From contig CACNDL010000002.1 in assembly GCA_902619265.1 (NCBI GenBank), positions 134,505 through 198,504 of the forward strand: 64,000 nucleotides of DNA, written 5' to 3'. Every line of letters starts with the position of its first letter. Position 1 is the stretch's first letter. The notes below the pieces were generated by a model that was not told the origin of the DNA, made no database searches, and saw nothing but the letters and a program-made list of their open reading frames with translations. The stretch is from an uncultured SAR86 cluster bacterium (GTDB lineage: Bacteria; Pseudomonadota; Gammaproteobacteria; Magnimaribacterales; TMED112). Shown here in pieces: positions 1 through 64,000 of this stretch. The translations under genes and the position numbers were made by a program.

Positions 1-330
1 ATTTTTACTAAAATTAAAAACAAAGAGATAGCAGGAACCATAGTATATGAGGATGATCAATGCTTTGCTATTGAAGATATCAACCCTCAAGCTCCGATTC
101 ATATTCTAATTATCCCGCACAAAGAAATAGCAAAAATATCAGATACCTCAGCAGAGGATAAAGATCTATTAGGTCACTTACTTTATGTTTCAAAAAAAAT
201 TGCTGATAAATATGATCTGGATGATAACTACAGATTAATTATTAACAATGGGGCAGGTGCTGGCCAAAGTGTATTTCATATACATGTTCATTTAATGGGT
301 GGCAGAAGCTTAGATTGGCCTCCTGGCTAA
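1..330 (+). CDS. HIT-family nucleotide hydrolase/transferase (HinT-like), 5' end missing
   Basis: The reading frame is open from base 1 to a TAA at 328-330, giving the last 109 residues; the start lies upstream of the window. It contains the histidine-triad signature HIHVHLMGG near its C-terminus and the upstream IPHK and INNGAGAGQSVFH motifs typical of HinT/PKCI-type HIT proteins. These enzymes hydrolyse phosphoramidate or adenosine-monophosphate conjugates using the central histidine. About 110 residues is close to the full family length, so only a few N-terminal residues are probably missing. The stop overlaps the stop of a tiny opposite-strand gene. Confidence 0.93.
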   Translation: MFTKIKNKEIAGTIVYEDDQCFAIEDINPQAPIHILIIPHKEIAKISDTSAEDKDLLGHLLYVSKKIADKYDLDDNYRLIINNGAGAGQSVFHIHVHLMGGRSLDWPPG

Positions 331-425
331 ACGAATGTAGCGCCAATAAGAAGTATTACTACAATGATTCCAATCAATATAAAAAATATTACTATATTCT
401 TCATAACTGTTTTATCATCTTCCAT
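327..425 (-). CDS. Tiny single-span membrane protein (32 aa)
   Basis: An ATG at 425-423 opens a 32-residue frame ending at TAG (329-327), within the stop codon of the convergent HIT gene. The peptide has a charged start (MEDDKTVMKN) followed by about 20 uninterrupted hydrophobic residues, so it would sit in the membrane as one helix. It fills the whole gap between HIT and the acyltransferase gene, which argues for a real gene in such compact DNA. I do not recognise the family and cannot assign a function. Confidence 0.5.
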   Translation of the reverse strand: MEDDKTVMKNIVIFFILIGIIVVILLIGATFV

Positions 426-448
426 ACTGAAATTTTATAGATATTAAA

Positions 449-1543
449 ATGATTCGTATAGAGCCTTACAACGATAAAGAGGTCAAATCTGTTTTGACAA
501 ATCTCATGAACAATCAAGAATTCATGAAATTTATTAAATCTAATTTAAATAAATCTACATCTAAATTTTTATCAATACCAGGTTCATCCTTAATGGTCAT
601 GCAATTATTTAAATCAAAAGTTAAAAATATAAACTCCGTAAAAGAATTTCAAGATCAAGTTAAGTTGGTATTAAAGAGTGTCGTCGATCAAACAATTGAA
701 GAATTTCAAACGAAAGGTCTTGATAGATTAGAAACAAATAAACCTTATCTTTTCATTGGTAATCACAGAGATATAACTCTCGATTCTGCGCTCTGCAATT
801 TTGCACTAGATAGCATTGGTCAAGATACAACATTTAATGCAATTGGAGATAATCTAGTTAGTGTAGATTGGATGGGCGATTTGCTAAGGCTCAATAAAAG
901 TTTTGTAATTTCTCGATCTGGCGCTTCAAAAAAAGAGATTTATACCAATTTACTTAAAGCCTCTGAATTTATAAAAAATAAATTAGATGACGGTAATCAT
1001 GTATGGATAGCACAAAAGCAAGGTAGATCGAAAGATGGAATTGATAAAACAGATCCTGCTGTCCTTAAAATGTTGCATATTGCGCTTAGAAAAAACTGCG
1101 ATTTTCAAGAAATCACAAATTATTACAACATTGTTCCATGTTCAATTTCGTATGAAATAGATCCTCTGGCAGTTGAGAAGTCACAACAATTACAAAACAT
1201 AAAATCCAAAGATTTAGATGAGGATATTTCTCATATTTTTAAAGGAGTTATGTTGAATAAAGGCAGGGTTAAATTGTGTTTTGCTGATCAAATACAAGGT
1301 GCTTATTCACCTGAATCTCTAGCCCATGAAATAGATAAACAGATTCTAAATAATTATAAACATTGGGAAACAAATCTATATGCACATGAATTTTTAAATG
1401 GTGAAGTTGATGACGATAAATATCCAAAAGCAAGTAAATACTTTAATGAATTAAGAGCTTCTATGACTAATAGAGACTTAGAATATATAATGTCTCAATA
1501 CGCCAATCCAATTGTGGCCAAAAAGGAAATAAATAATGAGTGA
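449..1543 (+). CDS. Phospholipid/glycerol acyltransferase (PlsC-like)
   Basis: 364 residues. The stretch FIGNHRDITLD (103-112) fits the acyltransferase motif I region with catalytic His106, although the acid is spaced His-x5-Asp (or Asp108) instead of the classical His-x4-Asp. Later QKQGRSKDG (189-197) matches the 'AQREGRTKDG' block I associate with the acyltransferase subfamily common in Bacteroidetes. The likely role is transfer of fatty acyl chains to a glycerol-phosphate-type acceptor at the inner membrane. No signal peptide is visible. The stop (ATGAGTGA) overlaps the start of the next small gene, so the two are probably translationally coupled. The exact acceptor cannot be read from sequence. 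Confidence 0.8.
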   Translation: MIRIEPYNDKEVKSVLTNLMNNQEFMKFIKSNLNKSTSKFLSIPGSSLMVMQLFKSKVKNINSVKEFQDQVKLVLKSVVDQTIEEFQTKGLDRLETNKPYLFIGNHRDITLDSALCNFALDSIGQDTTFNAIGDNLVSVDWMGDLLRLNKSFVISRSGASKKEIYTNLLKASEFIKNKLDDGNHVWIAQKQGRSKDGIDKTDPAVLKMLHIALRKNCDFQEITNYYNIVPCSISYEIDPLAVEKSQQLQNIKSKDLDEDISHIFKGVMLNKGRVKLCFADQIQGAYSPESLAHEIDKQILNNYKHWETNLYAHEFLNGEVDDDKYPKASKYFNELRASMTNRDLEYIMSQYANPIVAKKEINNE

Positions 1544-1657
1544 TGATCAATTTTATGATTCAGAAGAAGAAAAAGAAAACTCTTCATCTGATGCAAACGT
1601 AGCTTTAGTAATGATTATTTGCGGTGTAATAGGCGCAACAATTTATGTAGCATCACT

Positions 1658-1661
<4 letters not shown>
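1536..1661 (+). CDS. Small acidic single-span membrane protein (41 aa)
   Basis: ATG at 1536 overlaps the acyltransferase stop, and the TGA at 1659-1661 overlaps the ATG of the following dehydrogenase (ATGA). The protein is 41 residues: an acidic N-terminal half (SDDQFYDSEEEKEN) and a C-terminal hydrophobic helix (VALVMIICGVIGATIYVA). Overlap at both ends in one operon is strong evidence for translation. Function unknown; the layout suggests a small partner of a neighbouring membrane or lipid enzyme. Confidence 0.6.
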
Positions 1662-3411
<1,750 letters not shown>

Positions 3412-3430
3412 TTAGTTACAATATCTTAGC

Positions 3431-5536
3431 ATGTCAATTGATAGAATATACAGAGAGTTTTTTGGCTTTAGTCTAATAATCATTTCTTTATTTCTTTTTG
3501 TCAGTTTAGTAACTTTTTCAGCTCAAGATAATGTTAATAATCTTCTAACTGACTCAAAAAACTATCTAAATAACTTTGGTTATTTAGGAGCACTGTTTTC
3601 TTCTACTGTTTTTTCCTACATAGGATTTGCTGCGTATTATTTTGCTCTTATTTGTTTTTATTTTGGGATGATTTTATTTTTTTCATCTTCTTCAAATAAT
3701 TTTTCAGAAAGATTAAATTTCATTAATAATGTTCTTTATAGTTTTATCTCTATTTTTCCTCTTACATTATTTTTCATAAGTTTTTTTAATTCTTCCAATA
3801 CTGAATTAAGTTTACTTTCCATTAATTCAGGTGGTTTAGCTGGAGATAACTTATCAGTAATTCTAAATACTTATGCAAATTCCTTGATTGTTGGTTCAAT
3901 ATCAGGAATCGTTTTTTTGACGCTGCAATATTTTATTTTTTACGATCTTTTAAATTCTATTAATGCATTTTTCAAAACTGATAAAATCTCAGAAAAAAAA
4001 CAATCAAAACCAAAAAATATCGTAAAAGAAGTTGAGAAACCTAAGGTTAGCAAACCAAAGGAATCAACGGTAACAGAGACTCCAAAACCAGATCCTATAA
4101 ATGTTGAACAAGAAGACTTTATTGACTTATTGGATAAAAAAATTGATGACTCTAGTGAGGTAACAAAAGATTATTTAGAGAATCTAGCCGAGAATTTAGT
4201 AAATAAATTAGAAGAGTTTGGCATTGAGGGAAGAGTAGAGGGATCTTTACCTGGACCAGTTATCACTAGGTTTGAAATTAGCCTTGCGCCAGGCACAAAA
4301 GCCAGCCAAGTATCTAACATTGCTAATGATTTAGCTAGGTCATTAGCAGTTAAAAGTGTAAGAGTGGTTGAAGTTATTGAAGGTAAATCCTCTATAGGGA
4401 TTGAAATACCAAATCCAAAAAGAAAAGTGGTAACTCTATATTCAAGCATCCATCAGCATGCCACAGATACATTAAACCCATTGGAATTTTGTATTGGTAA
4501 AGACATTGCAGGTGAAAGTGCAAAAATTGATTTACAACAACTACCACATTTATTAATAGCTGGTACAACAGGTTCAGGAAAATCAGTTGGAGTGAATACC
4601 ATACTTTTAAACCTCTTAAGAAATAATAGTCCTGCCAATTTAAAACTATTATTAATAGATCCTAAAATGCTGGAACTTTCAGTTTATGACGATATCCCAC
4701 ACCTTATTACGCCAGTAATTACCGATATGCAAAAAGCAGCAAACGGCCTAAATTGGTGTGTAAAAGAAATGGACAAGAGATATAAGCTTATGTCGATACT
4801 GGGTGTAAGAAATCTTGAAGGTTACAATCAAAAAGCTGCAAAACCATCCTCAATACCGCAAGAACAAAAAGAGTTACTTCTCGAAGAATTAGATGGAGAT
4901 ATTAAATCACTACCGTATATAGTTGTAGTAATTGATGAATTAGCAGATCTGATGATGGTTACAGGCAAAAAAGTTGAACAACTAATTGCTAGACTTGCTC
5001 AGAAAGCGAGAGCATCAGGCATTCATTTAGCTATAGCCACCCAAAGACCTTCAGTAGACGTTATAACAGGTTTAATTAAAGCGAATATTCCTTCAAGAAT
5101 GTCATTCCTAGTTTCATCAAAAGTTGATTCAAGAACTATCCTTGATCAAGGTGGAGCAGAACAATTGCTTGGCAAAGGAGATATGTTATTTATAGAACCA
5201 GGCACCTCGATTCCAAAAAGAATCCATGGAGCTTTTGTTAAAGACGATGAAGTTCAAAAAATCACAAAGTATCTTAGAGAAACTGGAAAACCAGAATATA
5301 TTGAGGAAGTCACCAAAGCTATAGAAATACAGGAATTACAGAGTGATTCCGATACAGATGATGATCTTTATAATGAGGCCGTTGAATTCGTAGTTGAGAC
5401 AAGAAGAGCATCGATTTCCTCAATCCAAAGAAAGTTTAGAATTGGATACAATCGAGCTGCTAGATTAATTGAAACAATGGAAGAAAATGGAATTGTCACA
5501 CCCATGAATTCGAATGGCTCAAGAGAAGTCATCTAA
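3431..5536 (+). CDS. ftsK: DNA translocase FtsK
   Basis: 701 residues. About four hydrophobic segments occupy residues 10-180, followed by a charged linker (about 190-235) and then the alpha/beta motor: Walker A GTTGSGKS near 376-383 and Walker B VVVIDELADL near 496-505. The C-terminal 60 residues form the winged-helix gamma domain that reads KOPS-type sites. The role is chromosome dimer resolution and pumping DNA through the septum. The linker is much shorter than in E. coli FtsK (about 1330 aa), consistent with a streamlined genome. The stop shares its last base with the lolA start (TAATG). Confidence 0.96.
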   Translation: MSIDRIYREFFGFSLIIISLFLFVSLVTFSAQDNVNNLLTDSKNYLNNFGYLGALFSSTVFSYIGFAAYYFALICFYFGMILFFSSSSNNFSERLNFINNVLYSFISIFPLTLFFISFFNSSNTELSLLSINSGGLAGDNLSVILNTYANSLIVGSISGIVFLTLQYFIFYDLLNSINAFFKTDKISEKKQSKPKNIVKEVEKPKVSKPKESTVTETPKPDPINVEQEDFIDLLDKKIDDSSEVTKDYLENLAENLVNKLEEFGIEGRVEGSLPGPVITRFEISLAPGTKASQVSNIANDLARSLAVKSVRVVEVIEGKSSIGIEIPNPKRKVVTLYSSIHQHATDTLNPLEFCIGKDIAGESAKIDLQQLPHLLIAGTTGSGKSVGVNTILLNLLRNNSPANLKLLLIDPKMLELSVYDDIPHLITPVITDMQKAANGLNWCVKEMDKRYKLMSILGVRNLEGYNQKAAKPSSIPQEQKELLLEELDGDIKSLPYIVVVIDELADLMMVTGKKVEQLIARLAQKARASGIHLAIATQRPSVDVITGLIKANIPSRMSFLVSSKVDSRTILDQGGAEQLLGKGDMLFIEPGTSIPKRIHGAFVKDDEVQKITKYLRETGKPEYIEEVTKAIEIQELQSDSDTDDDLYNEAVEFVVETRRASISSIQRKFRIGYNRAARLIETMEENGIVTPMNSNGSREVI

Positions 5537-6063
5537 TGCGTTTGTTGTTTTGTTTTTTCATAAGTTTTTTAGTTCAATCCAATCCGAATATAAGTTTTAA
5601 AAAACCCCTTAATTTTAATGCTGACGTAAATATCAATAGTGAGGGAAATTCAATTTCTAATGGCGCGATGTTATTTAGAAATGGAACATTTATTTATCAT
5701 TTAACTAGCCCATACAATCAAACAATAGCTGTCGTCAACGGAAAACTTTATGTTCAGGATGATGATTTTCAACAAGTAATAATTTATAACAATGATCAGT
5801 CTTTTTTTCTGCAAGATTTACTCAATAATGAATTTGAATCAGAAGACTTTCCATGCCCAAATACTTGTTTTAAATTAAAACCAAATCAAGACAGTACTTT
5901 TGAAGAAGCTTTAGTATCTCTTAATGGAGAGGTTTTAGATTGGATAAGGCTTGTGGATATAAAGGATCAAAGAATTTTTGTTAAATTTGAGAATTTTAAG
6001 TTTGAATCATCTAATATTACTTATGTAGTACCGCAAAATTACGAAATAATTAACAATGATTGA
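5536..6063 (+). CDS. lolA: Outer-membrane lipoprotein carrier protein LolA
   Basis: 175 residues with a short N-terminal signal segment (RLLFCFFISFLVQS). The body fits the LolA beta-sheet half-barrel that shields lipoprotein acyl chains in the periplasm. Overall similarity is diffuse, and the call is strongly supported by position between ftsK and serS, as in other Gammaproteobacteria. It starts inside the ftsK stop codon and overlaps serS by 8 bp, implying coupled translation. Its expected partners, a LolC/E-like permease and LolD, are encoded at 53.8-55.7 kb. Confidence 0.85.
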   Translation: MRLLFCFFISFLVQSNPNISFKKPLNFNADVNINSEGNSISNGAMLFRNGTFIYHLTSPYNQTIAVVNGKLYVQDDDFQQVIIYNNDQSFFLQDLLNNEFESEDFPCPNTCFKLKPNQDSTFEEALVSLNGEVLDWIRLVDIKDQRIFVKFENFKFESSNITYVVPQNYEIINND

Positions 6064-7315
6064 TATTGGACATTTAAAAAATAATTTAGATCAACACAGA
6101 AAAAAATTGGAGTCGAAAGGTTATGTAGGAGACCTTAATGACATCATATCTAAATACGAATCCAAAAATGATATCCAAGTAAAACTTGATGATCTTAAAA
6201 ATGCAAAAAATATATTATCGAAAGAAATTGGTGCACTAGCGCAAAAAGGTGAATCTATAGACGAGCTAAAGAAGCAGTCAGATTCTTTGTCAAGTGAAAT
6301 AGAACTATTGCAGAATGATTTTGATATTTTAAAAAATGAGCTAGAAGAAGAGCTACTATCAATACCTAATATTCCAGATGACGATGTGCCTGAGGGCGTA
6401 GACGAATCATCAAATCTCGAACTTGAAAAAATAATCTATAAGCAGGCTGAGAATGGACCAGATCATGTTGAAATAGGTGAACAATTGGACTTATTAGATT
6501 TTGAGTCAGCAAATAAATTAAGTGGTTCAAGATTTGTAGTATTAAAAGGCAAACTAGCTCACCTGCAGAGGGCTTTAATAAAATTTATGCTCGATGAAGC
6601 AGAATCTAATGGATATGAGGAATATTATGTTCCATTCATAGTAAATTCAAAAAGCTTGCTAGGTACTGGTCAACTTCCTAAATTTGAGGATGATCAATTT
6701 AGTGTCGGTGAAGGTAAATATTTAATTCCAACTGCAGAGGTGCCATTAACGAATTTGTTTCGTGATGAACTAATTCAAGCAGAAAACCTTCCTCTTAAAT
6801 TGACCGCTCACACACCCTGTTTTAGAGCTGAAGCTGGAAGTTATGGAAAAGATACCAGAGGGATGATTCGACAACATCAATTTGAAAAGATTGAATTAGT
6901 TAAATTTGTCAATGCCGATGAGTCTGATCAGGCTCTGAATGATTTAGTTGCTCATGCTTCCAATATTTTGGATAAACTAGAACTTTCCTACAGAAAAGTT
7001 GTCTTATGTACTGGTGATTTAGGGTTTTCTGCTGCAAAAACTATTGATCTAGAGGTATGGCTGCCATCACAAAATTGTTTTAGAGAAATTTCATCTTGCA
7101 GTAACTTTCGAGACTTTCAAACTAGAAGGATGCATACAAAAGTAATTGAAGGTTCTGCAAAATCATATCCTCATACCTTAAATGGTTCAGCACTAGCTGT
7201 TGGAAGGACACTTTTAGCTATTTTAGAGAATTATTATGAAAATGGCGTAGGTGTACATATTCCAAAGGTTTTAGGTCCTTACTTAAATTTTGATTTAATT
7301 GAAATTAAAAAATAG
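6056..7315 (+). CDS. serS: Seryl-tRNA synthetase
   Basis: 419 residues, normal length. The first 110 residues are the charged antiparallel coiled-coil arm that grips the long variable arm of tRNA-Ser. The class II core follows, with motif 2 around CFRAEAGSYGKDTRGMIRQH and motif 3 near the C-terminus (ALAVGRTLLAIL). It charges tRNA-Ser with serine in the cytoplasm; a tRNA-Ser(UGA) gene lies at 38.3 kb. It is the last gene of ftsK-lolA-serS, overlapping lolA by 8 bp. Confidence 0.97.
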   Translation: MIDIGHLKNNLDQHRKKLESKGYVGDLNDIISKYESKNDIQVKLDDLKNAKNILSKEIGALAQKGESIDELKKQSDSLSSEIELLQNDFDILKNELEEELLSIPNIPDDDVPEGVDESSNLELEKIIYKQAENGPDHVEIGEQLDLLDFESANKLSGSRFVVLKGKLAHLQRALIKFMLDEAESNGYEEYYVPFIVNSKSLLGTGQLPKFEDDQFSVGEGKYLIPTAEVPLTNLFRDELIQAENLPLKLTAHTPCFRAEAGSYGKDTRGMIRQHQFEKIELVKFVNADESDQALNDLVAHASNILDKLELSYRKVVLCTGDLGFSAAKTIDLEVWLPSQNCFREISSCSNFRDFQTRRMHTKVIEGSAKSYPHTLNGSALAVGRTLLAILENYYENGVGVHIPKVLGPYLNFDLIEIKK

Positions 7316-7337
7316 TTACAAGAATTTCACATAACTG

Positions 7338-7365
7338 TTAACTGTTCTTCTTCTTTAGTTATAAA
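7338..7365 (+). promoter_or_regulatory. Candidate sigma-70 promoter for the TonB-dependent receptor
   Basis: TTAACT at 7338-7343 and TATAAA at 7360-7365 are separated by 16 bp, close to the -35/-10 consensus. The site lies about 30 bp upstream of the receptor ATG, which is preceded by a GAGAGG ribosome-binding site near 7385. AT-rich DNA produces such matches by chance, so this is a prediction from spacing and position only. Confidence 0.4.
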
Positions 7366-7397
7366 ATAGATTTAGTATCGATGTTGAGAGGTATTTT

Positions 7398-10300
7398 ATG
7401 AAAAAAATTCTTTTATCGCTTAGTTTAGCGGTAGTATCGTTGTTTGCAGTATCACAAGTTGACGTTAGGGCGTCAATTAAGGGTAATGTAACCGATAACT
7501 CAGGACCTGTAAGTGGTGCTGAAGTTGTCGTGGTTTATACACCAACGGGATCTACAGATCGTGCTGTAACAAATGCAGATGGTGCTTTCGTTGTCAACAA
7601 CTTAGCGCCTGGTGGGCCTTATACAGTTACTGTTAAGAAGCCTGGCTATGCCGATGCAAGAGCATCTGATGTGTTCACAAAATTTAGTGAAACATCCGAC
7701 GTTGATGTATTTATGGCAGCTGAGTTTGAAGAGGTTGTGGTTAGCGCACAAGCTCTTGAAAGCACAATAAGATTTGGAAATGGATCTGTCTTTGGTGAGG
7801 ATGTAATTGATGGTTTGCCATCTACTGATAGAGGTATTCAAGACATTGCTTCTCTAGATCCTAGAGTTGCAGTTGGTCAATCTGAAGACTTCTTCTCACT
7901 TTCTGTTATGGGTAGTAACCCAAGAACAAACGACATCACAATTGATGGTGTATCTGTTAATGATGCGTTTGGTCTTAACGATAGTGGTCAACCTACATTG
8001 AGAAACTCATTCTCAATTGAAACTGTTAAACAGCTTTCAGTTGATGTCGTTCCTTTTGATGCTTCAAGGGGTGGTTTCACAACAGGTAGTGTTAACGCTG
8101 TTACTAAATCCGGAACAAATGAATTAGAAGGTGACTTCTATGTTTATAACAGAGATGAAGGTATGGTTGGGACTGATGCCTTTGGTAATGATCCAGATGT
8201 ATTTAATGAAGATACAGTTGGTTTCAGTGCTGGTGGTCCAATTATAAAAGATAAACTTTTCTTTTATTTCAACCATGAAAGTTTTGAACAAACTTACCCA
8301 TCATTCTATGGTCCTGTCGGGAGTGGCGCTACCAATGAAGCGTATTTTGTTACACAAGCTTTAGTTGACAGAGTAATTGCTTCAGCGAATAGTCTATATG
8401 GCTTAGATATTGGTAATTACAATTCAGAACAAAACAATCAGTCTGAAAATACATTCCTTAAATTAAATTATCTTATTAATGATAATCATGAAGCAGAAAT
8501 GTCTTATATAGACACTACATCTAACCTTGTTAAAGTTAGAGGTAACCCACCTTTTGGTTTTGCTTTAGATTCACAATGGTACGATGATAAACAAGCTGTT
8601 GAAGTTTTAACTACCAAATTATTCAGTGATTGGAGTGATAAACTTTCAACACAGTTTACTTATTCAACTAGAACACAAACTGACAATCAAGATCCTGTAA
8701 GAGGAGATGATATGCCATCAGTGTCTATCGTTATTAACAATGGCGATGGGTCATGTGTTGGTAGCTCAAACTGTACAAACCCATTTAGAACTATTTGGGG
8801 TTCAGCAAGAAGCGGTCAGTATGAAACATTAAGATTTGGTCAAGACCAATTCAGATATAACAATGAAATTATTATTGACTCAACTCAATTCTCATTCAAA
8901 GGATTTTATGCAGCAGCAGCTGATCATGATGTCACATTTGGATATGAATCAAGTTCAGAAGATATTTACAACTCATTCAGAGTCTGTGGTGGTGGTTGTT
9001 ATGGTTTCTCAGGCATAGATGCTTTTGAAGCTGGAACACCAATCTACTACTTACTCGAAGGTGGAGTAGGTGGTGTCATAAACGGTGATGCTGCTGAATG
9101 GAGACTTGATAAATCTTCAATGTACCTACAAGACGAGTGGAGAGTAAATGATAAATTAAATCTATTATTTGGTTATAGAGTTGATTGGACAGAAACCAAT
9201 ACTGCACCAAATGCTAATGCTGATTACTTAGCTGCAACAGGATATAGAACTGATGTTGCTATTGACGATACAGTTACAGCAGGTAGATTTGGATTCGATT
9301 ATGATGCAACCGACGCATTCTTTGATTACTTCTTAGGTGGCAGAACTTACGACTGGCTTCCAGTTGAAGCTGTTACTATGAGAGGTGGTTACGGTAAATT
9401 TGTTGGTAGATTGCCTAATGTTTGGATTTCAAACTCATTTAGTAATGATGGTGGAATCAACAAAGCTGAATTTGAAGCTTTTACATTTGATGGCACACCA
9501 ATAGAAGGTGTAATTTTTGATCCAAATGCTAATGATCAAAGCAGAGCAGACAGGTTAACTACTTCAGCTGGTGGAGATGTAAACTCTTTAGATCCTGACT
9601 TCGGTTTACCTATTTCAGATAGATTTGCTTTAGCCTTTGATTTTGATTTAGAGGACAATATGTTCTTTGGTGTTGAATATAATAAGGATAGTGTGGATAG
9701 AGCTTTTGCTTATATCGATCCTAACCTTGAAGGAAATGTAGCTGGTACTTTACCAGATGGAAGAACTTACTACAGTAACTCTGAAGGAGATCTACACACT
9801 ACATTTACTGACTTAGGTCAAACAACATCTTGGTCATATAAATTCACCAAATCTTGGTTCGATAATAAGCTAAAACTTTACTTAGCTTATTCAGATACTG
9901 AAGCTGAAGATGTTTTCGCAGCTGGTTCCTCAACACAAGGATCTAACTACGGAAAATATGCTACGTGTAATAACCAGTTTTATCCAAATCTTTGTACTAA
10001 GCCTTCATTATGGGGTGCTAGTGAAAGATATGTTGGAACACTTGATTACACTGCAGATATCTTTGGTGCTGATAATCCAACAAGATTTTATCTATACTGG
10101 TTAAGAGAATCAGGTAGACCATTCAGTTATACATATGATTCAAATATCATAGGTGATGGCTATAGAGACGAAAGGGATCTATGGTACGTTCCAACTGGAC
10201 CTAATGACCCATTAGTATCATTTAGCGATGGTACAGGAGATGCTTTTTATGCTTACGTTGATAAATACTTAAGCGCTTATAAAGGGCAGGTTGCTCCAGC

Positions 10301-10622
10301 TAATGCGTTCCAGTCACCTTGGAAAACTAGAATGGATCTTAAAATTACGCAAGAAATTGCTCTTCCAGACACACCTTATGTAGGTGATGCTAAGGCAGAA
10401 CTATTCCTTGATATTTATAACTTCGGTAATTTATTAGATGATGAGAATGGTCAGATATATGACGCTGGCTATCTTGGAGTTACCAAAAGCTTAGATGTAG
10501 TTGTCAACCCTGACAATACATATACATATTCAAACTTTGATGATGGACACCTTCGTTATAGAAATGGTTCAAGATTTGTCTCAGTTTGGAAAGCTATGGT
10601 TGGCTTTAAGTTAAGCTTCTAA
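7398..10622 (+). CDS. TonB-dependent outer-membrane receptor, Oar-like
   Basis: 1074 residues. A signal peptide (1-26) is followed by a carboxypeptidase-regulatory-like beta-sandwich (about 28-110; GNVTDNSGPVSGAEV), a plug domain (about 120-230, with TNDITIDGVSVNDAF and the SRGGFTTGSVNAVT strand), then a long barrel rich in aromatic residues that ends SVWKAMVGFKLSF, a typical outer-membrane C-terminus with terminal Phe. The layout matches Oar/OmpA-related TonB receptors known from Myxococcus and Bacteroidetes. It imports a large, unidentified substrate with TonB energy; no exbBD/tonB lies here. It is followed by a strong terminator and so is probably transcribed alone. Confidence 0.88.
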   Translation: MKKILLSLSLAVVSLFAVSQVDVRASIKGNVTDNSGPVSGAEVVVVYTPTGSTDRAVTNADGAFVVNNLAPGGPYTVTVKKPGYADARASDVFTKFSETSDVDVFMAAEFEEVVVSAQALESTIRFGNGSVFGEDVIDGLPSTDRGIQDIASLDPRVAVGQSEDFFSLSVMGSNPRTNDITIDGVSVNDAFGLNDSGQPTLRNSFSIETVKQLSVDVVPFDASRGGFTTGSVNAVTKSGTNELEGDFYVYNRDEGMVGTDAFGNDPDVFNEDTVGFSAGGPIIKDKLFFYFNHESFEQTYPSFYGPVGSGATNEAYFVTQALVDRVIASANSLYGLDIGNYNSEQNNQSENTFLKLNYLINDNHEAEMSYIDTTSNLVKVRGNPPFGFALDSQWYDDKQAVEVLTTKLFSDWSDKLSTQFTYSTRTQTDNQDPVRGDDMPSVSIVINNGDGSCVGSSNCTNPFRTIWGSARSGQYETLRFGQDQFRYNNEIIIDSTQFSFKGFYAAAADHDVTFGYESSSEDIYNSFRVCGGGCYGFSGIDAFEAGTPIYYLLEGGVGGVINGDAAEWRLDKSSMYLQDEWRVNDKLNLLFGYRVDWTETNTAPNANADYLAATGYRTDVAIDDTVTAGRFGFDYDATDAFFDYFLGGRTYDWLPVEAVTMRGGYGKFVGRLPNVWISNSFSNDGGINKAEFEAFTFDGTPIEGVIFDPNANDQSRADRLTTSAGGDVNSLDPDFGLPISDRFALAFDFDLEDNMFFGVEYNKDSVDRAFAYIDPNLEGNVAGTLPDGRTYYSNSEGDLHTTFTDLGQTTSWSYKFTKSWFDNKLKLYLAYSDTEAEDVFAAGSSTQGSNYGKYATCNNQFYPNLCTKPSLWGASERYVGTLDYTADIFGADNPTRFYLYWLRESGRPFSYTYDSNIIGDGYRDERDLWYVPTGPNDPLVSFSDGTGDAFYAYVDKYLSAYKGQVAPANAFQSPWKTRMDLKITQEIALPDTPYVGDAKAELFLDIYNFGNLLDDENGQIYDAGYLGVTKSLDVVVNPDNTYTYSNFDDGHLRYRNGSRFVSVWKAMVGFKLSF

Positions 10623-10641
10623 TAGATCTTCGATACTAATA

Positions 10642-10670
10642 AAGGGCAGTTTAGGCTGCCCTTTTTTTTT
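10642..10670 (+). terminator. Rho-independent terminator of the TonB receptor gene
   Basis: An 8-bp perfect stem, AAGGGCAG (10642-10649) with CTGCCCTT (10655-10662), encloses a 5-nt loop and is followed by a run of T to 10670. It lies about 20 bp after the receptor stop. Confidence 0.9.
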
Positions 10671-10696
10671 ATGCCTAGAAATCGGTATAATGTATC

Positions 10697-11560
10697 ATGC
10701 ACAAAATTCCAACTATCTCTTTTAACGATTTAAAGAATACAAACAAAGATGTTTTGGATTTTCTTACATCATCTCTAGAAAATAACGGTTTTTTTGTCAT
10801 TAACGACCATCCAATTAATCTCGATTTAATAAAGAGAACTTTTGATATTGCTGAGGAAATGTTTAATTTGCCTTATGAAATAAAACAAAAATATCACGTT
10901 CCTGGTACAAATGGTGCTAGAGGTTATACACCATATGGAATTGAGACAGCTTTAAATGAAAAAGTTGCAGATCAAAAAGAATTTTGGCATCAAGGATCAA
11001 CAACAAATACTGCATTAATGTCTAATATTTATATAGATGAGGTAAATAATTTCAGTGATCTTGACGTTCTTTATAAAGAATTTGAAAGTATGGGAGTTGA
11101 AATATTAAAGGCATTTACAAATTTTAAATTAGATTACAACTCAGATATTTCAGATGCTGCACAAAATGGAAACTCTATACTTAGATTAATACATTATCCA
11201 CCAACTGATGGGACAAATGCACACAGAGCCAGAGCGCATAATGATGTAAACCTAATTACTCTCTTAATAGGAGGTAATGAAGCTGGGCTTGAAGCCCAAG
11301 ATAAAAAAGGCAATTGGGTTGAATGTAATTGCGATGAAAATGAAATAATTTGTAACATAGGGGATATGCTTGAAATTATTTCAAACGAGAAATTGAACAG
11401 CACCCCACATAGAGTTGTTTCAAAAGGTAATGAAAAAAAATCTAGATATAGTATTCCCTTTTTCTTACATCCAAGACCAGAAGTAATGTTAGATGCAGAA
11501 AAAACATTATCAGCAGATCAATTTTTAACTAAACGACTTCAAGATATAAAACTAAATTAA
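10697..11560 (+). CDS. Isopenicillin N synthase-like 2-oxoglutarate/Fe(II) dioxygenase
   Basis: 287 residues, cytoplasmic. It carries the double-stranded beta-helix iron triad His181-x-Asp183 (HND) and His238 (STPHRV), plus Arg250 of the R-x-S motif (RYS) that binds the 2-oxoglutarate carboxylate. The N-terminal segment GFFVINDHPI is the conserved DIOX_N block. Relatives hydroxylate or oxidise small molecules, with flavonol synthase, gibberellin oxidase and IPNS in the superfamily; the substrate here cannot be inferred. The stop is 2 bp before the nucleoside transporter start, so the two are likely co-transcribed. Confidence 0.88.
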   Translation: MHKIPTISFNDLKNTNKDVLDFLTSSLENNGFFVINDHPINLDLIKRTFDIAEEMFNLPYEIKQKYHVPGTNGARGYTPYGIETALNEKVADQKEFWHQGSTTNTALMSNIYIDEVNNFSDLDVLYKEFESMGVEILKAFTNFKLDYNSDISDAAQNGNSILRLIHYPPTDGTNAHRARAHNDVNLITLLIGGNEAGLEAQDKKGNWVECNCDENEIICNIGDMLEIISNEKLNSTPHRVVSKGNEKKSRYSIPFFLHPRPEVMLDAEKTLSADQFLTKRLQDIKLN

Positions 11561-11562
11561 TT

Positions 11563-12774
11563 ATGGAATACTACCTGCAGATATTACTAGGTTTAATTGT
11601 CTTAATAGGTGTAGTTGTGCCTATGTCCACTGATATTAAAGCAATAAGAATTAAAAATATTGTGGCCGCAATCATTGTTATGGTTTTATTTGGTTTTATT
11701 TTACTGAATGATTATGTAGCTGGTTTTTTTGAGATTATCAGTGCAGGAGTTGCAAAACTTTCTTCTGCTACAGCAGATGGTACCTCATTTGTATTTGGAT
11801 CTCTTTTTGAGCAACATCCTTATGCATTTGCGTTAAACGTTTTACCTTTAATTATCGTTATGTCCACTCTAAGTGCTCTTTTATGGCACTGGCGAATTCT
11901 GCCAATGGTTATCAAAGCGCTTTCTTATGTATGCGAAAAATTATTTAATCTTGGTGGGCCAATATCTTTTGGCGCAGCTGCTAACGTTTTTGTTGGTCAA
12001 GTCGAAGCGCCACTATTTGTTAAACCTTATTTATCCAAAATGAGCAAGAAAGAACTTTTAATTCTTATGACAGCTGGTATGGCGACTGTATCTGGATCAG
12101 TCATGATTGCTTTAGCAGGCGTATTGGAAAACCAATTCGTTGGAATAAATATTGTTCAGCATTTTCTCACTGCATCGATTTTATCTATTCCTGGCGCAAT
12201 TATGTACGCTGAGATAATGTATCCGTCAAATGAAATTACTCATCATATAGAGGATGCAAAAGAAGAAAAAATTTATGCAGGCTCTATGGATGCCATAACT
12301 AAGGGAACTAAGGATGGGCTAAATATAGCCGTTAATGTCGCAGCAATCTTAATCTCTATATTAGCTCTAGTTTCAATTGTTGATGGAGCATTAGATTTAT
12401 TAATTTCAGGCATGTCCCTACAAAAAATACTCGGTTATATCTTCGCACCAATATGTTGGCTACTGGGAGTTCCTTGGTCAGAAGCACCATCTGCTGCGGA
12501 ATTATTAGGTCTAAAATTAGCTACTAATGAGTTTGTAGCCTACATACAGTTAGGAGGGTTAGAGCCAGAATTTTTCAGTGACAGAACAAAGGTAATTCTG
12601 CTTTATGCACTTTGTGGTTTTGCAAACTTTTCTAGTGTTGGTATTTTAATTTCTGGCATAGGAGCAATGGCTCCAGAAAGAACTGGAGATCTGATTGATG
12701 TTTCAGTAAAAGCATTAGTAGGTGCAACACTAGCTTCTTGTTTAACAGGATTGGTAGCTGGATTATTTGTTTAA
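11563..12774 (+). CDS. Concentrative nucleoside transporter (NupC/CNT family)
   Basis: 403 residues with about 9-10 hydrophobic segments. It contains the CNT signature blocks VGQVEAPLFVKPYL and MATVSGSVMIALAGVL, and the gate-domain segment GFANFSSVGILISGIGAMAP. CNT proteins import nucleosides with Na+ or H+. The 3' end overlaps, convergently by 4 bp, a thymidine kinase gene, fitting an uptake-then-phosphorylation salvage pair. Length and order match the CNT family; ion and nucleoside specificity were not determined. Confidence 0.92.
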   Translation: MEYYLQILLGLIVLIGVVVPMSTDIKAIRIKNIVAAIIVMVLFGFILLNDYVAGFFEIISAGVAKLSSATADGTSFVFGSLFEQHPYAFALNVLPLIIVMSTLSALLWHWRILPMVIKALSYVCEKLFNLGGPISFGAAANVFVGQVEAPLFVKPYLSKMSKKELLILMTAGMATVSGSVMIALAGVLENQFVGINIVQHFLTASILSIPGAIMYAEIMYPSNEITHHIEDAKEEKIYAGSMDAITKGTKDGLNIAVNVAAILISILALVSIVDGALDLLISGMSLQKILGYIFAPICWLLGVPWSEAPSAAELLGLKLATNEFVAYIQLGGLEPEFFSDRTKVILLYALCGFANFSSVGILISGIGAMAPERTGDLIDVSVKALVGATLASCLTGLVAGLFV

Positions 12775-13352
12775 ATTAATCCTGTAATTTTTCTGTAATG
12801 TTTACGACAATAAACTTTGTAATTATCTCCACCAATGAAAACTTTTTCACCCTCTGTAACTAATTTTCCATCTACAAAACGGGCAACCATAGTAGCTTTA
12901 CGCGTACAATTTTCGTATTCACATATTGTTTTTAATTCAACCAAATTATCAGCATAAGCTAGCAAATACATACTGCCAGAAAAGAGCTCTCCTTTAAAAT
13001 CCGTTCTTATTCCGTAACACATTACGGGGATATTGTATCTATCGCAGACTTTACATAATTCTTTTACTTGTAATTCTGTTAAAAATTGTGCTTCATCAAC
13101 CAAAATACATGCTATTTTTTGATTTTTTTTGTCCTTAAAAAATGTGAAAAAGTCAAAACTTTCATCAAAGACATTAGCTTTTTGCTGAACACCTAATCGA
13201 GAGTGAATTTTACCTTGATGATGTTGGGCATCGACTTTTGGTGTAAATATAAAAGTTTTCAAGTTTCTCACTTTATAGTTGTGGTTTGATTGAAGCAGCG
13301 AAGTAGATTTACCTGCATTCATAGTTGAATAATAAAAATGTAATTTAGCCAA
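12771..13352 (-). CDS. tdk: Thymidine kinase
   Basis: 193 residues, the size of type II thymidine kinase. The P-loop is in STMNAGKST (9-17), the catalytic/Walker B region is ILVDEAQFL, and the C-terminal lid carries zinc-ligand cysteines (CEYENC ... YCRKH). It phosphorylates thymidine with ATP. The start is TTG at 13352-13350; the only nearby in-frame ATG lies inside the P-loop and would delete it. The preceding 38-codon gene stops 2 bp before this TTG, suggesting translational coupling that compensates for a weak start. Confidence 0.95.
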   Translation of the reverse strand: MAKLHFYYSTMNAGKSTSLLQSNHNYKVRNLKTFIFTPKVDAQHHQGKIHSRLGVQQKANVFDESFDFFTFFKDKKNQKIACILVDEAQFLTELQVKELCKVCDRYNIPVMCYGIRTDFKGELFSGSMYLLAYADNLVELKTICEYENCTRKATMVARFVDGKLVTEGEKVFIGGDNYKVYCRKHYRKITGLI

Positions 13353-13354
13353 GG

Positions 13355-13471
13355 TTAGTCTTTATTTTTCTTGAATAAATTTTTAATACTAAAGCCTTTC
13401 GGTCTTGCTTCTAGAAAAATATAGACCGTAAAGAAAACTAAACTTATAAGAAAAACGTACACTCCGTCCAT
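13355..13471 (-). CDS. Small membrane protein upstream of tdk (38 aa)
   Basis: ATG at 13471-13469, TAA at 13357-13355. The 38-residue product has one N-terminal hydrophobic helix (VYVFLISLVFFTVYIFL) and a basic tail ending KNLFKKNKD. The stop lies 2 bp ahead of the TTG start of tdk in the same orientation. Function unknown. The helix-plus-basic-tail composition and coupling to tdk support a real gene. Confidence 0.5.
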   Translation of the reverse strand: MDGVYVFLISLVFFTVYIFLEARPKGFSIKNLFKKNKD

Positions 13472-13547
13472 TCGTGTATTGTAAATGTTTTATTAGTGTT
13501 TATATAAAAAAAAGCCGATATATTTACAATTTATTAGTAAAATATCA

Positions 13548-13559
13548 TTAATCGATTAA
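13548..13559. promoter_or_regulatory. Perfect 12-bp palindrome TTAATCGATTAA, possible operator
   Basis: TTAATCGATTAA equals its own reverse complement and sits 17 bp upstream of the lipoprotein nuclease start, in the divergent intergenic region. A dimeric regulator could bind there. No known operator consensus is matched, and AT-rich palindromes arise by chance, so the call is tentative. Confidence 0.25.
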
Positions 13560-13576
13560 CTTTAATTTTTAAATCT

Positions 13577-15805
13577 ATGAACTTTAAAACACTTGCAACA
13601 ACTCTCTTCACAATTATATTTGTAGCTGCCTGTGGTGGTGGAGGAGGTGGAGGAGATTCTTCATCAAGTCCTTACCCAACACCGGCACCAACACCTGCAC
13701 CAACACCGGCACCGACACCGGCACCAACACCGGCACCGACACCTGAACCAACACCAGAACCAACACCTGGAACTCAGGAACCTGTTTGGATTAATGAATT
13801 TCACTATGACAATCAAGGAGCGGATTTAAATGAATTTATAGAAGTGGCAGGAGTAGCTGGTACTAATTTAGAAGGTTATAAACTTGTATTGTATAGTGGT
13901 GGTGATTCTGGTCATTATGGAACAATTGATTTAACTGGCACTTTGCAAGATGAAGCAAATACCGGCTATGGAGCTGTAAGCTTTTCTATACCAGCATCTA
14001 TTGAAACTGGTTTACAAAACGGAGCACAAGATGGTATTGGTCTAGTTAATCCAGATAATGAATGTGCAGAATTTTTATCCTATGAAGGCGACATGACAGC
14101 TAATGCCGGCGATGGCATAGGTGGCGGAAGCGCCTGTGATGGATCACAAGGACAAGACATTGGTGTATTTGAACAAAATAGTTCTGAAAATGACTCTTTA
14201 CAGAGAACTGGACAAGGTTATGGGGGATCAGACTTTGCATGGGTTGGTCCAATTACAGCATCACCAGGGTTTGTAAATAATGATCAAACATTTGGAGATC
14301 CAGTTCCTACTCCAGAACCAACCCCAGCACCTGAGACATTCTTATTCTCAAAAGCTGTTTTAGTTGGTGAAGTACCATCAGATTTCTACGATAGAGACGC
14401 TGATTATCCAACATGGAGAGATACAGATGAAGACTGTAAATCAGATAGACATGAGGTTCTTCAAGCTCAACACATAGATGATGATTCCTCTAACCCATTG
14501 GTATTTTCTTCTAGTGGTTGTTCAGTGCTAACAGGTAAATGGCAAGATCCTTTTGATGGTTCATTTTACTATAATGCTTCTGATGTACAAATAGACCACG
14601 TCGTTGCTCTGTATGAAAGCCACATTAGTGGTGCTGGTGCAACAGGTGATAATGCTTGGACTGCCGAAGAAAAAGTAAACTTTGCAAATACAGGTAACAA
14701 GGTAGCAGGCACACTTCCTGAAACTTCTAATCAATTTTTAGCAGTTGGAAGCGCAACAAATGGCCCTAAAGGTTCAAATGATCCTACACAATGGATGCCA
14801 CCTTTAGAGGAATACCACTGTACTTACCTTAAAAAGTGGGTAGAAGTTAAACACTTAAATGATCTATATTTTGACGAAAGTGAATACAATTTCATTAAAG
14901 CGGAAGAAGCTAATTGTGACGATAGTCCACTTCCTACATTACCAGCTAATGGTGACGGCGGCGGTGGCGGCGGCGGCGGTGGTGGCGACGCACCAGAAGG
15001 ATCAGTATTCATAAATGAGTTGCACTACGATATGGTTGGTGTTGATACAGATGAATATGTTGAAATTGCTGGACCTGCTGGTACTGATCTCTCAGGCTGG
15101 AAGCTAGAGTTTTACAATGGGAATAATGATTCATTGTATGATCAAATATCACTTTCAGGCGTTATTTCAGACGCAGGTGAAGGGTATGGATTCGTTGTAG
15201 CAGAATCTTCACAAATACAAAATGGAGCTCCTGATGGAATTGGCCTAATTGATCAGAATGGTAACTGTGCTGAACTGATAAGTTACGAAGGAACAATGTC
15301 ACCTACTGATGGTCCATGTTCAACTTTCACATCAAACGATATTGGTGTCATTCAGAGCAATAGCACACCTCCTGAAGATTCACTCCAAAAAACTGGTACA
15401 GGAACAGTAAGTAGTGACTTTACGTGGGTAGGACCAGTCACAAAAACAAAAGGTACTCAGAATGCTGACCAAACCTTTGGTTCAGAGCCAACAACCTTTG
15501 TTGTTACTGCAACAGGTCTTGATTACATAATAGATGGGGTCATGCATGCCACAATTACCGTTAAACGTGGTAACACCTATATATTTGATGTTTCTGATTT
15601 TGGTAATGCACACCCATTCAGACTTAGCACAACTCCTGACGGTGCTTTTGGTGGTGGTGTAGCATACGACAACGGCGTTACGTATGTAAATACAGGTACT
15701 ATTACTTGGACGGTACCTGAAGATTTAACCAATGACATTATGTATTACTGGTGCACACTGCATGCCGGCATGGCAGGTTCAGGTGTTATCCAAGTAATTG
15801 ATTAA
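13577..15805 (+). CDS. Secreted multidomain lipoprotein: lamin-tail, HNH nuclease, lamin-tail, cupredoxin
   Basis: 742 residues. The lipobox ends VAAC with Cys19, followed by poly-Gly and a Pro-Thr-Ala linker (34-64). A lamin-tail-like domain (about 69-240, starting WINEFHYD) precedes an HNH nuclease of the DUF1524/GmrSD type (about 255-450; QIDHVVAL at 338-345 with Asp340-His341, then GSATNGPKGSNDPTQWMPP). After a Gly linker (about 459-470) a second lamin-tail copy (477-640, INELHYD) leads to a C-terminal cupredoxin (641-742). The cupredoxin has candidate type 1 copper ligands His679, Cys726, His729 and Met732, spaced as in amicyanin. The likely role is a cell-surface or extracellular nuclease with a copper-binding tail; substrate and purpose of the copper site are inference. 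Confidence 0.8.
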   Translation: MNFKTLATTLFTIIFVAACGGGGGGGDSSSSPYPTPAPTPAPTPAPTPAPTPAPTPEPTPEPTPGTQEPVWINEFHYDNQGADLNEFIEVAGVAGTNLEGYKLVLYSGGDSGHYGTIDLTGTLQDEANTGYGAVSFSIPASIETGLQNGAQDGIGLVNPDNECAEFLSYEGDMTANAGDGIGGGSACDGSQGQDIGVFEQNSSENDSLQRTGQGYGGSDFAWVGPITASPGFVNNDQTFGDPVPTPEPTPAPETFLFSKAVLVGEVPSDFYDRDADYPTWRDTDEDCKSDRHEVLQAQHIDDDSSNPLVFSSSGCSVLTGKWQDPFDGSFYYNASDVQIDHVVALYESHISGAGATGDNAWTAEEKVNFANTGNKVAGTLPETSNQFLAVGSATNGPKGSNDPTQWMPPLEEYHCTYLKKWVEVKHLNDLYFDESEYNFIKAEEANCDDSPLPTLPANGDGGGGGGGGGGDAPEGSVFINELHYDMVGVDTDEYVEIAGPAGTDLSGWKLEFYNGNNDSLYDQISLSGVISDAGEGYGFVVAESSQIQNGAPDGIGLIDQNGNCAELISYEGTMSPTDGPCSTFTSNDIGVIQSNSTPPEDSLQKTGTGTVSSDFTWVGPVTKTKGTQNADQTFGSEPTTFVVTATGLDYIIDGVMHATITVKRGNTYIFDVSDFGNAHPFRLSTTPDGAFGGGVAYDNGVTYVNTGTITWTVPEDLTNDIMYYWCTLHAGMAGSGVIQVID
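13676..13768 (+). repeat. Pro-Thr-Ala linker repeat, 12-bp unit
   Basis: Tandem 12-bp units encode Thr-Pro-Ala-Pro, changing to Thr-Pro-Glu-Pro at the end, in residues 34-64 of the lipoprotein nuclease. Synonymous changes between units show the array is maintained at protein level. It is a flexible stalk between the lipid anchor and the first domain. A similar, longer array lies at 27125-27274. Confidence 0.85.
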
Positions 15806-15826
15806 TCGTCTTAAAGGATATTGTTA

Positions 15827-16723
15827 GTGAGAAAATTATTATTCCTCCTAATAATATCCTTTATTTTTTCACCAAAAATTCAGGCTAATTCTTCAATTAT
15901 TACTCAAAATGTAGATTTTGATAGTCCTGAAGGTTGGGGTATGGCATACATGACAGCAGCCTCTCTAAACCTTGCAGATAGCTTTCCCAAAGAATTGTCT
16001 TTTGGAGAATTGGAAATATCAGCAGAGATCAATAGCATCCCAAAATTAAATTCTGAACAACAAAAAATAGGTTTTGGCGGGCTCAAATATGAAGACCTGA
16101 ATAAATCACCTGTTTTTGGAAAAGGAAAGATTAAAATGGGCTTTTATTATGATTCCATTTTAGAATTCAGCTATACTCCGTCGCTTGAAATAAAAGGTGC
16201 AAAACCAAAAGATTTATATGGTTTTTCATTATCAAAAGAATTAATTTCAGATGAAAATCTAAATTTAGGGCTACGTATTTTTAATTTATCTGGTCATGCA
16301 GTAGCTGATGTTACTTGTAGTGAACAAGTGGTAAGCCAACCACTTTATACGCCTGGTAATCCATCTGGTTGTATAAGCACATCTAAAGATAAGATAGATT
16401 TGGGACATAAAGGTCTTGAGATGATTATTATGCCTAATTACAACAATCCTAAAATAAAGCCCTGGGTCTCTCTAGCTTATTCAAAAATTGACCCATCAGT
16501 GCGGATTGATGCGCAGTTAGAACTTACTAGAGAATTTGCTTTAGTTAAAACAAACGGTTCAATTAGTACCCTTAATCTTGGTCTGAATTATGCATTATCA
16601 GACAAGTGGGTACTCTTCTTAGGAACATCCTATACTCCTCTAGATGTTGTGAGACCTGGACCTGCTGGGGGAGACGACAATTTCTGGAATTTTAGAATTG
16701 GTCTCAGCTTAAAAGGAATCTAA
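15827..16723 (+). CDS. Secreted protein, probable outer-membrane beta-barrel
   Basis: 298 residues from GTG 15827. The frame also opens at TTG 15821, but the AAAGGA ribosome-binding site at 15813-15818 is only 2 bp from that TTG and 8 bp from the GTG, so GTG is preferred. A signal peptide (RKLLFLLIISFIFSP, cut after IQA) precedes alternating hydrophobic strands. The final strand (FWNFRIGLSLKGI) resembles the end of an outer-membrane barrel. Glycine and aromatic content also fit a barrel. No specific family is recognised. It lies 21 bp after the nuclease lipoprotein and is probably co-transcribed. Confidence 0.65.
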   Translation: MRKLLFLLIISFIFSPKIQANSSIITQNVDFDSPEGWGMAYMTAASLNLADSFPKELSFGELEISAEINSIPKLNSEQQKIGFGGLKYEDLNKSPVFGKGKIKMGFYYDSILEFSYTPSLEIKGAKPKDLYGFSLSKELISDENLNLGLRIFNLSGHAVADVTCSEQVVSQPLYTPGNPSGCISTSKDKIDLGHKGLEMIIMPNYNNPKIKPWVSLAYSKIDPSVRIDAQLELTREFALVKTNGSISTLNLGLNYALSDKWVLFLGTSYTPLDVVRPGPAGGDDNFWNFRIGLSLKGI

Positions 16724-16728
16724 CTGGT

Positions 16729-16992
16729 TTATTCTTCTATTGTTTGCTCAGTAACTACAGGTTTCTGAAAATCGCATTCTAGTCTAGCTATAACTTCACC
16801 TTCAACATCAAGATTTAATCTAGCTCGTCCTTGCATTTCACCAGTGACCATACAGTATGCTAATGTTTCTTGAACTACCATCCTGACAATATTAGTTAAA
16901 TCTTCAACACTAATGTCAGATATCTTTTGATCTTTAATATCTTCAGCGTTAATAAATAATGGCAACAAAAGTAATACTAATAATCTTTTCAT
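16729..16992 (-). CDS. Small secreted protein, unknown (87 aa)
   Basis: 87 residues with a clear signal peptide (KRLLVLLLLPLFINA) and an acidic mature part with two cysteines (Cys47 and Cys74) that could form a disulfide. An AAGGAG site lies 6 bp upstream of the ATG, a strong initiation signal. It converges with the barrel-like gene, with 5 bp between stops. No family recognised. Confidence 0.7.
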   Translation of the reverse strand: MKRLLVLLLLPLFINAEDIKDQKISDISVEDLTNIVRMVVQETLAYCMVTGEMQGRARLNLDVEGEVIARLECDFQKPVVTEQTIEE

Positions 16993-17045
16993 AAGGGACT
17001 CCTTTAATTTAAGTATGTGATTTAAATAAGCTCAAATAAATTTTT

Positions 17046-17204
17046 TTAAAGATCTTCAGACTGATGATTCTCTTTTAAATGTTGTGCATAAATAACGCGG
17101 ACTTCAGTTTTAAGAGCATACATTTGAGCGAAGAGCGCTATAATTAATACGCCGAGAGCAATGTTTATTGTTGTTTGCAGATTAGATTTTTTGTCTTCTT
17201 TCAT
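17046..17204 (-). CDS. Small membrane protein after the SRAP gene (52 aa)
   Basis: ATG at 17204-17202, TAA at 17048-17046. The 52-residue product begins with a charged segment (MKEDKKSNLQ), has one helix (INIALGVLIIALFAQMYAL) and a hydrophilic, possibly coiled C-terminal part. It starts 12 bp after the SRAP stop on the same strand and so is probably in that transcript. Function unknown. Confidence 0.5.
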   Translation of the reverse strand: MKEDKKSNLQTTINIALGVLIIALFAQMYALKTEVRVIYAQHLKENHQSEDL

Positions 17205-17216
17205 ATTATCTAAAGC

Positions 17217-17762
17217 TTAACAGATTTCTTCCGTTAAACTTGGAAAATTATTTTTAGGGCTATTTACTTGTTTTGAGACTTCGTAAAACTGTACATCATG
17301 ATTGGCTGATGAGTCGTAGATATTTTGTCCCATAAAATACTCGCCAATTTCATTCTCCTGCAGTAAAACCGGTTGTCTTGGATGAATGTGGCTAAGCGTA
17401 TTAGCTGATTCTCGAGTTAATATGCAACATCCAGAATCATTAAATATGCCTGCAAAATATTTAGCGTTTGAGTAATGATAATAAGGAACCTTAGCATCTT
17501 TTTGTTTTTGCCATTCATACCATCCAGAAAAGGGAATGATACATCTCTTGGCACCTTTAAAAGAGGGCTTTTCTGCAATTGTTTCTGAGCGACAATTAAT
17601 TAGATTCATATCTGGTTTCCAGGAAGGGGAGTAGGACCATTTCATAAGCTGGCCATCACAATTAATTGTTTTTACAGGAATTGATGTGGCAGGAGTAATA
17701 TTAAAATTATCTTTAAATCCTAATTCGAATGGGTCACCTACTAAACTAAATCGTCCACACAT
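17217..17762 (-). CDS. SRAP-domain protein (YedK/HMCES-like abasic-site shield)
   Basis: 181 residues beginning MCGRF; Cys2 becomes the N-terminal nucleophile after Met removal and crosslinks abasic sites in single-stranded DNA. The other conserved residues are visible: Asn56 (NCRSE), Glu83 (GWYEW) and His127 (IHPRQPV). This family protects stalled forks from strand breakage. The protein is about 40 residues shorter than E. coli YedK (222 aa), mainly through trimmed loops, but retains every catalytic residue. It may be damage-induced, but no LexA-type box was seen upstream. Confidence 0.93.
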   Translation of the reverse strand: MCGRFSLVGDPFELGFKDNFNITPATSIPVKTINCDGQLMKWSYSPSWKPDMNLINCRSETIAEKPSFKGAKRCIIPFSGWYEWQKQKDAKVPYYHYSNAKYFAGIFNDSGCCILTRESANTLSHIHPRQPVLLQENEIGEYFMGQNIYDSSANHDVQFYEVSKQVNSPKNNFPSLTEEIC

Positions 17763-17839
17763 GAATTAAATATAAGAATTAAATAAAAATACACAACAAA
17801 TATGTATTTTTTTGATACGGTAATAACTGGAGGACTTTA

Positions 17840-18613
17840 ATGAAAAAATTACTAAGTTTACTAACACTGTTTATCTTCATAGATAATATTCAAGCACAGA
17901 CTTCTGAGCAAACAATTTATAGATCTGAGTTTATGTTTTGCAATTTTAATGAAGGTAAAAATTATCAAGACGTTCTTGCAGAACAAGCACCATATGAGCA
18001 GTTTCTAAATGAAAATGGTCTTGAATACAATCGATTGAATCTATCACCAATCTGGGATAATGATTCTGAGTATGATTATGTCATGTGGGGGAATTGGCCT
18101 AATGGAGAGATGCAATACAAAGAGTGGGGCGCATATATGAATGATTATCCTGCTTGGGCATCTGAAAATGATATACCTGCTCAATCTGCAGGTGAGTGTG
18201 AGAATTTCGTATCTATGAGGAATCACCGTGTATTGAGAATAAATGCGGATTCTTATGATGATCGCATGTTTTCAGATTGGAGACAGTGCACACTGAAACC
18301 TCGAGCTAATATGGCTGAACTCAAAGCTGTTTTTGCGGAAATGGAACAAATGGCTAGAGATAATGGCATGGGAGGCTATGCTGTGCATTTCTTTACTCCT
18401 TACAGAGGCATGCAAGACGAGCTTCCATACGATTTCTTAATGTCGTACATTTGGTTTACTTCAGAAGCTAGATCAGCTGGAGTTGCAAATTGGCCTGAAT
18501 GGAACGCTATGATGGAGGAATCTGGCTTGTATAAAAAAAGAGATAAGCATATTGAATCATGCACTGGTGCAGATACTTACCAACTTGATTGGGTTTACAG
18601 CACTATAAAATAA
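17840..18613 (+). CDS. Secreted two-domain cysteine-pair protein, paralogue 1
   Basis: 257 residues with a signal peptide (KKLLSLLTLFIFI, cut after IQA). Two similar halves of about 100-110 residues each begin with a Cys-containing strand (FCNFNEG; QCTLKPRAN) and end with a second cysteine (GECENF; ESCTGAD). The pattern within each half (strand, helix ending in NG, strands, Trp-rich helix) suggests a duplicated ferredoxin-like fold, as in dimeric alpha/beta-barrel proteins. Homologous in layout to the genes at 24400 and 42704. Function unknown. A terminator follows directly. Confidence 0.75.
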   Translation: MKKLLSLLTLFIFIDNIQAQTSEQTIYRSEFMFCNFNEGKNYQDVLAEQAPYEQFLNENGLEYNRLNLSPIWDNDSEYDYVMWGNWPNGEMQYKEWGAYMNDYPAWASENDIPAQSAGECENFVSMRNHRVLRINADSYDDRMFSDWRQCTLKPRANMAELKAVFAEMEQMARDNGMGGYAVHFFTPYRGMQDELPYDFLMSYIWFTSEARSAGVANWPEWNAMMEESGLYKKRDKHIESCTGADTYQLDWVYSTIK

Positions 18614-18630
18614 TAATTTCTGTACTTCTA

Positions 18631-18657
18631 AAAGGGAGCATGTGCTCCCTTTTTTTT
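18631..18657 (+). terminator. Rho-independent terminator
   Basis: AAAGGGAGCA (18631-18640) pairs with TGCTCCCTTT (18643-18652) across a 2-nt gap (an effective 4-nt loop if the last pair opens), followed by a run of T. It lies 17 bp after the two-domain paralogue. Confidence 0.9.
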
Positions 18658-18726
18658 ACAAAAATTTTATAACAGCTTACTTGATAAAATAAATATCACT
18701 TATATATAATTATCAAAGTTAGTTAT

Positions 18727-19329
18727 ATGAGAGAATTGATAGATAAGGCCATCACTAGTACTTCCGATGCATTTGCTTTGTCGATGACAAAATTTTTCAA
18801 GTTTATCGCTGATCGCTTTTTTGCAAAAAGATATGGCCACAGAGCAGTTGTGCTTGAAACCATAGCAGGAGTTCCTGGAATGGTTGCGGGCATGCTTATG
18901 CATTTTAAAAGCTTGCGAGCAATGAAAACTGGCTACGGTAAGCATATTCGTGAAATGCTAGCAGAAGCAGAAAATGAACGAATGCACTTAATGTTTTTTA
19001 TTGAAATTGCACAACCAAATTTGTTTGAAAGAATATTAGTGCTTAGTGCTCAATTCTTATTCGGGGTTTTCTACTTCTTTATGTACCTTTTCTTTCCTAA
19101 AACCTCACACAGAATGATCGGTTATTTTGAAGATGAGGCAGTCGCAAGCTACAGTGAATATCTAAAACTTGTTGAATCTGGCGTTATTGAAAATATAGCT
19201 GCTCCAGAATTAGCTATCAATTACTATGATATGCAAAACGATGCCAGACTAAGTGATCTAATCATAAGGGTAAGGGCAGATGAAATGCATCACAGCGATA
19301 CTAATCATAAATACGCAGAAGATCTATAA
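18727..19329 (+). CDS. Alternative oxidase (cyanide-insensitive ubiquinol oxidase)
   Basis: 200 residues, close to the size of bacterial AOX. All four di-iron motifs are present: LET with Glu44, NERMH with Glu84 and His87, FEDEA (134-138) and RADEMHH with Glu186 and His189. A hydrophobic stretch between them (about 100-123) fits the interfacial membrane-binding helices. It reduces oxygen to water with ubiquinol without pumping protons. It is monocistronic, preceded by a terminator. Marine proteobacteria are known to carry AOX; what induces it here is not visible. Confidence 0.95.
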   Translation: MRELIDKAITSTSDAFALSMTKFFKFIADRFFAKRYGHRAVVLETIAGVPGMVAGMLMHFKSLRAMKTGYGKHIREMLAEAENERMHLMFFIEIAQPNLFERILVLSAQFLFGVFYFFMYLFFPKTSHRMIGYFEDEAVASYSEYLKLVESGVIENIAAPELAINYYDMQNDARLSDLIIRVRADEMHHSDTNHKYAEDL

Positions 19330-19386
19330 AAGATGTAGCAATCTTTCACAGTAATCAACGGCAGTAGAGAAAGACCAGCTTCTTAA

Positions 19387-19659
19387 TCAATCACAAAATT
19401 GTGCATACACATTCGTATGATTGGAAGCCATCTGTGCTAGGGCAAAACTAGCATCAAATAATTCCTTTGCTTCTTTTTCTTTGTTGGCTTTTCTTGCTTT
19501 GTCTGACATATCAAGCGTTTCACCAGATAACCAAACTAAACCTCCAATTAATTCTTCATATTCTTTGCAATCCTTGTCAGCCCATTCGTCTGCATTTGCA
19601 TCAAACATAAAAAACATTGAAAACACAATAAAAGCTCCAAATTTATAAAAGTTTTTCAT
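19387..19659 (-). CDS. Small secreted protein, unknown (90 aa)
   Basis: 90 residues. The signal peptide (FGAFIVFSMFFMFDANA) ends in an ANA cleavage site; the mature part is helical, charged and has two cysteines (DCKEYEE and the C-terminal FCD) that could link its ends. No family recognised. It converges with the alternative oxidase gene. Confidence 0.6.
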   Translation of the reverse strand: MKNFYKFGAFIVFSMFFMFDANADEWADKDCKEYEELIGGLVWLSGETLDMSDKARKANKEKEAKELFDASFALAQMASNHTNVYAQFCD

Positions 19660-19700
19660 TTTTATCCTTAAGTTTTATAATAAATCTGTAAAGTTTAATA

Positions 19701-19838
19701 TTAAATTATAAAAGTAAACCCAAAAAATATAATTGCCATACCAATATAAAGATTTTTACGATCCTTAGATTTTTCATTTATAGCTAATAGTGCAAAACCT
19801 ATTGCACACATATGGTTAATTAAGCTCATCAGACTCAT
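19701..19838 (-). CDS. Small two-helix membrane protein (45 aa)
   Basis: ATG at 19838-19836, TAA at 19703-19701. The 45-residue peptide has two hydrophobic segments (LINHMCAIGFALLAI and LYIGMAIIFFGFTFII) separated by a basic loop (NEKSKDRKN), a typical hairpin insertion. It fills the gap between the secreted protein and the M2 peptidase. Function unknown. Confidence 0.45.
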   Translation of the reverse strand: MSLMSLINHMCAIGFALLAINEKSKDRKNLYIGMAIIFFGFTFII

Positions 19839-19895
19839 ATAAATACTATAGCCCACTCAAATTTTTAGACAACACGCTATGGTATAATTTTTTTT

Positions 19896-21704
19896 ATGTC
19901 TAATTTTCTTAAATTTTTACTTCCGATATTTATCCTTATTAGCTGTACTGATAGTACAGATAAAGTAACAGAACAAGATGCCAAAGATTTCTTAGCTGAA
20001 GTACAAGAAAAAGCCATTACTGAAGGTCCTGTCTATTCATCGGCTTATTGGATTCAATCAAATTTCATAACTTATGATTCACAAAAGGTTGCTGCTGATT
20101 TTAGTAAACGAGGTATTTTAGAATCGTTAAAACAAGCAAGAACAGCTGCTACTTTTGATGCACTCAAGTTAGACCCACAAGATAGAAGAGCACTTGATAT
20201 TATAAAAAATGGGTTTGTAATGCCACCACCTTTAGATGATGATCTTGCCGGCGAAATGGCTTCCATAATGACTGAACTAGAAGCAATGTATGGTAATGGA
20301 ACGCATTGTTTTTCAGAAGATGATTGCTACGACTTAGAAGCTTTTGAAAATATTATCGACAATTCACGTGATGCAGATGAATTACTGAGAGCATGGAGTG
20401 GGTGGAGAGAAATTGGCAAACCTATGAAAGAAAAATATCTCAGAATGGTTGATATCGGAAATAAAGGTGCACAAGATTTAGGGTTTGAGGGCTTATCTGA
20501 CCTTTGGTTTAGCCAATACGATATGCCAGCTTCTGAGTTTTCTGAGACAGTTGACAGAGTTTATGAAGACCTGAAACCTTTATATGAAGGATTACAATGC
20601 CATGTACGAGCAGAGCTTAATGATTTTTATGGTGATGATATCGTGCCAAATGAAGGATCTATACCCGCACATTTATTAGGAAATATGTGGGCTCAATCAT
20701 GGCAGAATGTGTACGATCTAGTTTATAAAGAGGAGTCTGTGGGTAAACCTATAAACATTACCCAGGTCATAGCTGATAAAGGTTTAACCGAAGTAGATAT
20801 GGTAGAAATTTCAGAAAATTTCTTTTTGAGTCTTGGTTTTGATCCATTGCCAGATTCGTTCTATGAAAGATCCTTATTTGTGAAGCCAGTTGATAGAGCT
20901 GTTGTTTGTCACGCAAGTGCGTGGGACATTGATTCTGTAAATCAAGATTTACGAATCAAAATGTGTATCGAAAAAAATGAAGAAGATTTTTCTACCATTC
21001 ATCATGAACTTGGTCATATTTTTTACTATCAAGCATATAAAGATCAACCTGTTGTATTTCAAAGAGGAGCCAATGATGGATTTCATGAAGCTGTTGGAGA
21101 TTTATTAACTCTATCAATTACACCGAATTATCTTGAACAAATAGGGTTTGCTACAGATCAAGAAGCTGAATTAGCTAAACAAAATGAAGTCGCATTCTTA
21201 ATGAAAAAAGCTCTAGACAGCGTGGTAGCAACACCGTGGACATTAATGTTGGATAAATGGAGAATGGCTGTATTTAACGGGGAATTAACTGATTCTGAGC
21301 TAAATGACTATTGGTGGGAATTGCGAGAAAAATATCAAGGTGTTAGGTCTCCGAATGAAAGACCAGCAGATGCTTTTGATCCAGGCGCAAAATATCATGT
21401 ACCAGGAAACACACCGTATACAAGATATTACTTAGCAAGAATACTTCAATATCAATTCCATGAGTCACTATGTAAAACTATGGGCTTTGATGGCCCGCTA
21501 CACGAATGTTCAATTTATGGTAATGAGTTAGCTGGTGAAAAGCTCCGAACAATGCTTGCCTATGGTCAAAGTAAGCCTTGGCAAGATGCTTTAGAAAGTA
21601 TGATTGGTACAAGAGAAATGACTGGAACTTCAATGCTTAATTACTATGCACCGTTAGTTGATTGGCTAAATGAGCAAAATAAAGACAGAGTATGCGGTTG
21701 GTAA
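19896..21704 (+). CDS. Peptidyl-dipeptidase, M2 family (ACE-like) lipoprotein
   Basis: 602 residues, the size of a single-domain angiotensin-converting-enzyme homologue. The N-terminus is a lipoprotein signal (FILISC, Cys17). The zinc site is HHELGH with His370, Glu371 and His374, and the third ligand is Glu398 in ANDGFHEAVGD, the exact M2 spacing. It removes C-terminal dipeptides from peptides in the periplasm or at the cell surface, consistent with peptide scavenging. It converges with the following gene with no gap. Confidence 0.94.
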   Translation: MSNFLKFLLPIFILISCTDSTDKVTEQDAKDFLAEVQEKAITEGPVYSSAYWIQSNFITYDSQKVAADFSKRGILESLKQARTAATFDALKLDPQDRRALDIIKNGFVMPPPLDDDLAGEMASIMTELEAMYGNGTHCFSEDDCYDLEAFENIIDNSRDADELLRAWSGWREIGKPMKEKYLRMVDIGNKGAQDLGFEGLSDLWFSQYDMPASEFSETVDRVYEDLKPLYEGLQCHVRAELNDFYGDDIVPNEGSIPAHLLGNMWAQSWQNVYDLVYKEESVGKPINITQVIADKGLTEVDMVEISENFFLSLGFDPLPDSFYERSLFVKPVDRAVVCHASAWDIDSVNQDLRIKMCIEKNEEDFSTIHHELGHIFYYQAYKDQPVVFQRGANDGFHEAVGDLLTLSITPNYLEQIGFATDQEAELAKQNEVAFLMKKALDSVVATPWTLMLDKWRMAVFNGELTDSELNDYWWELREKYQGVRSPNERPADAFDPGAKYHVPGNTPYTRYYLARILQYQFHESLCKTMGFDGPLHECSIYGNELAGEKLRTMLAYGQSKPWQDALESMIGTREMTGTSMLNYYAPLVDWLNEQNKDRVCGW

Positions 21705-22424
21705 CTAACTTATTTCTTTATTAGCAAGGGCTATAATTTCTTTATAGCTTTTGCTAAAAATTTGCAGCATATCAATATTTTTTCCCACCATAGATTGCGC
21801 AGTGAGAAGGTATGCTTTAAACGTATTGGACAAATAAAATTTTTGGTCGATATCATAAGAGCTGACCACCATATCAGAATAGATAAATGAAGCATCATCT
21901 TGTTCGGTAGAAGTGACTGTTATTTTTGGATCAATATTAGCTCCAAACGCTAAATATAAATCATCTAGCGTTCTGTTATTAGCGCTATTTCTATCGTAAT
22001 AATGGGTATAGTTGTTAAGCAGCACTCTTCTAAATTCTTTTGAATCAATCAATTCAATGGATCCTGTTGATATTAATTGATTAAATGTGCCATTTTGTGG
22101 AAAAAAGGAAACACTCATTTTCTGAATTATAAATAAATACTTTTCCGCAACTTCAGCATCGTTTAGGTCTTTCCTACCATCTTCAATATCTGCCAAAATT
22201 TCAGCTATATTTTTTTGCACAATCGTAAGATCTTCAGTGATTTTTTCAATTTGTTTTAAATCTTCTTGTGAAGTGACTAATAATTCTTCAATAAGTGTAT
22301 CTTTATAAGATTCTTTTTCGCCAAGTTGTCTTAAATCGTCTAGATAAAAAGATAAAACAACCCCTGTAATAATTATTACAAACTCAAGCAAGTATCTTAC
22401 GTAATTTATTGGATTTAATTTCAT
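21705..22424 (-). CDS. DUF6090-like single-span membrane protein
   Basis: 239 residues. One N-terminal helix (YLLEFVIIITGVVLSFYLDDL) is followed by a soluble helical domain. The helix leading into a charged start and the GTFNQLISTGSIELI segment resemble DUF6090 proteins common in Bacteroidetes; the assignment is from memory of the pattern. Function unknown; predicted inner-membrane location with a periplasmic C-terminal domain. It directly abuts the M2 peptidase stop. Confidence 0.6.
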   Translation of the reverse strand: MKLNPINYVRYLLEFVIIITGVVLSFYLDDLRQLGEKESYKDTLIEELLVTSQEDLKQIEKITEDLTIVQKNIAEILADIEDGRKDLNDAEVAEKYLFIIQKMSVSFFPQNGTFNQLISTGSIELIDSKEFRRVLLNNYTHYYDRNSANNRTLDDLYLAFGANIDPKITVTSTEQDDASFIYSDMVVSSYDIDQKFYLSNTFKAYLLTAQSMVGKNIDMLQIFSKSYKEIIALANKEIS

Positions 22425-22493
22425 ACCTTAATATTTACATGTTTGTATTCAAAATGTCATTAAAAATGTAGAGAATAGTTAAAGGAGATTAAT

Positions 22494-22922
22494 ATGAAGA
22501 TTTTATTATTACTAGTTTTATCGTTTTATAGTTTTACTGCACCAACCGATTTTTCCGAATGTAAGGGTAAAGAAGCAAATTATTATGTTGCTAAAATTAC
22601 AAAAGGAGGGTCTGCTGCCGGTTGGTTACAAGCCTCAAAAATGCATCAAAAATTTTACAAAGATAGGGGATCAGACATTATGGTCGTACCCATGATGCAG
22701 TATCGAAGAAATAGTGAAGGCGATGTGACAGACAAACTATATAGAGCAACTTCAATGGTTGTTGGTAGCCAAGAGTCATGGAAGAAATGGCATGAATTGA
22801 GAGCAAATCAAAGTGAAGCTGAGGCTGCAAAAGCTCAAAAAGAATACGATGCTTTTACAAGTCTTTACAATAAAAATACAGAACTTACAGTCCAACGTAA
22901 GCTTTGTATTCTTTCCTGGTAG
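22494..22922 (+). CDS. Small secreted protein, possible single-domain relative of the two-domain family
   Basis: 142 residues with signal peptide (KILLLLVLSFYSFTA) and an excellent AAAGGAG site upstream. The mature part starts with a cysteine (SECKGKEANYYVAKI) and ends with one (RKLCILSW). The order strand, helix, strand, Trp-rich helix (ESWKKWHEL) recalls one half of the two-domain proteins at 17840, 24400 and 42704. This relation is inference from pattern, not alignment. A terminator follows. Confidence 0.65.
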   Translation: MKILLLLVLSFYSFTAPTDFSECKGKEANYYVAKITKGGSAAGWLQASKMHQKFYKDRGSDIMVVPMMQYRRNSEGDVTDKLYRATSMVVGSQESWKKWHELRANQSEAEAAKAQKEYDAFTSLYNKNTELTVQRKLCILSW

Positions 22923-22936
22923 CTAAAATTTTAAAT

Positions 22937-22963
22937 AAGAGGCACTTGAGTGCCTCTTTTTTT
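22937..22963 (+). terminator. Rho-independent terminator
   Basis: AAGAGGCACT (22937-22946) pairs with AGTGCCTCTT (22949-22958) with a very short loop and a T run, just after the gene ending at 22922. Confidence 0.9.
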
Positions 22964-23019
22964 ATATCTTTTGATAGTTTCACCAATATATGTGCTATAA
23001 AAGAAATGAGGTTCTAATT

Positions 23020-23418
23020 ATGCGTTTATTTTTAACATTTATAACATTACTTACTTTTTTAGTATCAGCCGATGACCATGAGCAACCAAAATTTGAAGGT
23101 CTATTATCATCTGAAGTTTTTGCTTTAGATGGTGGGATGGAGCTTTACGTGGAGAAAAGAGCTACATGTAACGCTGGTACTACACCAAAGCACTTTCACC
23201 CAGCAGCAGGGACACTAGTCTATGTATTAGATGGTGTATCCCAATCAAAATCTACTGGTGAATGGAAAAATTATACTACTGGCGAATACTGGTACGAGCC
23301 AACTGATTGGGTTCACGGTGGCGAAGCCGATGCTCCTGATTTAGGAGATGCTTGTACTGAACTACTTGTAGTCAGAGTCGTTGACAAAGGCAAGAAACAT
23401 ACAGTTTTTGTGGAGTAA
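23020..23418 (+). CDS. Secreted cupin-domain protein
   Basis: 132 residues from ATG 23020. An upstream in-frame start at 22990 would put ten hydrophilic residues before the signal peptide, and a GAGG site precedes 23020, so 23020 is chosen. Signal peptide 1-17 ends VSA, giving a mature N-terminus Asp-Asp-His. The cupin motif 1 region is PKHFHPAAGTLVYVLDG, with two His for a metal; the second motif is WVHGGEADAPD. Probably a small periplasmic metal-binding cupin. It begins a tight run of four small secreted-protein genes to 25143. Confidence 0.8.
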   Translation: MRLFLTFITLLTFLVSADDHEQPKFEGLLSSEVFALDGGMELYVEKRATCNAGTTPKHFHPAAGTLVYVLDGVSQSKSTGEWKNYTTGEYWYEPTDWVHGGEADAPDLGDACTELLVVRVVDKGKKHTVFVE

Positions 23419-23420
23419 AT

Positions 23421-23900
23421 ATGAAAAAAATATTATTACTTACTATTGCTCTAATCCTTAGTTCTTGTGCCGATAACTCGATGTCACAAAGAGATATGAA
23501 TCTAAAAGTGGTAAACACTTTTTGGGACAATATTCTTACTGAAAACTACCAAGTAGCCCTTGATATGCTACATGAAGATCTTGAATTTGAATTCATGGGA
23601 ATTTGTACCATCTGTAAAAAATACGACAGAGAGGGTTTTGAAAAAGACTGGTTTATGACTGTTATTCCTGAAGTTTTGCCCGATGGAATTGTAATTAACA
23701 AAGTTAACCAAATGGCAGATGATGAGTGGGTTGTTACAACTTTTGTTGGAGAAGCCATGGCTGCTAACGGGGAATATAACAATAGATACGCAATGGTTAT
23801 GAAATTAAAAGATAATAAAATTGTCTTTTTTCAAGAATACCAAAGTGATTTATTAGCTGAAACTGCTTTATTTAAAAAAGAAGTAGTTGATATTGAATAG
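23421..23900 (+). CDS. SnoaL/NTF2-like lipoprotein
   Basis: 159 residues with a lipobox (ILSSC, Cys16). The mature part has the NTF2-like pattern: VNTFWDNILTENYQVALDMLHEDLEFEF at the start (the helix and first strand), a mid-domain CTICKK pair and strands at the end. Members of this fold are either small-molecule isomerases/cyclases or binding proteins. It starts 2 bp after the cupin gene and overlaps the frame of the next. No catalytic assignment is possible. Confidence 0.7.
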   Translation: MKKILLLTIALILSSCADNSMSQRDMNLKVVNTFWDNILTENYQVALDMLHEDLEFEFMGICTICKKYDREGFEKDWFMTVIPEVLPDGIVINKVNQMADDEWVVTTFVGEAMAANGEYNNRYAMVMKLKDNKIVFFQEYQSDLLAETALFKKEVVDIE

Positions 23901-23910
23901 GAGAGATAAG

Positions 23911-24381
23911 ATGAAATATTTATTTTCACTTTTACTGACGTTTACATTTTATACACATGCTGATGATCATGGCTCAGAAGCCGATGTTCTTGCAGCAGTC
24001 GATAAATACTATGCAGCTCGTACTGCTAGAGATTTTAAAACAATGGTAGCTATGGAAAGCAAAAAAGGAGTTTGCAGTACAAACTCTGATGGTAGTTTTC
24101 ATAAAGCATGTGTTGTTTTCACAGCTGAGGACTATGAACAAAACTATCCTGATGGATTGAATAATGTTCATTATCCAGAAGCAACAATGCTTACTAAAGA
24201 TGCTTACCTAGTAAGGTTTTACTATGAAGGAGTTGCTGGTTCTGATAATCAACCATATCGAACACGTGTAACAACAACATGGGTAAATGAAGATGGAAAT
24301 TGGGTGATGAGATCTCAACATTACTCATCAGCTGCTTATGGTGGTGTCCATCAAACAGTTCGAAGTGATTTCGAAGACTAA
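23911..24381 (+). CDS. Secreted NTF2-like (DUF4440-type) protein
   Basis: 156 residues from ATG 23911, preceded by GGAGAG; a start at 23887 would overlap the previous gene and add charged residues before the signal peptide. The signal ends THA, so the mature protein again begins Asp-Asp-His. The body (VLAAVDKYYAARTARDFKTM, and a final strand with WVMRSQHYS) fits the DUF4440/SnoaL fold. Function unknown. Same run as the cupin and lipoprotein genes. Confidence 0.7.
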   Translation: MKYLFSLLLTFTFYTHADDHGSEADVLAAVDKYYAARTARDFKTMVAMESKKGVCSTNSDGSFHKACVVFTAEDYEQNYPDGLNNVHYPEATMLTKDAYLVRFYYEGVAGSDNQPYRTRVTTTWVNEDGNWVMRSQHYSSAAYGGVHQTVRSDFED

Positions 24382-24399
24382 TTAACTAATGGAGAGAAA

Positions 24400-25143
24400 A
24401 TGAGAATATTATTGATTGTATTTTTAAGCTTCTTTGCCTTCAGTGATGATCATGATGAGATGTATCAACCTGGTTGGGCAGAGTATGTTTACTGTAATGT
24501 AAAAGAAGGTCTTTCAGATAGCAAAGCTACAAAGATGTTCGAAAAAAGACGTGCTGCGTATGCAGAAATAGCAGAAGGACTTGATGATGAAGTCGGGATG
24601 GTTGTGCTTTTTCCTTATTATACAAATGAGGAAATGAGAGATGGTGCAGATTTATTCTTTGTTACTCATGCACCAACTATGAAAGCGCTAGGAGAGCATT
24701 CTATGGCTATGTTTGCTGCTACTCAAGAAAACCCATTACCTGCAAGCCCATTGGAGTGTGATAATGCTTCCACTGCGTTTCAACGTATTGGGCCTTCATC
24801 TGGCGAAGTAACTGATTCTTTTATGGTTGATTACTATCCTTGCAAATATAAAGAAGGAGCTGATCCTGTAGCAATGAGAGCCCTACAAGCCGAATTTGCA
24901 ATGGAACATTATGCCAATGGCGCTCAAGGTGGATATAGATATATCTATCCTGCAGATGGATCTCCTAGAGGGGATGGTCCTGATTTTTGGTTTAGTGGAT
25001 CTTCTCCTAATCTGGCAACCTGGGGTGAAAGCACAGATATCTTCTGGGATAAATCTTATGGTTCTGAAGCCGAGAGAGCTAGATGGGATCATATGACTTG
25101 CGAGAGCAATTCAACCTGGTACGGCGAAAGAGTCCATAACTAA
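24400..25143 (+). CDS. Secreted two-domain cysteine-pair protein, paralogue 2
   Basis: 247 residues. The signal peptide (RILLIVFLSFFAFS) is predicted to leave Asp-Asp-His at the mature N-terminus. The first half begins YCNVKEGLSD and ends LECDNA; the second begins PCKYKEGADP and ends MTCESN, so each half has a Cys near each end. This duplicates the architecture of the proteins at 17840 and 42704. Function unknown. Last gene of the run, with a terminator after it. Confidence 0.75.
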   Translation: MRILLIVFLSFFAFSDDHDEMYQPGWAEYVYCNVKEGLSDSKATKMFEKRRAAYAEIAEGLDDEVGMVVLFPYYTNEEMRDGADLFFVTHAPTMKALGEHSMAMFAATQENPLPASPLECDNASTAFQRIGPSSGEVTDSFMVDYYPCKYKEGADPVAMRALQAEFAMEHYANGAQGGYRYIYPADGSPRGDGPDFWFSGSSPNLATWGESTDIFWDKSYGSEAERARWDHMTCESNSTWYGERVHN

Positions 25144-25160
25144 AATTTAATCTCTAATTT

Positions 25161-25189
25161 AACTCCGATCTCATAGAGGTCGGAGTTTT
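25161..25189 (+). terminator. Rho-independent terminator
   Basis: AACTCCGATCT (25161-25171) pairs with AGGTCGGAGTT (25177-25187) with one G-T pair and a 5-nt loop, then a few T. It closes the small secreted-protein run. Confidence 0.8.
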
Positions 25190-25205
25190 CATTTATAGTA
25201 TGTAG

Positions 25206-27032
25206 ATGAAACTTAAATACTGTCTAATAGTTTTATTAATTAGCAGTTTTCTTGCATCGATAGTCCAAACTAATTTTGGTAAGGTTGATATAACGCTTGA
25301 ACGATTAGATACCGAAAATTCACAATATATTTACTACGATCTCTATAAACCTAAGACTGCAACCGTAGAAAACAAAGCTCCTTTTATAGCAATAATTCCT
25401 GGTTTTCAACGTTCAAAAGAAGCCTTATCTAACATTGCCATAGAACTATCTCGAAGAGGCTATGTAGTTGGGTTGATTGATCCTTATGCTCAAGGGCTCT
25501 CGAGTTCCTCGCTAAGTAGGAGAGCGGCTACTACTGAAGGGTATGGGATGTTTGCTTTAATTGATCACATCTATGAATCTGATGAATACGAGTACATCAA
25601 TAAAGAGTTATTAGGTACAACCGGACACTCAATGGGAGGTAATGCTGCCATAAGGGGAGCTAATTATTTTGGAAAACGTGCAAAACGAAGAAATGAACCA
25701 AGTAGGCTTCATTCTGTCTATGTCTCTGGTTATGTTTTAACACTCACTGACAATGTCCTCAGAGATGTTAAATCTAATGTTGGTGTCAGTTATGCACTTT
25801 ATGACGAAGGTGCATTTAGGAATGATTTAAAAGGGTGGGAAGCTGCAGACATGACAATTGCTCCAGAGTCCCTTAGAACAGTTAATAGCATTCTACGTCT
25901 TGAAAACGTAGTATCAAATGTTGAGCTTGGTAAATACTATGGAGACTTACAAAATAACACGCTTAGAGTAATATTTAATGAAAAATTACTGCATCCATTT
26001 CAGCCCTATAATGCAGAAGCAACAGCCAATCAACTTAGTTATTTTGACTACGTATTCTCTGAACCAACACCACTAGATAATTACGATCAAATTTGGCAGT
26101 GGAAAGAGCTTTTTACCCTCATAAATATGATTGTAGGTTTTTTATTGATCATTCCACTCACGAGACACTTGCTGCAAATTAAATTCTTCTCTTCTATAGT
26201 GAAGCCCGTTCCTCCTGCTCTTCCTAAACAGTCACAACAAGGAAAAATTGTATTTTGGTCCGTATTCGTTATTGGTGCCACTATTGCATGTGTCACTTTC
26301 ATTCCAATGGTAGATATAGCTAAAGTATTATTTCCAGAGGCAGCTAATAGAGAATTAACCTGGTTTTTTCCACAAAGAATGAATAATTCGGTCATGTTAT
26401 GGGCTGTTCTAAATGGATCAGTAGGATTTATCTTATTCTTTTTAAGTTACTTTTTGTTTGGGAGAAGACATGGAGTCAAAATGAGCTCTTGGGGTGCAAA
26501 TGTAAGTTCCAGCGATTTAGCCAAGACATTTTTACTGGGAATCTTAGTTTTTTTAATTTATTACATAATTTTGTATTCAATCTACTTTCTTTTTCATATT
26601 GATTACAGATTTTGGTTTATGGGCGTAAGAATCTTTCAACCCGAGATGTTATTAGTGCTAGCTATGTATTTTCCATTCTTTTTTATATTCTTCTTTTCTA
26701 ATTCATTAAGAGTTAATGGTGCAATGCGTTTTAAGGATCAGTCTGAAAATACTTCGCGCCTTATCGCAGGGTTTGCAAACTCAGCGGGTTTATTTTTAAT
26801 AATTATTGTTCAATATACTGTGTTTGCAGCGACTGGAACTGTCTATTGGACCACGAACTGGTTGAGCGTAAATCTATTGTTTGGAATAGTACCAATTATG
26901 TTCATACTTCCATATTTCAATAGAATCTTTTTTCAAATGACAGGCAGAATTTACCTTGGTCCCATAATAACCTGTTTAATATTTATAATGATACTTACAA
27001 CAAATACTGTTATATATTTACCTATTGAATAA
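25206..27032 (+). CDS. Alpha/beta hydrolase fused to a multi-span membrane domain
   Basis: 608 residues. After an N-terminal signal/anchor helix (residues about 5-22), an alpha/beta hydrolase domain spans about 30-290, with the nucleophile elbow GHSMGG and the upstream [11 protein letters not shown] block of dienelactone-hydrolase-like enzymes. From about 295 to the C-terminus there are roughly eight hydrophobic segments. The hydrolase is therefore tethered to the membrane, probably facing the periplasm. The catalytic Ser is in GHSMG; acid and His are not certain. The stop overlaps the next start (TAATG), so it is in one operon with two lipoprotein esterases. Confidence 0.8.
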
Positions 27033-28138
27033 TGAAGAATTTTATCAGAAGTATATTTATAGTTTTTACTCTAGTTTTTGTGTCTGCATGTGGCGGTGGT
27101 GGTGGTTCATCAGAAGAAATAAGCACCCCAGCCCCAACACCAGCTCCTACACCAGCACCGACTCCGGCTCCTACACCAGCTCCTACACCAGCACCGACTC
27201 CGGCACCAACACCAGCTCCAACGCCTGCTCCAACACCAGCTCCGACGCCAGCCCCAACACCTGAACCTGGCCCTACAAACTGTTCAGACTACGACAATAC
27301 TGGTAATACGAAATATTGCACTATGAATTCTGGCGGACTAGAACGAGAGTTTTTTCTCTACATACCTGATAACCTAATCAATTCTACTGAAATTTCGCCT
27401 CTTGTTATGAATTTTCATGGTGGAGATGGTTATGCTCAATATGAAATGGAATATACAGGTTTTCGGGAATTATCAGAAACGGAAGATTTTATTGCTGTTT
27501 ATCCGCAAGGAACTGTTGCAGAGGGTAAAGGATCAACCGGTTGGTTCACAGGAATAGGTTGCAACACATCAGATGATGTCTGTGATGTTGCTTTTATCTC
27601 GGAATTGATTGATGCATTAGTTTCAGATTACTACGTTGACCCAAATAGAGTATATGCTTCAGGGTTCTCAAATGGAGGATTCATGATTTATAGTTTGGCA
27701 TGTTATTTAAGTGATAAAGTTGCGGCGTTTGGACCTGTTGCAGGTTTAATGTATACCGAAGAATACGATAATTGTACTCCTCAAAGGCCATTACCAATTA
27801 TTCATATTCATGGAGAAATAGATAGTTCAATTCCAATAGGAGGAGGAGCTTATTCAGTCGGTTTCAACTCTGTTTTAGCTTATTGGAATAATTACAATCA
27901 ATGTAATGAAAGCACCACTATCAATGGAGATGATAATAATGGTGACGGATACGCCTGGACTGCTGAAATAAGAACAGAGTGTGCCAATAACGTAAGGCTA
28001 GCTTATTATCGATTAGAGGGAGTTGACCATGAGTGGCCCAATAGAGACGGTTTAGGATACGATTATGACATTGATGCTGCTTCCACTATCTGGGGTTTCA
28101 TGCAAGAATTTGATATAAATGGGGCTATCGCTGAATAA
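27032..28138 (+). CDS. Lipoprotein esterase, PHB-depolymerase/LpqC-like, with Pro-Thr stalk
   Basis: 368 residues. The lipobox ends SAC (Cys20), followed by GGGGG and a long Thr-Pro-Ala-Pro stalk (32-81). The catalytic domain (about 85-368) starts [17 protein letters not shown] and holds the nucleophile box GFSNGG and a late His in GVDHEWPN, the pattern of the esterase D/PHB-depolymerase (LpqC) family. It would cleave esters or polyesters outside the cell. Paired with a paralogue that begins 20 bp before its stop. Confidence 0.82.
27125..27274 (+). repeat. Thr-Pro-Ala-Pro array with an internal 36-bp duplication
   Basis: Eleven 12-bp units encode Thr-Pro-Ala-Pro, then TPEPGP. Units 2-4 (27137-27172) and 5-7 (27173-27208) are near-identical copies of a 36-bp block, differing only in the last two codons, showing a recent block duplication. 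Synonymous variation among the other units indicates older expansion. The array is a surface stalk for the esterase. Confidence 0.85.
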
Positions 28139-29111
28139 ATTAACTAACTGTATCTTTTTTCTATCTCTTGTATTTTTATCTGGATGTGGAGGAGGTGGAG
28201 GAGGCTCTTCTGAAGATATCACATTGCCAATAATTACTCCGCCGCCGCCGCCAACAAATACTACGCCAATATGCTCAAATTCAAGCTATCCCAAAACTTT
28301 ATACTGCAGAGTTAAAAGACAAAATCTCGATAGAGAGTTTTTTGTCTACATTCCAGACGGAATAGATGATTCAACACCTGTACCGCTTTTATTTGGTTTG
28401 CATGGCTACACCAGCAGAGCCGTATGGTTTTTAGGTTACAGTGATTTTCAACCAATAGCAGATGAAGAAAAATTTATAATTATCTATCCACAAGGATCAA
28501 TACTTCAATCAACTGGACAAACGCATTGGAATGTTGGGGGATGGACAACCAGCAGCTCAACTGATGACGTTGATTTCATCTCAAGCTTAATAGACTGGTC
28601 TGCTGAAAATTATAATATTAATTTAAAAAGAGTATATTCAACTGGCATGTCAAATGGAGGTTATATGAGTTATCGACTTGCATGTGATCTTAGTTCTAAA
28701 ACCGCTGCTATAGCCTCTGTAACAGGTTCAATGACTCCTGAAACTTTTAGTACTTGCAGCCCTAATCATCCTACAGCTGTTTTGCAAATCCATGGAGATG
28801 TGGATGGGGTGGTTCCATATTATGGCAATTGGAGAAGCCGATCTATTCCAGATGTAATGAATTATTGGAAAGATTATAACGACTGCCAAATTGAAGATAT
28901 ATCAACTGTACCAGATGTGAATGAGGACGGTGATGGTGGTTTTTTCTTCTTGTATGATCAATGTTTAGCAGATATTCAATCAGAATTGTATTTAATGACT
29001 AATATGGGGCATGAGTGGCCAAGATTTAGCAATGGAAACGATATCAATGCTGCCCAAGTAATCTGGCAGTTTTTTAGCCAATATGATGTTGATGGCCGTA
29101 TAAATGAATAA
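28119..29111 (+). CDS. Lipoprotein esterase, PHB-depolymerase/LpqC-like, second copy
   Basis: 330 residues. Lipobox SGC (Cys23) and GGGGG, with a short poly-Pro linker instead of the long Thr-Pro stalk. The catalytic domain mirrors the first copy: [18 protein letters not shown], nucleophile box GMSNGG, late His in NMGHEWPRF. Secreted ester hydrolase of unknown specificity. It overlaps the first esterase by 20 bp and TspO by 8 bp, indicating one transcript. Confidence 0.82.
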
Positions 29112-29553
29112 TACTTTGGTCAAAAAATTAAGTTTACCTCTTATAACTTTTTTAATTGCTTGGATTGGTGGGCTTTCAACTATTTATTCTGACTGGACAT
29201 GGTACGAATCACTTAATAAGCCTTTTTTTAACCCTCCTAATTATTTATTTGGGATTGTTTGGCCAATTTTATACGTACTTATGGCTGTCGTAAGTTTTTT
29301 GCATGCGCAAAATATTTTTAAATTGTATCTGATGCAAATTATGTTAAATGGGTTATGGAGCTGGTTATTTTTTGTTTTTCAAAGTACTGCATTTGCTTTT
29401 TTGGACATCGTGCTTTTGATATTTTTGAATATATTGATATTGAAAAAACTTAGAGAAAATCAAGCCTGGATAAGCGTATTTCTTTATGTTCCATATGTAC
29501 TATGGATATGTTTTGCTTCTGTATTGAATCTTTCGATAATTATCCTTAATTAG
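29104..29553 (+). CDS. TspO/MBR family tryptophan-rich sensory protein
   Basis: 149 residues with five hydrophobic segments. The family motif is clear: WTWYESLNKPFFNPPNYLFG followed by WPILYVLMAVVSF. TspO binds porphyrins and acts in stress and tetrapyrrole regulation in other bacteria. It ends the hydrolase operon by overlap with the second esterase. A ferrochelatase gene elsewhere in the window (51.4 kb) is not adjacent. It overlaps the next gene by 4 bp convergently. Confidence 0.92.
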   Translation: MNNTLVKKLSLPLITFLIAWIGGLSTIYSDWTWYESLNKPFFNPPNYLFGIVWPILYVLMAVVSFLHAQNIFKLYLMQIMLNGLWSWLFFVFQSTAFAFLDIVLLIFLNILILKKLRENQAWISVFLYVPYVLWICFASVLNLSIIILN

Positions 29554-30692
29554 GTATTTTTAATTTCTTCATCAATTTTGTAGGACCAAATCTTTTCCAT
29601 CCGCATCTGTACAATGGGTAGATATTTTAGAAAAAAGTTTCTAAAAAAGATCACAATTGGATTATCAAGATGATAGATTTTTCCTTGAGTTTTAGATGAT
29701 GCTTGGACCATATTCTTACGTTTAAGTCTAATTTTTTCGTACTTAGCCTGTGTTTTAGAAAAGTCTTTTGAATAAGCCCCAACAAGCATTCCAAATGCAT
29801 AGCCATCTTCCAATGCCATGCATCCACCTTGACCAAGAAAGGGCACCATTGGATGAGCTGCGTCACCCAGTAAAGTAATGTTCTTAATGTAGATAGAACT
29901 TAAAACAGGCCTTACATAAATCCCCCATTTAAATATTTCATCGGATGAATTAAGCATTGAGAAAACGTCCTCATCAAACTCAGCGAAATCATTTAGTAGC
30001 TCTTTCTTTGAACCTTTAATTCGCCATGAACCATCCGTATTAGAACTATTCCTGACTACTGCTGTAAAACTGACTTCACCCTTGTTATTTATGGGGTAAC
30101 TTACTATGTGTTTACCTTTTCCAAAATGAAATTTTGCGTCGGATTGTTTTGCTTTTCCTATGCCTCGCCAAGCTTGATAACCGCTGTAAATTGCTGAACC
30201 ACTAAATGGAAAAAATTCATCTCTTATTGATGAGTTAATACCATCGCAGGCGAGAATATGACTTACCTCATATTCCTTTTTATTTGTAAAGGTGACTTTT
30301 AATTCTTGCTGATTTAAAGATTTATATTCATGACCAAATAAAAACTCACCGCCTAACTCTATATATTTTTGATATAGGTGTTGTAATAAATTATGCCTTG
30401 AGGAAGTAATGAATTTATTGGGACTTAAAATGTTTGAGATTTCTCTATTGTTTTGATGAAAAACAATGTTATTTGGAGCATAAGAAGTTTTTTTGAAATG
30501 ATCCTTTAATTTTAGTTTTTCCAAAACTCTCAGACCGTTGGGAGATATTGAAATACCGGCGCCATCAGTATTCAATGATTTTGACCTCTCAAAGACAACT
30601 GTTTTAATGCCTTGTTCTTGTAAAGTACAACCCGCGATTAATCCAGCAATACCGCCACCAACTATACCTATACTTGAAGAATAATCTGACAT
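29550..30692 (-). CDS. FAD-dependent aromatic-ring-type monooxygenase
   Basis: 380 residues. FAD binding GGGIAG near the N-terminus (GIVGGGIAGLIAGC), and the second FAD motif GDAAHPMVPFLGQGG at about residue 270-285. This fits group A flavoprotein monooxygenases (salicylate or 3-hydroxybenzoate hydroxylase, zeaxanthin epoxidase and kynurenine 3-monooxygenase relatives). NAD(P)H-driven hydroxylation of a small substrate is likely; the substrate is unknown. The GFA gene on the same strand ends 4 bp upstream of its start, and both are likely transcribed together. Confidence 0.85.
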   Translation of the reverse strand: MSDYSSSIGIVGGGIAGLIAGCTLQEQGIKTVVFERSKSLNTDGAGISISPNGLRVLEKLKLKDHFKKTSYAPNNIVFHQNNREISNILSPNKFITSSRHNLLQHLYQKYIELGGEFLFGHEYKSLNQQELKVTFTNKKEYEVSHILACDGINSSIRDEFFPFSGSAIYSGYQAWRGIGKAKQSDAKFHFGKGKHIVSYPINNKGEVSFTAVVRNSSNTDGSWRIKGSKKELLNDFAEFDEDVFSMLNSSDEIFKWGIYVRPVLSSIYIKNITLLGDAAHPMVPFLGQGGCMALEDGYAFGMLVGAYSKDFSKTQAKYEKIRLKRKNMVQASSKTQGKIYHLDNPIVIFFRNFFLKYLPIVQMRMEKIWSYKIDEEIKNT

Positions 30693-30696
30693 AAAT

Positions 30697-31140
30697 CTAC
30701 AAAGATTTTATAACGTTTTTTAAACTTGACAGCATATCTGGATTGCCCTCATAACATTTTAAGTCTTTGACTGGTGCATTCCATTCTTCCGCAGAATTAG
30801 AAAAAAAACTCGAATCAATTTTTAACCAGCTTGAGTCATCTAGAGTCCCTGCTTTTATGAACTTAAGCATGGGGAGTTCTTTGGCATAACTCATTACTCC
30901 CGATCCACAATTGCCACAAAAACCTCTTTTGATAGTTGAGCCCATTGAACCTTTAGACTCATAAAACTTTAAATCACCTTCAATCGTTAATTTTTTCGAT
31001 GGGATATATAGAATTGTTGCTTTTCCACAGCCTGTTGATCTTTGACAATCTTTACAATGACAATGATGAGCCGAAAGAACGTCTTCTTGATTAAAATGAT
31101 ATGTAATAAGGCCACATTGGCAACTTCCAGATTGCTTCAT
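30697..31140 (-). CDS. GFA-family zinc protein (formaldehyde-activating-type fold)
   Basis: 147 residues with the zinc-binding cysteines of the Gfa/CENP-V fold: CQCG (8-11), CHCKDCQR, and FCGNCGSG. The family name comes from a glutathione-dependent formaldehyde-activating enzyme, but most members have unknown substrates. It precedes the FAD monooxygenase in the same direction by 4 bp. The start ATG fits the family N-terminus. Confidence 0.9.
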   Translation of the reverse strand: MKQSGSCQCGLITYHFNQEDVLSAHHCHCKDCQRSTGCGKATILYIPSKKLTIEGDLKFYESKGSMGSTIKRGFCGNCGSGVMSYAKELPMLKFIKAGTLDDSSWLKIDSSFFSNSAEEWNAPVKDLKCYEGNPDMLSSLKNVIKSL

Positions 31141-31167
31141 TTTTCTAAAATTAGATTTAATTCTAGT

Positions 31168-31551
31168 TTATGATTTTTTCTTCGCGTGTGTAAGTGTGAC
31201 TTTCACATCTTTAAGCAAAAGGGCGGCGAAGCTTAATAATAGAATTGATCCAGCTTCAAAGACTAATTGTTCTGGCATAGAATCCTTACCTTGGAGAACA
31301 ATAAGTCTTGCTAGAGCTGTAATACCAATAAAAAGTGGATATATAACAGGTAAAACATGACTCCTAAAGTAGATAGCAACCATACCAAGAACCTCTGCAT
31401 AAATAAACATCAATAAAAGATCAGCAAGAGTAATAGTTCCTCTTTGGTATACGTCAAAGAGCTCAAAGCCAACTGCTCCAAGGGTCATCAGGGCTATTAT
31501 AGAAAGTATAAAATCCTCGAGATACTCAAAAAGCCTATTTATTCTGTTCAT
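31168..31551 (-). CDS. PsiE-like membrane protein
   Basis: 127 residues with four hydrophobic segments. The pattern, including the segments TLADLLLMFIYAEVLGMVAIYF and RSHVLPVIYPLFIGITALARL, is that of phosphate-starvation-inducible PsiE. The role is not defined in any organism I know; the name comes from regulation. No Pho-box was identified upstream. Confidence 0.85.
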   Translation of the reverse strand: MNRINRLFEYLEDFILSIIALMTLGAVGFELFDVYQRGTITLADLLLMFIYAEVLGMVAIYFRSHVLPVIYPLFIGITALARLIVLQGKDSMPEQLVFEAGSILLLSFAALLLKDVKVTLTHAKKKS

Positions 31552-31583
31552 AAAAATTTATATAGGGATGAATAAGAAAGTTT

Positions 31584-31784
31584 CTAGTTTTTACTATGAG
31601 GTGGTAATTTTGCTTCTACAAACCACTCATGTTTTCTTTTTACTGGGTTAAATTTTTTAATTTTAAGTTTTTCGTTTTCCTGAATAAACTTCTTAGTTTT
31701 AACAACTGTGTAATGGTATGTGTGGCTGTCTCTTGTCTCGCCTTCTGGAATTAGATAAACCTTTTGTTGTTTGTTTGCTGCCAT
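31584..31784 (-). CDS. rpmG: 50S ribosomal protein L33
   Basis: 66 residues. The core HYTVVKTKK, then EKLKIKKFNPVKRKHEWF and VEAKL matches L33 (E. coli: FYTTTKN ... [20 protein letters not shown]). It lacks the cysteine pairs of zinc-binding L33, so it is the Cys-free form. It is about 11 residues longer than E. coli L33 and carries an insertion in the first loop (SHTYHYT region). In Gammaproteobacteria rpmG usually follows rpmB; here it stands alone, divergent from ridA-gcv, on the same strand as psiE. Confidence 0.85.
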   Translation of the reverse strand: MAANKQQKVYLIPEGETRDSHTYHYTVVKTKKFIQENEKLKIKKFNPVKRKHEWFVEAKLPPHSKN

Positions 31785-31829
31785 AAATGCGTACTGTACA
31801 ATAAAGATTATATTTTTTCACTAGTTTTT

Positions 31830-32195
31830 ATGAAATATAAAACAATTAACTCAGATAAATTCAATACGCCTTACTCAGATGCAATTGAAATCGGTGACAT
31901 AGTCGAATTCTCTGGCATGTTGGGAAATACTGAAAATGGTCTAGTTGATGGAGGTTTTGAGAGCGAGCTCCATCAGATATTTCACAATTTAAAAGATGGT
32001 TTAGATTATTACAGTTTAAATTTATCAAATATCACAAAAGTAAAAATTTTCTTGAGTGATATTGATGATATGCCAAAGCTTAACGAAATTTACATGACTT
32101 ATTTTCAGAAACCTCTACCCATAAGAACAACTTTTGCAGTTGCTGCGTTGCCGTTTGGTGCCAAAGTAGAAATTGAATTCTCTGCAAAAAAATGA
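31830..32195 (+). CDS. ridA: RidA family enamine/imine deaminase
   Basis: 121 residues from ATG 31830; a longer start at 31764 would run into the rpmG start region and add a Cys-rich, unlike-family segment. The YjgF motifs are seen: GDIVEFSGMLG, the central FHNLKDGLDYYSLNLSNITK, PIRTTFAVAALPFGAKVEIE with the Arg that binds the carboxylate. RidA hydrolyses reactive 2-aminoacrylate and protects PLP enzymes. It overlaps gcvT by 4 bp, so it is the first gene of the glycine cleavage operon. Confidence 0.9.
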   Translation: MKYKTINSDKFNTPYSDAIEIGDIVEFSGMLGNTENGLVDGGFESELHQIFHNLKDGLDYYSLNLSNITKVKIFLSDIDDMPKLNEIYMTYFQKPLPIRTTFAVAALPFGAKVEIEFSAKK

Positions 32196-33235
32196 ACAAA
32201 ACCTATCTAAATGATTTTCATCAGAGAAATAACGGCCATTTAGTTGATTTTGCTGGCTGGGAAATGCCAATTAACTATGGGTCTCAAATAAATGAACATA
32301 ATACAGTAAGAGCTGATGTTGGTATTTTTGACGTATCGCATATGGCTGTTTTCGACTTTTATGGCAGCAATCAAGTTGAATTTCTTAAATATTTGATACC
32401 AAATGACGTAACTAAAATTTTACATACTAAAAGGGCATTGTACTCACCTTTATTGAACGAAGAAGGAGGGATACTCGATGACTTAATTGTTTACCACTTA
32501 GGCAACGAAAATTTTAGAATCATTTCTAATTGTGGCACGAGAGAGCAAAACTATGCTTGTTTCCAAAAAGTCGCTTCAGAGTTTGACGTTCAGATTGATT
32601 TTAAATCAGATGCTTCGATAATCGCCTTGCAAGGACCTAACTCCATGAAGAATTTATCGAGTTTGTATGACATAAAATTAGAAAAATTCCATCTTTATCA
32701 AGATGAAGAGGTCATGATCGCAAGAACTGGATATACAGGTGAGTTGGGTGTTGAAATTATATCTGATGCTAATAAAGGGTTAGAGATCTGGAATTATTTT
32801 ATCTCAAAAGGTATTCAACCAATTGGTCTAGCTGCAAGAGATACTCTAAGACTTGAGGCAGGCTTCAATCTATATGGTTCAGACATGACGGTTGAGAACA
32901 ATCCTTATGATTCAAATCTTGAATGGACAGTAGATCAAAGCGAACAAGATAGAGATTACATAGGTAAAAAAGCTCTAAAACACTTACAGGACACAAAGAA
33001 TCGTCTTGTTGGTTTCTATACAGATGCAAGAGGTGTTCTAAGATCTGGCACGAAAGTTTCTTTTGAAGGAGGTGAGGGTGTGATTACCAGTGGAACTTGG
33101 AGCCCAACATTCAAAAAGAATATAGGTTTTTGCAGAGTAACAAAAAATTTTCCAAAAATTGGTAAATCAATTTTGAGAGATAAAGAGATTAATTTACATT
33201 TTTGTGAGACAAATTTTTTAAAATATTTAAAATAA
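32192..33235 (+). CDS. gcvT: Glycine cleavage system T protein (aminomethyltransferase)
   Basis: 347 residues. The N-terminal [45 protein letters not shown] and [12 protein letters not shown] segments are diagnostic for GcvT. It transfers the methylene from lipoylated GcvH to tetrahydrofolate, releasing ammonia. The start overlaps ridA (ATGA) and the stop is 4 bp before gcvH. Length is slightly below E. coli GcvT (364 aa). Confidence 0.96.
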
Positions 33236-33239
33236 ATCC

Positions 33240-33626
33240 ATGGCTGAAGTACCAAGCAATCTTAAATTTTTAGAATCTCATGAGTGGGCTAGACTTGAGG
33301 AAGATGGGACTGTTACTGTAGGCATATCCGACCATGCCCAAGAGCTGTTGGGTGATATAGTTTTTGTGGAATTACCAGACATTGGTAAAGAAGTTACCCA
33401 GAGCGGTGATACTGCGATAGTAGAGTCTGTCAAAGCTGCCTCAGATGTGTACTCACCCTTAAGTGGTGAAATAACCGAAATCAATGAGGCTTTGATAGAT
33501 AATCCCGAAATTATTAATACTTCTCCCTATGAAAGCGGTTGGTTTTTCAAAATTAAGCCGCAAGATATAAGTGAAATGGATAAACTTTTAGATGCTCAAG
33601 CATATGAAAGTTCAAGTGAAAGCTAA
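33240..33626 (+). CDS. gcvH: Glycine cleavage system H protein
   Basis: 128 residues, normal length. The lipoyl-attachment segment ESVKAASD gives Lys65 as the lipoylated residue, and the preceding [16 protein letters not shown] is typical. It carries the aminomethyl group between GcvP and GcvT. Between gcvT (4 bp) and gcvP (14 bp). Confidence 0.97.
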
Positions 33627-33640
33627 CACTTTCATTAATT

Positions 33641-36454
33641 ATGACAAATAAAACACAAGATTTTTCAAAGCGACATATTGGTCTAAAGGACACAGACGTT
33701 GAACACATTTTACATGATCTTGGCTATCAGAATGTCGATACTTTTTTTAAAGAGCTCGTTCCAGATTCAATATTTAACTTAGATAATCTGGACCTACCTG
33801 AACCACTAGATGAGCCGTCGGCTTTGAAGAAATTAAAATCAATCTCAAAGAAAAATCAGGTATTTAAGAGTTTTATAGGACAAGGCTATTACAACTGTAA
33901 TGTTCCAGGTGTCATTAAAAGAAATGTTTTTGAAAATCCGGGTTGGTATACATCATACACTCCTTATCAACCAGAAATAGCTCAGGGAAGACTAGAGGCT
34001 TTAATGAATTATCAAACTATGGTTACGGATTTAACAGGTATGGATATTTCTAACGCATCTCTTTTGGACGAACCTACTGCAGCTGCGGAAGCCATGATGC
34101 TAGCCAATCGAGTATCAAAATCAAAATCAAATAAGTTTTTTATTCATGAGAGTAGCTTTGCGCAAACAATAGCCATCATGCAAAGTAGAGCTAAACCTCT
34201 TGGTATTGAAATTCATATTGGCGATTCAATAGACGAGGATAGTGAATATTTTGGCTGCTATTACCAATATCCAAATGCAAATGGTGGCATTGCTGATATG
34301 ACTGAAGTAGCTCAACAAATACATGAAAAAAATGGGTTGTTTATTGTTGGTACAGATTTACTTGCACTAACACTGATAAAAGCACCAGGAGAATTTGACG
34401 CAGATATTGTTATTGGCTCGGCCCAAAGATTTGGTGTACCAATGGGCTTCGGTGGCCCACATGCAGGATTTATAGCGGTTAAAGACGCATTCAAAAGATC
34501 ACTACCTGGAAGACTAATTGGACTCACACAGGATCAACAGGGCAGGCCATGCTATAGGTTGGCACTTCAAACAAGAGAACAACACATCAGAAGAGAAAAA
34601 GCTACAAGTAATATATGTACTGCTCAAGCACTTCTAGCAATAATGTCCAGTTTTTATGCTATATACCATGGTCCCGATGGTCTTAAGGAGATTGCCTTGA
34701 GAGTGCATCAAAAAGCAAAAGTAGTAGCTCATAATTTAACTGCAAATGGCTTTAAATTAGTTGAAAATACTTTTTTTGATACCTTAGTAATAGAGGTTAC
34801 TGATGCTAATCCGATTCATAAAAAAGCATCGGAGCACAAATTTAATTTCAGAAAAATTTCTAACAATCTTATTGGTCTTAGTTTTGATGAAACTACCACA
34901 GATGAAGACGTAAAAACCATTCTAAATATCTTTAGCGAAAATACTTCAATGTCAAAAAATGTTGATGATGTTGTACCTGATGGCTTGATACGTAAATCGC
35001 TATACCTTACCCACGAAGTTTTCAATTCATATCACTCCGAAACACAGATTCTGAGGTACATTAGAAGTTTAGCGGACAAAGATATTGCACTCGATAGATC
35101 TATGATTCCTTTAGGCTCATGCACAATGAAGCTTAATGCCACTTCAGAGATGATACCTGTTGGCTGGAATGGTTTCGCAAATATTCATCCTCATGCACCT
35201 GAGGAGCAAGTTCAAGGTTACTTACAATTGATAGACGATCTAGAAAAATGGTTGTCTAATATTACGGGCTACAAGGCAATATCTTTGCAACCTAATGCAG
35301 GTTCTCAAGGAGAATATGCAGGTTTACTGGCGATTGATAATTATCACAAGGCCAACAAAGATTTTGAGAGGGATATATGTTTAATTCCTGAATCAGCACA
35401 TGGGACAAATCCCGCTTCTGCACAAATGGTAGGTTATGAAGTTGTTGTCATAGATTGCGATGAAAACGGTGACATTGATATGGCTGATTTAGAAAAAAAG
35501 GCTGCTACTCATTCAAACAAAATAGCAGCAATGATGATCACTTACCCATCGACCCATGGGGTCTTTGAGGAACGAGTAAAAGATGTTTGTGAATTAATCC
35601 ATGGTTATGGTGGCTTCATATACATTGATGGTGCCAATTTTAATGCAATGGTTGGGATGTGTTATCCAGGACAATTTGGGGGAGATGTATCTCATTTAAA
35701 CCTGCATAAAACGTTTTGTATCCCTCATGGTGGTGGAGGACCTGGTGTAGGCCCAATAGGTGTAGTGGAAAAGCTGCAACCTTTCTTACCTAAAGATCCA
35801 TTAGATGCTGAGGCTGATGGTTATGCTATCTCAGGCACAAAATATGGAAGCGCAAGTATTCTACCTATAAGTTGGATGTATATTGCAATGATGGGACAGA
35901 ATTCTCTAAGAAAGGCTACTCAAGCAGCAATTTTAAGTACAAACTACTTGGCTAAGAGGCTTGGAGAACATTATAAAATTTTATATACCGGTAAAAATAA
36001 CCTTGTCGCTCATGAATGCATAATCGATGTTAGACCATTTAAAGAATCATGCGGAATTGAAGCAGAAGATATTGCCAAAAGACTCATAGATTATGGTTTT
36101 CACGCTCCTACTATGTCGTGGCCTGTGGCTGGCACTCTCATGATTGAGCCTACTGAAAGTGAATCACTTGAAGAACTCAATAGGTTTTGTGAGGCTATGA
36201 TTGGCATCAGAGAAGAGATCAGAGCGATTGAAGAAGGCAGATCCTCTCAAGAAAATAATCCTCTCAAAAACGCACCGCACTGCGTAGATACTTTAATTGA
36301 AGAATGGACGTATCCTTATAGTAAAAAAGAAGCTTATTATCCAAATAATCAAATTAAACACCAAAAATACTGGCCTCCTGTTGGTAGAGTGGATAATGTT
36401 TACGGTGATAGAAATTTAGTTTGCACTTGTCCAAGTATTAAAGAGTTTAAATAA
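33641..36454 (+). CDS. gcvP: Glycine dehydrogenase (decarboxylating), single-chain P protein
   Basis: 937 residues, the fused alpha2-type P protein as in E. coli (957 aa). The PLP lysine is Lys690 in HLNLHKTFCIPHGGGGPG, and the GGGGPG loop follows as expected. The N-terminal half (inactive copy) begins RHIGLKDTDVEHIL. It decarboxylates glycine and loads the aminomethyl group on GcvH. Last gene of the ridA-gcvTHP transcript. Confidence 0.97.
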   Translation: MTNKTQDFSKRHIGLKDTDVEHILHDLGYQNVDTFFKELVPDSIFNLDNLDLPEPLDEPSALKKLKSISKKNQVFKSFIGQGYYNCNVPGVIKRNVFENPGWYTSYTPYQPEIAQGRLEALMNYQTMVTDLTGMDISNASLLDEPTAAAEAMMLANRVSKSKSNKFFIHESSFAQTIAIMQSRAKPLGIEIHIGDSIDEDSEYFGCYYQYPNANGGIADMTEVAQQIHEKNGLFIVGTDLLALTLIKAPGEFDADIVIGSAQRFGVPMGFGGPHAGFIAVKDAFKRSLPGRLIGLTQDQQGRPCYRLALQTREQHIRREKATSNICTAQALLAIMSSFYAIYHGPDGLKEIALRVHQKAKVVAHNLTANGFKLVENTFFDTLVIEVTDANPIHKKASEHKFNFRKISNNLIGLSFDETTTDEDVKTILNIFSENTSMSKNVDDVVPDGLIRKSLYLTHEVFNSYHSETQILRYIRSLADKDIALDRSMIPLGSCTMKLNATSEMIPVGWNGFANIHPHAPEEQVQGYLQLIDDLEKWLSNITGYKAISLQPNAGSQGEYAGLLAIDNYHKANKDFERDICLIPESAHGTNPASAQMVGYEVVVIDCDENGDIDMADLEKKAATHSNKIAAMMITYPSTHGVFEERVKDVCELIHGYGGFIYIDGANFNAMVGMCYPGQFGGDVSHLNLHKTFCIPHGGGGPGVGPIGVVEKLQPFLPKDPLDAEADGYAISGTKYGSASILPISWMYIAMMGQNSLRKATQAAILSTNYLAKRLGEHYKILYTGKNNLVAHECIIDVRPFKESCGIEAEDIAKRLIDYGFHAPTMSWPVAGTLMIEPTESESLEELNRFCEAMIGIREEIRAIEEGRSSQENNPLKNAPHCVDTLIEEWTYPYSKKEAYYPNNQIKHQKYWPPVGRVDNVYGDRNLVCTCPSIKEFK

Positions 36455-36498
36455 ACTTTCTTTTTTGAATTAATCTGTTAATATTCATCTCCAATTTT

Positions 36499-37272
36499 AT
36501 GGTTGATAAATTAAAGATCGCTCAAAACTGGTTACCAAGATATACCGGGTCTAAAGTTGATGAACTTGCAGACTACATTCTTTTAACCAACTTCAAAAAT
36601 TACGTTACTGCCTTTGCTGAAAGATTCGATTGTGAAATAAAAGGTGAGGGTGGCGCAATGCAAAGTGCAACCAACTCCGATGGTTTGAGTATCATAAATT
36701 TTGGTATAGGTTCGCCAAATGCTGCTCTTATCATGGATCTTTTACTAGCAAGAAACCCTAAAGGTGTGCTTTTTTTAGGTAAATGTGGTGGTTTAAAAGA
36801 AGCCTCTGAAATAGGCAATTTTATTCTTCCAATAGCTGCAATAAGAGGAGAGGGAACAACAAACGACTACTTTCCACCTGAGGTACCTGCTTTACCATCG
36901 TTCAAACTGCATAAATTTGTTTCTGAAAAAATAAAAGAAGCTGGTGAAGACTACAGAACAGGTGTTATCTACACAACCAATAGACGTCTGTGGGAACATG
37001 ATAAAGCTTTTCTTAAGAAACTAAAAAAAACAACTGCAATTGGCATAGATATGGAAGTAGCCACTATTTTCATTGGTGGGCACTACAATGAAATCGCCAG
37101 AGGTGCTTTATTACTTGTTTCTGATGTTCCAACTACACCAGATGGTATTAAAACCGAAGAATCCGATAAAAAGGTTACATCTAAGTGGGCCGAAAAACAT
37201 CTAGATATCGGTATCAAATCAATGACCGAAATCGAGAAAAGTGGCGAAAGAATTAAGCACTTTAGATATTAA
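36499..37272 (+). CDS. amn: AMP nucleosidase, short form
   Basis: 257 residues. The nucleoside-phosphorylase-like fold shows GIGSPNAALIMDLL, LFLGKCGGLKE and the late AIGIDMEVATIF with Glu, typical for AMP nucleosidase of the short, Bacteroidetes-like form; E. coli Amn (484 aa) carries an extra N-terminal domain that is absent here. It hydrolyses AMP to adenine and ribose 5-phosphate. Separate from the gcv operon by 44 bp with no clear terminator between. Confidence 0.85.
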   Translation: MVDKLKIAQNWLPRYTGSKVDELADYILLTNFKNYVTAFAERFDCEIKGEGGAMQSATNSDGLSIINFGIGSPNAALIMDLLLARNPKGVLFLGKCGGLKEASEIGNFILPIAAIRGEGTTNDYFPPEVPALPSFKLHKFVSEKIKEAGEDYRTGVIYTTNRRLWEHDKAFLKKLKKTTAIGIDMEVATIFIGGHYNEIARGALLLVSDVPTTPDGIKTEESDKKVTSKWAEKHLDIGIKSMTEIEKSGERIKHFRY

Positions 37273-37275
37273 GCT

Positions 37276-38271
37276 CTAAACCCTATTAAATTCCGTCAGG
37301 CTTTTAGCATCCTCTAAGATCGATTCAGACACATCTCTATACTTAATTCCAAGCAGATCTTCTGCTTTTGAACTATCTTTGACCATAGCTTTGCCAAGAA
37401 ATTTTCTAGCAGGTTTTAAAGCAGGAACAAAATAAGATAACAATTTAGCTACAGGAATCGAAAAACTTGTTTTAGGTGCTTTAAAGCCACCCTCTCTTAA
37501 AATTACTGAAACCTCTTTTTGCCATAACTCCTTGTTGGATAAAATTATTCTGTGGCCGTCAGCTTTAGCGCTCTCTAAAGCTTTTATATGTGCTAGAGCT
37601 ACATCTCTTACATCAACATAACCAATGTGAACTGGTAGATTTACTGGAATTCTACCATTCATTAAACCAGCAATGATTAGTTGGGTTGAACTAATTTCTG
37701 AAGTCAAAGAAGGACCAATTACACCGGCAGGATTTATTACTGAAAGCACAGTGTTTGATCCAGAGTTCTTAATCAAATCCCAAGCTTTCATCTCTGCAAG
37801 AGCCTTACTTTTTGGATATGTTGGTATTGGTTTATCTACAAGACTCCAATCTTCTTCACTGTAAGTTTTTTTTGTATGCCCTGAAGAGATTGCTGCAACA
37901 GAAGAAGTTAATACAATTTTTTTGACATTATTTTTAATAGCTAAAGATACAACCCTTTCTGTTCCTTCAACCGCAGGTTTAATTAAAACATTTTCATCTT
38001 TTGGTTGGTTAAGCGGATAAGGGGAGGCGACATGCATAACATATTCACAATCTGCCATTGCATCTTCCCAATTGTCATCCGATAGTAGATCTGCCTGAAA
38101 GAATTGGATTTTATTAACATCAAGCGATAGTGCTGAGAGGGCTTTTTTTATGTCTTCAACCTTGTCGAGGTTTCTAACAGTAGCATTTATGTGATAATCA
38201 CACTTTAAGAGCTCTTTAGCGCAGTGCATTGCGATATAACCAGATATGCCAGTGAGTAGTACTTTTTTCAT
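37276..38271 (-). CDS. NAD(P)-dependent epimerase/reductase (dihydroflavonol-4-reductase-like)
   Basis: 331 residues. It has an N-terminal Rossmann start (LLTGISGYIAMHCAKEL), LTSSVAAISS, and the Tyr-x3-Lys pair in YPKSKALAE, characteristic of the extended SDR group that includes DFR and cinnamoyl-CoA reductase. Probably reduces a carbonyl or aldehyde with NADPH. The stop is 3 bp after that of the convergent AMP nucleosidase. Substrate unknown. Confidence 0.87.
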   Translation of the reverse strand: MKKVLLTGISGYIAMHCAKELLKCDYHINATVRNLDKVEDIKKALSALSLDVNKIQFFQADLLSDDNWEDAMADCEYVMHVASPYPLNQPKDENVLIKPAVEGTERVVSLAIKNNVKKIVLTSSVAAISSGHTKKTYSEEDWSLVDKPIPTYPKSKALAEMKAWDLIKNSGSNTVLSVINPAGVIGPSLTSEISSTQLIIAGLMNGRIPVNLPVHIGYVDVRDVALAHIKALESAKADGHRIILSNKELWQKEVSVILREGGFKAPKTSFSIPVAKLLSYFVPALKPARKFLGKAMVKDSSKAEDLLGIKYRDVSESILEDAKSLTEFNRV

Positions 38272-38328
38272 AATTTAATTTACTGAGTCTATAAATTTAA
38301 TATAAATGATTTACAATTACAAAATTCC

Positions 38329-38419
38329 GGAGAGATGGCAGAGCGGTTGAATGCACCAGTCTTGAAAACTGGCATACGTTAATAGCGTATCGTGGGTTCG
38401 AATCCCACTCTCTCCGCCA
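38329..38419 (+). tRNA. tRNA-Ser (anticodon UGA), CCA encoded
   Basis: A 91-nt cloverleaf: acceptor GGAGAGA (38329-38335) pairs with TCTCTCC (38409-38415), discriminator G38416 and encoded CCA 38417-38419. The anticodon stem CCAGT/ACTGG encloses the loop CTTGAAA, anticodon TGA (UCA-reading serine). A long variable arm (class II) fits serine, and the T-loop TTCGAAT is canonical. Confidence 0.97.
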
Positions 38420-38434
38420 TAATCAGTACTTTGT

Positions 38435-38902
38435 TTAGATTTTTTTAGTTTTGCTTTCTATGCCGAAATCTTTAACAAAACCTTTGATAGCTGATGGAAC
38501 AAACTTCTCTTCCACTACTTCACATTGAAGTTGCCTGAATGAGTCAAATTCTTCGCCATAAATAAGTGTTTCTCTATCAACACCCATGAATGTATTATCT
38601 CTCTTATTATCAGTACTCCAATATCTATACTCATCACTATTAAGGTCATAAGCTCTTATTTGTGTTTGATCGATGTTTCTCTTAAGAAAAAGTGGTTGCC
38701 CAAATTTCTCATAATCTTCACGTTCGTACCAGTATTGAATCCAAAGGTCATTTGCATGATCGAGTATTATCCATCTCCACGTATATGAGGACGTTTTACT
38801 TCTACAATCTAAATACGTTGGTGTATTTAATGGATTATTTATAGTCACAGCATCACAACCAAGAAGAACTAAAGAAATGATTAATGAAAAGATCCTCAAC
38901 AT
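38435..38902 (-). CDS. Lipoprotein, unknown (155 aa)
   Basis: 155 residues. A lipobox (LVLLGC, Cys16) follows a good signal peptide; the mature part is rich in Trp and Tyr (YTWRWIILDHANDLWIQYW) and contains two further cysteines, giving a likely disulfide. It reads toward the tRNA gene. No family recognised. Likely inner or outer membrane anchored. Confidence 0.7.
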   Translation of the reverse strand: MLRIFSLIISLVLLGCDAVTINNPLNTPTYLDCRSKTSSYTWRWIILDHANDLWIQYWYEREDYEKFGQPLFLKRNIDQTQIRAYDLNSDEYRYWSTDNKRDNTFMGVDRETLIYGEEFDSFRQLQCEVVEEKFVPSAIKGFVKDFGIESKTKKI

Positions 38903-38996
38903 AAGTTAAGTATATAAAAAAAGGGCAGTCATCTCTAACTGCATCCTAATTGATCTATTAAAGGCAACTCTTTGGTGTTTTTGTTAATATCTATGC

Positions 38997-40559
38997 ATGC
39001 CTAGATTACTCATATTTTTTCTTTTTTTAATATCTCTATTAATTAATACTAATGAAAGTTCAAACAAAGAAATTGTCATACTCCATACCAATGATATAGA
39101 AAGTGTCTATGAGCCAATACAAGCTGTTTGGCGCGATGATATGGAGCTTATTGGTGGTATTTCACATCTCGCTACCTTAATTGATAATGTGAGAGCTTCT
39201 GAAGAGATAAGTTTTTTGGTGGATGCAGGGGATATTTATACTGGAGCTTTGTCCAAAAAAACGAGAGGCAAACTACCTTTCGATCTCTATAATGCCATGG
39301 GCTATGACGCTTTAAATATTGGCAATCATGAATTTGAATATAATTGGGAACCGCTGGTGGAGATTATCCCAAGAGCAAATTTTCCAGTTCTGAATGCCAA
39401 TATATTCATTAAGAAAACCGGTGAACTTATAGCTCGGCCATTTACTATATTGGAAAAATCTGGGGTGAAAATTGGGGTGATTGGTGTAATGGGTATTGAT
39501 GCTTTTTATAACACTATGGCACCATTTCACCGAACAGGGCTCAGCATTAAAGATCCAACTGAAACTGCTCAATATTGGGCCGACAAAGTTCGTGATGATG
39601 TAGACATGATCATCGTGCTCACACATCAAAATAAAACAGCTCCGATGCAAACCAATAAAGAATCCGACCCTTCTGTGCAGAGAGGTTTCGATGAAGATTA
39701 CCAGATGGCTGGAGAATTAAGGGGAGTAGATGCTATCTTTGGTGGCCACTCAGATAATGGATTACTTGAGCCAGTAAAACATCCTGAAACAGGCACTATG
39801 ATTGGATTAACCTTTGGTCAAGGCATGCATCTTGGTTACACCAAGTTTAGGGTTAATACAGAGGAACATAGTGTATCTTTTTTAGAGGGGTATTTAATTC
39901 CAGTGGATTCTAAGAAATATCCTGCTGCTCAAAGAACTTCAAAACTTATAAACCAATATCGCTCGCAATATCCTGAACTATTAGAAGTCATTGCTAATAT
40001 GAAACGTCCAGCAATGCGCAAATACAACCAAGAATCAACGATTGGAAATCTACTCACGGACTTTATGCGGTCTGCTTCTAAAAGTGATATCGCTTTTCTA
40101 AATTCCGGGGCAATAAGAGCTGATTTAAACGCTGGGCCAGTAACATTGGAGCAATTAATAAACGTCTATCCATTTCCGGATTTTCTTACGGTTGTGGAGC
40201 TCAGTGGTAAGCAAGTCAGAGAACTTATTGAATACAGTTTGACGCTTCCATATGGAGTAGGGCAGATATCTGGGCTCGAAATAGAATTTGATAGCACTCA
40301 ACCAGAAATGCAGCGCCTAGTGAGTATTAAGCTAGATAATACTGAGTTAGTTGATACACAAAAATATACTGTTTCAACCTCAGCTTATGTAGCTAAAGGC
40401 GGTGATGGTTACACTGTTTTTACTAAAGGAAGGGTAATTGATGCTGATCAATATATGCCTGACGCACTGTATCAAAATTTTAAGAATATCTTTGATATAG
40501 ATTTACCCTCAATTGATAGACAGATAGATTTGAGCACAATTACAAGCGCAACCAGATAA
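38997..40559 (+). CDS. Secreted 5'-nucleotidase/UshA family
   Basis: 520 residues. A signal peptide (residues 1-18) precedes the metallophosphatase domain: HTND (30-33), DAGDIYTGAL, GNHEFEYNWEPL and the later GGHSDN. The C-terminal 5'-nucleotidase domain begins at about 335 (ESTIGNLLTDF, NSGAIRADL, and GGDGY). It hydrolyses nucleotides in the periplasm, supplying nucleosides and phosphate. The usual HTND-x-H has Glu35 in place of the histidine that normally binds metal. The stop overlaps a small opposite-strand gene by 20 bp. Confidence 0.9.
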   Translation: MPRLLIFFLFLISLLINTNESSNKEIVILHTNDIESVYEPIQAVWRDDMELIGGISHLATLIDNVRASEEISFLVDAGDIYTGALSKKTRGKLPFDLYNAMGYDALNIGNHEFEYNWEPLVEIIPRANFPVLNANIFIKKTGELIARPFTILEKSGVKIGVIGVMGIDAFYNTMAPFHRTGLSIKDPTETAQYWADKVRDDVDMIIVLTHQNKTAPMQTNKESDPSVQRGFDEDYQMAGELRGVDAIFGGHSDNGLLEPVKHPETGTMIGLTFGQGMHLGYTKFRVNTEEHSVSFLEGYLIPVDSKKYPAAQRTSKLINQYRSQYPELLEVIANMKRPAMRKYNQESTIGNLLTDFMRSASKSDIAFLNSGAIRADLNAGPVTLEQLINVYPFPDFLTVVELSGKQVRELIEYSLTLPYGVGQISGLEIEFDSTQPEMQRLVSIKLDNTELVDTQKYTVSTSAYVAKGGDGYTVFTKGRVIDADQYMPDALYQNFKNIFDIDLPSIDRQIDLSTITSATR

Positions 40560-40722
40560 GAAAATCACCCAGCGCAAATCCTAGCAGGAGCCCGCCCAAC
40601 ATCATTAAGCAAACTCGAAAAGAAAAGTTATTAAATATTTTAATTTTTTTTAAAGTATCATTACCTTTGGCAAGGTACAAAAGCAAAATTCCGACTACTA
40701 GATTTAGAGTTATGCCTAACAT
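40540..40722 (-). CDS. Small two-helix membrane protein (60 aa)
   Basis: 60 residues with two hydrophobic segments (LGITLNLVVGILLLYLA and VCLMMLGGLLLGFALGDFLIWL) around a basic loop. It has an ATG at 40722-40720 but no strong ribosome-binding site. It overlaps the end of the 5'-nucleotidase by 20 bp convergently. The regular hydrophobic pattern argues for a gene, yet with no recognised family the call is moderate. Confidence 0.5.
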   Translation of the reverse strand: MLGITLNLVVGILLLYLAKGNDTLKKIKIFNNFSFRVCLMMLGGLLLGFALGDFLIWLRL

Positions 40723-40771
40723 TTTTGATGAATATAGAATCGTCTAATAGTGTAAACTTATTTTCATACTC

Positions 40772-41878
40772 ATGCCTAACGAAAAAAAACCTCTAAAGAT
40801 TGCTGTAATAGGCTGTGGTATTAATGGTATAAGTTGTGCAATAGCCCTTGCCAAAAGAGGCCATACAATTCACATATATGAGAAAAAAACTGCTTTCTCG
40901 GAAACCAGTGCAAAATCATCAAAACTGCTCCATGGTGGTCTAAGATATCTTGAAAATGGTCATTTTAAACTAGTTAAAGAATCTCTAAAAGAAAGGTCAA
41001 ATTGGGTAAAAAAATTACCAAATATGACAAAAATACAAAGATTTTATCTGCCGGTTTATGAAGGGCGCTCTCGCAATAAATTTGTCCTTTATGCTGGAGT
41101 AAAGCTTTACGAAATATTAGCGGGAAGGTATTCGTTAGGAAAAAGTAAAATGCATTCCAAAAGAGAAACCCTTGAAGCAAACCCTTATTTAAAACCTGAG
41201 GGTTTAACTGGATCTGTGAGCTATGTAGATGTGCAAATGGATGATTATCGAATTGCTGAGTGGCTTAAAAATCAGGCTTTAAACAAAGGAGTAATACTTA
41301 AAGAAAATCATGAAGTACTTTCATTCAGCAATAATGGTTCGTTAAAAACAAATTCTTCAAGTAGTGAAAATTACGATTTTATAATTAACGCAGCCGGTCC
41401 TTGGACTAAAGAATTGTTAAATAAAAATAACATTAATTCCAAGTTCGATATGAGTTTAGTTAGAGGTAGTCATTTAATAGTAAATTTAAAAATACAGTGT
41501 CCGTTAGTTTTGCAAAGTGAAAAAGATGGAAGAATTATATTCATGCTTCCACTTAAAAATCTGTGTTTGATAGGAACGACTGAATGTAAACATTTGATCA
41601 AAGACCCCATAGTTTGCACTCAAATTGAAAGAGACTATTTACTTAATATTATCAATAGTTATGTAGACGTACATTTAACATCAAAGGACATTGTTGACGA
41701 GTATGCAGGGGTAAGGCCTCTTGTATTTAACTCGAATACAAAAGACATAAGTAAAATTTCAAGGGATTCGGCAATAGAGTTAAATCAATCCTTAATTAAT
41801 ATTTTTGGTGGGAAATGGACATCTGGTCTCAGCCTTGGTCATAAGGTAAGTAATATGATTGAAACAAATTCAGGTTGA
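40772..41878 (+). CDS. FAD-dependent glycerol-3-phosphate dehydrogenase-like, short
   Basis: 368 residues. The FAD site GCGINGISCA opens the protein, and SKLLHGGLRYLENGHFKLVKES is the GlpD signature. LIGTTECKH and the C-terminal FGGKWTSGLSLG are also GlpD-like. E. coli GlpD is about 500 residues, and the missing part is the C-terminal helical cap domain. It may still oxidise glycerol 3-phosphate to dihydroxyacetone phosphate and feed quinones, or act on a related 2-hydroxy substrate. Monocistronic. Confidence 0.8.
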   Translation: MPNEKKPLKIAVIGCGINGISCAIALAKRGHTIHIYEKKTAFSETSAKSSKLLHGGLRYLENGHFKLVKESLKERSNWVKKLPNMTKIQRFYLPVYEGRSRNKFVLYAGVKLYEILAGRYSLGKSKMHSKRETLEANPYLKPEGLTGSVSYVDVQMDDYRIAEWLKNQALNKGVILKENHEVLSFSNNGSLKTNSSSSENYDFIINAAGPWTKELLNKNNINSKFDMSLVRGSHLIVNLKIQCPLVLQSEKDGRIIFMLPLKNLCLIGTTECKHLIKDPIVCTQIERDYLLNIINSYVDVHLTSKDIVDEYAGVRPLVFNSNTKDISKISRDSAIELNQSLINIFGGKWTSGLSLGHKVSNMIETNSG

Positions 41879-41978
41879 TATCTGAATCAATAGAGCAATT
41901 TTAGTAGCAGAATTTAAGGTATTAATGGACTTATTCAGGATTTCCTGTATTGTGAACTTTACTAATAAGGAGTACGCA

Positions 41979-42182
41979 ATGCAAAAAGGAGTCGTTAAGT
42001 TTTTCAACAATGCTAAAGGCTTTGGATTTATTGCGCCAGAAGACGGTGAAAAAGATGTATTTGTACACATCAGCGCTTTACAAAAGTGCGGTATTGAATC
42101 ACTAAACGAGAATGATAGTGTGGAATTTACCCTTGAAGAGTACAAAGGCAGAATGGGCGTCGGTGAAATAAAACTAGTCTAA
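41979..42182 (+). CDS. Cold-shock protein (CspA family)
   Basis: 67 residues from ATG 41979, with AAGGAG (41967-41972) ideally placed; the frame stays open upstream to 41925 but that adds 18 residues outside the family. The RNA-binding motifs KGFGFI (RNP1) and VFVHISAL (RNP2) are intact. It binds single-stranded nucleic acid as an RNA chaperone. The 100-bp upstream region might be a 5' leader, but no convincing structure or promoter was seen. Confidence 0.95.
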
Positions 42183-42200
42183 ATAATCCCCCAATATAAA

Positions 42201-42398
42201 TCAGTGGCTTACAGAGTATAAAGTCATAAAGAGAATACCTGTGCCTAGAGTTCCTGCTATCAATACTAAATAATCAACTAGGCCGACAAGCGTTAATTTT
42301 GACCAAGATTGATCGTTTTTAGTTTTCCTAAGGGCAGATATCTTAAAAAATGTGAAGGCTACGATAAAAACTATACCTCCCAATATAAAAATTCCCAT
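42201..42398 (-). CDS. Small two-helix membrane protein (65 aa)
   Basis: 65 residues. Two hydrophobic segments (IFILGGIVFIVAFTFFKI and LVGLVDYLVLIAGTLGTGILFMTLYSV) with a short basic loop. It is separated by 5 bp from the CPXCG protein gene upstream on the same strand, so the pair are likely co-transcribed. No family recognised. Confidence 0.6.
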   Translation of the reverse strand: MGIFILGGIVFIVAFTFFKISALRKTKNDQSWSKLTLVGLVDYLVLIAGTLGTGILFMTLYSVSH

Positions 42399-42403
42399 AA
42401 TTC

Positions 42404-42592
42404 TTAAAATCCGTCGTCTTCTTTAGTTGTTTCTATATTAACTGAGTTTCCAAAAAAATTTACCCTCAACAATATGGGATTACAGCAAACATGACAATCC
42501 TCCACGTATTCTTGTTCAGATATAGAGGTATCAATTTCAAAATAAATGCTTTCCCAACAGTAAGGACAAACTGCTTTCTCTTCAACAATCAC
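42404..42592 (-). CDS. CPXCG-motif cysteine-rich protein
   Basis: 62 residues from GTG 42592-42590. The frame can be extended to a TTG at 42661 (85 residues), but 62 fits the usual size of this family and the upstream codons do not resemble it. The metal-binding pattern CPYCWESI followed by CHVCCNPI matches CPXCG motif proteins (PF14255-type). Zinc binding is expected; function unknown. Confidence 0.7.
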   Translation of the reverse strand: MIVEEKAVCPYCWESIYFEIDTSISEQEYVEDCHVCCNPILLRVNFFGNSVNIETTKEDDGF

Positions 42593-42680
42593 AATATTTA
42601 GATGGGTATTTTTCGATAAATTTAAATATAAGTTGGTAAATGTAGTGTTGATTCTTGTCAAAAGTTTCTAATCTTGCCAT
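42582..42680 (-). CDS. Possible 32-residue leader ORF overlapping the CPXCG start
   Basis: ATG at 42680-42678, TGA ending at 42582. The peptide (MARLETFDKNQHYIYQ, ending KYCDC) is protein-like and its stop lies just past the GTG start of the CPXCG gene, in a different frame, an arrangement seen in translational coupling. There is no independent support, so this is a low-confidence call. Confidence 0.25.
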   Translation of the reverse strand: MARLETFDKNQHYIYQLIFKFIEKYPSKYCDC

Positions 42681-42703
42681 AGTTAAAAGCTTAGGAGTTT
42701 TTT

Positions 42704-43531
42704 ATGAATTACTTAAAATTTATGGCGCTTTTGTCTATTTTGTTTTTAGCAGCCTGCTCGAGCGAGAGTGAAGCTGCAGCTGAAGCAACTGAAGCAGAAG
42801 CTGAAAATACTGAAACTGAGGAAATGGGTCCTCCATACACTGAGTACATGACATGCACACCTGGTGCCGACTTTAGTGATGCAACTGTAACAGCTATGGT
42901 TGATGAATGGAATGATTTCGAATTTGCCGATGGTTTCTTTTATGCTGCAGGTCATGCACCTGTACAAAGTGCTTCACTCGGTGGAGAAAACGTAGTTTAC
43001 TGGCAACTTTGGTGGGAATCTAAAGAAGCGTCTGATGCTGGATGGGCAGATTGGGCAACAAATTCAGAGGCTGAGGCTTGGAGCGCAAAACATTCATCTG
43101 TCATGACTTGTGACGGTGAGGGCAGAAGAGCATACGATTTTTACTGGCCGATGGGTGAGGAAGCAAATTGGAATGGACCAAATCAATGGGTTACTTATGC
43201 GCATTATTGCAAATTTAACGGTGAAGATGGTCTCGATTTACTTAGATCAGCTGTTGGTGCTTTCAATGAATTTACATTGTCTGCAGATAACCCAGAGCCC
43301 TTCGCATACAGTGTGATTTTCCATAATGGCGAAAATCCAGAACCATATACAGATTATGATTTCTTCTGGATGAATTATTATGAAAATCATGCAGATGCCG
43401 AGACCTCGTATGCAAGATTTGCAGAAAACGGTTCTGAGGTTCAAGCGATGTTTGATGCATCTGCAACTTGTGAAGGACCTAATGCAAGCGACTCATATCA
43501 GTTTTATCCTGATCCAGATGATGAAGCATAA
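42704..43531 (+). CDS. Lipoprotein two-domain cysteine-pair protein, paralogue 3
   Basis: 275 residues. The lipobox ends LAAC (Cys19) and an Ala/Glu-rich linker (about 20-45) leads into two halves. The first opens MTCTPGADFSD and closes VMTCDGEG; the second opens YCKFNGEDGLD and closes ATCEGPN. It shares the paired-Cys, duplicated layout of the genes at 17840 and 24400 but is lipid-anchored instead of free. Function unknown. A terminator follows. Confidence 0.75.
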   Translation: MNYLKFMALLSILFLAACSSESEAAAEATEAEAENTETEEMGPPYTEYMTCTPGADFSDATVTAMVDEWNDFEFADGFFYAAGHAPVQSASLGGENVVYWQLWWESKEASDAGWADWATNSEAEAWSAKHSSVMTCDGEGRRAYDFYWPMGEEANWNGPNQWVTYAHYCKFNGEDGLDLLRSAVGAFNEFTLSADNPEPFAYSVIFHNGENPEPYTDYDFFWMNYYENHADAETSYARFAENGSEVQAMFDASATCEGPNASDSYQFYPDPDDEA

Positions 43532-43547
43532 AAGTTTCGTTTAAATT

Positions 43548-43576
43548 GAAAAAGCCACATTTATGTGGCTTTTTCT
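43548..43576 (+). terminator. Rho-independent terminator
   Basis: GAAAAAGCCACA (43548-43559) pairs with TGTGGCTTTTTC (43564-43575) across a 4-nt loop, with T-rich continuation. It lies 17 bp after the two-domain lipoprotein. Confidence 0.9.
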
Positions 43577-43613
43577 TTGTCTTTTTTATTTTCTTTTTTT
43601 ACGATAAAAAACA

Positions 43614-44957
43614 ATGGAATATGTAGATAGTTTTTTTGCAGAATTTGTTTCCTATGCATGGGGCTGGCAAACAGCAGTTTTGCTTTTAGGTGCTGGAGTA
43701 TATTTCTCTATAAGAACTAAATTAAAACCATTTAGATATCTTGGCTACGCGTTTGAGGTTTTACAGGGCAAACATCCAAGCAAGGATGAAGTCGGTGAAG
43801 TTAGCCACTTCAGGGCCCTTACTGCTAGTCTTTCAGGCACAATTGGACTCGGAAACATTGCTGGTGTTGCAGTAGCTATTCAAATTGGTGGTCCAGGGGC
43901 TATTTTTTGGATGTGGGTCACAGCTGTTTTTGGCATTGCAACAAAATTTTTTACCGCAACACTGTCAGTGTTGTATAGAGAGACAGGTCCTGATGGTAAA
44001 CCTAATGCTGGCACTATGTACATCATTAAAAATGGTTTACCCAAATACATGATGCCTTTAGCCTATTTCTTTGCATTCTCTGGTGTAATTGCTGGTCTTC
44101 CAGCTTTCCAAGCAAACCAAGTAGTTCAACTTACCAATGATCTTTACTTTCCTGAAGTCGAGAATTTCTCGTATTTTGCTGGAGCTTTTTTAGTAGTTAT
44201 TACTGCTGCAGTGGTTCTAGGTGGTTTAAAAAGAATAGCTAACGTTTCTGCGTTATTGGTGCCATTCATGGGAGGTCTGTATTTGGTGGCTGTATTAATA
44301 GCTGTAATGTTGAACTACCAACAATTTTTTCCGGCACTTGGATTGATAGTAACGGAGGCATTTTCTTTTGATTCTGCTGTTGTTGGAGGGTTGGTGGGCG
44401 TCATCCTAACTGGCATCAAAAGAGGAGCATTTAGCAATGAGGCTGGCATTGGTACTGAGGCACTAATTCATGGAGCTGCTAAAACCAGTAATCCTGTTAA
44501 ACAAGGACTTATAGCCATGACTGGACCCATATTTGATACGTTAATAATGTGCACCCTTACAGCGGTAATAATATTAATATCTGGTGTATATCAAACATCT
44601 GATAGTCAAGGTGTTACCCTTACATCTGAAGCATTCCTTACAACTTTAGGTCCGGTTGGACCCATAATCTTATTCGTTTGTGTTGTGAGCTTCGGGTTAA
44701 GCACAATTTTTACTTATTCCTATTATGGATCGTCTTGTGCAAAGTTTTTGTTTGGTGAAAAGAGCGTAAAAATCTACCAATACATATTTATTATTTTCGT
44801 GTTTATTTTCTCGATTACTTCTTTAGATTTAGCATTAAATGTCATTGATAGTGCTTTTGCCATGATGGCCGTTCCTACCTTAATAGCATCGATTTGGTTG
44901 GCCCCTAAAGTAATCGAGCAATCAGATAAATATTTTGCTTCACTTAAGAAGCAATAA
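43614..44957 (+). CDS. Alanine/glycine:cation symporter (AGCS family)
   Basis: 447 residues, with about 11 hydrophobic segments. AGCS signatures: SFSGTIGLGNIAGVAVAI-like block (LSGTIGLGNIAGVAVAI), GPGAIFWMWVTAVFGIATKF, and KRGAFSNEAGIGTEALIHG. It imports alanine or glycine with Na+. Glycine import would feed the glycine cleavage operon in this window, but this link is inference. Overlaps the next gene convergently by 14 bp. Confidence 0.94.
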   Translation: MEYVDSFFAEFVSYAWGWQTAVLLLGAGVYFSIRTKLKPFRYLGYAFEVLQGKHPSKDEVGEVSHFRALTASLSGTIGLGNIAGVAVAIQIGGPGAIFWMWVTAVFGIATKFFTATLSVLYRETGPDGKPNAGTMYIIKNGLPKYMMPLAYFFAFSGVIAGLPAFQANQVVQLTNDLYFPEVENFSYFAGAFLVVITAAVVLGGLKRIANVSALLVPFMGGLYLVAVLIAVMLNYQQFFPALGLIVTEAFSFDSAVVGGLVGVILTGIKRGAFSNEAGIGTEALIHGAAKTSNPVKQGLIAMTGPIFDTLIMCTLTAVIILISGVYQTSDSQGVTLTSEAFLTTLGPVGPIILFVCVVSFGLSTIFTYSYYGSSCAKFLFGEKSVKIYQYIFIIFVFIFSITSLDLALNVIDSAFAMMAVPTLIASIWLAPKVIEQSDKYFASLKKQ

Positions 44958-45735
44958 ACTCAAATATCTTATCGACTTTTTGATTTCCGCCAAAGTAATC
45001 GATCTCTTTTTGATCCATTCCTTCTAAGCTTCTTTTCAAACCATCTAGCGCGTCTTGAAACTTTAAAATTGATGACAGTTTTTGAAATCTGACATTTATC
45101 GCAAATAAAGAATAATCCGGACTAATTTTACATAAAGTTTCTCTTTCAGATCTCACCACCCAGTCTTTAACCATCCCTTTAGGAAAACCTTCTGCTTTTA
45201 GGTGCATGCGGTGATCATCTCCATGTATAAACCAATTTTCTCTTAGAAAAGGTTTGTCTTGTGGGGCATTACTTATAAATTTTTCTATTGGGTTGCCAAT
45301 CTTTTCATTAAGGGTTTTTACAGGTTTGTGGATTTCTCTGAGCGATTTTCCTATTTTGGATTTGATGTTCCAATAACTAGGTGAGCAAATTGATGCTGCT
45401 ACCAACCTTTGTTCACCTCTGCATTCTATTATGCAGAGGTCATCGGGCACTGAAAGTGATATATCTGCTATTAAATCTAAATAATTTCTGTCTTTTACTT
45501 TTAATTTCTTAGCTAGCAAATCTTGCGCAGCAGCAGAATCTTGAGTTGTAGCTATGACTTCGTCATAGCGAGAAGCAAAAAGATTTTTCTTATGCGTCTT
45601 TAAATCATTTGAAATACAAACTGGGAACCATTGATTCTTTTCTACTGGTTTAAGCCCTAAACGATATTTTGCTCTACCATTGCCCCAAGGTGGATTCACC
45701 CAAAAATCATGGTCAATAGATTTTATTGAAGTCAT
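44944..45735 (-). CDS. DUF3445 heme-dependent oxidative N-demethylase-like protein
   Basis: 263 residues. The ENWFIHGDDHRMHLK segment and VRSERETLCKISPDYSLFAINVRF match the conserved DUF3445 blocks (usual form RVERQTLRRLP...FTIRTY). Characterised DUF3445 members are alpha subunits of heme-containing dimethylamine/secondary amine N-demethylases. The adjacent subunits known from dmm clusters are absent. It is divergent from an FMO-type monooxygenase, 48 bp between starts. Substrate uncertain. Confidence 0.75.
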   Translation of the reverse strand: MTSIKSIDHDFWVNPPWGNGRAKYRLGLKPVEKNQWFPVCISNDLKTHKKNLFASRYDEVIATTQDSAAAQDLLAKKLKVKDRNYLDLIADISLSVPDDLCIIECRGEQRLVAASICSPSYWNIKSKIGKSLREIHKPVKTLNEKIGNPIEKFISNAPQDKPFLRENWFIHGDDHRMHLKAEGFPKGMVKDWVVRSERETLCKISPDYSLFAINVRFQKLSSILKFQDALDGLKRSLEGMDQKEIDYFGGNQKVDKIFEFIAS

Positions 45736-45783
45736 AAATTATTTTATTATAGTGTGGTCAGTCGTACTGAAAACAATTTTAAT

Positions 45784-47070
45784 ATGAAAAAAGTAGCAGT
45801 TATTGGAGCAGGGCCATCAGGCATTGCTGCAATCAAAAATTTTAAGGATCAAGACTTCAATGTTACAGCATTTGAAAGATGTTCAGGGGTTGGTGGAAAT
45901 TGGCGCTATAATGACCCCTCAGGACACTCAAGTGTCTTTGAAACTACACATATTATTAGTTCAAAATATACCTCATTTTATGAGGACTTTCCTTTACCTA
46001 ATGATGCAGCTGATTACCCATCGCACGAGGAATTACTTACATATTTTCAAGGCTATACCGATCATTTTGATTTAGAGAAAAACATAAAATTTAATACTGA
46101 AGTCATTCACTGCTCCCAAGAAGCTAATCATATGTGGAAAATAAAATGGAAAAATTTAACAACAAATGAGGTAAAAACTGACATATTCGACGCTCTGGTG
46201 GTATGCAATGGTCATCACCATGAGCCTAGATTTCCTAAGTACCCTGGAAAGTTTTCAGGTGATTATCTACATTCTCATCAGTATAAAAAAGCATTGCCAT
46301 TTAAAGATAAGAAAGTGCTGGTTATTGGTGGAGGAAACTCTGCTTGTGATGTTGCAGTTGAAACTGCGCGTATTTCTAAAACTACAGCAATAAGTTGGAG
46401 AAGAGGTTATTACTTAATACCCAAATTTATGTTTGGATTAACCAGCGATATATTTGCTTTGAAAGCAAGATGGTTACCAAGATTTCTAAGGCTTTCATTT
46501 ATGAGGTTTATGCTTGAACTCATACAAGGAAAAAATGAGGATATAGGCTTACCAAAGGTAACCAATCATATTCTTGCAACGCATCCAACAGTAAATTCAG
46601 ATTTATATAATGCTGTAAGACACGGAAAAGTAAAGCCTAAATGTGACATAGAAAAATTTGAAGAAAAAACCGTATATTTTCAAGATGGGTCAAATGAGGA
46701 GTTTGATGCTGTAATAGCTTGCACAGGCTATAAGATTAAACATTCTTTCTTCGATAAAGACTTCATAAACTTTGAAGAAGGGCCTGTAAACCTTTTACAC
46801 AGGATGTTACCAGCAGAAATTAAAAACCTCTACTTCATAGGATTATTTCAGCCTCTTGGGTGTATCTGGCCCGGCGCAGAATTGCAATCAAAACTTGCTG
46901 CAAAGCATCTCAACGGAAAATGGAAGCCAAAAGGCAAACTTAGTGATTTAATTCAAAAAGAACTTCAAAATCCTGATGTTGAGCAAGTGGAAACTCCACG
47001 GCACACAATAACAGTTGATGATTTTTCATTCAGAGATCGTTTAAAAAAAGAACTCTCGAGAGCAAGCTAA
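45784..47070 (+). CDS. Flavin-containing monooxygenase (FMO/Tmm-like)
   Basis: 428 residues from ATG 45784; an in-frame start at 45754 would add ten residues before the FAD fold and is less likely. It has the FAD motif GAGPSG (8-13), the NADPH motif GGGNSA (about 180-185) and the FMO signature F157-S-G159-x3-H163-x3-Y167 (FSGDYLHSHQY). FMOs oxygenate soft nucleophiles such as amines and sulfides; bacterial trimethylamine monooxygenase (Tmm) has this size and motif. Tmm function is plausible but not proven. It is followed by sixA with 1 bp between. Confidence 0.85.
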   Translation: MKKVAVIGAGPSGIAAIKNFKDQDFNVTAFERCSGVGGNWRYNDPSGHSSVFETTHIISSKYTSFYEDFPLPNDAADYPSHEELLTYFQGYTDHFDLEKNIKFNTEVIHCSQEANHMWKIKWKNLTTNEVKTDIFDALVVCNGHHHEPRFPKYPGKFSGDYLHSHQYKKALPFKDKKVLVIGGGNSACDVAVETARISKTTAISWRRGYYLIPKFMFGLTSDIFALKARWLPRFLRLSFMRFMLELIQGKNEDIGLPKVTNHILATHPTVNSDLYNAVRHGKVKPKCDIEKFEEKTVYFQDGSNEEFDAVIACTGYKIKHSFFDKDFINFEEGPVNLLHRMLPAEIKNLYFIGLFQPLGCIWPGAELQSKLAAKHLNGKWKPKGKLSDLIQKELQNPDVEQVETPRHTITVDDFSFRDRLKKELSRAS

Positions 47071-47071
47071 A

Positions 47072-47554
47072 ATGAAAACAATTCATTTTTTAAGACATGC
47101 TAAATCAAGTTGGGACGATTTTGAATTGAGAGACTATGATAGGCCTTTGTCTACCAGAGGTATTCAAGATGCAGATTTAATGGGGAATTATTTCAGATCA
47201 AAAAAAATAAAATTAGATTTAGTGATTTCCAGCCCATCAAAAAGAACGACAGAAACACTTGAGCATTTTTTTCAATTTGAGAGACCTAAAGTGCAATTTG
47301 AAGAATCCATATACCATGCTACATTGGATGAGATTTTAAATGTAATTTTTTCAGTCCCTGAAGATACAGAATCTATTATGCTGGTTGGACATAATCCTTC
47401 AATGCATGAAATCACCGAATATCTGAGCAATAAATTTATAAACAAATACCCAACGTGCTGTTTAGCCTCATTAGCAGTTAATACTGAGTGGAATAAAGTC
47501 GTACGTGGTTGCGCTGATATGAATTTTCTAAAAAAACCTAGCGAGCTTCGCTAG
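47072..47554 (+). CDS. sixA: Phosphohistidine phosphatase SixA
   Basis: 160 residues, normal length. It starts with FLRHAKSSW, the histidine-phosphatase RHG-type motif of SixA, and has the second His in VGHNPSMHE. It removes phosphate from histidine in signalling proteins. It overlaps the convergent desaturase-family gene by 17 bp; a terminator lies within the shared ends. Confidence 0.9.
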   Translation: MKTIHFLRHAKSSWDDFELRDYDRPLSTRGIQDADLMGNYFRSKKIKLDLVISSPSKRTTETLEHFFQFERPKVQFEESIYHATLDEILNVIFSVPEDTESIMLVGHNPSMHEITEYLSNKFINKYPTCCLASLAVNTEWNKVVRGCADMNFLKKPSELR

Positions 47555-47556
47555 GT
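47529..47556 (-). terminator. Terminator inside the overlapping ends of two genes
   Basis: ACCTAGCGA (47536-47544) pairs perfectly with TCGCTAGGT (47548-47556) across a 3-nt loop. On the minus strand the hairpin is followed by a run of T (the A run at 47530-47536), giving a strong terminator for the desaturase-family gene. The stem lies within the coding ends of that gene and of sixA. Confidence 0.8.
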
Positions 47557-48773
47557 GATAAAACTCTATCTCTAAGAACTAGTACGGCAGATGCCAATGC
47601 AGAGAATAATGTGTAACCAATAATTATTTCTGACATGAAGTTGAAGTAACCTACGCTTATAAGTGCAAGAACAGATAAAGATCTAATGAGCTCTAGGTAG
47701 TAAACAAAAACTCTGTTTTCATACATAAAAGAGGCAAAAACCATCAAAGTTACTATGTTGAAAGAGATAAGCATTAAATCTACATATGCAATTGATGCAG
47801 AATTAAAAAGCACTCCTTGAGTATAGATGCTGACAAATACTAGGTGAGTAAAACCAAAAATTTTTGCAAATAGCGTGGTCTTTGTATCAAATTTTCTAAA
47901 TTGCGTTAAATCATTCTTCTTGATTGGGTATTTCTCAGACACGTCTGCTGGTCTCCATTTAGGCTTTGAAAACCATAGAGCAATTTTATCCCTCCATCTT
48001 TTTGTTCTCCAAGTATCTTTTATCATTTCACTCCAAACCTCTAGGTTTGCCCAGAGTGGGTTCCATGAATTCAATGGTTTTGAAGTTCCGTAAATTGGTT
48101 TTAAATCCTCTCTTTCATCAATGAAAGTTCCAAACATTCTGTCCCACAGAATGAAAACACCACCATAATTTGCATCGATGTATTCTTTATTCTGAGCATG
48201 ATGAATACGGTGATTAGAAGGGGTCACTAAGATGTAATCTAGAACGCCTAGTCTACCAATGTGTTCTGTATGTACCCAGAATTGATAAATTAGATTTAAA
48301 GCGGCAACGGTTACAAAAATCTCAACTGGAATCCCCAACAGCAGCATTGGTGTATAAAAAATCCATTTGAATAAAAAGTCTGTACCTGTTTGTCTTAAAG
48401 CAGTTGATAAGTTGAACTCTTCACCATGGTGATGAACAACATGTGAAGCCCACAGGACTTTTATTTGATGGTGTGATCTATGCAGCCAGTAATAACTTAG
48501 ATCATATAAAACAAAGGCTATCACCCATACGTAAGGGTCGTATGAAGCTAAGAAACCAAGATTGAATTGCTTCGCTATAAAAGCGTATACGAGGCCTTGT
48601 ACCCCAAGACCAAGTAGGGCAGGGTATCTACTCATTAAACCCAAACCAATGCTAGTAACAGTATCGTTTAATCTATAATTATTCCTTTTTCTTAAATATC
48701 CGTATAGAAATTCGCAGAAGATCATCAAAGTAAAAACTGGAACGACGTAAGCGATTAAATTTGAAGTATGCAT
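47538..48773 (-). CDS. Sterol desaturase/fatty acid hydroxylase superfamily protein
   Basis: 411 residues with several hydrophobic segments. The di-iron histidine clusters are HRSHH (with HxxHH pattern), HVVHHHGEEFN and NHRIHHAQN, the pattern of the ERG3/fatty acid hydroxylase family, close to alkylglycerol monooxygenase-like proteins. It probably hydroxylates or desaturates a lipid in the membrane. The stop codon is inside a terminator stem. Confidence 0.88.
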   Translation of the reverse strand: MHTSNLIAYVVPVFTLMIFCEFLYGYLRKRNNYRLNDTVTSIGLGLMSRYPALLGLGVQGLVYAFIAKQFNLGFLASYDPYVWVIAFVLYDLSYYWLHRSHHQIKVLWASHVVHHHGEEFNLSTALRQTGTDFLFKWIFYTPMLLLGIPVEIFVTVAALNLIYQFWVHTEHIGRLGVLDYILVTPSNHRIHHAQNKEYIDANYGGVFILWDRMFGTFIDEREDLKPIYGTSKPLNSWNPLWANLEVWSEMIKDTWRTKRWRDKIALWFSKPKWRPADVSEKYPIKKNDLTQFRKFDTKTTLFAKIFGFTHLVFVSIYTQGVLFNSASIAYVDLMLISFNIVTLMVFASFMYENRVFVYYLELIRSLSVLALISVGYFNFMSEIIIGYTLFSALASAVLVLRDRVLSPSEAR

Positions 48774-48842
48774 CTTTTGAACTTGGCCCTTTTTATAATT
48801 ATTACAAAGATTTAAATAGTCCCTGAGTTTATTTCAATGAAT

Positions 48843-48872
48843 ATAATATATTAGTTAATAATATTACTTCAA
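48843..48872 (-). promoter_or_regulatory. Candidate promoter for the desaturase-family gene
   Basis: On the minus strand TTGAAG (48872-48867) and TATTAT (48848-48843) are separated by 18 bp, placed about 70 bp upstream of the ATG at 48773. The match is close to sigma-70 consensus, but the region is very AT-rich. Confidence 0.35.
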
Positions 48873-48897
48873 GAATAATTATTAGAATTGATGCAAA

Positions 48898-50316
48898 TTA
48901 GGGAAGAAGTTCTTCAACTTTTTTCAAGGCTTTTACCATAGCTTTCTTCACATCAGCAGATTCTTTTTTGTCAGACGTGCCCTTTGAATAAACTAGATTC
49001 GTAAAATGTTCTTTCAACTTTTCATTCATATCAACTGATTTTTCGGTAAACCTATTTCTTAATTCCTCAAATTTAACTCGTGAAACCATCTCTTTAGGCC
49101 CAACGGGATCTAAGCCGGCGAACATTTGAAACCTAATTGCTGCTTCGTTTAAATCCATTGATTCTTTTGGTTTGCCATTCACAAATTCTGGTATTAAATC
49201 TTTTGAAATTTTATCAGAGCCATTGTCGATTAATTCCTCGAATAAGTCTTGATAAGATTTTAGTTTTTCCTGAGCTTTCTCATTTCTTTGCAACATAGCG
49301 AAATCCTTAATCGCTTTTTTGAATTTCTTCTCTTCCTGGGTCCCTTGTAGGTTTTCTAGTTCAAGGAATTTTTGTTCTGCTTCACCAGGCGACAATTTTT
49401 TGTCCCTCAAGTCTTTAATGATTGCATCCATTAAACCTCTTGATTCATCCAGTTCTTTATCTTTAATTTTTAAAAATGAATCGCATACTGTCTCAAATTT
49501 TAGATTTATCTCTGGATCAAGTTTCTTTCCTGCTGGACCTAAAGTTCTCCAATGATCTTGTAGCTCCCTTATTTTAGTTACAGCTGCGTCTATATCCTCT
49601 TTGTCTAGGGCTTCAATTTCAGCTATAACTGCCTCTTTCTTCGTTCTATTAAAGATTTCAACTTCTTCCAAGAGTTTATTGACTCCATCTCTAGACTCTT
49701 TAAATTTTTTATTTAAATCCTGAAAATCTTTATCTGGAACTGGTGCATACAGTTTCCATTTTTCATGAACTCCTTTGAGGAACATTACAATTTGAATTAC
49801 CGTTGTGTTTTCAACAGTTTTGCCTGCAGGAAAAGCATCTATGTCTTTTAGAAGAGTTAGCTTTTTATCTCTATTTTCCTCTTTCTTGGTTTCTAAAACT
49901 GCAAAATAATCTTTGCATGGAGCCCATGCCTTTTCACAGGCCTCTTTAAAAGTTGACCATTTTTCTTTACTAGCAGTCTTTCCATGCTGATCTAAGTTTT
50001 GCCATTGTTTTTGTAATGAATTAATTTTGTTAGCTAAAGATCTAGGTTCTAGTTTTTGAGCTTCTAATTTTTTAACTTCATTAATAAGCTCTGTTCTCTT
50101 GTCAGAGGTTGCGAATTCAGCCCAATCGTCATACTCCTTTGCAGTAAAGTTTAATCTTTGAAATTTATGCCTGAATTTAGACGGAATAGGTTTGCCTTTT
50201 CCAAACTGTGAATTTAGCTTGCGCAAGTCTTTCTGCGCCTTTTTTATGTGGCCTGTAGAGAATAAACTCTCTATCTCGTTTAATTGTTGATTAAGATTTA
50301 TTGCTTTGTCTCCCAC
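48898..50316 (-). CDS. DUF349 repeat protein
   Basis: 472 residues, almost entirely helical and charged. DUF349-type repeats are seen, e.g. LQKQWQNLDQHG..KEKWSTFKEACEKA, and again ELQDHWRTLGPAGKKLDPEIN, in which a Trp and an invariant Gly or Leu recur. No membrane segment or signal. Cytoplasmic function unknown; the family is widespread in Proteobacteria. It starts divergently from trpS. Confidence 0.85.
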   Translation of the reverse strand: MGDKAINLNQQLNEIESLFSTGHIKKAQKDLRKLNSQFGKGKPIPSKFRHKFQRLNFTAKEYDDWAEFATSDKRTELINEVKKLEAQKLEPRSLANKINSLQKQWQNLDQHGKTASKEKWSTFKEACEKAWAPCKDYFAVLETKKEENRDKKLTLLKDIDAFPAGKTVENTTVIQIVMFLKGVHEKWKLYAPVPDKDFQDLNKKFKESRDGVNKLLEEVEIFNRTKKEAVIAEIEALDKEDIDAAVTKIRELQDHWRTLGPAGKKLDPEINLKFETVCDSFLKIKDKELDESRGLMDAIIKDLRDKKLSPGEAEQKFLELENLQGTQEEKKFKKAIKDFAMLQRNEKAQEKLKSYQDLFEELIDNGSDKISKDLIPEFVNGKPKESMDLNEAAIRFQMFAGLDPVGPKEMVSRVKFEELRNRFTEKSVDMNEKLKEHFTNLVYSKGTSDKKESADVKKAMVKALKKVEELLP

Positions 50317-50361
50317 AAATTAGCTGAATATTATTTATAATTTCAAACAAATAGTAATTGA

Positions 50362-51357
50362 ATGAAACGGATTTTAACAGGTATAACGCCAAGTGGCTAT
50401 CCCCATTTAGGAAATTATATAGGTGCAATTAAACCTTCACTAGATCTTTTAGACGAAAAATGTGAATCATTTTTATTTATTGCAGACCTACATGCCGTCA
50501 TAAAGGTTTCTGATCCAAAGAAACTTGAGGAATTAAGTAATGCCATAGCGATGGCTTGGCTTGCTTCAGGGCTAGACCCAAATAAAACTAATTTTTATCG
50601 TCAATCAGATGTTCCAGAGATAACTGAACTCGCTTGGCTTTTGAGCTGTATTGCAGAGAAGGGCCTTTTAAATAGAGCGCACGCATACAAAGCAGCAGTA
50701 GATCAAAATAATGAAAGTGGGAAAAAAGAAATGGATGAAGGCATATCGCTAGGGCTTTTTTCATACCCATTATTGATGGCATCAGATATTTTAACGCCAA
50801 ATGCAACGCACGTGCCTGTTGGAAAAGATCAACAACAACACCTTGAAATTACGAGAGATATTGCTGAAAAATTTAATAATAAATACGGTAACTTCTTTAA
50901 TGTGCCTGAAGCGGTGATTCAAGACGAAAAAACTGTGCTTGGAACTGATGGCAGAAAAATGTCCAAAAGCTATAACAATATAATCCCTCTACTATCCACG
51001 GAAAAAGAATTAAGGAAGTCTGTTATGAAGATTGTTACAAACTCTCAGGAGCCAGGTGAAAAGAAAGAGTGGAGAGATAATACATTATTCTCAATTTATT
51101 CTAGTTTCGCCACAGAAGAAAAACAAAAAGAAATGAAAAATCTATTTGAAGACGGCATAGGGTGGGGCGATGCAAAACAAATAGTGTTTGAGGATTTAAA
51201 TGTAATGTTATTACCAATAAGAGAAAATTTTAATGAATACATCAATAATAAAAAATATATTGAGGAAATTTTAAAATCTGGGGTTGAGAAAGTTAGGGCT
51301 CAGACTGTTCCAATACTGAAAGAAGTAAAAAAATTAGTTGGAATTAGCGCACTTTAA
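50362..51357 (+). CDS. trpS: Tryptophanyl-tRNA synthetase
   Basis: 331 residues, typical length. The class I HIGH-like motif is in TPSGYPHLGNYIG (9-21) and the KMSKS motif is in GRKMSKSYNN at about 195-205. It loads tRNA-Trp with tryptophan. It is followed by a 63-bp gap, so the downstream hemH block may have its own promoter. Confidence 0.97.
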   Translation: MKRILTGITPSGYPHLGNYIGAIKPSLDLLDEKCESFLFIADLHAVIKVSDPKKLEELSNAIAMAWLASGLDPNKTNFYRQSDVPEITELAWLLSCIAEKGLLNRAHAYKAAVDQNNESGKKEMDEGISLGLFSYPLLMASDILTPNATHVPVGKDQQQHLEITRDIAEKFNNKYGNFFNVPEAVIQDEKTVLGTDGRKMSKSYNNIIPLLSTEKELRKSVMKIVTNSQEPGEKKEWRDNTLFSIYSSFATEEKQKEMKNLFEDGIGWGDAKQIVFEDLNVMLLPIRENFNEYINNKKYIEEILKSGVEKVRAQTVPILKEVKKLVGISAL

Positions 51358-51420
51358 ATATAATTATTTGCTAATAATTAATTGGATTTAGCTTAATTCA
51401 CCCGTATATACTTAATTCTA

Positions 51421-52434
51421 ATGAAAGCAAAGAAAAAAGCAGTTTTAATGATTAGTTTAGGCACTCCCGATAGCCCAGGTTGGCTTGATGTTGCGAGCTA
51501 TCTGAAACAATTTCTCAGTGATGCAAGAATTGTTAATATACCGGCGTTTTTTAGGTTCCTACTCGTTAATCTCATAATTGTGCCCTTTAGATCTTTTTCT
51601 TCCGCCAAAAGCTATAGAGAATTATGGACTGATAGAGGTTCCCCTCTTAAATATCATATGGAAGACCTAACACAAAAAGTGCAAGAAAAGCTCAAAGATA
51701 CGCATGACGTATTCTATGCAATGCGATACAAAAATCCCTCGCTGAAAGAAAAACTAAAGGAGCTTGATCATATTGGCTATGATGAAGTGGTTTTGTTTCC
51801 AGTTTTTCCCCAATATTCATCAGCTGCAAACGGATCTTTTCTTGATTACTCATTAAAACAAATCGCTAATTGGAATGTAATTCCAGCTGTTAAAACTGTT
51901 GATCAATTTTACGATAATGAAGATTTTCTTAATGCTTTTTCAGAAAACATCATGAAATTTGATTTAGATAGTTACGACAAAATAATGTTCAGCTACCATG
52001 GCCTTCCTATGAGTCAATTAAATGATGTTTACAAAGAGGGTGTGTGCGATGATCGGGATTGTGAAAATGGCGTTGAAGGAGATAATCACCATTGTTACAG
52101 AGCAACTTGCTACGAAACAACCAAACTGCTGGTAAATAAAATAAAAATTGACCCAAAAAAGACAATCACTTCTTTTCAATCAAGACTAGATTCAAAATGG
52201 GTGAAACCCTTTAGTGATAAAGTATTAGAAGAATTTGCTGATGATGGAGTCAAAAACGTTTTAGTTGTATCGCCATCATTTACTGGAGATTGTCTTGAAA
52301 CAATTATCGAAATAGGAGACGAGTATGAGGAACTTTTTCTTGAAAAAGGTGGTCAGAAACTTGATTATGTACCTTCATTAAACTCGAATGATAGCTGGGT
52401 AAAATGTATAGTTAATATAGTTAGGGAATTATAG
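51421..52434 (+). CDS. hemH: Ferrochelatase
   Basis: 337 residues. The N-terminal ISLGTPDSPGWLDVASYLKQFLSD and active-site FSYHGLPMSQL are diagnostic; the C-terminal VSPSFTGDCLETIIEI completes the family pattern. It inserts iron into protoporphyrin IX. A cysteine-rich insertion (CDDRDCENG ... HHCYRATCYETT) could bind an iron-sulfur cluster or metal, as in some bacterial ferrochelatases. It ends one base before the aldehyde dehydrogenase start, the beginning of a long overlapped block. Confidence 0.95.
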   Translation: MKAKKKAVLMISLGTPDSPGWLDVASYLKQFLSDARIVNIPAFFRFLLVNLIIVPFRSFSSAKSYRELWTDRGSPLKYHMEDLTQKVQEKLKDTHDVFYAMRYKNPSLKEKLKELDHIGYDEVVLFPVFPQYSSAANGSFLDYSLKQIANWNVIPAVKTVDQFYDNEDFLNAFSENIMKFDLDSYDKIMFSYHGLPMSQLNDVYKEGVCDDRDCENGVEGDNHHCYRATCYETTKLLVNKIKIDPKKTITSFQSRLDSKWVKPFSDKVLEEFADDGVKNVLVVSPSFTGDCLETIIEIGDEYEELFLEKGGQKLDYVPSLNSNDSWVKCIVNIVREL

Positions 52435-53829
52435 ATGAGAGAAACACTTGAATTACAAAAGAAGGCGTTCATTGAAAATGGACAACCAACTTACAATCAA
52501 AGAATAGATAGCCTCAAAAGATGCATTGCATTATTAGAAACACATGATATTCAAATTGTAGAAGCACTCAACGAAGATTATAAAAATCGCTCCGAAACAG
52601 AGATAATGACATCAGAAGTAATTCAATCTATAAGAAATCTAAATTTCACTATTAAAAATCTAAAAAAATGGATGAAACCATCTAGAAGGCCGTCATCATT
52701 TATGGCTGATCTTTTAGGTTCAAAAGCAGTCATGCAACCATCGCCACTAGGCACAGTTGGCATCATTGCACCATGGAATTTTCCAATTGGAATGGTGTTT
52801 TACCCAACTGCATCAGTACTAGCTGCTGGCAATAGATTAATGGTTAAACCTTCTGAATTCACACCAAATACTGCTAATTTGATAAAAGATGCAGTGGGAA
52901 AATACTTTGATGAATCAGAATTTGCAGTTTTTTTAGGGGGTCCAGACGTTGGTGCAGAATTTACAGCTCTTCCTCTTGATCATCTTTTGTATACGGGTAG
53001 TGGAGCCGTAGCAAAAAAAGTAGTCGCAAATGCTGCAACAAACCTCGTACCTACCACTTTAGAACTGGGTGGCAAAAGTCCAACTATAATTTCCTCTGAT
53101 GCTGATCTTAAATTGGCTGCTAAAAGAATTATGTTTGTTAAGACTTTAAATGCTGGGCAAATATGTTTATCGCCTGACTATATTATGATTAAAAAAGGGC
53201 TTGAAGAAAAATTAATAACTGAGCTTCAAGAAGTTTTTAAAACTTTTTATCCTGAGAGCAACGCGGGCGATTATACCTCTATGGTCAACGATCATCACCA
53301 TCAAAGAATGCATGACTACCTCCAGGATGCAAAAGATAAGGGAGCAAAAATTATCAATCTTGGCGAATTTGACTCAAGCGAAAATAATATTGTCACAACA
53401 AAAGTTTTATTGAATGTTAACGATGACATGAGAGTAATGAAGGAGGAAATATTTGGTCCTTTGTTACCAGTTATGGTTTATGAAGAATTGAGTGAAGCAG
53501 TGGATTATGTCAATCAACATGATCATCCACTAGGACTTTATTTCTTTGGTAACAAGAAATCTGAACAAAACTTTGTGATTAATAATACAAGATCTGGAGG
53601 GGTAACAATAAACGACGCAATGTTCCATTTAATGCAGTCTAGACTACCTTTTGGTGGGGTAGGTCCTTCTGGATATGGTCATTACCACGGACATGAGGGC
53701 TTCTTGAATTTTTCTAACTTAAGAGCAATTTACTATCAAACTAATTCAGATAGTCTTTTCGGAGCACTAAGGCCACCTAGAAGCAAACCTTTTGAAATGC
53801 TCTCAAAAGTAATGAAGAAACTCTCTTGA
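52435..53829 (+). CDS. NAD(P)-dependent aldehyde dehydrogenase (coniferyl-aldehyde type)
   Basis: 464 residues. The motif ELGGKSP with its Glu and the active-site Cys244 in NAGQICLSPDY fit the aldehyde dehydrogenase superfamily; the length and short C-terminus fit the coniferyl aldehyde/ALDH3 group. It oxidises an aldehyde to an acid. The start abuts hemH and the stop overlaps the next gene (TTGA). Role of an aldehyde dehydrogenase in an envelope operon is unclear. Confidence 0.9.
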   Translation: MRETLELQKKAFIENGQPTYNQRIDSLKRCIALLETHDIQIVEALNEDYKNRSETEIMTSEVIQSIRNLNFTIKNLKKWMKPSRRPSSFMADLLGSKAVMQPSPLGTVGIIAPWNFPIGMVFYPTASVLAAGNRLMVKPSEFTPNTANLIKDAVGKYFDESEFAVFLGGPDVGAEFTALPLDHLLYTGSGAVAKKVVANAATNLVPTTLELGGKSPTIISSDADLKLAAKRIMFVKTLNAGQICLSPDYIMIKKGLEEKLITELQEVFKTFYPESNAGDYTSMVNDHHHQRMHDYLQDAKDKGAKIINLGEFDSSENNIVTTKVLLNVNDDMRVMKEEIFGPLLPVMVYEELSEAVDYVNQHDHPLGLYFFGNKKSEQNFVINNTRSGGVTINDAMFHLMQSRLPFGGVGPSGYGHYHGHEGFLNFSNLRAIYYQTNSDSLFGALRPPRSKPFEMLSKVMKKLS

Positions 53830-55046
53830 ATCAGTTTTTGAGAAAAATCTCATTTAGATATCTTTTTCACAAAGGTTCAAATTCTCTTTCCTCACAAACA
53901 CTTTTAACTTCACTTGGTGTGGGTTTGGGTACTGCAGTATTAATTATTGTTCTTTCCGTTATGAATGGATTTGAGAACGAACTTCAAAAGAGAATATTGG
54001 GCGTAATACCTCATGTTACATTGGAGAGCAGTGGCGGTTTCAAGGATCTTGAGAATATATCCAAATCTATTTCTGATCATAATGATGTAGTTGCTGTTGC
54101 ACCTTTTCTTTCATCTCAAATAGTGATTAATAATAGAGATATATCTAAAGGAGTATTCATTAAGGGAACTTCTGCTCAAGAAGAAATTTCCATTATCCCT
54201 GATAATATGCTTATCGGCGAAGTTGAATCACTAGAAGACGGGTCAAACATAATATTAGGTGATAGCTTGGCATATGAGCTAAATGTAGCTGTTGGCGATT
54301 CAGTCAATTTATTAAATATAGATCAGTCTAACCCCTTGATAGGTGTTCCTAGAGTAGTTGCGTTCAAGGTAGTAGGAGTTTTTTCTGTTGGTTCAGAGGT
54401 TGATCAAAATTATGCTCTGATAAGCTCAAATTCATTCCTGAAGCTGATAAAACCAAAAAACGGTATTGGGCTAGAACTTAAGGTTCAAAATGTCTTGGAA
54501 GCTAGAAATATTGGCAGAGCGGTAATTGAAAAACTCGATACAACAAATTACATAAAAATGACCAGCTGGGATCAGTCATATGGGGGGCTATTTAGGGCAG
54601 TTCAACTTGAAAAGATTATGGTAAGTTTGTTGATGTCTTTAATTCTTCTTGTAGCTATTCTGAGCCTTCTAATGTCAGTCAATAATCTAGTAAAAACTAA
54701 TGAGAAAGAGATAGCTATTCTCAGAACAATTGGTTACTCAAAATGGGATATTCAAAGTATTTTTATACAATTAATTTTAACCATTGGGATCTTTGGGATC
54801 TTTTTTGGTAATTTGCTTGGTTTTTTTCTTGCGTCAAACATAACTGAATTTTTAAATTTTCTATCTCAAATATTTAATATTTCCATGCTTGATGTCTATT
54901 ACCTGGACTATTTCCCTTCAATAATAAGTGTTGAGCAAATTATATGGATAAATATCATCACTTTTTTACTCTTATTAATTTTTAGCTTCATACCCTCAAA
55001 TAAAGCAGCAAATACCAATCCAGTAAATATCGTAAATAAATCATGA
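53826..55046 (+). CDS. Lipoprotein-releasing ABC permease (LolC/LolE-like, single copy)
   Basis: 406 residues starting at TTG 53826, whose TTGA overlaps the previous stop. There are one N-terminal membrane helix and three C-terminal ones (about 265-290, 312-340, 370-395) with a large periplasmic domain between, the MacB/LolC fold, and an N-terminal SFRYLFHKGSNSLSSQTLLT block typical of LolC/E. Only one permease gene precedes lolD, so the complex may use two copies of it (LolF type). Confidence 0.9.
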   Translation: MNQFLRKISFRYLFHKGSNSLSSQTLLTSLGVGLGTAVLIIVLSVMNGFENELQKRILGVIPHVTLESSGGFKDLENISKSISDHNDVVAVAPFLSSQIVINNRDISKGVFIKGTSAQEEISIIPDNMLIGEVESLEDGSNIILGDSLAYELNVAVGDSVNLLNIDQSNPLIGVPRVVAFKVVGVFSVGSEVDQNYALISSNSFLKLIKPKNGIGLELKVQNVLEARNIGRAVIEKLDTTNYIKMTSWDQSYGGLFRAVQLEKIMVSLLMSLILLVAILSLLMSVNNLVKTNEKEIAILRTIGYSKWDIQSIFIQLILTIGIFGIFFGNLLGFFLASNITEFLNFLSQIFNISMLDVYYLDYFPSIISVEQIIWINIITFLLLLIFSFIPSNKAANTNPVNIVNKS

Positions 55047-55693
55047 TAAGCATAAAAAATCTCTCAAAAAGCTATGACGACCATTCTGGCCATCAGAAGG
55101 TATTCGAGAATGTATCATATGAATTTGGCGATAAGGGTGCTTACAGTATTGTAGGTTCTTCAGGATCGGGCAAAACAACACTACTCAATTTAATATCTGG
55201 CCTAGACAGCTTTGAAAATGGAACTATTGAAGTTATCAACCAAAATTTAAGTATATTGTCTGTTGAAGAGAGAAGTGCTCTCCGAAAAAAATATTTTGGA
55301 TTTGGCTATCAGTTTCACTACTTACTTGAAAATCTCTCTATTTACGAAAACTGTCTTGCAGCAAACTTTGGAATTGATACTGGCAATATTGACAAAACAT
55401 TAAAAAAACTTGGTATCGAAAACATAAAAAATAAACTTCCGTCTAAAGTTTCAGGTGGAGAAAAACAAAGAGCTTCAATTGCTAGAGCTCTGTCAAAAAA
55501 ACCAAGCATACTGATTTTGGATGAACCAACCGGAAATTTAGATCAGGAAAATAGCTTAGCTGTTCAAGATTTTCTTCTTGAATATGCTCAAACAAATAAC
55601 TCATTAATCATCTACGCTACTCATGACGTTGCGTTTGCTAAAAGGGCAGATAAAACTTTAAATATTATTGAAAGAAATATCGTACAAGAATGA
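55043..55693 (+). CDS. lolD: Lipoprotein-releasing ABC ATPase LolD
   Basis: 216 residues. Walker A is SSGSGKTT, the signature is SGGEKQRASIARAL, and Walker B ILILDEPTGNLD, as in LolD/MacB-type ATPases. It powers release of outer-membrane lipoproteins to LolA (5.5 kb). The ATGA overlaps at both ends show coupling with the permease and with the following fusion gene. Confidence 0.93.
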   Translation: MISIKNLSKSYDDHSGHQKVFENVSYEFGDKGAYSIVGSSGSGKTTLLNLISGLDSFENGTIEVINQNLSILSVEERSALRKKYFGFGYQFHYLLENLSIYENCLAANFGIDTGNIDKTLKKLGIENIKNKLPSKVSGGEKQRASIARALSKKPSILILDEPTGNLDQENSLAVQDFLLEYAQTNNSLIIYATHDVAFAKRADKTLNIIERNIVQE

Positions 55694-58437
55694 ATAAATC
55701 TCTTTACACAAGGCTGTTAGGATACACCTTCGAGCATAAGGGTTTATTCTTTTTAAGTATTTTTGGTTTTTTACTTTTTTCAGCTGCTGATATATCAGCC
55801 GTTGAGTGGCTTAAACAAGTCATTTCTTATATTAATGAAAGCAATGAAAACCCCCTTAATCCGCTTAATCTTGCTCTTTTTCTCGCATTTATCTCTGTCG
55901 TAAGAGGCATTGGTTTTTATGTGGGAAATTACTTTATGGCTAATGTAGGCCTTAAAGTTGTTCACAGCCTTAGAAAGGATTTAATTTCAAGCTTGTTATA
56001 TCAGCCAATGAGTTTTTTTGATCAAGCTTCTAAAGGTGAAATAGTAAATCGAATCGTATTCACAACTAATCAAATAACTGGTGCAGCCACTAATGCACTA
56101 AAAATTTTATTTAAAGAAGGTTTTTTGCTCATAGGTTTATTTATCTATCTGCTTTATCTAAGTTGGAAATTAACTTTGGTGATTCTTGTTATCGCTCCAT
56201 TGATAGGCTTAATTGTTTCAATTGCAGGAAAAAGGCTAAGAAGAGTCGCAAAAAAAATTCAGGATGTAATGGGAGTTGTAACTCAAGTAAGCAACGAAAT
56301 TGCATCTGGAGCCAGGGAAATAAAATCTTTCAATAACGAAAGCGGTGAGGAAGAAAGGTTTAAAAAGGCCAATGATGAGAACCTCAAACAAAATTTGAAA
56401 ATGGAAAGCACTGGAAATATTACAACACCTTTGATCCAAGTTTTTGTAGCTTTTGCGTTAGCTGCAATGAGTTACTTAGCATTAACAAATCTTGATGAAT
56501 TGAATCTACCTTCAGAATCTTTTGTAGCATTCTTTACTGCTGCTGGTTTGATGGCCAGACCTATTAGACAACTTTCAAATTTAAATGCCGTTATTCAGAG
56601 AGGTCTAGCAGCTGCAGAGGATATTTTTACTACTATTGATAATTCACCTGAAAAGTACAATGAAGGGTTAGATATCAACAAAACTTTAGATGGTGAAGTT
56701 CAAATTGAAAATGTTTCTTTCTCTTATTCGCATGATTCAGAACCAGTATTAAACAATATATCAATTAAAGCTTCTAAGGGAGAAACAGTAGCCCTTGTAG
56801 GAAAATCTGGTAGTGGAAAATCAACAATCGTTAATCTATTGAATAGATTTTATGACGACTATGAAGGCAAGATAACGATTGATGGGTATGACATTAAAAA
56901 AATTAAATTAACCGATTTAAGAAATTCAATTTCATACGTTTCTCAAGATCCTACTTTGTTTAATGACACTGTAAAAAATAATATTGCATATGGTTTAACA
57001 GAAGTGTCAGACTCAGAAGTTTTCCAAGCTGCAAGAGAAGCGAATGCTTACGAATTTATTATGAGTTTGCCAGAAGGTTTCAATACAATCATTGGAGATA
57101 AAGGTGTAACCCTGTCTGGTGGAGAGAAACAGAGAGTAGCTATTGCAAGAGCCTTGCTCAAGAAATCTTCTATATTAATTTTTGATGAAGCAACTTCAGC
57201 GTTAGACAACGAATCTGAAAAAGAGATTCAATCAGCAATTGAAAAAGCTTCAAAGGATAAAACTACTTTTATCATCGCTCATAGACTGAGTACAGTTGAA
57301 AAAGCTGATCAAATTTGTGTCCTAGAAAATGGAATAATAACGCAAAGTGGTACTCATAATGAATTGATTAAAGAAGAGGGTCTATACAACATACTTCAGG
57401 GCAAACCAGAACTAATAGAAGATAGTAAAACTATTGCCCTTGAGAAAGATTTTGTACCAACCCTAATCAACGAAAAGAAAAGCTTTTGGGATGAATTTAA
57501 TTTCGGAAATATAGCGTTAACCCCACTGAGCTTTGTCTATTGGTCTGTTAGCACTTTTAAAAATACATTTTTTAAACCAAAAGCTTCGAATGAAGATGAG
57601 TTACCTGTGGTAGTTGTAGGAAATGTAACTGTAGGCGGTAATGGTAAGACACCTCTTGTAAGCCAAATTGCTCTGGACCTTAAAAATCTTGGTTTTAAAC
57701 CAGGAATAATCTTAAGAGGTTATAAAGGTAGTTTCACAGGTACAAAGCTTGTTAATGATAATACAACAGCAAAAGAAGTCGGCGATGAAGCAATTTTTCA
57801 TTTTAATAGAGGTTTTAATGTCGTTGTTGATAGGGACAGGGCAAGGGCTCTTTCTTATTTAGAGCGAAATACAGATTGCAATATAGTGATATCAGATGAT
57901 GGTTTACAACATACTTCCCTCAGAAGAGATTTTGAGATTGTAGTAGAAGATGCAAATCGTAATTTTGGTAATCAATTATTTTTGCCTGCTGGCCCATTAA
58001 GAGACAATATATGGAAAACTAAAAAAGTTGATCTGTTTATCTACAGCGGAAGAAGAGAAACAAATGATAATTTCTTTGAATTAGAACCTGAATCATGGGT
58101 GAATCTAGAAACAGGAGATACATATCAAATAGATGAGTATCCATTTGGTCGCACTGCTAATGTGATCTGTGGTATCGCAAATCCTAATAGATTCTTAAGA
58201 ACACTAAATAATTTGAAAATAAACTTTGATTATAGACTGTTCCCAGATCATCATTATTTTAGCAAGAAAGATCTGAAGTTTGATTTCGAAAGACCCATAC
58301 TTACCACAGAGAAAGATGCAGCTAGAATGGGAGAAAAATTTACTGAAAAAAATGTTTGGTACTTAAAAATGGGTGTGAAACTTAATACTAATATAAGCAA
58401 ACTAATTACTGAAAAGTTAGAAAAAGAGCATGTATAA
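55690..58437 (+). CDS. msbA-lpxK: MsbA-LpxK fusion: lipid A flippase joined to tetraacyldisaccharide 4'-kinase
   Basis: 915 residues in one open frame. Residues 1 to about 570 form a complete MsbA-type exporter: six membrane segments, then an ATPase with GKSGSGKS (371-378), LSGGEKQ (475-481) and [11 protein letters not shown]. Residues about 598-915 form a complete LpxK with the N-terminal TPLSFVYW and P-loop [11 protein letters not shown] (644-654). A linker of about 28 residues contains no ATG, GTG or TTG start in frame, so separate translation is unlikely. LpxK phosphorylates lipid A precursor and MsbA flips the completed lipid A; the two enzymes are encoded separately in known model Gammaproteobacteria. 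The stop overlaps kdsB by 8 bp. Confidence 0.92.
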
Positions 58438-59149
58438 AATCCTGATTCCAGCAAGACTAAACTCACAAAGATTAAAAAGAAAATTACTTCAGGAAGTGGA
58501 CTATAAAACCATAATTCAAATGACTTGGGAGGCATGTTTAAAAACTAATGCAGAAGAAATAGTTGTTGTTACTGATTCAGATGAAATATTCGAGTTAATA
58601 AATAATTTGGGAGGCTCTGTTTTTAAATCAAAAAAAGAACATAGTTCAGGCACTGATCGAATCCAAGAATACGTTGAAGAGCTAAAATTAAGTGACGAAA
58701 AATTAGTTATTAATGTTCAAGGTGATGAGCCTCTGATTGAAGTTGAAGCAATAAATAAACTAGGGTCTTTTATGATAGATAATCGATTTGATTATGGGAC
58801 TTTAGCGAAGACTTTCAGCCACGATGACGATTTTAACGACAGCAATAAAGTGAAAGTTTTAGTCGATGAAAATAGGGGTCTAGACTTTTATAGAACAAGC
58901 TCCAATAACCCTGATAGAAATGGCAAAATTTTGCATCATATTGGTGTTTATGCCTTCACAGCTGGGTTCTTAAATCATTTCGCAAAACTGCCTCAAACAG
59001 CTAATGAGCAAGCACTAAAATTAGAACAGCTCAGAGCAATCGATAACGGCTTTCCAATAAATGTTCTTGAGCTTGAACTTAAAGATTCATGGGGCATTGA
59101 TACAGAAGAAGACTTAAAAAAATTAAGGGAACATTACAAATTTAATTGA
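58430..59149 (+). CDS. kdsB: 3-deoxy-manno-octulosonate cytidylyltransferase
   Basis: 239 residues. ILIPARLNSQRLKRKLL at the start is the nucleotide-binding loop, VVVTDSDEI follows, and VINVQGDEPLIE is the central motif of CMP-Kdo synthetase. It activates Kdo for lipid A attachment. Overlaps the MsbA-LpxK gene by 8 bp and the start region of murB. Confidence 0.95.
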   Translation: MYKILIPARLNSQRLKRKLLQEVDYKTIIQMTWEACLKTNAEEIVVVTDSDEIFELINNLGGSVFKSKKEHSSGTDRIQEYVEELKLSDEKLVINVQGDEPLIEVEAINKLGSFMIDNRFDYGTLAKTFSHDDDFNDSNKVKVLVDENRGLDFYRTSSNNPDRNGKILHHIGVYAFTAGFLNHFAKLPQTANEQALKLEQLRAIDNGFPINVLELELKDSWGIDTEEDLKKLREHYKFN

Positions 59150-59151
59150 TC

Positions 59152-60120
59152 ATGGATTTGACTAAAAATAATGGCTTAAATTTAAAATCTGAAGCGGCAG
59201 AATTTTTCTTATTTGAATGCGAGAAAGATCTCCACAAAATTCTGGAGCACTCTGAAGCGATCGAAAAAAAGATACAGGTTATTGGTTCTGGAACAAATAC
59301 AATTTTTCCGAGACATTTTTCAAATATTGTTATCAAGTCAACCAATAATAATTTCAAATTTTCAGAGGAGGGTGACATAGCAAAACTAGAAGTTGGTGCT
59401 GCAGTAGTATGGGATGATTTAGTAGATTTTTGTTGCAGCAAAAATCTCCATGGACTCGAAAATCTTGCAGGGATACCAGGCACAGTTGGTGCTGCACCAA
59501 TCCAAAATATTGGTGCATACGGTGTAGAAGTTTCGAATCTTATTGACTATGTAGAGTGTTTTGATACAAAACTCAAAATTACTAGGAAGATCAGAAATGA
59601 AAACTGTGATTTTGCCTACCGAAAAAGCGTATTCCAAGTAGAAACCAATTTGATAGTAACCGCCATAGGATTGAAACTACAAAAAGAATTTAATCCAGTC
59701 TTAAACCATGAAAGCATTCAAGATAAAACTTACAGGAAAGCTTCAGACATGATTGATGGAATAAGAACAATTAGGAATACTAAAATTCCTAATCCGTTGG
59801 ATTTTCCAAATCTGGGAAGCTTTTTTAAAAATCCAATAATGGCCAAAGAAAAATACAATAGCAATCATAAACTTAAAGATCTCAAGCATTATGAAATGCC
59901 TAATGAAATGATAAAGTTCTCAGCTGGTGAGATGTTGGATAAATTATCTCTAAAAGGAATGAAAATTAGAAATGTAGGTTTATCGACTAAACATGCTTTA
60001 GTTCTTACAAGCACCGGTATAGCAGCAGCCAAAGATATCAAGTACGTTGAAGATATTTTGAGAAATATGGTGTTGGAACATTATGGTGTTGAGCTTGAAC
60101 GTGAACCAATATATTTATGA
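59152..60120 (+). CDS. murB: UDP-N-acetylmuramate dehydrogenase
   Basis: 322 residues from ATG 59152; a TTG at 59146 overlapping the kdsB stop is also possible. The FAD site includes VIGSGTNTIFP and the substrate region ENLAGIPGTVGAAPIQNIGAYG; the tail (LEREPIYL) resembles type I MurB of E. coli. It reduces UDP-enolpyruvyl-GlcNAc to UDP-MurNAc with NADPH. It sits inside the envelope block, immediately after kdsB. Confidence 0.94.
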   Translation: MDLTKNNGLNLKSEAAEFFLFECEKDLHKILEHSEAIEKKIQVIGSGTNTIFPRHFSNIVIKSTNNNFKFSEEGDIAKLEVGAAVVWDDLVDFCCSKNLHGLENLAGIPGTVGAAPIQNIGAYGVEVSNLIDYVECFDTKLKITRKIRNENCDFAYRKSVFQVETNLIVTAIGLKLQKEFNPVLNHESIQDKTYRKASDMIDGIRTIRNTKIPNPLDFPNLGSFFKNPIMAKEKYNSNHKLKDLKHYEMPNEMIKFSAGEMLDKLSLKGMKIRNVGLSTKHALVLTSTGIAAAKDIKYVEDILRNMVLEHYGVELEREPIYL

Positions 60121-60737
60121 ATATTTCATTATTCTTATCGCTGGCATTTGCTCATTTAGTGGCAGTTACTTCCCCTGGTCCTGACTTCTTCTACATAATA
60201 AAAAGTAGCTTTGAGAAGGGTTTAAGGAGTTCAATTATTTCATCAATTGGTATTGGATTTGGGGTCTTTCTCCATTGTTTATTCGCCATAGTGGGCTTGG
60301 ATTTCCTCTACCAAAAAATACCCAGTCTTTATACAATAATAGGCACAGTTGGAGCAGGGTATCTCATTTATTTAGGCATAGGCGGAATATTTGCCGACCC
60401 CGAAATTAAGGATTTAGCTATTAAAGAAAAACAACAAATTAACGTCTGGCAAAGTTTTAGTGGTGGTTTAATGGTAAATATTTTTAATGTGAAGGCTTTT
60501 ATCTTTTTTGTCTCATTATTCAGTGGTGTAGTGCTTAATACCTCAACCTTTTTTCAACTTAGTATTTCAATATATTTTTTTATAGCAACAGCAGTATGGT
60601 TTGTAATTTTAAGTTTTATTCTCAACAGAGGTTTTAAATCATTACTAAATCACTCAGTGCAAAGAGCAATTTCCAAAGTATCTTCATGCTTTCTAATCGC
60701 GATAGGGTTTGGTCTTGGGGTTTATGTATGGACCTAA
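60117..60737 (+). CDS. LysE/RhtB family exporter
   Basis: 206 residues, with six hydrophobic segments. The N-terminal VTSPGPDFFYIIKSS is the RhtB/LysE signature. Exports amino acids or related metabolites. The ATGA overlap with murB and a 10-bp overlap with the next gene make it part of the same transcript. Confidence 0.92.
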   Translation: MNISLFLSLAFAHLVAVTSPGPDFFYIIKSSFEKGLRSSIISSIGIGFGVFLHCLFAIVGLDFLYQKIPSLYTIIGTVGAGYLIYLGIGGIFADPEIKDLAIKEKQQINVWQSFSGGLMVNIFNVKAFIFFVSLFSGVVLNTSTFFQLSISIYFFIATAVWFVILSFILNRGFKSLLNHSVQRAISKVSSCFLIAIGFGLGVYVWT

Positions 60738-61234
60738 AGACATTAGAAAAAAGTATTTTATCCTTGGATGATTACCCAATTGATGATTGGAATCCAAAAA
60801 TTTGTGAAGGGGTTGAGTTTTATATTGATTCAGATGCAAACTGGTTTTTTAATGACTCAAAGATTGATAGGCCAGCAATGGTTAAACTTTTCTCAAAATT
60901 GGTTAAGTACGAAGATGGACAATATTTCGCAGTTACGCCTGTTGAGAAAATTCCAATTAAGGTTGAAAAAGAAATATTTAGCATAATTGATTACAAACAA
61001 GAAGATAATCATTACTTCTTTCAAACTAATACCGAGGAGTGGGTTAAATTAAGCGAGAAAAACAAATTAACTGTGGAAATGGTAGATAACCAGCCATATC
61101 CAAAAATTAAGCTTAAAAACGATATATTTGCCTTATTAAGTAGAAATGTTTTCTACAAAGTTATTGCAGAATCTAAACAAGATGGAATGTCTATGTACCT
61201 TGAATCTGATGGTAAATTTTTCTACTTGAATTAA
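60728..61234 (+). CDS. DUF1285 family protein
   Basis: 168 residues from ATG 60728. A start at 60686 lies deep inside the RhtB gene, so 60728 (10-bp overlap with its stop) is chosen. The beginning PIDDWNPKICEGVEFYIDS-type region and NWFFNDSKIDRPAMVKLFSKLV match DUF1285 (PF06938). Function unknown. Last gene of the hemH-to-DUF1285 block. Confidence 0.85.
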   Translation: MDLKTLEKSILSLDDYPIDDWNPKICEGVEFYIDSDANWFFNDSKIDRPAMVKLFSKLVKYEDGQYFAVTPVEKIPIKVEKEIFSIIDYKQEDNHYFFQTNTEEWVKLSEKNKLTVEMVDNQPYPKIKLKNDIFALLSRNVFYKVIAESKQDGMSMYLESDGKFFYLN

Positions 61235-61506
61235 TCAGAATGAATGTGACTGCGAGGTTTTTTGTCATATAACACACAGGTAAAAGAGGTTTTATCTCTT
61301 TCAACATTTCTATCAAACCTACAAAAATCTGAAATATAAAAGATTTGGTTTTCGTATGGTGTAGATGTGTAAACTAAGACATTATTTCTTTGGCAATTTT
61401 CTGCAATGAATTTGTAAGGAGCATTATTTTCATCAACATAACAAACATAATCCATATCAGCTTTTGCAAGAAAAGTAAGAGGCAAAAGAAGAAAAATTAA
61501 TTTCAT
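61231..61506 (-). CDS. Small secreted protein, unknown (91 aa)
   Basis: 91 residues with a signal peptide (KLIFLLLPLTFLAKA) and four cysteines in the mature part (DYVCYVD, ENCQRN, DFCRFD, FTCVLY), likely two disulfides. The stop overlaps that of DUF1285 convergently by 4 bp. No family recognised. Confidence 0.65.
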   Translation of the reverse strand: MKLIFLLLPLTFLAKADMDYVCYVDENNAPYKFIAENCQRNNVLVYTSTPYENQIFYISDFCRFDRNVERDKTSFTCVLYDKKPRSHIHSD

Positions 61507-61520
61507 ATTTTTACTAGTTG

Positions 61521-61733
61521 TTAGATAGTCTTCTTGAGAATAGCATAACCATTAACTACTTCATAAATATTTGTGTTTCCTTGTTTGGTCCTTCCAATAA
61601 TTTGATTGCCTTGAATGATAGCTGATACCATTCCACTGCCAAAAGATTGTATTACACCTGATCTCTTACTAGACCTTAGCTCTATTTGTTCGCCCGTGGA
61701 AATAGTACAAAAATAACTATCTGGAAAACTCAT
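61521..61733 (-). CDS. Small hypothetical protein (70 aa)
   Basis: 70 residues, beta-rich, no signal or membrane segment. It overlaps the stop of the DUF885 gene (61730) by 4 bp on the same strand, implying coupled translation, and precedes the small secreted protein. No family recognised. Confidence 0.6.
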   Translation of the reverse strand: MSFPDSYFCTISTGEQIELRSSKRSGVIQSFGSGMVSAIIQGNQIIGRTKQGNTNIYEVVNGYAILKKTI

Positions 61734-63508
61734 TTGCTTTGTGTCTCAATGAACTCATCAACCTTTTCTTCAAGAATGTTTAGAGGTATTGAGCCAAAAC
61801 TCAGGATGTGATCATGAAAATCCTTGATGTCAAAATCGTCTCCAAGAGCCTCTTTGGATTTGTCTCGGAGCTCCATAATCTTCAGCTGGCCAATTTTGTA
61901 AGCTAAAGCTTGGCCAGGCCAGGCAATGTATCTGTCAACTTCGTTGTTAATATCTTGTTCGGTTTTAGCAGTATTTTCTAAGAAGAGATTGACAGCATCT
62001 TCTCTAGACCAGTTTTTATAATGCATACCAGTATCTACAACCAATCGTACGGCTCTCCACATATCGTAGGTTAATTGACCAAACTTATCGTATGGATCGT
62101 CGTATATGCCCATACTTTCTCCAAGCTGTTCACTATAAAGCCCCCAACCCTCAACAAAAGCTGTAATGCTAAGATATTTTCGAAAATTTGGAACATTTTC
62201 CATTTCCTGAGCTAACGAAATTTGATGGTGGTGCCCAGGTACTGCTTCGTGCACAGATAGCACTGGAATTTCATATTTCGGTCTAACTTCAGGCATATAT
62301 AAATTTGCGTAGTAATATCCTGGTCTACCTTCACTAGGTGCATTGTAATATGCGGTTGTCGTAAATGGTGCTGATTCCATTGGTATTGGAATCACGCCAT
62401 AAGGTGCTCTAGGAAGCTTATTGAAAAGAGTAGGCATGTAAGCATCAATTTCTTTAGACATTGCTCTGTAAGCTTGTAAAAGCTCTTCGCCAGTTTCATA
62501 GTAAAACCTTGGATCTGTTCTTAAATACTGTAAGAAGGAGTTAAAATCTCCCTCCCAACCAACTTGTTCGATGATGCCTTCCATCTCAGCTCTAATCTTG
62601 GCAACTTCTCTTAAACCAATCTCATGTATTTCGTCCGGAGTGAGATTTGTGGTTGTATGGTATCTAGCCAAATACTCATACCATTCTTTACCATTCGGAA
62701 CATCACTGATTCCTATGGTATCTCTTGATTCTGGTAAATACTCATTTATGAGAAAATCGTATAGTTCTTGATAGATAGGATTTAAGACATTTTGAATGTA
62801 CTCTTTGACTTCATTCTGTAATGCAAGAGCATCCTCAGGAGATGCGACATCACCTACATTTTTGAAGATTTTGAAGTATGGATGATCTTCAAGATCTCTC
62901 TCAAGCATAGCTCCGATTTGAGCTGAAACGCCACGAGTAACTAATTTAGGTTGGGTGTATCCAAGCTCTAAACCCTCTTTATTTATTTCCAGTGAATTTC
63001 TTACATTCTGAGTGTAGCCTTTTACTCGTTCAAACCAATTCTTATAGCTCTGCAAATCCGTGAAATTTAATCTGTTCCCATACAAATAGTAATCTTGAAC
63101 GCCACCTCTCTGGTTTAAACGCATGTAATAACCTGGATATTCTCTGCCTTCCAAGCTAATTTCATAATCTGATTTCAGAAGTCGATAATTTAATTGATCT
63201 TCCTCACTAAGATTATTGGGATCAATTTGACTCAAGACTTCAAGAACATAGCTCTCGTACTCTTTTTCTGAAAAGAAGTCTTCAATTGAGTTACTGGAAA
63301 CTTTATCGTCATATCGTTTATCACCTAAAAGGGAGGCGAAAAGAGGGCTTTTCTCCATAGAGTCTTGCCAATTTTCATCTAAAAATTCTTTAAATTTCTT
63401 TTGATCTGGATGTGGTTTGTCCGTTGTAAAGTATTCATACCCTACATTGGTTGCTATACCTACAATACCAGCAATAAGTACGACGCTTAATAATTGTCCA
63501 AATTTCAT
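61730..63508 (-). CDS. DUF885 family metallopeptidase-like protein
   Basis: 592 residues. An N-terminal signal/anchor helix (LLSVVLIAGIVGIATNVG) leads to a large helical domain; the zinc motif HEAVPGHH lies in LSVHEAVPGHHHQISLA at about residues 415-431. DUF885 proteins are predicted dipeptidases/carboxypeptidase-like enzymes of the periplasm. Together with the M2 dipeptidase at 19.9 kb it suggests peptide scavenging. It overlaps the following 70-residue gene. Confidence 0.88.
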   Translation of the reverse strand: MKFGQLLSVVLIAGIVGIATNVGYEYFTTDKPHPDQKKFKEFLDENWQDSMEKSPLFASLLGDKRYDDKVSSNSIEDFFSEKEYESYVLEVLSQIDPNNLSEEDQLNYRLLKSDYEISLEGREYPGYYMRLNQRGGVQDYYLYGNRLNFTDLQSYKNWFERVKGYTQNVRNSLEINKEGLELGYTQPKLVTRGVSAQIGAMLERDLEDHPYFKIFKNVGDVASPEDALALQNEVKEYIQNVLNPIYQELYDFLINEYLPESRDTIGISDVPNGKEWYEYLARYHTTTNLTPDEIHEIGLREVAKIRAEMEGIIEQVGWEGDFNSFLQYLRTDPRFYYETGEELLQAYRAMSKEIDAYMPTLFNKLPRAPYGVIPIPMESAPFTTTAYYNAPSEGRPGYYYANLYMPEVRPKYEIPVLSVHEAVPGHHHQISLAQEMENVPNFRKYLSITAFVEGWGLYSEQLGESMGIYDDPYDKFGQLTYDMWRAVRLVVDTGMHYKNWSREDAVNLFLENTAKTEQDINNEVDRYIAWPGQALAYKIGQLKIMELRDKSKEALGDDFDIKDFHDHILSFGSIPLNILEEKVDEFIETQSK

Positions 63509-63523
63509 AGTAGTAATAGATTA

Positions 63524-64000
63524 CTACATATTTGGGTAATTAGGACCACCGCCACCTTCTGGCGAAACCCAATCGATGTTTTGCGATGGTTCTTTTATGT
63601 CGCATGTTTTGCAATGAATGCAGTTTTGCGAATTGATTTGAAATCTTTTCTTACCGTCTTCTTCTACTATTTCATAAACACCCGCAGGACAATATTTTTG
63701 TGCAGGCTCGTCATATAGCTCTAAGGTTTTAGCTATTGGCAGGTCAGGGTCTTTTAGCACCAGATGACAGGGTTGTTCTTCTTCATGATAAGTGTTCGAG
63801 AGATAAACTGAACTTAATTTATCGAAAGTAATTTCATTATCATATTTTGGGTAATCTATTTTTTTACAATCCTTAGCAAGTTTTAAGGATTCGTGATCGG
63901 CCGTAGGGTGGTTCAATGTAAACGGCAAATTGCCCCTAAAAATTAATTGGTCCACCACATTCATTGCTGCACCCATAAGACCTCCAAATTTATGAAAGAA
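63524..64000 (-). CDS. Electron-transfer flavoprotein-ubiquinone oxidoreductase, C-terminal part
   Basis: The frame is open from the right window edge to the stop at 63524-63526, giving the last 158 residues; the true start is beyond the window. The ferredoxin-like 4Fe-4S cluster domain is clear: CPAGVYE followed by [17 protein letters not shown], ending with the [12 protein letters not shown] tail typical of ETF-QO. It passes electrons from ETF, fed by acyl-CoA and other dehydrogenases, into the quinone pool. Confidence 0.94.

Follow-up and report, generated by a model that had tools for sequence, protein, structure and literature searches.

Predicted Asp-x-His N-termini on several unrelated exported protein families of the SAR86 order

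The window analysed here, a stretch of 64,000 nucleotides, comes from the 974 kb genome of an uncultured SAR86 cluster bacterium. It includes an operon-like run of four genes on the same (+) strand, separated by gaps of 2, 10 and 18 bases and bounded by two terminator-like hairpins (five such hairpins were found in a search of the region, against 1.2 expected). The features of the run are as follows.

22937-22958, + strand: intrinsic-terminator-like hairpin upstream of the run, a 9-pair stem followed by a T run
23020-23418, + strand: secreted small cupin-like protein of 132 aa (ORF; Cupin_2 E 1.2e-5; cupin His motifs)
23071-23079, + strand: predicted mature N-terminus Asp-Asp-His of the cupin, after VSA (gatgaccat; signal-peptide scorer)
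23421-23900, + strand: SnoaL-like lipoprotein with a lipobox Cys and without X-X-His (ORF, profile match, signal-peptide scorer)
23911-24381, + strand: secreted NTF2/SnoaL_3-like protein of 156 aa, ATG at 23911 (SnoaL_3 E 2.4e-6; fold model)
23962-23970, + strand: predicted mature N-terminus Asp-Asp-His of the NTF2-like protein, after THA (signal-peptide scorer)
24400-25143, + strand: secreted two-domain protein of 247 aa with a predicted tandem ferredoxin-like/dimeric alpha-beta-barrel fold (structure model)
24445-24453, + strand: predicted mature N-terminus Asp-Asp-His of the two-domain protein, after AFS (signal-peptide scorer)
25161-25187, + strand: intrinsic-terminator-like hairpin downstream of the run, a 12-pair stem with a T-rich tail

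Just upstream of the run, window positions 19896-21704 encode a strong full-length homologue of angiotensin-converting enzyme (peptidase M2). The small 22494 protein of the window has no DDH motif; in genome G005 its place is occupied by a 147-aa protein (L083:4581-5024) that starts DDHIIPKS after MFS.

The product of 23020-23418 reached 25.4 bits against Cupin_2, under the curated Pfam cut-off of 27.2. Judged from its sequence it is cupin-like despite this score, since its cupin His motifs (His58, His60 and His99) are invariant, with Thr65 replacing the usual Glu. A sequence search found no relative of solved structure for it. The NTF2-like protein scored above the SnoaL_3 cut-off (28.3 bits against 22), and NTF2-like folds topped the fold search made with its model (pLDDT 87), while its sequence gave only weak NTF2 matches among solved structures. 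The two-domain protein matched no Pfam or NCBIfam profile, and no solved-structure relative was found by sequence search. Its model (pLDDT 92) was closest to 2pgc_A, a marine metagenome protein (Z 16.2, rmsd 3.1, 201 aligned), and then to sulfur oxygenase reductases (Z about 14). The modelled protein appears to have the tandem ferredoxin-like fold in common with these, and at 6-9% identity the fold alone. Chlorite dismutase, coproheme decarboxylase and DyP resembled it at Z about 9-10.

The first-pass annotation had proposed that three consecutive secreted proteins carry DDH directly after their predicted signal peptides. The placement of the motif agreed with the codon positions (gatgatcat in the NTF2-like and two-domain genes) and with a home-made signal-peptide scorer, blind to residues +1 to +3 except that Pro is barred at +1, which put the predicted cut exactly before DDH in 3/3 window proteins. 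VSA, THA and AFS are all acceptable -3/-1 pairs. The word consecutive needs adjustment, as the lipoprotein intervenes between the first two, and it is three of the four genes in the run that share the motif. The lipoprotein would have no free X-X-His end because Cys follows its signal. All three predicted mature chains thus have His at position 3, as in the ATCUN motif (NH2-X-X-His). In that motif residue 2 cannot be Pro, since its amide nitrogen must deprotonate; it is Asp in the three window proteins and never Pro among the His-bearing rows of the NTF2, cupin and EFHY families described below. In homologue rows the scorer often preferred a cut a few residues before X-X-His, and it hit X-X-His exactly in 37/74 NTF2, 23/42 cupin and 6/32 two-domain rows, with rows lacking the motif included in each total.

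The sequence GAYGAYCAY occurs at 43 sites in the genome. When all 43 contexts were read individually, a signal-peptide-like segment preceded only three, all of them in this run. A wider pattern, Ala or Ser followed by Asp-x-His with ATGA upstream, gave 22 matches, and a signal peptide preceded only the cupin and NTF2-like ones (the two-domain gene falls outside the pattern, its -1 Ser being coded AGT). A background sample of 364 kb, combining the window with fifteen 20-kb stretches, contained 361 ORFs, of which 49 scored as secreted-like and had neither a lipobox nor a later membrane helix. Three of the 49 had His at +3, all in this run, and the probability that three random members of the 49 would lie side by side is p = 0.0026. 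Addition of stretches from six further genomes of the order raised the set to 151 secreted-like ORFs, which, like the 49, were called with the home-made scorer and not SignalP and include some false members. His was found at +3 in five: the three window proteins, a doubtful YNH, and a DDH protein in genome G009 that belongs to the EFHY family described below. In addition, two NTF2 proteins with DGH and two His-rich proteins of 202-203 aa lie a few residues off the scorer cut. These counts (3/43, 3/49 and 5/151) reject the idea that DDH generally follows signal-peptidase cuts in this lineage, and the earlier expectation that chance sharing of DDH is unlikely was borne out. The pattern that would have spoken against it, DDH common after signal peptides and His3 not conserved, was not what we found: DDH in this position is rare, His3 is conserved and residue 2 varies.

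Asp is common after the predicted cut, being the second most frequent residue at +1 (11% of the 151) and reaching 14% at +2. An acidic post-cut preference of signal peptidase might on this basis have carried an accidental His3 along, spread by descent or by copying of signal peptides between neighbours, and the NTF2 profile does weakly match some 253-aa barrel-type ORFs over its first 60 positions. Against this stand the rarity of His at +3 outside the window and the turnover of residue 2 in the NTF2 family while His3 stays, and we regard hitch-hiking of this kind as already disfavoured and very improbable.

Across the SAR86 order, the NTF2 profile matched 93 of 203 genomes, the two-domain profile 83 and the cupin profile 50. 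A spread of the NTF2 and cupin families to other Gammaproteobacteria was considered and rejected, as a search of 369 genomes of the class with these two profiles gave matches in three and two genomes, respectively, all of them SAR86-order. Weak NTF2 matches (E above 1e-40) were left out of the NTF2 set, as were G077, with an internal stop, and G157, which is cut off; sequences whose mature part contains X were omitted from alignments and kept in the His3 counts. Of the 74 distinct NTF2 sequences in this set, 65 keep His3 and nine lack it. Asp1 is present in 63 of the 65 His-bearing rows, with one further row unreadable. Residue 2 in the same 65 is G (36), D (11), N (7), H (4), T (3), A (2) or S (1), and unreadable in one. 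The motifs include DAH, DTH and DSH, which are of the albumin and histatin types. In a tree computed solely from the domain columns, about 12 changes fall on residue 2 and 14 on residue +4 over the 65 His-bearing tips; over all 74, the His column changes about five times against 15 at +2 and 16 at +4, the median for the domain being 7. Between His3 and the first conserved Val of the helix there are about 2 to 7 residues, with His constantly at +3. This fixed distance from the cut, together with the free residue 2, fits an X-X-His tail and not a fold-anchored His. The His3 codons are mixed (CAT 50 and CAC 13 of 63 counted), as expected under protein-level constraint.

The retention of both Asp1 and His3 in most NTF2 rows goes beyond the needs of metal chemistry. 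Together with the freedom of residue 2, it could indicate that Asp-x-His serves as a recognition mark for an envelope partner (a protease or a sorting or export factor) and not as a metal site. That Asp is in any case a frequent +1 residue in this lineage, and that Asp1 is replaced in several rows (HDH, SDH, NDH, GHH), makes such a mark improbable in our estimation.

The cupin family gave a less clear picture. His3 is present in 30 of 42 distinct homologues (DDH, HDH, HNH, DNH or GHH) and absent in 12, counting L153, L155 and L156 from re-read starts (two DDH and one without) and placing seven weak matches (E 1e-35 to 1e-39) outside the set. The +3 column changes seven times on the cupin tree, against five each at +1 and +2 and a domain median of 2. 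As +3 changes more than +1 or +2, the cupin family alone is weak evidence for selection on His3.

Of 32 two-domain sequences taken at E below 1e-10, all eight close homologues have His3 (DDH, DNH or NDH) and none of the 24 remote ones does. Read by eye, the remote members mostly start Gln-Glu, and the paralogue in the window (17840-18613) starts QTSEQ after QA. A chain that starts Gln-Glu, as in many remote members, can become blocked at its N-terminus through cyclisation, quite unlike an X-X-His tail with its free amine. DDH or DNH was also found in 10/10 of the 250-aa barrel paralogues of L251-L258, a biased sample, mostly picked for a match beginning at the signal peptide, that stands outside the counts.

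His3 might instead be kept for a reason internal to the protein, such as packing against or closing a pocket or forming a subunit contact, with no metal at the free amine. It is lost clade-wise, like an ordinary functional residue, the domains hold other invariant His residues, and the first ten residues of the NTF2 model have a mean pLDDT of 82, so that the tail may be ordered. In the two-domain model, however, residues 1-3 fall below 50 and are predicted to form a loose, disordered tail, the NTF2 linker varies in length, and families that share no sequence have His at a constant distance from the cut and not from the domain. We consider this explanation unlikely, if the most credible of the alternatives.

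A further family, here called EFHY, surfaced in the background sample as the DDH protein of G009, a secreted protein of 238 aa in which LSA is followed by DDHKVKPGGEVGEFHY. Its members (L275:2945-3661 and L295-L324) have no Pfam name, and kinship with the two-domain family was rejected, as no sequence similarity between the two was detectable. The EFHY profile matched 105 of 202 genomes of the order. X-X-His is present in 23 of 41 distinct members and absent in 18, a count that leaves out L305, L306, L307 and L309, whose EFH is the anchor motif itself. In seven of the nine genomes of the genus with a strong match (G009, G016, G013, G015, G014, G018 and G005), the EFHY gene lies directly downstream of SCO1/SenC on the same strand, and all seven proteins start DDH. 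In G010 and G012 it is elsewhere or unclearly placed. SCO1/SenC is the copper chaperone of cytochrome oxidase. Outside the genus no SCO1 was seen beside EFHY, judged from neighbour names alone, and in another genus EFHY adjoins the cupin (by match coordinates).

The link to copper rests on the EFHY family in other genomes and not on the run in the window, in which no copper gene was recognised. The one other copper link found was in G014, where a pseudoazurin with an EEH start (L085:982-1413; NCBIfam match above cut-off) is encoded in antisense orientation next to the NTF2/two-domain cluster. It was rejected as support, as it is on the opposite strand and pseudoazurin N-termini belong to the fold, of which they form strand 1.

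Taken together, the comparative pattern supports selection for what is predicted to be a free Asp-x-His N-terminus on several unrelated exported proteins of the SAR86 order. The most economical function for such a tail is probably an ATCUN metal site, with Cu(II) the probable metal. Signal peptidase I would free periplasmic (or exported) proteins with an N-terminal Asp-x-His tail and an unblocked amine. The N-terminal amine, the backbone amides of the second and third residues and the His3 imidazole would then surround one Cu(II) or Ni(II) ion in a square plane, with the folded domain that follows (cupin, NTF2 or alpha-beta barrel) separate from the tail. Tails of this type on several unrelated envelope proteins could jointly retain or buffer Cu(II), which might serve the assembly of cuproenzymes. 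We put the probability that a selected ATCUN-type tail on these proteins together holds or buffers Cu(II) at roughly 0.6. The cleavage, the binding of metal, its identity and any role in buffering, delivery or feeding SCO1 are what we infer. The loss of His3 in some clades of every family implies a tail that is useful and not essential, and that is unneeded for the fold. More speculatively, and with rather low probability, the same copper-gripping tail on at least four exported families might amount to a distributed envelope store of Cu(II) (or Ni(II)) that feeds cytochrome oxidase assembly through SCO1, an albumin-like buffer in a bacterium.

ATCUN motifs are known from serum albumin, histatins (in which the N-terminal motif is DSH) and hepcidin (PMC7701195). 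The SAR86 tails resemble these: His stands at the third position of a chain predicted to have a free N-terminus, the first two residues vary, Pro is absent at 2 and the tail precedes a folded domain. The SAR86 tails differ in that the proteins carrying them are exported by bacteria, have unrelated folds and are in several cases encoded in one run, and in that their metal binding is predicted. PcoB, an outer-membrane copper channel, is likewise a bacterial envelope protein, involved in copper handling, with a disordered His-bearing N-terminal region whose motifs have been likened to ATCUN; the PcoB motifs are internal and the region is rich in His and Met, unlike the SAR86 tails with one His at +3 on small soluble proteins (PMC12509749).

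Searches of open-licence papers on bacterial ATCUN (signal peptide, periplasm, copper chaperone, marine) and on copper, secreted proteins or cupins in SAR86 showed no description of such tails there. In histidine brace proteins (LPMO, CopC) the N-terminal amine is a copper ligand and His is required at position 1. The proposed amine ligand would be alike in the SAR86 tails, whereas these carry His at position 3 and mostly Asp at position 1. SAR86 bacteria are uncultured and abundant in the surface ocean. If the tails bind copper, envelope proteins that are otherwise uncharacterised would provide these bacteria with a simple means of holding metal, and unnamed protein families of the order would gain a first functional handle.

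The His-rich secreted proteins of 202-203 aa noted above (L269:7784-8392 and L261:790-1401) form a family with no Pfam match and a His-rich N-terminus (MHHEMGEHNHS and GSDHDGHHMHG). In G109 a member of this family adjoins an NTF2 gene with the DGH motif.
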